Below, piece after piece: positions 1 to 21,451 of a stretch of DNA of 21,451 nucleotides. The position numbers were made by a program, and so were the translations under genes. The stretch's first letter is position 1. Each line of letters starts with the position of its first letter. The DNA comes from a virus. Where the stretch lies: IMG/VR virus record IMGVR_UViG_3300027821_000035, positions 1 through 21,451 of that record. The stretch is one strand, 5' to 3'. The notes under the pieces were generated by a model. The model did no database searches and was not told the origin of the DNA. It saw only the letters and a program-made list of their open reading frames with translations.

Positions 1-1492
1 CGGTGCCGCCGCCGCCCAACATGTCGCCGCCGCCGCCGAGCCCGCGTCCTTTGTACGGGCCTATCTCCAACAGCGTGTAGATGTTGTCGTTGAGTTGAGT
101 TAATTGTTTGGTGTTCTCATCAACAACATCAGTTTGCTTTTCGTTGCGGCGATCCTCGATGTTGGTTGAGCGAGTCCAGTTCTCCCAAAATTTTCCGCTG
201 CCTGCGTTGTTGCCGCTACCAGCAAAATGCGTGGCCTGCGTCGCCGGGGCTGTACCGCTATAGCCTCTCAGCAATTGGCTACTCTGCCCGATGTCGAGCG
301 AGTTTGGCATCGTGCCGCCGCCACCAGCCAACCGGTTGCGCGTTTCCCGTTCTGACTCGCTGCCACGCTGCCCTTGCAAATAACGACGCAAGTAGGCTTG
401 CCCAATCGGCTGCAATGGTCCGGGCAACATTGCCGAGCCCGCTTGCGCCGCGCCTTGCTTGGCACCTGAAAGCGCCGCCTGACCAGCCTCAGACTCGCCA
501 ATCTTGCTGATGATATCCGTCACCCACTTGGGCGGCGTCGTCATCCGGCTCCACGCCTTATCGATGGCGATGGTCGTTTCCAAGATCGCGTGCGTGCCTG
601 CCTCGGCGAGATCCATCAGGATCATGAACGGACTGCCCGGACGCAACCACTGATCCTTGAAGATGTCGTTGATCTTCCCCCAATCGCCCGCGATCCGCAC
701 CGTCATCGCGTTGTAGTTCTTGGCGTGCTCCGACATTTCATTCCAGCGCTGCGCCTGCGCCTTCGTCATGTTCTCCAACTCTTTCGGCACGTTCGCAAAC
801 TGCGCCGGGAGCCCGATTGTTTGGAACAACATTTGCCTGCGGTTGTTCGCTTCGATGTGCGAGCCGGTTTCCGCAAGCGCGTGGATGTAGACGTTGTTGC
901 CAGCCTCACGCGCGACGTTAAGTCGATCAACCTGAGTTGTCGCGGTTGTTAGATCCTCGATGAATTTCGACATCCCGGCTTCATCGGACCAGGCGTGCGA
1001 CATAAGCGTGACGCGGATCTGACTGGCGGGCCGCAGCATGTCGGCGATGGCGTGGTTCAATCCGGCGACGGCGGTTGCAGCCTCGCCAGTGCTGATTCCG
1101 TATTGCTCCATCTGTTCCGAGACGTTCCGAAATTCAGCGTAGCTGACTCCCATCATCTGCGCGGCGTTGGTCATGTGCACGATTTGCTCTGACCACTCTT
1201 TCAGCTTTTGCGCTTGCTCATATAGCTCGGTGCCGACAACGGCGACGCGGGTGCCGAATGCGAGCATCGCGTTTCCTGCAACGCCGAGCCCCTTTGTCAT
1301 TTCCCCGATTTGACTGCCGAGTCCTTTGATCGCTTCGCCAGCGTCCTTCGCGAGATCCTTTAATTTGTCCATGCCAGAGGCAGGCTTGCCCCCGCCCAAT
1401 TGCTCTAGCTGTTGGCGCAACCGTTCGATTCCAGTCGATGCGTTATCGACCAGCGTTACCGTCAGTTTTAATTCCTCAAACTCTGATGGCAT
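1..1492 (-). CDS. Tail tape measure protein, N-terminal part (runs off the window)
   Basis: The frame is open from an ATG at 1492 to the window edge, giving 497 complete codons without a stop, so the gene is partial at its 3' end. Tape measure proteins fill the tail tube lumen, set tail length and are ejected at infection. The N-terminal half is helical and alanine/glutamine-rich. It includes a stretch around residues 110-135 (MMGVSYAEFRNVSEQM) of the kind common in tape measure proteins (A..MGVS.AEF), where a 'Gxs..ef..l' pattern recurs. A glycine-rich linker follows near residues 395-400, and the visible end is again glycine-rich. The gene begins 4 nt after the stop of the frameshift product of the tail chaperone, exactly where the tape measure gene sits in Mu-like and other long-tailed phages. 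No strong ribosome binding site is visible, so coupling to the chaperone is likely. The identification rests on position, length and composition. Confidence 0.85.
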   Translation of the reverse strand, partial: MPSEFEELKLTVTLVDNASTGIERLRQQLEQLGGGKPASGMDKLKDLAKDAGEAIKGLGSQIGEMTKGLGVAGNAMLAFGTRVAVVGTELYEQAQKLKEWSEQIVHMTNAAQMMGVSYAEFRNVSEQMEQYGISTGEAATAVAGLNHAIADMLRPASQIRVTLMSHAWSDEAGMSKFIEDLTTATTQVDRLNVAREAGNNVYIHALAETGSHIEANNRRQMLFQTIGLPAQFANVPKELENMTKAQAQRWNEMSEHAKNYNAMTVRIAGDWGKINDIFKDQWLRPGSPFMILMDLAEAGTHAILETTIAIDKAWSRMTTPPKWVTDIISKIGESEAGQAALSGAKQGAAQAGSAMLPGPLQPIGQAYLRRYLQGQRGSESERETRNRLAGGGGTMPNSLDIGQSSQLLRGYSGTAPATQATHFAGSGNNAGSGKFWENWTRSTNIEDRRNEKQTDVVDENTKQLTQLNDNIYTLLEIGPYKGRGLGGGGDMLGGGGT

Positions 1493-1496
1493 CAGG

Positions 1497-2101
1497 TCAC
1501 TCGGAATCGGCTTCGGCTTCCGCGCGCATGATGCGGGCGAGTTGCCCCGTTCGCATCAGGTGCAGACGCACGTCGCTTAACGGCATGTTGAGGAAATATT
1601 CGGGGGCCTGGTGATACCAGCGGGCGAGCCGGTAGCAGTCCAGAATGATATCTTCGTCCGCGCCTACCAAGACCGAAGATCGGGAAGAAAAAAACCGCGC
1701 AACCTGTAGGCACACGAATTCCAGTCTCGCGGGTCCATGTTCTCAAGCAACGGCGGGAGAATTCCGCAGAGAGCGGCCATGATGAAAGTCATCTTGCGCT
1801 CCTCAATCAGAACGTCGCCTTCCTGATTGATCCGGCATGGGTTGCCGTAGCGGTTGATATCGCCGCCCCGTGGCTCGCGGAACGACAACTCGGTGACGTG
1901 GTTGCCGTTGTTGTCGCGCACATTTTTCGAGTACCTGAGAGTCACGATGATCGGCCACGTCTCGGCCAATGGCGTGTCGTCGTCTTTCTCCGCAGGCGAT
2001 GGCGCGATCTCAGGCTGCGGCATTTTCCGCATAGCTTCCTGGCCGACGATCTCAGCCGGTTGGTCCTCAATGAACCCTTCGCGTCGTGGCGTATCGTTCA
2101 T
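1497..2101 (-). CDS. Tail assembly chaperone frameshift fusion (G-GT/E-E' type)
   Basis: A ribosome slipping back by one base on the T7 run at 1694-1688 leaves the 145-residue frame after residue 138 (RGFF). It then reads 63 more residues, from SSRSSVLVGADED to the stop at 1497, giving a 201-residue fusion. The extension contains ARWYHQAPEYFLNMPLSDV and a charged helical tail, resembling the short second chaperone frame in other tailed phages. That frame has no good start codon or ribosome binding site of its own. Its first possible codon is a GTG at 1715, inside the upstream gene. Lambda G/GT and P2 E/E' make a minor fusion in the same way. The frame relation, slippery heptamer and downstream stem are seen directly; that slippage actually occurs is inferred. 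Confidence 0.8.
1650..1694 (-). promoter_or_regulatory. Programmed -1 ribosomal frameshift signal
   Basis: The heptamer T TTT TTT lies at 1694-1688 in the correct phase: in the zero frame it reads GGT TTT TTT CTT. Seven bases further on, a stem forms between ATCTTCG (1680-1674) and CGAAGAT (1656-1650), with a 17-nt loop. Slippery site, short spacer and stem are the standard arrangement for tail chaperone frameshifting. Confidence 0.8.
1664..2101 (-). CDS. Tail assembly chaperone, zero-frame product (gp41/E-like)
   Basis: A 145-residue protein. The central and C-terminal part (about residues 50-138) fits the phage tail assembly chaperone family that includes Mu gp41 and P2 E: a TLRYSK strand, then ELSFREPRGGDI, then a helical part with DWNSCAYRLRGFF. 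The N-terminal 45 residues are acidic and proline-rich and probably disordered. These chaperones bind the tape measure and help recruit tube subunits before being lost from the virion. The ATG at 2101 has AAGGA about 9 nt upstream. The gene lies between tube and tape measure, its standard place. The last codons overlap a -1 frame that continues the protein (see the 1497-2101 entry); the zero frame ends only 7 residues after the slippery site. Confidence 0.85.
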   Translation of the reverse strand: MNDTPRREGFIEDQPAEIVGQEAMRKMPQPEIAPSPAEKDDDTPLAETWPIIVTLRYSKNVRDNNGNHVTELSFREPRGGDINRYGNPCRINQEGDVLIEERKMTFIMAALCGILPPLLENMDPRDWNSCAYRLRGFFLPDLRSW

Positions 2102-2134
2102 GGTTATGCTTCCTTAGTGTTGTTGTTGATCGCT

Positions 2135-2766
2135 TTAGAGCGTGATTTCCTCGCACGTGATTCCTTCCCAACGCACGCGCACTTGACCGTCGCGGGTGTT
2201 GGCTTCGAAGCCGCCTTTGCACACCGCTGCGGTCAACGTGTATTGCATGTTGTTGGCGAGTTGCGCGACAACGGTCACGTTGGTTTCCGACTCCAAGTCA
2301 TCCAACGAGAGCCCTGGAACCGTCGATATGTCTGCTTCGATGTAGGGGACGCGCGGCAATTCCTGATCCTGATCTTCGCAGCGAGACGCTACCCTTCGCT
2401 GCCGTCCTTGCCAAAGGACTGCTGCACATTCCTGTGCAGAGGAGACTATATCATCACCCCTTTCGGGGGCCGGGGGCTTCGGGCCGCTTGGCCCTACGGG
2501 CTTTCGCCCTAGTCGTTACACCTTCACCAACTTGTTGTTGATGCTTGGCTCGGGATTGGCGGTTCTCGCCGTTCCCCGAATTCACCCGGTTTGTTCAATA
2601 CCGATTGCTCGATAAGGGGGCCTGCTTAGATTGACCCGTGGACTCCATCCTGGCCAGCGAGCATGTTGCGCTCGACTGCGGATGGAGAGACGGTGAAATT
2701 GCCGCGCAAGGCGAGCATGTTCCCGTCGATTTTCAGAAAAGCAATTCCAGCTATTCTCTGCGCCAT
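2135..2766 (-). CDS. Tail tube protein (Mu gpM-like), interrupted by a group I intron
   Basis: Exon 1 is 2766-2634 and exon 2 is 2367-2135. Spliced, they encode 121 residues, the usual length for Mu-type tube proteins. Exon 1 gives MAQRIAGIAFLKIDGN, then LRGNFTVSPSAVERN, ending at AGQDGVHG plus the first base of codon 45. Exon 2 completes a tyrosine codon and continues QELPRVPYIEADIS to the end at EGITCEEITL. The joined motif GQDGVHGY.E.PRVP is what this family normally shows at this point. The tube forms the inner channel inside the contractile sheath. The ATG at 2766 has AGGAG 8 nt upstream and follows the sheath gene. Without splicing, translation stops after 46 residues (GSI then TAA), so the virion needs splicing. 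The exon join is inferred from frame and family conservation. Confidence 0.9.
2362..2373 (-). repeat. Tandem ATCAGG duplication at the 3' splice junction
   Basis: ATCAGG occurs twice in a row, at 2373-2368 and 2367-2362. Either copy can begin exon 2 in frame, because the preceding base is G in both cases. Cutting after 2368 gives ..HGYQELPRVP; cutting after 2374 gives ..HGYQDQELPRVP. The first matches the family spacing better and was chosen. Confidence 0.6.
2368..2633 (-). ncRNA. Group I intron in the tail tube gene
   Basis: The 266-nt insert carries the group I core in order. P1 pairs exon GGGT (2637-2634) with GCCC (2621-2618), leaving the expected U-G pair at the 5' splice site. P3 is CCGGG (2589-2585) with CCCGG (2474-2470). 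P4 joins the P element TTCGGGGAACG to the Q element AATCCCGAGCC. P5 is GGCG/CGCC. P6a is CATCAAC/GTTGGTG. P7 is GACTA (2514-2510, R element) with TAGTC (2448-2444, S element). P8 is CCCC/GGGG. Two extra stems between P7 and P3 (GGGC-GAAA-GCCC and GGGCC/GGCCC) look like P7.1 and P7.2 of subgroup IA. Three hairpins follow: P9 (2439-2422), P9.1 (2419-2404) and P9.2 (2402-2378). The intron ends in G. No endonuclease frame is present. Splicing activity is predicted, not shown. Confidence 0.92.
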
Positions 2767-2799
2767 GATTCATTCTCCTGATGCTTGGTTGGAACGCGA

Positions 2800-2823
2800 C
2801 CGAGCGGCGCGAACGCCGCCCGG
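2800..2823 (-). other. UUCG-capped hairpin between sheath and tube genes
   Basis: On the transcribed strand CCGGGCGGCG, loop TTCG, CGCCGCTCGG forms a 10-bp stem with one G-U pair and an extra-stable UUCG loop. It begins 17 nt after the sheath stop codon. No T-run follows, so it is not a standard terminator. It may protect or process the mRNA, or lower read-through between sheath and tube. Confidence 0.6.
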
Positions 2824-2840
2824 TTATTTGTTGTTGATGG

Positions 2841-4655
2841 TTACAGTCCAGACGCCGCGTTGAACGGGGCGGGCGACTGACCGATGATCTCGGTGTCCAC
2901 GCCTCTGTCGTACTGGAGTCTAAATTGATTCAAAACGGCAAAAATCCGAAGCTGATTTATGATGTCTGGCGGGTACAGCACATTGCACCGGTTCGGATTG
3001 TTTGGATCGCGCTCCACCAACAAGTGCGCTTTGAATTGCTGCGTGTTCTCGACCAGGCCGTTGAATTCATCCTGGCGATATTCAGCAACAAGTTCGGCTT
3101 TGATGATGCCGGGAGTAACAATTGCTTGGCCCGGACCAAACCGAGTCCCATCATCCGCAAGTTTGCTGCGCGGGAATTTGCTGGTGATCGCTTGACGCTG
3201 ATTCCGCATCAGCTTCGCCAGCGTCGCGAGCGTGGTCACCAACTCGTAGGCATCGTCCGTGTTTCCGTAAAGGTTGAGTTGGTAGGTGGTTTGCTCTCTG
3301 GCGATCATCGGCTGGTTGTCTGATCCGCCTTTCTGAATCGCGAGCCCGGTTGAGGCCAGCGAATTCAACTCCACGAAATCAAAGCGCTGATGATGCGGAG
3401 CCAGCTTGATCAGATTGAGCGAGAGCGCTTGCAGCGGACGTGCCGGATCGTTGATCAGCGCCCGTTGAGCTTTCGCACAGTACGCCGCTGCCCATTCGAA
3501 CGCAGGCGACGGGCTGTGTTGCTCGAACGCCATGATCGAGATCACGCCGCTGTTGTTCGTCTCGCCGAACAGCAACAAGTCGGCGTAGGTGCCACGCTTG
3601 GCCCCAAAGTAATGGCCGAAAAGCTGGCGCGCCCAGCCCCAACGCCCCGTGTCGGTGAATCCGAATTCTTGATCGAATTCAAACAGCGTGTTGGAGTCGG
3701 ACCACGGCGAGCAAACGTACTCATACGGCTCGTCGCCCATATTCAGGATCGCGTTGTTGATGTTCGGCGTACCGACGCCGCCAGTCAGGAAGCCGGTCCC
3801 CGGCAACAAGATGCCGAGCCCAACCGGAGTTTGCTGACCGCCGCGACTGCCGTAGTAGTTCAACGACACCTGAATTTCGTTGCCGCCGACGCCCTTCCAA
3901 TTACAGGTCATCGTCACGACGCCGGTCGCCGCCGTCGCCGACACCGCAATGTTGTCGGTGTTGTTGATCTCCTCGGCGATGGCATCTGCGATGTCGTCAA
4001 CCGTGTCGGTCGATAGAATGTTGACCGGCACATACTCGCCGCCGACATACAGGTGCAGCGTTCCAGCATTCGACGGCGGCGCGGTGATCGTGAGAGCCGC
4101 AGTCGCAGCGGTTCCGCTCGTTGGCTGGATGATTCCGCAACCCCAAACCTCGTTGGCGAAATTATTTCCGTAGAAGGCTTTGAACATCCGCGCCAACTCG
4201 CTGCCTTCGCCGAACCACTGATTCGCCTGCGCTTGCGAGCCAATCGGAATCGGTACGTCGGGCACGGCAAGTCCGCCGCCCGGATTGTTCGCCCAGGTCA
4301 GCGTGAACGTCGCATTCAAGCCGTTGCCGCTGGTATCGACTTGCGCCTGCGGACCAGTCGGCGGAATGACGGCGCTGCCTCCGTCGATGATCGACACCGT
4401 AGCAATCGCATCGACGGTGATCGTTTCGACTTTCAGCACAACGCCATTGTCGAGCGTCACCGTGTCATCGACCGCATAGCCGGTGCCAGGTGTCGCGATG
4501 GCGGCGGCGGTCGCCGTGTTGATCGGCCCGAGCATCGTTCCAAACAAAAGCGCTCGGAGATTGATGGACGGTAGGCCCGCCATCGAGGGATCGACTTCGA
4601 CCCAATACAGCGGGACTTTGATGTTCTGCGGGATGTTGGCAAAACTGATAGGCAT
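2841..4655 (-). CDS. Contractile tail sheath protein (Mu gpL-like)
   Basis: A 604-residue protein starting MPISFANIPQNIKVPLYWVE, the characteristic N-terminus of Mu-type sheath subunits. Residues 131-165 (with QANQWFGEGSELARMFKAF), the SPWSDSNTLFEFDQEF region and the C-terminal LLVERDPNNPNRCNVLYPPD followed by INQLRIFAVLNQFRL are also family hallmarks. The sheath surrounds the tube and contracts on infection, so the phage has myovirus morphology. Compared with the usual gpL layout (about 495 residues in Mu), roughly 70 extra residues (about 49-122) lie between MLGPIN and VPDVPIPIGS. They start with PGTGYAVDDTVTL and look like an inserted beta domain. The ATG at 4655 has AAGGA about 10 nt upstream. 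The tube gene follows. Confidence 0.93.
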   Translation of the reverse strand: MPISFANIPQNIKVPLYWVEVDPSMAGLPSINLRALLFGTMLGPINTATAAAIATPGTGYAVDDTVTLDNGVVLKVETITVDAIATVSIIDGGSAVIPPTGPQAQVDTSGNGLNATFTLTWANNPGGGLAVPDVPIPIGSQAQANQWFGEGSELARMFKAFYGNNFANEVWGCGIIQPTSGTAATAALTITAPPSNAGTLHLYVGGEYVPVNILSTDTVDDIADAIAEEINNTDNIAVSATAATGVVTMTCNWKGVGGNEIQVSLNYYGSRGGQQTPVGLGILLPGTGFLTGGVGTPNINNAILNMGDEPYEYVCSPWSDSNTLFEFDQEFGFTDTGRWGWARQLFGHYFGAKRGTYADLLLFGETNNSGVISIMAFEQHSPSPAFEWAAAYCAKAQRALINDPARPLQALSLNLIKLAPHHQRFDFVELNSLASTGLAIQKGGSDNQPMIAREQTTYQLNLYGNTDDAYELVTTLATLAKLMRNQRQAITSKFPRSKLADDGTRFGPGQAIVTPGIIKAELVAEYRQDEFNGLVENTQQFKAHLLVERDPNNPNRCNVLYPPDIINQLRIFAVLNQFRLQYDRGVDTEIIGQSPAPFNAASGL

Positions 4656-4767
4656 GGTGGTCGTTCCTTTTCGTGATGTTGTTGATCAGACGTGCGCCAT
4701 CGTCCGCCAAGCATCACGCTAGGCGGCAAGAGTCGGATCGACTCTCGACTTGAAGCGGAGTTAAGCG
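4656..4767 (-). other. Intergenic leader before the sheath gene, with a hairpin
   Basis: A 112-nt gap, one of the longest between genes in the operon. It contains a perfect 7-bp stem AGAGTCG-ATC-CGACTCT at 4745-4729. No T-run follows it, so it is not a clear terminator. No convincing promoter was seen. The sheath ribosome binding site lies at its 3' end. Confidence 0.5.
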
Positions 4768-5133
4768 CTAGGCGGGTGCTTGGCTGCGCGGACGACCGCT
4801 GAGATTGGTCGCCTCAGATTTGCTGATCGGTGCGTCAGCTTTTGGTGCTTCCTGTTTTTTCGCTTCGATCTTCACGCTGCCGTCGCGCAGACGCCGTTGC
4901 GTGAATCGGTCGTTCGGCCATTCGATGCTGCCCTTTGACCGAAACTTGGTGCCGTTCGGGTGTTTCAACACGCCGCGCAATGCTTCACTCGCTGGCACGA
5001 TGCGGAGTCCGCCGCCGTGCTCGGCGCGCGTGTCTTTCAGAATTTGCAAGCGCCGCTGCCGACGCTTGTTGCGCATGTGCTCGGGGGCCTTTTCCTGCGG
5101 CCCGCGATTCACGGTGCTTCGAACATCAACCAT
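4768..5133 (-). CDS. DUF2635-like protein upstream of the sheath
   Basis: A 121-residue, strongly basic protein. Residues about 42-90 (LRIVPASEALRGVLKHPNG then GSIEWPNDRFTQRRLRDGSV) fit the short DUF2635 pattern found directly upstream of the sheath gene in Mu-like phages (Mu gp38 region): a beta segment, a W/Y position, then RRL.DG.V. Here it carries an arginine-rich N-terminal extension and a lysine/proline-rich disordered tail. The ATG at 5133 is preferred because AAGGA lies 8 nt upstream; the ATG at 5139 would be only 2 nt from it. It overlaps the preceding gene by a few bases. Its role is unknown, but position suggests tail assembly. Confidence 0.65.
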   Translation of the reverse strand: MVDVRSTVNRGPQEKAPEHMRNKRRQRRLQILKDTRAEHGGGLRIVPASEALRGVLKHPNGTKFRSKGSIEWPNDRFTQRRLRDGSVKIEAKKQEAPKADAPISKSEATNLSGRPRSQAPA

Positions 5134-5818
5134 TGTCATCGTCCTTTTCGGTTTGAGTCGCGTCTTGGCCTGCTAGTTCCTGATCGAGCGGTGCCGCTTC
5201 AAACAGATAGTGCGCCTTGACTTGTGGCCGCTGATCCATTTCGGCTTGCGTGTCGCCAGCTTTGACGCCGGTTGACACGTCGATCTCCAACAAGTCATCG
5301 GTGACAATCGGCGGCCAGTAAGTGCGGAACGTGCACGAGATCTCGTAACGCAATTCGGCGATAGGCGTTTGCTGGTTGGCTTGCGGATTGCCGAACACCG
5401 GGCGGCGCATGCCGCGCACCAGTCCCTCGATGCGCGTATCGTCCGGGTTGGTGGAGTGCAGCATGTTCATGATGCCTGCATCGGTCCAGAGGCGATTCAT
5501 GATCCGCCACCAGGCGGCGTCGATGGTTTGCGCTGCCAGGTCCATATCGTTGCTGGCGATCATGACCGAGAAGCCGATTTTCAGTGTGTGGATGAAACGC
5601 GGCTCGGCTGCGTTCGCGTCGCCGTCCGGCAACATCGTCTCATCAACAATATAGACGCCGAGATATGGCAAGTGCTCGACCAGCACCACGTTCATCGGAG
5701 TCTTGCGTCTCGTGTAGCCAGCAAAAAACGGATCGCCATCGAGCGCATCGAAAAATACGTTCTGGATCACCCATCCGTAGCTTTGCGTTTCGGTGATGGT
5801 TGCTTTCGGTGCGAGCAT
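5126..5818 (-). CDS. Probable tail terminator / tail completion protein
   Basis: A 230-residue protein starting at the ATG at 5818, which overlaps the upstream stop as TAATG. It has an alpha/beta pattern seen in tail-terminator-like proteins: an N-terminal helix, strands with VVLVEHLPYLGVYIVDE, a second strand IGFSVMIASND, a helix with DAAWWRIMNRLW, then ELRYEISCTFRTYW. The acidic tail is probably disordered. In Mu-like modules the gene in this slot (gp37-like, between connector genes and DUF2635/sheath) caps the tail tube and joins it to the head. The assignment rests on position and secondary-structure pattern, so the specific function is moderately supported. Confidence 0.6.
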   Translation of the reverse strand: MLAPKATITETQSYGWVIQNVFFDALDGDPFFAGYTRRKTPMNVVLVEHLPYLGVYIVDETMLPDGDANAAEPRFIHTLKIGFSVMIASNDMDLAAQTIDAAWWRIMNRLWTDAGIMNMLHSTNPDDTRIEGLVRGMRRPVFGNPQANQQTPIAELRYEISCTFRTYWPPIVTDDLLEIDVSTGVKAGDTQAEMDQRPQVKAHYLFEAAPLDQELAGQDATQTEKDDDNG

Positions 5819-6213
5819 TAGATGTCCTGCCCGATGAGCAAGCGTTGCTTGGTGATCTCCTCGACCTTGCGCAGCGTCAGCGTGCTTTGTCCGCCGCCGT
5901 TGCTCCAATAATCAACGATCACCCATTCGCCCTGATCGACACCGTTGCAGTCGCGCGGGATGGCGACGTGATCGCCCTGCCTCGGCGTGATCGCAAATTC
6001 CGCATCGCGGATATCGAGGATCGTTCGTTGATCGGAATAGATCGTGTTGTTTTCCGCCAGCACGTTGACCGTCGTGGTGTCGAAGATTCCGCGCTCGGTG
6101 TAGGACGGCGAGCCAGGTGACGACACCAGCGGAAAGAACACCGCATCGACGGCAAACGTGTCGAACGCTGGCAGATAGACCAGTGTTGAAAAGTTTATGC
6201 CTTGACCTGCCAT
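5818..6213 (-). CDS. Probable head-tail joining protein
   Basis: A 131-residue protein starting MAGQGINFSTLVYLPAFDTF at the ATG at 6213. The frame extends upstream to 6252, but that part lies inside the preceding gene. It is rich in beta strands: VNVLAENNTIYSDQRTILDI, EFAITPRQGDHVAIP and GEWVIVDYWSNGGGQSTLTL. These resemble the compact barrel of phage head-tail joining/stopper proteins, where 'gD.v' precedes a 'y.V.dv..dg.g...l.L.' end. It overlaps its upstream neighbour by 19 nt and its downstream neighbour by 1 nt, placing it in the connector cluster. The family is inferred. Confidence 0.55.
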   Translation of the reverse strand: MAGQGINFSTLVYLPAFDTFAVDAVFFPLVSSPGSPSYTERGIFDTTTVNVLAENNTIYSDQRTILDIRDAEFAITPRQGDHVAIPRDCNGVDQGEWVIVDYWSNGGGQSTLTLRKVEEITKQRLLIGQDI

Positions 6214-6581
6214 CGGAGCACTCGGTTCATCAGCGCAGCCATGCGAACGCAAAGCATGTCCAACAACTCGCTGCGCAAGATCGGTCGGTGATGTGCGGCT
6301 GCGCCGCTGGCGCGCGGCGTCAATTGAACGACGGTCGGCTTACCCCGCTGGTGACGCAGCAAGTCCCGCGCCATCGATACGCGCGAGCGTGGCCAGATCT
6401 CAGTCGAAACGGTTACGTCGTCCTCTTGCTTGGTGTTCGGAATTTTCCGGTGCATGTCTTGCTTCTGCCACTCGGTCAACTCCTCGGCGATTTGCTCTTT
6501 CCCGAGCTTTTCGACTTGTTGAAGCATGCTCGCAAACGTGGCGGCGATTTGCTGCGCGCCGTCGATGTGGATGTTGAGCAC
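6195..6581 (-). CDS. HK97 gp10-like neck / tail completion candidate
   Basis: A 128-residue protein using GTG at 6581, just after the connector stop at 6583. The N-terminus (LNIHIDGAQQIAATFASML then a long charged helix with EKLGKEQIAEELTEWQKQ) resembles the start of HK97 gp10-type proteins, which join head and tail. The later part is basic, with RHQRGKPTVVQLTP and a helix at the end. Position between the gp6-like connector and the joining protein supports this. No sharp motif is available, so the family is tentative. An internal ATG (residue 19) is a possible later start. Confidence 0.5.
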   Translation of the reverse strand: MLNIHIDGAQQIAATFASMLQQVEKLGKEQIAEELTEWQKQDMHRKIPNTKQEDDVTVSTEIWPRSRVSMARDLLRHQRGKPTVVQLTPRASGAAAHHRPILRSELLDMLCVRMAALMNRVLRWQVKA

Positions 6582-6582
6582 G

Positions 6583-7251
6583 TCACACCCAAAATCGCAT
6601 GTAGTGATAGAGCATGTCCTTGACGGTCTGCCCTGCGGTCGCGAGCGGCGTTGAGCCCTGTTGTTTCATCAGCACGTTAGGGTCGAAAAACATCACGCGC
6701 GCATCCTTGTGGCTGATGCTGCGGATGCCTGATGTGAGTTGGCGCTGGTTCCAGATGCGCCACGACCGGATCAGAATTTCGCACGAGGCTTTCAGCGCTG
6801 GCGGGCATTCGTCCGGCAAGTCATAGCCGCCCGTATAGGTCACGCTGATAGGTTCGGACTGACCACCAAACAAACTGAGCTTGCCGGAATGCTCCTCTAG
6901 CTCCCAACCGGGATCGTTGGTTGGATAGGCGAGCGACGGCGTTGAGTTAGTGCGCGGGCAATAGACCGACTCGATGTCGTCCGTCTTGACCGGCCAGTGC
7001 GACAAGTAGACTCGTGGTGAGTCAAGTTCGCGCCACGTCTCCTGCACTTTCTCTTTCGCAAAGCTATGCCCGTCGAGATTGCTGCGATTGCATTGCACGG
7101 CGATGATGTCGGACATCATCGTGATTTGCTTCGCCAACTCCTCATCCTGCGTCGTGTCGGTGTCAGCGATGCCGAGCGCCGCCTTGATCTCCTCCAACGT
7201 CATGAAATCGATTGACGTTGCAGGCGTGATGACTTTGATAATCGAATCCAT
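6583..7251 (-). CDS. Head-tail connector (gp6-like adaptor)
   Basis: A 222-residue protein. The N-terminal pattern MTLEEIKAALGI followed by an acidic stretch and a long helix (DEELAKQITMMSDIIAVQCN) is typical of gp6-like head-tail adaptors. So is the later YTGGYDLPDECPPALKASCE, where 'Y.gGy...P..lk.A' precedes the last helices. These proteins form a ring under the portal. The start ATG at 7251 overlaps the stop of the collagen-like gene by 1 nt (TGATG), showing tight coupling. At about 220 residues it is close to the longer members of this group. Confidence 0.75.
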   Translation of the reverse strand: MDSIIKVITPATSIDFMTLEEIKAALGIADTDTTQDEELAKQITMMSDIIAVQCNRSNLDGHSFAKEKVQETWRELDSPRVYLSHWPVKTDDIESVYCPRTNSTPSLAYPTNDPGWELEEHSGKLSLFGGQSEPISVTYTGGYDLPDECPPALKASCEILIRSWRIWNQRQLTSGIRSISHKDARVMFFDPNVLMKQQGSTPLATAGQTVKDMLYHYMRFWV

Positions 7252-8819
7252 CAGCGCGTCTCGATTTGGAATTGCTCAAACAAGTCGCGGAGATTGAGCG
7301 GCAACGCCTCGGTGCCGTCCGACATCACGGGCGCGACGGTGTAGTTTTCGCGGTCGATCTTCCACGCCAGGATTGTAGGACCAGGCTCGCCACGGTCGCC
7401 GCGCTCGCCGCGTTCACCGGGCGGCCCTTTGATTCCTGGCTTGCCTTGCGCGCCGCCGAAGATTTGCCAGTCGGGACCGGGACACGGGCCGGGGTTGGCC
7501 TTGCGTGCAATAAAGCTCGCGTTGTCACGCGTGACGACATCGAGCGCCGAATAGATCTCCTCGGCATTCCACGTTCCGCATAGCGTCGGCGCGGCTCCGT
7601 TCGCTCCGTCGAGTCCTCGGAAGGCGAGGCCAATCCAATCGGCGTGCGGCGGCGCGCTCGCGGTGTCGCATCGCGCTTGCCACATCGAGCCCTCGTGCAC
7701 GACCACATCGGCGGCGTAGTGCACCTTCCCAGGCTCGTAAGTCTTGGCGATTGGTAGCTTGCCAACCGGACCTTGCGGCCCCGGCTCACCACGCTCACCG
7801 CGTTCGCCCGGTGCGCCGTCCTTGCCGACGATTCCGGGGATGCCCTGCGGCCCCTGCGGACCAGGCTCACCGCGCGCGCCGGGATCTCCGCGCGAACCGT
7901 CCTTGCCGTCGAGCCCATCCTTGCCGCGTATCCCAGGCAAGCCGCGCTCGCCACGGTCGCCCTTCACGCCCTGCGGACCCTGGACGCCCTGCGCCCCGGC
8001 CACGCCTACCTCGCCGCGCTCGCCGATGTAGCCGCGCTCACCCTGCGGCCCCGCTGGACCGATTTCCCCGGCTGGCCCCTGGTCACCCTGCGGCCCAGGC
8101 GCGCCATCGCTCCCACGGTCGCCCTGCGGCCCCGGCAACCCCATCGGACCCGGCTCCCCTGGATCGCCGCGCATGCCTACCGGACCCGGCTCGCCACGCT
8201 CACCCGCCGCGCCACGCTCACCGCGCATTCCGGTTTTGCCGGGGATGCCCTGCAAGCCCGCCTCGCCACGCTCACCGGCTGGCCCAGGCGCGCCGTCCTT
8301 GCCGTCCGCGCCGTCGTGCAAGTCCGCGAGCCGCACCTTGATCATGTCCGCAAGCTCGGTGCGCTGCGCGAGCGCTAGCGACTGCATGTCGGTCATCGTG
8401 CGCGCAACGTCGTCAGAAAAAACGCGGATGTCAGGTGCCGGACCAGGCTCACCGGGCGGCCCCTGCAACCCAGGCGGCCCCGGTTCGCCTTGCGGCCCCG
8501 GATCGCCGCGCTCGCCGATGGTGCCCTGCAAGCCTGCCGGACCCGGCTCGCCTTGCGCGCCAGGTTGTCCGTTGTGCACGTTGGCAAGCCGCAGGGCGAC
8601 TTGATCCGCGATCTCGGCGCGGAGTTGCAGCATTTCGTTGCGCATGTCGGCGATAGCGCGCGCCGCTTCCGACTGGATCAGCAAGCGCTCGCGCTGCCAG
8701 GTGTTGCGCTCCTCGGCAATCACGTGCGCCAGCGACTCGCGGAAGATCTCAGCTAGATAATCGACGCCCGACTCTATCGGCGGCTGCAAGGAGGTTTCGG
8801 ACTTCCCGTTGGATGTCAT
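7251..8819 (-). CDS. Collagen-like virion protein with carbohydrate-binding-like modules
   Basis: A 522-residue protein. Residues about 20-82 form charged helices with heptad character. Three Gly-X-Y blocks lie at about 84-128, 169-353 and 456-481, with typical GEPGPQG and GERGEPG triplets. Residues 129-168 are a helical break. Residues about 359-397 and 413-454 each have the layout Y..g..Y.a.DVV...gs.w.Ar......P..dW, resembling CBM5/12-type carbohydrate-binding modules. The last 40 residues (ILAWKIDRENYTVAPV to FEQFQIETR) are non-collagenous. Such proteins usually form trimeric fibres on phage surfaces, so adhesion or decoration is likely. The ATG at 8819 has AAAGG about 9 nt upstream and lies 71 nt inside the portal gene. 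Function is inferred from domains. Confidence 0.85.
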   Translation of the reverse strand: MTSNGKSETSLQPPIESGVDYLAEIFRESLAHVIAEERNTWQRERLLIQSEAARAIADMRNEMLQLRAEIADQVALRLANVHNGQPGAQGEPGPAGLQGTIGERGDPGPQGEPGPPGLQGPPGEPGPAPDIRVFSDDVARTMTDMQSLALAQRTELADMIKVRLADLHDGADGKDGAPGPAGERGEAGLQGIPGKTGMRGERGAAGERGEPGPVGMRGDPGEPGPMGLPGPQGDRGSDGAPGPQGDQGPAGEIGPAGPQGERGYIGERGEVGVAGAQGVQGPQGVKGDRGERGLPGIRGKDGLDGKDGSRGDPGARGEPGPQGPQGIPGIVGKDGAPGERGERGEPGPQGPVGKLPIAKTYEPGKVHYAADVVVHEGSMWQARCDTASAPPHADWIGLAFRGLDGANGAAPTLCGTWNAEEIYSALDVVTRDNASFIARKANPGPCPGPDWQIFGGAQGKPGIKGPPGERGERGDRGEPGPTILAWKIDRENYTVAPVMSDGTEALPLNLRDLFEQFQIETR

Positions 8820-10191
8820 CGCGGTTGCCTTTCGGCGCTGGTGCGGGCGGCGCGGCTGGTGGCGCTTCCGGCGACGGTGTTGGCGGTGTGATTCCGGGCG
8901 GCGTGCCCTTCGGCGGAATGTTCGCCGCTGCGCTTAACGGGACGACTTGTTGTTGGACTCTCGGCTCGTCGCCGAACTTAACCTCATCGAGCCCTTCCAT
9001 CGCGCGCGCTTCGTTGGGCGCATAGATGCCGCCTTGGACACCGCGCGCCAGTGATTCAATGCGGTCCTTGTGCGCTGATCGCAGCAAGGCTCCGGTATCA
9101 AACTCAACGTATTCGTCGGGCGGTCCTCGGAGGTTGAACAGGACACCGAACGCTTCCTCGATATGGTTGAGCGCGAAGCCGAGCCCCGATGCTATCCAAC
9201 TTTGCATCAGGGTTTCAACCGATGAGTACGGTGTGCCGCCGATGCCGAGAATTTGCAGCGGGACGCGGAACGCTAGCGCGATGTTCTCCTTGCTCATCTT
9301 GGCGATGTCGGCGATGGCCGACTCGCGGCCCGACGCGCCCGAGCCCCACGGGTTTACTTTCAAGCCAGCGGTCAGGATCGGCGTGCCGCCCTGGCGCAAG
9401 CCCTTCGATTGCTCATCCCAACGGTCGCGCAATTGCTGCACTTGTTCCTTGTCCAGCACGAGATCCGTTGAGAGCACGGCGGATGGCCGCGCCTCGTTCA
9501 TGTAGAATTTCATCTGTTGATTGGTGATCGCCGCGCCCAGGCCGATGTCCTGCATCGCTGCATCGAGCGGTGACGTTCCCAACAGCGGGCGCGGCCATTG
9601 CCGGTTGATGTTGAGCCGGATGTGCAGCACGTCGCGCATCGGCACCATGAACATCGGCGAGCTTTCGCCAAACACGCGATTGGCGATCACGTCGTTGCCA
9701 GCGAGTTGATAGAACACGTCCCCGGTTTCCGCGACCAGCGGGCGGCACATGTCCGGGTTCATCATGTGCAATTCGTCAACCTCGTAACGGTCGTTGCGCA
9801 GCGCGAGCGCATAGGCGTTGCCGTTGAGGTACAGCCCCCGAGTCATGTTCATCATGAAATCGGAGATCGACTGGTAATCGTTCGGATAGCGCAGAATGCG
9901 GGAGAGCGCCGAGTTGGCAATGCGCGTGCGTCCGCCTTTGTTGTTGGATTTCCAATGATCGCCAGGGCACATCGCAATCGTTTGCGCGTATGCCGACACG
10001 CATGCCTCAACAATTGCTGATGAGCTTGTTCCGAAAACCGGATCAAAGCCCATCTGCCACCAGTTGAAATAATCGCCCACGCCAGCCGGAAGCCAACCGC
10101 CCGAGATCGGCAATTGCCACGGGCCGGGATGGGAATCCCCCTCACCCTTGCGGATGAGGGGGCTAAGAATGCGCGCTAGAAAGCGGTTCAT
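8749..10191 (-). CDS. Portal protein (HK97 family)
   Basis: A 480-residue protein. It shows the HK97-type portal pattern: SSSAIVEACVSAYAQTIA near residues 56-73, LLGTSPLDAAMQDI near 203-216, a helix 'KENIALAFRVPLQILGIGG' near 301-319, and GGIYAPNEARAMEGL near 387-401. Twelve copies form the ring at one capsid vertex through which DNA is packaged and to which the connectors bind. The C-terminus is extended by a proline-rich tail (about 425-455) and a short helix. The ATG at 10191 lies 1 nt after the stop of the upstream gene, so coupling is likely. Unusually for HK97-like phages, the gene lies downstream of protease and capsid. Confidence 0.95.
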   Translation of the reverse strand: MNRFLARILSPLIRKGEGDSHPGPWQLPISGGWLPAGVGDYFNWWQMGFDPVFGTSSSAIVEACVSAYAQTIAMCPGDHWKSNNKGGRTRIANSALSRILRYPNDYQSISDFMMNMTRGLYLNGNAYALALRNDRYEVDELHMMNPDMCRPLVAETGDVFYQLAGNDVIANRVFGESSPMFMVPMRDVLHIRLNINRQWPRPLLGTSPLDAAMQDIGLGAAITNQQMKFYMNEARPSAVLSTDLVLDKEQVQQLRDRWDEQSKGLRQGGTPILTAGLKVNPWGSGASGRESAIADIAKMSKENIALAFRVPLQILGIGGTPYSSVETLMQSWIASGLGFALNHIEEAFGVLFNLRGPPDEYVEFDTGALLRSAHKDRIESLARGVQGGIYAPNEARAMEGLDEVKFGDEPRVQQQVVPLSAAANIPPKGTPPGITPPTPSPEAPPAAPPAPAPKGNRDDIQREVRNLLAAADRVGRRLSS

Positions 10192-10192
10192 T

Positions 10193-10546
10193 CTATCGCT
10201 GCGGCGGCTTCTGTTGCGTCGCTTGTGGGGTTGCTTGGCGAGTCTGATAGCCGCCGCCCGCTGGCTTGTTGGCTTCGCTTTCCTTGCGGCGTTTGTCCTG
10301 TTGCGCCTTCAATTCCTCGGCGCGCTTTTTGTCGGCTTCGACGTTCGGATCTGGCCCGCTGCCGTCATCCTCCTTGTCTTTCACGGGCGCGCCGAGCGAC
10401 GCCATGTCGTTCTCCTCTTGAGTTGGCGTCGGCTTGCCTTTCGCCAGCTTGTCGCGCTGCTCTTGTTGCTTTTGGCGGATGTCTTGATCCTCCGAGAGTT
10501 GCCGTTTGGCGGCGTCCTCGCGATGGGCTTGGTTTTGGTCAGGCAT
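10193..10546 (-). CDS. Small charged protein between capsid and portal
   Basis: A 117-residue protein made largely of Q, K, E, D and R, predicted to be helical and disordered. It contains KPTPTQEENDMASLGAPVK followed by an acidic DGSGPDP stretch, a lysine-rich helix and a Q/P-rich tail. I recall similar short proteins next to capsid genes in other phages, but no function is established from sequence. Scaffold-like or capsid-associated roles are possible. The ATG at 10546 has GGAG about 11 nt upstream, and the stop is followed directly by the portal start. Confidence 0.7.
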   Translation of the reverse strand: MPDQNQAHREDAAKRQLSEDQDIRQKQQEQRDKLAKGKPTPTQEENDMASLGAPVKDKEDDGSGPDPNVEADKKRAEELKAQQDKRRKESEANKPAGGGYQTRQATPQATQQKPPQR

Positions 10547-10571
10547 TGCTTTTAGCTCCGGGTTTGAGGGA

Positions 10572-10595
10572 CCGCGCGGCTTCTAAACCGCGCGG
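10572..10595 (-). other. Strong hairpin downstream of the capsid gene
   Basis: On the transcribed strand CCGCGCGG, loop TTTAGAAG, CCGCGCGG forms an 8-bp GC stem, 32 nt after the capsid stop and 26 nt before the next start. There is no T-run, so it is not a canonical terminator. It may stabilise the abundant capsid message or reduce read-through. Confidence 0.55.
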
Positions 10596-10627
10596 CACTC
10601 ACATCAACGCGTTTGAGCCGCGTTGGT

Positions 10628-12886
10628 TTACCAAGTGACGCCGGTCACCGCAGCCACGACGCCCGGACGACGGATCGTCCAGTTGAGCGGCATGATCAGC
10701 CGCAGCGCCAGCGAGTCGGTCTGCCAGAGCGAGCGAACCGGATCGGCGGGAGCACCAGCAACAATCGGAAGCGGTGCCGTATCCTCCATGTGCAGGGTGG
10801 CTTGGTCGCTCAATTCGAAGCGCGGCCCTTCACCCGTGACGCTCACGAAATCCGCCGAGTCAACGGCAATGACTTCGCCGAGCGGAACGGTGCCCGAGTC
10901 GATGATCGGCCAGCCTTGCAGTTGACCGCGAGAAACTTCGTCTCGGAACGGGAACGCGCTCATCCCAGGCATGGCCGTCAGCATGATTGAATTAACTTGC
11001 TGCGGGTTCATCAGCCAAACCGGGGTTCTGATGTGCCCCTGCGTCGCACTCAGCAACGCGCCGGACACGTTCTTGATGTCTCCAACAAGTGCGTTGAAGC
11101 CGCCACCAGCCGTAGGCGTCAGAGGCGTGACACCGTTGAGCAAACCAGGCGGACGGATCACGGTCGCCGGGTTGGCGTCGAGCAACACCGAGTCGAGCGC
11201 AACCGCCGTGTCCTCTTGGATCGCTTGACGCAGCAAGCCCTCGATTGCTGGAATCGAGTGCTCATCGATTTCGCGGGTCCAAGTGGTGATCACGGCCATT
11301 TTCTTGGGCGTCAGGGTTTGTGACGTGAATTGCCCCTGGCGAACAGGAATCGGCGCGCCTTCACCGACGAACGATCCGGCGATTGTGGGCGTGCGCGAAC
11401 GCGTCGGGATGATGATGCGTCCGGCCCGACCAAACGAGAGCCCGAGCCCGTATCCAGAGAGACGCGGGAACACCGACTTGGGCATCAAGGTTTCCATGAA
11501 CGACGTGACGACTTGTTGGACAAGCTCGGCGGCCCATCCCACAACGGTCGTCATGGCCGGATTGCTCGCGGCCCGCTGCGCCCAATTCAGAAACACCTTG
11601 GTCGCTTCGTCGTCGCCGTAGATCTCCTTGCGCATGTCATCGATGCTGCGCCGATGCACGTGAGCGAACATGGCAACCGTGCCGGCGCGCACCACGTATT
11701 CGAGCGGATCGAGTTTCTTGTTGGGCATCGTGAACGGGCGGCGAGTGCTGCTGCCGTCGTCACGCTGTTCCGGCTGGCGGCGTGCTGGCGGGTTGTCTTG
11801 CGCCGTCACGTTCGCAATGTGCTTCTCCGAATCAATCAACATCGCAAGCGTGCGCTCCTCCTGCACGATCTTGTTGTTGAATTCATTCGTCTTGTTGATT
11901 TGCTCGTCGGTGACATCGCTATCATCGACGCTATTCAAGTGTTCCGCCAGCGCTTCGCGCAAGGCGACGATGTTGGCTTGCTTGTCAGCAATCCGTTGAG
12001 TGAGGGGAGTCATGATGGTTTTCTTTCCATCGGGAGTGCGAGGGGCAGGCTTGCCGGTGACGATGGCCCGCTTGGTCAGGTGTCCCTTGCCAGTCTTGGC
12101 GAACACCAGGCTTTGCGTTTCATCGGAGATCTTCAAAGACTTGGCGACGGAAAGCGCGTTCGGGTTTGCTGGTACTGCTACCAGCGAACACTCGACCAAC
12201 TCCTGCTTGGAGTAGCGCAAGCCGCCGAATGGGTCTTTTGCGTTGAGCGGGACAAAATCAATCGGTTTGAAGCCGACCGACACCGCGCGCAGGATGCCCG
12301 CATCCACCAGCGCACGTATCTCATCGATGCGCGGGCTCGTGCCTTTCGGCGCAAGCTCCAAGTGTCCGCGCAACTCACCGTCCTTGTTGGTCGCGACGTT
12401 GCGCCACAAGCCAATCGGAAAATCGGACTTGTGACCAAACAAAGCGATGGGGTTTTTCTTGAATTGCTTGAGATCCCAACCGGCTGACTCGATGATGTCG
12501 CCCATGCGATCAGGGCTCTCATCGCTCAGAATGAATTCGGTGCCGTCGAGCTTGCCAGCGTGAGTCTTGTGAACCACGCCATCCTTCGGCGAGCGCTGTT
12601 GCCATGCGATCCGGCAACTATCCTCATCGCCGCTTTCCAAGCAATCGTCTAGGAATTCATCGAAGGTGTCGTAATCGTCTGGATCAGGAAGGTCGCCGTT
12701 GTCGTCATCGCGGATGATTGTTGTTTGATGCTTGCCCATGTCGATCTCCTTGTCCTTGTTGCGCCAGATATCGAGGCAGATTGCGACTGCCTGATCCTGA
12801 TCACGCTTGCCGTCGCCCATCATTTCGGGAACGCACCGGGCGCTGAATTCACTTTGGCTTTCGCCTTTGCGCGGCTTCATGGGCAT
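10628..12886 (-). CDS. Fused prohead protease and HK97-fold major capsid protein
   Basis: A 752-residue fusion. Residues 1-44 carry a KPRKGESQSEFSARCVPEMM plus DQAVAICLDIW segment found at the start of some phage head proteins. Residues about 108-250 form an HK97-type prohead protease: SDESPDRMGDIIE, the His of LFGHKSD (H152), the Ser of RAVSVGF (S203), and ELVECSLVAVPANPNALSV with likely acidic partner E232. Residues about 292-360 are a coiled-coil scaffold (delta-like) domain. From about 385 onward comes the capsid: GEGAPIPVRQGQFTSQTLTP then KKMAVITTWTREI, LDSVLLDANP, and the C-terminal SLWQTDSLALRLIMPLNW. The protease should release itself and the scaffold after assembly. The ATG at 12886 has GGAGGG 8 nt upstream. 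Separate genes are more common. Confidence 0.95.
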   Translation of the reverse strand: MPMKPRKGESQSEFSARCVPEMMGDGKRDQDQAVAICLDIWRNKDKEIDMGKHQTTIIRDDDNGDLPDPDDYDTFDEFLDDCLESGDEDSCRIAWQQRSPKDGVVHKTHAGKLDGTEFILSDESPDRMGDIIESAGWDLKQFKKNPIALFGHKSDFPIGLWRNVATNKDGELRGHLELAPKGTSPRIDEIRALVDAGILRAVSVGFKPIDFVPLNAKDPFGGLRYSKQELVECSLVAVPANPNALSVAKSLKISDETQSLVFAKTGKGHLTKRAIVTGKPAPRTPDGKKTIMTPLTQRIADKQANIVALREALAEHLNSVDDSDVTDEQINKTNEFNNKIVQEERTLAMLIDSEKHIANVTAQDNPPARRQPEQRDDGSSTRRPFTMPNKKLDPLEYVVRAGTVAMFAHVHRRSIDDMRKEIYGDDEATKVFLNWAQRAASNPAMTTVVGWAAELVQQVVTSFMETLMPKSVFPRLSGYGLGLSFGRAGRIIIPTRSRTPTIAGSFVGEGAPIPVRQGQFTSQTLTPKKMAVITTWTREIDEHSIPAIEGLLRQAIQEDTAVALDSVLLDANPATVIRPPGLLNGVTPLTPTAGGGFNALVGDIKNVSGALLSATQGHIRTPVWLMNPQQVNSIMLTAMPGMSAFPFRDEVSRGQLQGWPIIDSGTVPLGEVIAVDSADFVSVTGEGPRFELSDQATLHMEDTAPLPIVAGAPADPVRSLWQTDSLALRLIMPLNWTIRRPGVVAAVTGVTW

Positions 12887-12901
12887 GGGCGTCGCCCTCC
12901 G

Positions 12902-13294
12902 CTACGTTTGAATAGCAACCGCGAACGCCCGGTCACCAGTTTGAATGACCGGATGGTTGCGCGTGCCTGATCTAATTTTCAGAAATTGCACCGCGCCTAT
13001 CCAATTGGCGTCGAGCACGATGCCAACACCAGGCGGAACATTCGGCAACGTCACTTCCTGGCCATACTGATTGAACAAATCGTTGTAGCCATTGCCGTCC
13101 GACGAAAATTGAAACGTCATGTTTGCTGGCGTCCAGTCGGGCGCTGGCATGGTAATGCGGACCAAGGTGCCGCCCGTGCAATCGATGCCATCCGACAACG
13201 ACTGGCCCGCGAGAATTGTTGGGCCGTTCAACACCGTGATTGTGTGTTGTCCTGCGGTTGGCATGTCGCCTTGGCCCAAAATCTTATCCACCAT
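12902..13294 (-). CDS. Beta-rich protein upstream of the capsid gene, unknown function
   Basis: About 130 residues, beta-rich, with VDKILGQGD, TITVLNGPTILAGQSL, FQFSSDGNGYNDLF, and an end VQFLKIRSGTRNHPVIQTGD followed by FAVAIQT. The strand pattern suggests a small beta-sandwich, as in capsid decoration or tail accessory proteins, but I do not recognise a named family. The ATG at 13294 is preferred because AAGGGG lies 8 nt upstream. A GTG at 13303 overlapping the previous stop (GTGA) is the alternative. It sits 15 nt upstream of the capsid gene. Confidence 0.7.
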   Translation of the reverse strand: MVDKILGQGDMPTAGQHTITVLNGPTILAGQSLSDGIDCTGGTLVRITMPAPDWTPANMTFQFSSDGNGYNDLFNQYGQEVTLPNVPPGVGIVLDANWIGAVQFLKIRSGTRNHPVIQTGDRAFAVAIQT

Positions 13295-13299
13295 GACGC

Positions 13300-13536
13300 T
13301 CACCCCTTCGGTTTCTTGACGTGCTCCATCAGCGAGTCGATTTGCTCCGGGCGCAGCCCGAGATCGAGCGCAACCTGGCGGCTCACCGCGTAAGCGGCCT
13401 CGGTGTCGCCGTCGTCTAGGATTGCGTTGTGCAAATTTGCATCGGAGCGCCGTCCGCCTTTGCCGGGATAGAAAAACTCTTTAGCCGGTTCATCAGGCGG
13501 CGGCTTTTTGGCTTGGCTTTTTCCCGACGTAGGCAT
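13300..13536 (-). CDS. Small hypothetical protein
   Basis: A 78-residue protein with a lysine/proline-rich, probably disordered N-terminus. The C-terminal half is helical (DTEAAYAVSRQVALDLGL then PEQIDSLMEHVKK). I recognise no family. The ATG at 13536 gives a 44-nt overlap with the preceding gene; an ATG at 13593 would give 97 residues but a longer overlap. It is coupled to the next gene by a GTGA or short overlap. Confidence 0.6.
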   Translation of the reverse strand: MPTSGKSQAKKPPPDEPAKEFFYPGKGGRRSDANLHNAILDDGDTEAAYAVSRQVALDLGLRPEQIDSLMEHVKKPKG

Positions 13537-15100
13537 TGAACCGGTCCATTGTTTGTTTGTCGCCCAGGTCGATCTCGCCCCACCAGTCAGCATCGATCAG
13601 CAATTTCTTGCCCCACTTGCTATCGGCAATCGCCCATAGCGCTTTCGGGTTGTCGTTGTTGAGCAAGTCGCGCAGCGAGTCGGCGTCCTCGGCGCTCATT
13701 TCGCCGCCGTCGCTGTTGCGCTCCGGTTCGCCTGTCGGCAATTCGTCGTTTTCTTGCGCCCACTTGTATTTGTCGCGGTCGCGCATGCTGTCGAAATATT
13801 CGGCGGCTGACTCGCTTGCTTGATCGTCAACCCATGACGGCGGATCAACGTCGCTGCGATTGCTCTCGGCTTCCTCGTTGAATTTCTCAGTCAACACTGA
13901 AACAATTTCGTCGCGCTGTTCGTCGTTCAACTCAGGCGTCTTGTCCTCATCGATGGTGATCTCAGGATCGCCTCGGCCTTCACCGTACTGATCCTTGTAA
14001 TCCATGCTGATCGCACCGATTAGTTTTTCGGTGTCGATCATTTCCGAAACTTTGACTTGCTGCTCTAGCGGCTTCTGACCAAACAACTCGCCTTGGCGTT
14101 CCTCTCTCACCGTGACGGTTGTCGTCTCATCTTTCAGAACGTCCTCAACCCACTTGCTCTTTTTGCCGAACGGAGTGGCGCTGAATTGATGGACTAGATC
14201 TATCTTGGCCTCGTGCAAATCGCCGCCCTGGTCGCGCCAATTCTCAACGTCGTTGCTATGGATCTCATCGCGGTTCTGTTCGATCCACGCGTCGCGGATG
14301 TGATCTTGCTGAGACGATGACATGTCGTCCCAGGATTCCGCGGTGTAGCCGTCGCCAAGCTCGCCGTGCTCTAGGTCATCGATCTTGCCAGCGAGATAGG
14401 TGCGCAGCGTGCGCCAGCTTTGCCGCGTTGGAACGTAGCCGTAGCGCGCCCAGGCGTGGCCGCCGATGTCGATGTTGGCGTGAACCTCAACCTTGTGCAG
14501 CCCGAGTTGTTGATAGGTCGCGATGTTGCCAGCTAGCATCTGCTTGCCGACACCGTGACCTTGCGCGCTATCCTCTAGTTTGAAATATGCGCTCTCGGCT
14601 TTGTGCTCATCGAAATCGATGTGGCGCGTGTATTCGCCGAGCTTGTCGCCATCCTCATCCAGAATGTAGCCGCGCATTTCGATCTTATCGTCATCGTCGT
14701 CATACTTCATCGTCATCGTGCCCTTGAGCCCGCCCAGGAATTTCTGTTTGAAATCCTCCGGTGCGTCGCGCACGGTGTCGTTCCAGCGCTCAATAAACTT
14801 TTTGCTTTTCTCCTCGTGTTCGGCGCGCGTGCTTGAGTCGAGCATGATGCCCGCCTTGCCGAAATCATCGATCTTGAATTTGCCTTTCTCTTTCGGCGGC
14901 GGCTTCATGTCAGCCGCGATCTCGCCTTGCAGCGCTGCCGCTGGCGCGGCTCCCGCGCTCCCACCTGATCCGCCAGATCCGCCGCCCTCAGTCCACTTGC
15001 CAGTCTCATCGCGCGGCTCGTTGGGATCAAACTTGAACGCCAAGCGAATGGCTTGCCGTTTGATCTCCTGCCAGCGCTGTTGATTAGATCCAATATTCAT
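13493..15100 (-). CDS. Multi-domain protein with shared tag and GNAT-like domain
   Basis: A 535-residue acidic protein. Residues about 22-48 carry the tag KFDPNEPRDETGKWTEGG plus a GGS linker, shared with the upstream gene product. Residues about 165-225 resemble a GNAT acetyltransferase core: YFKLEDSAQGHGVGKQML (the Q-x-x-G-x-G acetyl-CoA loop motif) and then LGLHKVEVHANIDIGGHAWA followed by RYGYVP. The rest is charged and helical (DDDDDK near 135-139, then many acidic segments), ending with WWGEIDLGDKQTMDRF and a short basic tail. Similar tagged proteins occur in phages as 'polyvalent' or head-morphogenesis-associated proteins. Acetylation of a host or virion target is possible but unproven. 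ATG at 15100 is chosen over an in-frame TTG at 15118; it overlaps the upstream stop by 17 nt. Confidence 0.8.
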   Translation of the reverse strand: MNIGSNQQRWQEIKRQAIRLAFKFDPNEPRDETGKWTEGGGSGGSGGSAGAAPAAALQGEIAADMKPPPKEKGKFKIDDFGKAGIMLDSSTRAEHEEKSKKFIERWNDTVRDAPEDFKQKFLGGLKGTMTMKYDDDDDKIEMRGYILDEDGDKLGEYTRHIDFDEHKAESAYFKLEDSAQGHGVGKQMLAGNIATYQQLGLHKVEVHANIDIGGHAWARYGYVPTRQSWRTLRTYLAGKIDDLEHGELGDGYTAESWDDMSSSQQDHIRDAWIEQNRDEIHSNDVENWRDQGGDLHEAKIDLVHQFSATPFGKKSKWVEDVLKDETTTVTVREERQGELFGQKPLEQQVKVSEMIDTEKLIGAISMDYKDQYGEGRGDPEITIDEDKTPELNDEQRDEIVSVLTEKFNEEAESNRSDVDPPSWVDDQASESAAEYFDSMRDRDKYKWAQENDELPTGEPERNSDGGEMSAEDADSLRDLLNNDNPKALWAIADSKWGKKLLIDADWWGEIDLGDKQTMDRFNAYVGKKPSQKAAA

Positions 15101-16007
15101 CAGCAAACACTTTGCCAACCGGGATCATGAATTCCTTCGGCGCTTCGCTGGCTGGTTTCTTGCCCTTGCCGCCCGTGAATTTCTCGGCTTCCGCGATGAG
15201 CTTGGTGATCGAAATGTTGACGCGCGCCACCTTCACGTTCTTGTCGCCCTTCAACTTGTTGTCCTTCGCGTCCTGGCCTAACTGACCGGCCCAGGTGTGG
15301 TGACCGTCCAGAATGTAATCGTCCTTCGAAATAACGATCCGCTTGTAGAAGCCTTCCTTTTTGATCCGCTTCATCGAGGCCGCGACTTTCGCGCCGCTGA
15401 TCTCATCTTGCGTCGCGCGCAGATGCCGCGCTTGCTCCTTTTCCTTTTCGACTTTGTAGCCCTGGCTTTTCAAATATTTGATGAACGCGCCGGTTTGCTT
15501 GGCCGGGATCACCGGCATTTCCACGCGCGGAATTCCTTTGCTCTCGGCGCAAAACAGGTTGGTGCCGCTGATGCTCACGTTGCAGAGATTGAACACGGGC
15601 GCAGTCTCGCCTTGCTCGGCCATTTTCGCGGCGGTCTTGCCGAGCAACTTGATCAGCGTCGAGACTTGCTTGGGCTGACTCAGTTCCACCTTGCGATCTT
15701 CAAACAAAGCGCGCTGCGCATCGTAAACGTCTTTTGTTTGAATGACGCCGTGCTCATCGACGTAAGCGCCCTTCGAATAGCCTTCGCCCGGATGCTTGCC
15801 CTTGCCGCCAGGTTTGCCGCCGCTCGGTTTGTCGCTGCCGCCGCTACCGCCGCTACCGCCGCCATCGGTCCACTTGCCGGATTCGTCGCGCGGTTCGTTC
15901 TCATCGTATTTGACGTTGCGCTCGGCGCGTGCGCGCACGACTGCCCATCGCTGTGCAGGCGATAGCAGGCTTTCCGCCCGCTCGCGGATGGTCCGCCAGT
16001 CGTCCAT
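15084..16007 (-). CDS. Tagged protein with ParB-like DGHH domain
   Basis: A 307-residue protein. Residues 33-58 carry KYDENEPRDESGKWTDGG and a GGS-rich linker, the same tag as in the next gene. Residues about 200-275 look like a phage ParB-like nuclease domain: IVISKDDYILDGHHTWAG (ILDGHH.W at about 232-239), then VKVARVNISITKLIAEAE. This layout, a strand followed by LDGHH and W, is typical of ParB-like domains in phage proteins, which may bind or cleave DNA or bind nucleotides. A small segment LCNVSISGTNLFCAESKGIP precedes it. The ATG at 16007 follows the previous stop by 6 nt. Catalytic activity is not demonstrated. Confidence 0.75.
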   Translation of the reverse strand: MDDWRTIRERAESLLSPAQRWAVVRARAERNVKYDENEPRDESGKWTDGGGSGGSGGSDKPSGGKPGGKGKHPGEGYSKGAYVDEHGVIQTKDVYDAQRALFEDRKVELSQPKQVSTLIKLLGKTAAKMAEQGETAPVFNLCNVSISGTNLFCAESKGIPRVEMPVIPAKQTGAFIKYLKSQGYKVEKEKEQARHLRATQDEISGAKVAASMKRIKKEGFYKRIVISKDDYILDGHHTWAGQLGQDAKDNKLKGDKNVKVARVNISITKLIAEAEKFTGGKGKKPASEAPKEFMIPVGKVFADEYWI

Positions 16008-16013
16008 GTCCTG

Positions 16014-16421
16014 CTAAACCTTGGCGTTGAACCATTGCGGAAGGTCGATCTCAAAACCGCCTTCGCATTGGCGAACCTCGATGTCCTCTTTCTCGGCGGC
16101 GTCGTGGCCGAGCATCGGCACAAAGCCGAAGCGCAACGACACGCATCCAGAGAAAACCGCGACCAGCGAGCCCTCGCCGTTAGTGGATTTGATCAGCCGC
16201 GCCTTGCCGCTATCGTCGCCGTCGCCCACCAACAACACGAACCGGTCGCCCTTTTTGATGCTCATTCCCTCGGTGAAATATTTCGGGATCGAGATCAGCA
16301 ATTTCGGATCTCGTTGCTTGGCACCGGTTTTGTATTTGAGGCGTCGGTAGCTCAGACTGCCCTTGGTCTTATAGGCCGCAGCTTGCTTGCCGAGAATTGT
16401 TGGTAGCACTGTGAAGGGCAT
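16014..16421 (-). CDS. Conserved-looking protein, unknown function
   Basis: A 135-residue protein starting MPFTVLPTILGKQAAAYKTK at the ATG at 16421, which has GGAGGG 6 nt upstream; this decides the start over a GTG at 16481. The middle (LLISIPKYFTEGMSIKKGDR followed by FVLLVG) has a strand-turn-strand pattern faintly like AbrB-type or related beta-barrel domains. The later VSLRFGFVPMLG and FEIDLPQWF are beta segments. No family is assigned. It sits just upstream of the ParB-like gene. Confidence 0.65.
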   Translation of the reverse strand: MPFTVLPTILGKQAAAYKTKGSLSYRRLKYKTGAKQRDPKLLISIPKYFTEGMSIKKGDRFVLLVGDGDDSGKARLIKSTNGEGSLVAVFSGCVSLRFGFVPMLGHDAAEKEDIEVRQCEGGFEIDLPQWFNAKV

Positions 16422-16490
16422 TGCACCCTCCAACTTGTTTGATGATGCCCGCGCCCGAACATCGGACGCGGGCCATTGCACTCGGGTAGC

Positions 16491-17042
16491 TTACTTAGGT
16501 TGCGGCCTGCCCGTGTAGTCAATCGGCGGCCAAACCTCGGGACCACCAACTTCTACGCAAATAAATTTCCAGCCGAATTCGGGCACGAAACACAGAACCC
16601 AAAACTTGCCTTGGGCACCGGGAGCAACGGGCGGCCAAATAGTCCCCGCAGGAGGAGACGGCAATTGACCGGGTTGCCCGCCGTCGCCAGTCGCAGGCGG
16701 CACCGGAGCAATCGGATGACTCGGCGTCGGTCCCGGCCAGATGCCAGGAGGCGGACGCGGAATCGCAATCGGATGGCTCGGCCTTCCGGCCCAACCACCA
16801 CCAGGCAAGCCCTGATCAGGATGCAAGCCGCCACCCGGTAAGCCTTGATCCGGGTAATAGCCGCCACCTGGCAAGCCCTGATCGGGATGAGCGCCGCCAC
16901 CCGGCAAGCCCTGGTCAGGATGTTCACCACCCCAACCTGGCAAGCCCTGATCGGGATGCTCGCCGCCTACGCCAAAGCCCGGATCGACGGGACGACCGGG
17001 ACGCCTATCGCTAACTCTCAACCATCCAGATACGAACGGCAT
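16491..17042 (-). CDS. Proline/glycine-rich protein with 11-residue tandem repeats
   Basis: A 183-residue protein. Residues about 26-81 are five copies of GG.HPDQGLPG (one starts GGYYPDQGLPG; the first has an extra W), with near-identical DNA units of 33 bases. A proline-rich middle follows (SHPIAIPRPPPGIWPG and similar). The C-terminus is a more ordered segment: APGAQGKFWVLCFVPEFGWK then FICVEVGGPEVWPPIDY. AGAGG precedes the ATG at 17042 by about 7 nt. I recall comparable 'HPDQGLPG' proteins in rhizobial phages, but no function is known. A flexible surface or linker protein is one reading. Confidence 0.75.
   Translation of the reverse strand: MPFVSGWLRVSDRRPGRPVDPGFGVGGEHPDQGLPGWGGEHPDQGLPGGGAHPDQGLPGGGYYPDQGLPGGGLHPDQGLPGGGWAGRPSHPIAIPRPPPGIWPGPTPSHPIAPVPPATGDGGQPGQLPSPPAGTIWPPVAPGAQGKFWVLCFVPEFGWKFICVEVGGPEVWPPIDYTGRPQPK
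16800..16967 (-). repeat. Coding tandem repeats (33-nt units)
   Basis: Five head-to-tail units encode GG.HPDQGLPG. Adjacent copies share most bases and differ mainly in the codon before HPD/YPD. The regular length and frame preservation point to expansion and contraction by recombination or slippage. It is not a CRISPR array: there are no unique spacers and it is fully coding. Confidence 0.8.
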
Positions 17043-17140
17043 GCGGAACCTCTCTTTTTGTTTGAACCGTGGGAAAAACTAGACGCGTGACGCTAGCGCC
17101 GCAACATTGCAGCGATACGACGCTCATTTCAAGTGCCGCT
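17043..17140 (-). other. Intergenic region with a short palindrome
   Basis: 98 nt between the fibre-like gene and the repeat gene. Just after the fibre-like stop there is a perfect 12-base palindrome ACGCTATAGCGT (around 17142-17153, partly in the coding end). A run CTAGTTTTTCCC occurs nearer the next gene. No clear terminator or promoter is seen. Confidence 0.35.
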
Positions 17141-18181
17141 TTACGCTATAGCGTCGCTGTACCAGTGGATAATCATCCCGCCAGAAATTCCGGCAACGCC
17201 AGTCGTTGTTGATATCGTACCGTCAGCGCCGCGCGACAAGCCCCGTGCGCCACCAACACCCGGCACGTTGATCGTTGCCCATCCGCCGCTTTGCCCGGTG
17301 TGATTGATGTCGCCGCCCGTTGCCGTGCCGCCGACGCTGCCAGGTACGGGCGAGCCGATGCCGAGTCCAGTGCCGTGCGATCCGCCCGCAGTCAGCGTGG
17401 CGATTGTTTGCGTGCCGCTCGCCAGGATCGTGTCGCCGCCGTTGCTGCCAGGATTCGGATATGCCGGTGCGGGCGGCCCCGCGCCACGCGTGAACATCAA
17501 CGTCTTGCCAGGTGTGAGCCCGGTCAGAAACTTTTCCAGATATCCGCCGCTGCCCGTGCCAGCCGACGCCCAAATTTCGCCGCTGCCGCCAGTTTGCGCC
17601 GCACCGGTCGAACCGCTCGCGCCATACATGCGTATCCAGGCGCGCGTCGCAAACGGCGGAATTGTTATTGTTGTTGTTCCGGTCGCCATGTAAGCGGTGA
17701 CCGCGATCAGGCCGCCGCTTTTTTCTTTCAGCGGTGACTTGTCGTCCTGCGTGAACCGGGTTTCCTCCCAATTCCCGTTTTCGTCGCTTTGATATTCGCC
17801 GAAGCATCTGGCGGTGATGATGCGATCAACGCCGCCGAGTAGCGTGAGGTACGGCGGATTATTTTGCAGCGTGATCGTTTGGCCGGGATCGGGCTGGTAC
17901 GTGATGCGCTTGGTGACGATGTAGGGTTGCCCGTACTCCCCGACCATGCCCGGATAGGCGACACCGAAATTCCTGATAGGTCCGCTGCCGCCAATAAAGA
18001 CTCGGTTTGAGTCAACTACGTCATCAGGCGGCGGCGCGATTTGCATGTCGAGCGCAGCGGGCAACGCGATCTCTGGCGCGTCGCCCATTGCGAACGTGAT
18101 CGCCGCTAGATTGAACGGCTCATCGGTCGATTGCGATATGTCGCGCGGAGCCTCTTGGCCGACTAGCTCGGGCTTTTCCAT
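17141..18181 (-). CDS. Glycine-rich fibre-like virion protein
   Basis: A 346-residue protein. The N-terminal part (1-150) is mixed and includes VAYPGMVGEYGQPYIVTKRI and ITARCFGEY. From about residue 165 onward it is a glycine-rich beta domain: TTTITIPPFATRAWIRMYGA, SGSTGAAQTGGSGE, TGSGGYLEKFLTGL, PGSNGGDTILASG, ending in GGMIIHWYSD. This matches the general plan of glycine-rich C-terminal domains in phage tail fibres and adhesins, where polyglycine strands pack into a layered fold. A receptor-binding or surface role is likely. Its place in the accessory block ahead of the head genes, far from the tail genes, is unusual. The ATG at 18181 lies 22 nt after the membrane-protein stop. Confidence 0.7.
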   Translation of the reverse strand: MEKPELVGQEAPRDISQSTDEPFNLAAITFAMGDAPEIALPAALDMQIAPPPDDVVDSNRVFIGGSGPIRNFGVAYPGMVGEYGQPYIVTKRITYQPDPGQTITLQNNPPYLTLLGGVDRIITARCFGEYQSDENGNWEETRFTQDDKSPLKEKSGGLIAVTAYMATGTTTITIPPFATRAWIRMYGASGSTGAAQTGGSGEIWASAGTGSGGYLEKFLTGLTPGKTLMFTRGAGPPAPAYPNPGSNGGDTILASGTQTIATLTAGGSHGTGLGIGSPVPGSVGGTATGGDINHTGQSGGWATINVPGVGGARGLSRGADGTISTTTGVAGISGGMIIHWYSDAIA

Positions 18182-18202
18182 TCCGCGCGCTCACTGGTTT
18201 GA

Positions 18203-18376
18203 TCAGCCTCTAATCGGCGGGCCGAACACGTTCCAGCCGAGTAGCGCGAACAGAATGAAATGCAACAACGCGCCGCCACCAGCCGCATAAATGCCGCCGA
18301 TGAAGCCGCCGAACACGGCAAGGATGAACAGCAACCACAACAACATGATGATCCAGAAAATCAGCCCTCGTGTCAT
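18203..18376 (-). CDS. Small membrane protein (two predicted segments)
   Basis: A 57-residue protein with two hydrophobic stretches: LIFWIIMLLWLLFILAVFGG (about 5-24) and a second one around 33-50 (LLHFILFALLGWNVF). The ATG at 18376 has GGAGG about 8 nt upstream; in-frame TTG (18421) and ATG codons further up have no such site. It could be holin-like or an inner-membrane accessory protein, but it lacks a charged C-terminus and no endolysin is nearby, so lysis function is not claimed. Confidence 0.75.
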   Translation of the reverse strand: MTRGLIFWIIMLLWLLFILAVFGGFIGGIYAAGGGALLHFILFALLGWNVFGPPIRG

Positions 18377-18392
18377 GGGTATGTCCTCCGGT

Positions 18393-18494
18393 TCAGTAGG
18401 CGACATCTTTTCCTGATCCAACGAAATACATGACGATCAGGATGATGATGATCACCACGAGAATGATCGCCGCGTTTCGTGTGCCGGTGTCCAT
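18393..18494 (-). CDS. 33-residue single-span membrane peptide
   Basis: Reads MDTGTRNAA, then a hydrophobic helix (IILVVIIIILIVMYFVG), then SGKDVAY. The ATG at 18494 lies only 3 nt beyond the stop of the Ig-like gene (TAG at 18499-18497), and its own stop is 17 nt before the next membrane protein. Tight spacing and a clean transmembrane segment support it as real. Function unknown. Confidence 0.6.
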   Translation of the reverse strand: MDTGTRNAAIILVVIIIILIVMYFVGSGKDVAY

Positions 18495-18496
18495 CG

Positions 18497-18895
18497 CTAT
18501 GGAACGACGGCGGTTGCAGCGCTGGTCGCTGGCGTCACGCCTATGGCGTTGTGAGCGGTCACGGTGCACGTCAACGCGAACGTCTTATCGGCTGTGACGA
18601 CCGTGTAGCTGGCGACTGTAGCGCCGGAAATGTTGGTGCCGCCGCGTTTCCACTGATAGGTGTAAGTGTTGGCGAACGACCACGCGCCAGGGTTACAGGC
18701 CATCACAGATCCGACCGCTGGCGGGTTAGCTCCGGTGATGACGGGCGGCGAGTTGTTGACCGGTGCGGGGTACAGCCACGGCGGCGTGTTCGGATCGAGC
18801 GGCGAACCGTCAGCTTGTTTGTTCTTGACGGTTCGGCCAAGCGTGGCCTCATCGTTCTCGTGTTGCGTCCCTGTTGGAAACCAATTTGTCGCCAT
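18497..18895 (-). CDS. Ig-like domain protein
   Basis: A 132-residue protein. Residues about 50-132 form one bacterial Ig-like domain: PPVITGANPPAVGSVMACNP, GAWSFANTYTYQWKRGG, NISGATVASYTVV, and LTCTVTAHNAIGVTPATSA. The YQW strand and the C-x-V-x-A-x-N strand are the hallmarks. Ig-like domains are common on phage capsids and tails, where they bind surfaces or carbohydrates weakly. The N-terminal 45 residues (NWFPTGTQHENDEATLGRTV) look like an attachment segment. The gene overlaps the zinc-ribbon gene by 47 nt. Confidence 0.75.
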   Translation of the reverse strand: MATNWFPTGTQHENDEATLGRTVKNKQADGSPLDPNTPPWLYPAPVNNSPPVITGANPPAVGSVMACNPGAWSFANTYTYQWKRGGTNISGATVASYTVVTADKTFALTCTVTAHNAIGVTPATSAATAVVP

Positions 18896-19070
18896 CGGAA
18901 GCCTCCCGCTCTAAACACTGATCAAGCATGTTGATCGCTTGGCACGCGCCACAAACAAACTGATAGCCGCTGTTGGCAATTATCTGATCGACGTTCGCAT
19001 CAGTCATTCGGTGCGGACGCTCATCGTCGCCAACACGTCCGCACTTTTGGCACCGCACTAGAATTGCCAT
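18849..19070 (-). CDS. Zinc-ribbon protein downstream of terminase
   Basis: A 73-residue protein with CxxC pairs at C7/C10 (RCQKCG) and C40/C43 (VCGACQ), giving a probable zinc ribbon, followed by a charged helix. The ATG at 19070 overlaps the terminase stop by 1 nt (TGATG). The longer frame starting at 19235 lies within terminase and is discarded. Function unknown; a nucleic-acid or terminase partner role is plausible. Confidence 0.75.
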   Translation of the reverse strand: MAILVRCQKCGRVGDDERPHRMTDANVDQIIANSGYQFVCGACQAINMLDQCLEREASDGDKLVSNRDATRER

Positions 19071-20677
19071 CAGGCTATCATTGCGTCGATGTCTACCGGC
19101 TTGCTGCGGCGATTGATCGCGAGATTGAGCGCCATCGCGAGAGCAACAATCGCGTCGATGCGTCCGTTGCTGCGGCCCTTGTCGAATTTGCGTCCGCCCG
19201 CTGCGTCGCGCGAGACAACCGCGTTCGCTGCGCACCAGGCGAGCACCGGATGCCCGCCGTGCCGCAGATTGCGTTGAGCAACAAGTCGCTCAACAACATC
19301 GACCGCAGCGGTCATGTCCTTGAAGCCCTGGCCCATCGGCTCTAGCGGAACGCGACACCCGATAGCGTCAAGCTCGCGCTGTACCTCGGCCATGCGCCAG
19401 CGGTCGAACGCCAGCGACTCGATTTTCGTGATGCCGTTGATCTCGGCGATCTTGTGCGCAATCGCCTTTGGATCGGTCGAGTGACCGGCCATGATCAGGT
19501 CGCCGCTGCGTACCCAGGAATCGTAGGGCGCGCGGTCAACGTCGCCGCGCTCTTTCGGGTTACCTGGCAACCAACAAATCGGCTTGGCGTGATAGACGCC
19601 TTTCGGATCTCCCCACACGATCACCAGCGCGGTCAGATCCTTGGTCGATCCGAGATCGAGCCCCGCGTACACCCGCGCGCCTGCCGGGATCTCGGCCTTG
19701 TCGGCGCATTCGTTCCATTGCCGTTGATCCACGAATCGCGCCTCTGCCGCTACTCGTTGGTTCAAGATCAAATTTCGGAACGCGTTTTCCTGCGCTGGCA
19801 TGCGCTGCGCTTGCTTGGCCAAGCGCTTCACGTCATCGAGCGAACGAAAGTCGTTGAGCGCCGGGTTGGCAATCTCCCAGGTCGCTTTTTTCCACGGGTC
19901 CGCATCGGGCGGCGCGGCGTACAGCGTCAGATGAAACGCCGTATCCGAAACTTGCTTGTGATTGATCTTGAGCCCGTAGTCGATCAGTTGCGACATCGGT
20001 GCAAAATCGTCCGCAGCTTGTGTGCTGATGACCAGCAACAGCGGTTCCTTGCGCGCGCCCATCGCACTGTCCATAGCATCGTACAACGCGCGCCCGCTCG
20101 CCTGCCCAAGCTCATCATAAACAACAAACGACGGGTTTAGCCCCATCTTGGTTTTTGCTTCCGCAGTCAGCGCCGCATAGGTCGAGCCGTTGTGCACATC
20201 CTGAATTTCCTTGCGGAAGCGAATGATGTTGGTGCGTGACGAAAGCCAGGTGTGCATGTCGATCAGCGCGACCATTTCGGCGAAAATCTTGCCAGCTTGG
20301 AAGCGATCATTGGCGCACGAATAAACCTCGCCGCGAAACTCACTTTCTGGTCCGCACAGGTGGCAGAGCGCCAGCGCCGCCGCGAGTTGGGTTTTTCCGT
20401 TTTTGCGGCCCATCGACATAATCGCCGTGCGGACCATGCGCTTGTTGTTCTTGTCGGTCGCGTAGACCGCTTCGATGAATTTTTTCTGCCAGTCGCGCAG
20501 TTTGAGCTTTTTGTGAGAATCCGGCCCCGACGTGACGCTCAACGATTGGCAGAACGCGATCACCTTCCCCGCACGCGTCAGCCCAGGTGCTTCCCACGGT
20601 AGCGACCAGTTACGTGTTTGCTCCGCTTCCTCGCCGCGCTCGGCTAGCGTCTTAGCTCCTATGCCACGTAGGCCCAT
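19070..20677 (-). CDS. terL: Terminase large subunit
   Basis: A 535-residue packaging motor protein of the Terminase_1 (HK97-type) group. The ATPase part has Walker A GRKNGKT (about 90-96), Walker B FVVYDE (about 184-189) and a coupling motif LLLVISTQ (about 213-220). The nuclease part has its acidic residues in GLDLGSTKDLTALVIVW (D341), LAFDRWRM (D425) and GRIDAIVALAMA (D508), the RNase H-like triad. It cuts concatemers and pumps DNA through the portal. The ATG at 20677 lies within the end of the zinc-ribbon gene, with a weak ribosome binding site, suggesting coupling. No small terminase gene was recognised in the window. Confidence 0.97.
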   Translation of the reverse strand: MGLRGIGAKTLAERGEEAEQTRNWSLPWEAPGLTRAGKVIAFCQSLSVTSGPDSHKKLKLRDWQKKFIEAVYATDKNNKRMVRTAIMSMGRKNGKTQLAAALALCHLCGPESEFRGEVYSCANDRFQAGKIFAEMVALIDMHTWLSSRTNIIRFRKEIQDVHNGSTYAALTAEAKTKMGLNPSFVVYDELGQASGRALYDAMDSAMGARKEPLLLVISTQAADDFAPMSQLIDYGLKINHKQVSDTAFHLTLYAAPPDADPWKKATWEIANPALNDFRSLDDVKRLAKQAQRMPAQENAFRNLILNQRVAAEARFVDQRQWNECADKAEIPAGARVYAGLDLGSTKDLTALVIVWGDPKGVYHAKPICWLPGNPKERGDVDRAPYDSWVRSGDLIMAGHSTDPKAIAHKIAEINGITKIESLAFDRWRMAEVQRELDAIGCRVPLEPMGQGFKDMTAAVDVVERLVAQRNLRHGGHPVLAWCAANAVVSRDAAGGRKFDKGRSNGRIDAIVALAMALNLAINRRSKPVDIDAMIA

Positions 20678-20831
20678 CTTTCAGCTTTCTTGCTTCGATC
20701 TCAGCAACGCGCTTGCGGATGTCTACCTTGGCGTTCGCCATCGCCCGGTCGAATGCGTCATCGCACCATCGGCACGTCGCCGCGTGAGGCGCGACATCCC
20801 ATCCGCACACTCGACACACGTTCTCGCTCAT
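20652..20831 (-). CDS. Zinc-ribbon protein upstream of terminase
   Basis: A 59-residue protein, MSENVCRVCGWDVAPHAATC then RWCDDAFDRAMANAK and a charged helix. C6, C9, C20 and C23 form two CxxC knuckles, with H16 nearby. The ATG at 20831 overlaps the preceding stop by 1 nt (TGATG), which decides the start over an upstream in-frame ATG at 20918. It overlaps terL by 26 nt. It occupies the slot where a small terminase often lies but has no helix-turn-helix I recognise. Confidence 0.75.
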   Translation of the reverse strand: MSENVCRVCGWDVAPHAATCRWCDDAFDRAMANAKVDIRKRVAEIEARKLKDGPTWHRS

Positions 20832-20926
20832 CAGCGCACCGGCATGAACACGAGAAAGAACGCCAACGCTAGGAACATGATCGCCGATAGTGCGAGCACC
20901 AGCAGCATGCGCTCCCACCAGCGCAT
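20831..20926 (-). CDS. 31-residue membrane peptide
   Basis: Reads MRWWERMLLVLALSA followed by IMFLAFALVFLVFMPVR-like hydrophobic residues (about 7-28), flanked by arginines. It overlaps the next gene by 1 nt (TGATG) and has a clear single membrane span. No strong ribosome binding site is seen. Function unknown. Confidence 0.5.
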   Translation of the reverse strand: MRWWERMLLVLALSAIMFLALAFFLVFMPVR

Positions 20927-21183
20927 CAGAGAATTAGCCCGGTACGCTCCGCAGCGCCGGGTCCGCTGTTAATGAAAGCGAGATCAGCGTCCACAGCAAA
21001 CAACCGCCTCACCCTCGGAGCTTGTTCGTTGACCAGGGCACCATCCCCGAATCGGTATGCGTTGGACCCCTGCCCTATGGAGCCCCCCAGGCTCGGGCCA
21101 CTTGTGCACATGGCCCCGAATTCCCTCAGATCCAGGCTAACGAAAGCGGTACAACCTGGCGGTAACCCACTATGACGGGCCAT
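20926..21183 (-). CDS. Possible 85-residue protein (weak support)
   Basis: An open frame starts at the ATG at 21183 and ends TGA overlapping the next ATG by 1 nt, as other operon genes do. Against it, codons such as AGG, GGG and ATA are frequent here and rare in the neighbours, no ribosome binding site is visible, and no domain is recognised. The stretch LFAVDADLAFINSGPGAAE is the most protein-like part. The DNA also folds into several hairpins, so a non-coding role is a real alternative. Confidence 0.3.
   Translation of the reverse strand: MARHSGLPPGCTAFVSLDLREFGAMCTSGPSLGGSIGQGSNAYRFGDGALVNEQAPRVRRLFAVDADLAFINSGPGAAERTGLIL
20938..20961 (-). other. GC-rich hairpin ahead of the terminase cluster
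   Basis: On the transcribed strand CCCGG-CGCT, loop GCGG, AGCG, TA bulge, CCGGG forms a 9-bp stem. It lies 12 nt before the first small gene's start. No T-run follows. It may affect translation of the cluster or belong to a packaging-site region. Confidence 0.45.
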
Positions 21184-21451
21184 AGCAGGCCATGCTACGG
21201 AACGCGTTCCTGCTTTAACCCTCTGTTTTTATTGCGCTATTCGCGCTTTGTCTGGTCGAATTACCCCCTAATATATCAAGGGCTTAGGGGTGCGACAGGA
21301 TCACCCCAATAGGAAGCTCGCTAGTGCGTTTATTCTAAATCGAGCCGAAAACCGAAGGGGAGGGGCGGCCAGCCCATCAGTGCCCGTTTGTAGCTCATTG
21401 CAGGGGGCCGGGGGGGGCCTCGGCCAAAATCCAGGCGTTAAAAAAGTCCAG
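21184..21451 (-). other. Upstream region without a confident gene
   Basis: The extreme right end reads as an open fragment ..FFNAWILAEAPPGPLQ ending TGA at 21397-21395, possibly the tail of an upstream gene. It overlaps a 22-codon frame (21398-21330, MSYKRALMGW..). Neither is well supported. The rest holds two mutually exclusive stems (GGGGTG/CACCCC at 21307-21287 and CCCCTAA/TTAGGGG at 21290-21265) and a perfect palindrome GGAACGCGTTCC at 21199-21210. No tRNA and no defensible promoter were found. Confidence 0.4.

Follow-up and report, generated by a model that had tools for sequence, protein, structure and literature searches.

A short conserved peptide tag on diverse effector-like modules near phage head genes, a candidate signal for head cargo

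The cargo of encapsulins carries a short targeting peptide, and the capsid targeting sequence (CTS) of phage T4 is cleaved off during head maturation, the T4 prohead protease cutting at [LI]-x-E. The CTS is one short conserved peptide placed on diverse counter-defence head proteins, of which IPI* is injected (PMC3012670), and in encapsulins enzymes are loaded by a dedicated route into a shell of the HK97 fold (PMC8346489). In the MuF polymorphic toxins of temperate phages a phage head protein serves as the delivery part for a variable C-terminal toxin (PMC5576092), and polyvalent proteins include ParB domains of the DdrB-like kind (PMC5512222). That effectors are packaged in heads and are fused to MuF and portal proteins is already known, and proteins that enter the host with the phage DNA are known for few phages. 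What appears to be new is a shared tag that joins such effectors; its strings, searched in open-access full texts, led to no phage paper and to no description of the tag, although absence there is no proof.

Like the T4 CTS, the tag is a short conserved peptide that precedes diverse parts (at least 29 Pfam families), and the tagged proteins are putative internal proteins. Unlike the CTS, it occurs in many other phage types, has a different sequence, and is not restricted to the N terminus, being found also behind portal, MuF and protease domains; the cut site [LI]xE is absent from its consensus K[FY][DSN]P[DSN]QPRDExG[RK]WT. Because N-terminal position and T4 cut-site consensus both fail, we do not class the tag as a T4-type CTS. 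It differs from encapsulin cargo peptides in sequence, in position and in viral delivery, and there is no encapsulin here. As in the MuF toxins, tag fusions pair a phage head protein with a variable C-terminal toxin, but what stays constant here is a peptide of some 20-25 residues, placed after any of many delivery parts or after none. With the polyvalent proteins (PMC5512222) there are overlapping payloads (ART, ParB, GNAT), a late-gene context and fusion to MuF and portal proteins in common, and gene 1 of the pair described below has the ParB/sulfiredoxin fold of their DdrB-like ParB domains. The proteins described below are nonetheless small, with one or two domains each (gene 1 has one); more than one effector domain per polypeptide is seen in their relatives L194 and L211, and in L125. 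In the parts of PMC5512222 and PMC9503650 considered, domains and fusions are described with no shared tag between them.

A tagged gene pair among head genes

The window is a stretch of viral DNA of 21,451 nucleotides (IMG/VR record IMGVR_UViG_3300027821_000035, positions 1 to 21,451). A first-pass annotation had proposed that two adjacent genes in it begin with the same tag, and this is borne out by two minus-strand ORFs that share K[YF]D[EP]NEPRDE[ST]GKWT[DE]GGGSGGSGGS, the only two copies of the tag in the window. The features of the pair and its surroundings are as follows.

15084..16007, minus strand: gene 1, tag plus ParB/Srx-like module, 307 aa (ORF; relatives; phrog_2859, E 4e-27; ParB/Srx fold)
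15918..15998, minus strand: predicted N-terminal helices of gene 1, aa 4-30 (AlphaFold model)
15834..15911, minus strand: tag 1, KYDENEPRDESGKWTDGGGSGGSGGS, aa 33-58 of the 307-aa ORF (sequence; disordered in the model)
15168..15791, minus strand: ParB/Srx-like domain of gene 1, about aa 73-280, motif ILDGHHTWA (28-sequence alignment; Foldseek to ParB-N and sulfiredoxin)
13493..15118, minus strand: gene 2, tag plus GNAT plus acidic helical C-terminal domain, 541 aa from TTG (ORF; relatives)
15041..15100, minus strand: predicted N-terminal helix of gene 2 (AlphaFold model, low to moderate confidence)
14957..15034, minus strand: tag 2, KFDPNEPRDETGKWTEGGGSGGSGGS, aa 29-54 of the 541-aa ORF (sequence; pLDDT under 50)
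14384..14872, minus strand: GNAT domain of gene 2 (Foldseek; Pfam Acetyltransf_7 only at E 0.15)
13526..14383, minus strand: acidic, mostly helical C-terminal domain of gene 2 (model; relatives)
19070..20677, minus strand: terminase large subunit, upstream of the tagged pair (PF20441, E 1e-31; PF03354, E 7e-21)
10628..12886, minus strand: prohead protease (S78) fused to the major capsid protein (PF04586, E 1.5e-4; PF05065, E 3e-9; phrog_617, E 2e-78)
8749..10191, minus strand: portal protein (PF04860, E 8e-66)

The tagged pair is placed between the terminase gene and the gene of the protease-major capsid protein (MCP) fusion, with the portal gene beyond the latter. Gene 2 probably starts at the ATG at 15100 rather than at the TTG, and overlaps the end of gene 1. 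Neither window protein matches PF04233 (MuF). Elsewhere in the window, the N-terminus of the protease-MCP fusion (12740-12886, minus strand) is a short cysteine module, GESQSEFSARCVPEMMGDGKRDQDQAVAIC, that also opens ORFs of similar size in three other stretches (L130, L199 and L205); a 522-aa ORF just after the portal gene (7251-8819, minus strand) has long collagen-like G-x-y repeats; and a 33/66-bp tandem repeat at 16798-16967 lies within an ORF and gives repeated HPDQGLPGGG-like units.

When the gene 1 protein was searched against the record, gene 2 was matched over residues 16-59 only (64% identity, E 2e-14), and because the match is confined to this segment the remainders of the two proteins are considered unrelated. 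The codons of the two tag copies differ at many shared residues, which rules out a recent duplication or recombination of the two copies at the DNA level and points to selection on the peptide, the likeness being kept at the level of protein. The Gly-Ser part of tag 1 is a 9-bp repeat.

AlphaFold models of gene 1 show helices at aa 4-13 and 17-30 before the tag (pLDDT about 80 for aa 1-20 and 65 for aa 21-30), and that of gene 2 a helix at aa 2-26; the tag and the Gly-Ser linker are disordered in both models, mostly with pLDDT under 50. The short helical segment that had been noted ahead of the tag is thus predicted in the window pair, but it is not a conserved part of the tag generally. Across 92 stand-alone cases the leaders are variable and helix-like, with a proline plus glycine content of 0.098 upstream versus 0.179 downstream of the tag, and they do not support an amphipathic helix as a conserved element of the tag (amphipathicity z 0.06).

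The guesses that gene 1 is ParB-like, from its DGHH motif, and gene 2 GNAT-like both agree with the Foldseek results. Of the 14 best matches of gene 1, 13 are structures of ParB/Noc proteins or of sulfiredoxin, with a top probability of 0.98 and a lowest E of 0.03. R161 of this module, a candidate for the conserved active-site arginine of DdrB-like ParB domains, is invariant in an alignment of 28 sequences. The 50 matches listed for gene 2 are acetyltransferases with probabilities of 0.99-1.00, the match by sequence being weak. Because no match of either window model reaches a Foldseek E under 0.001, both fold calls rely on the consistency of the matches.

Conservation of the tag and the modules that it joins

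A degenerate DNA pattern for QPRD..GxWT was found in at least 120 stretches of IMG/VR, and the EPRD form, which is that of the window, in 31 stretches; another form of the pattern gave 46 stretches in a bacterial genome collection. The QPRD, EPRD and HPRD forms occupy the same place in the alignment of ParB modules and are therefore variants of one element, with the general consensus K[FY][DSN]P[DSN][QEH]PRDExG[RK][WF]TxGGGG. Among the matches listed, the 164 alignable, non-redundant tagged ORF segments of the viral scan, which favoured the QPRD..G..WT form and so does not yield unbiased frequencies, have the order K at -6, F/Y at -5, D/S/N, P/E, QPRD, E/D, a free position, G, R/K, W, T and a glycine run. 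Since residues outside the search pattern are also conserved, with [FY] at -5 in 131 and K at -6 in 56 of these 164 segments, the tag is more than a chance resemblance. A 33-position profile recovers it in 49 of 50 long records among the matches listed, with up to 12 copies in one, but these records were picked for carrying the tag and the proportion is not an unbiased rate. Of 172 tag positions among the matches listed, 78 lie more than 120 aa into an ORF with no earlier tag and 28 follow another tag; many further tags, the window's two included, are N-terminal. A search of solved structures gave one weak match, 9rku, a 'putative tail biosynthetic protein' (E 0.38).

Two sets of proteins carry related but different strings. 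Gln/Glu-rich, scaffold-like proteins in L022, L044, L060, L072, L088 and L104 have GQPRDE[RQ]GRWT with no aromatic residue at -5, possibly a related element on scaffolding proteins. In Nocardia phage P3.1 (L124:5246-5816) two adjacent small proteins after the portal have MARNYKRDG[KR]GRFAK, a shorter RD..GRF form of the tag.

The tag had been regarded from the outset as a reusable element on effector modules, to be checked by listing the domains attached to it. This was done for the viral matches listed, and the idea is strongly supported: many unrelated modules stand behind the tag, at least 29 Pfam families match the parts there, and modules occur with and without fusion partners. The diversity of the attached parts rules out that the tag belongs to one fixed domain. 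Upstream parts among the matches listed (n=126) match, by Pfam, the portal families PF04860 (20), PF06381 (7) and Portal_Mu (4), as well as MuF (5) and S78 (2); by PHROG, the portal family phrog_2662 is matched by 27. Among the upstream parts there is also one with a match to the anti-CBASS protein Acb1 (E 2.5e-41). Downstream parts (n=150, again among the matches listed) include ADPrib_exo_Tox (15), ART-PolyVal (6) and Zeta_toxin (5) in Pfam, and, by Pfam and NCBIfam, GNAT, ParB_N/Srx, CDI-type, colicin E5, REase and deamidase toxins; 2'-5' ligase-like and topoisomerase IB parts are also present.

The arrangements of the window modules in other records suggest how they are exchanged. The ParB module recurs in 29 ORFs and the GNAT module in nine, nearly all of them tagged. 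The two modules are separate overlapping genes in the window and in L190, and are joined in one ORF as tag-ParB-tag-GNAT in L194 and L188; in L211, L214 and L200 what comes after the ParB module is a tag and then a relative of the window's C-terminal domain, which elsewhere also stands behind tags without a GNAT domain. ParB homology begins 2-32 aa behind the tag in 17 of the 29 relatives. These fused and separate arrangements, together with homology that starts behind the tag, lead us to regard the tag plus module as the unit of exchange.

One polyprotein is a viral ORF of 2912 aa (L125:1659-10394, minus strand) in which nine tags lie about 300 aa apart, separating what read from sequence as seven related ADP-ribosyltransferase-like and two metallopeptidase-like modules. 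The seven ART-like modules are 41-50% identical and unrelated modules 16-22%, yet the tags of the latter are 62-88% identical, and internal tags are therefore kept. This bears on the suggestion that the tag is a functionless flexible linker carried along by recombinational domain swapping, which its position at module borders ahead of a Gly/Ser-rich stretch would suit. We consider this quite unlikely, as a mere linker would not keep PRD..G[RK][WF] and the aromatic at -5 across phyla, and as the window copies have diverged codons and tags between unrelated modules stay alike.

Head-gene context and the proposed role of the tag

Where a portal or protease gene could be detected (27 records), tags are closer to these genes than under rotation (P 0.0002 with circular and 0.009 with linear distances), and all 92 tags are on the strand of these genes. 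Cultured phages provide further instances, for which short tblastn queries against named phages (E about 0.1-10) served as leads only and the sequences were then read directly. In Pseudomonas phage Orimi01, gp4 is a single chain of portal, HPRSDDGKF and ART, and in Faecalibacterium phage FP_Brigit gp30 has the order portal, NUDIX, HPRDENGQF and C-terminus. The tag is near the N terminus of Gordonia phage Forza gp78, whose gene adjoins and follows that of the portal, and of Mycobacterium phage Onyinye gp16, two genes before the terminase; in Mycobacterium phage Damien gp10, which starts MSFNPRQPRDRFGRW, it is at the very N terminus. The ParB module is also similar to segments within large proteins, from F116-like and other phages, that are annotated as structural, DarB-like or PLxRFG.

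Fusion to portal, MuF and protease proteins, the closeness to head genes, the shared strand and the resemblance of the ParB part to these large phage proteins all favour a role in the head, and we think it likely that the tag is a head-cargo signal. Tagged proteins might instead be no cargo at all but assembly factors, or accessory proteins, whose genes just happen to lie in the head operon; some tagged toxins lie in bacterial genomes unlinked to head genes, as this would predict, but the many phages in which the tag is joined directly to a portal or MuF protein make it highly improbable.

A mechanism can be proposed by analogy with the T4 CTS. The effector behind the tag would enter the procapsid either on its own or fused to the end of a portal, MuF or protease subunit; the disordered tag peptide would be recognised within the assembling head and cut there during maturation, and the cut would free the downstream module from the portal, from its polyprotein neighbour or from a short N-terminal leader, so that the effector could later be injected with the DNA. 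We infer loading, cleavage and injection, the context lending circumstantial support to packaging and injection. Cleavage of the tag during head maturation is close to evenly balanced in our estimate, tilting slightly against, and the combined model, in which the tag would both load and be cut, has at best an even chance.

What speaks for the combination is that it would account for three settings of the tag. Behind a portal there is no need for loading, but a portal-bound enzyme needs release before it can be injected; at the very N terminus there is nothing to release, but the protein needs bringing in; and within polyproteins internal tags are kept although one loading signal would suffice. 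A peptide that only docks on a head component (the inner face of the capsid, the scaffold or the protease) and is never cut, like the peptides of encapsulin cargo, would agree with Damien gp10 and Onyinye gp16, where almost nothing precedes the tag, and with co-occurrence of the tag with several protease families and its presence in records where none was found. Docking of this kind leaves unexplained why tags follow portals, proteins that the head already contains, and why nine tags are kept within one polypeptide, and we hold it to be unlikely.

Loading followed by cutting faces difficulties of its own. A prohead protease was recognised in only 20 of the 50 tagged records (S78 in 12, DUF2213 in seven, Mu-like in one, ClpP-like in none), a search of four families rather than of all known ones in records that are often fragments, and this weakens the proposal. 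A single partner protease for the tag is not supported, as several families co-occur with it and none was recognised in other records. A 13-residue motif conserved across several protease families would be unusual for a plain cleavage site, and in Damien gp10 a cut at the N-terminal tag would free nothing. The tag could act at a later stage, after injection, as the start of unfolding through the tail or as a conserved host protease site that separates effectors in the target cell; this suits N-terminal and internal tags alike, and a host partner that is universal could explain why it is conserved in phages of Actinobacteria, Firmicutes and Proteobacteria. It offers no reason for tags behind virion-retained portals unless such fusions are cut earlier, and we rate it as very unlikely.

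If the tag does mark cargo, candidate injected effectors, many of them unannotated, could be listed from sequence across many phages and prophages, and the tag would suggest an easy means of packing proteins of choice into phage heads. Toxin delivery by gene transfer agents would also become an idea open to testing.

Gene transfer agents and tagged toxin-like genes in bacteria

In Blastochloris sulfoviridis (L175:5435-6612) and a Rhizobiales MAG (L177:5212-6350) two genes, one toxin-like and tagged and the other with DUF2019 (E 9e-31 and 3e-29, respectively), sit among genes for TerL, portal, S78 protease and MCP. In both, the contig also has DUF2460, about 8-10 kb downstream of the portal, and another genome has a portal with the tag in a 712-aa ORF and DUF2460 about 8 kb downstream. 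This gene order with DUF2460 we take to mark RcGTA-type clusters. Within a Rhizobiales sample, and leaving aside genomes picked beforehand, DUF2460 is present in 7 of 7 tag-bearing genomes versus 251 of 397 overall (hypergeometric 0.04). The sequences and the gene pairing suggest toxin and immunity roles for the tagged toxin-like genes and their DUF2019 partners, and the tagged genes of these two clusters are possible toxin cargo of gene transfer agents.

The presence of these pairs inside two alphaproteobacterial GTA-type head clusters favours the head-cargo role, which is weakened in turn by the many alphaproteobacterial tagged toxin-like genes that are not linked to a portal gene. A broader proposal, and one that we find somewhat doubtful, is that the tag constitutes a near-universal loading-and-release code for the protein cargo of tailed phages and gene transfer agents, across bacterial phyla and head-protease families. 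Were it true, any effector, toxin or polyprotein could ride in the virion, and alphaproteobacterial gene transfer agents would be toxin-delivery particles with cognate immunity genes.

Stand-alone tagged toxin-like genes are followed directly by a small DUF2019-like gene in L136, L150 and L168, and by a small gene of another family in L139, L144, L145 and L158; most contigs of both sets are without a portal match. The small genes that follow are likely to be immunity genes.
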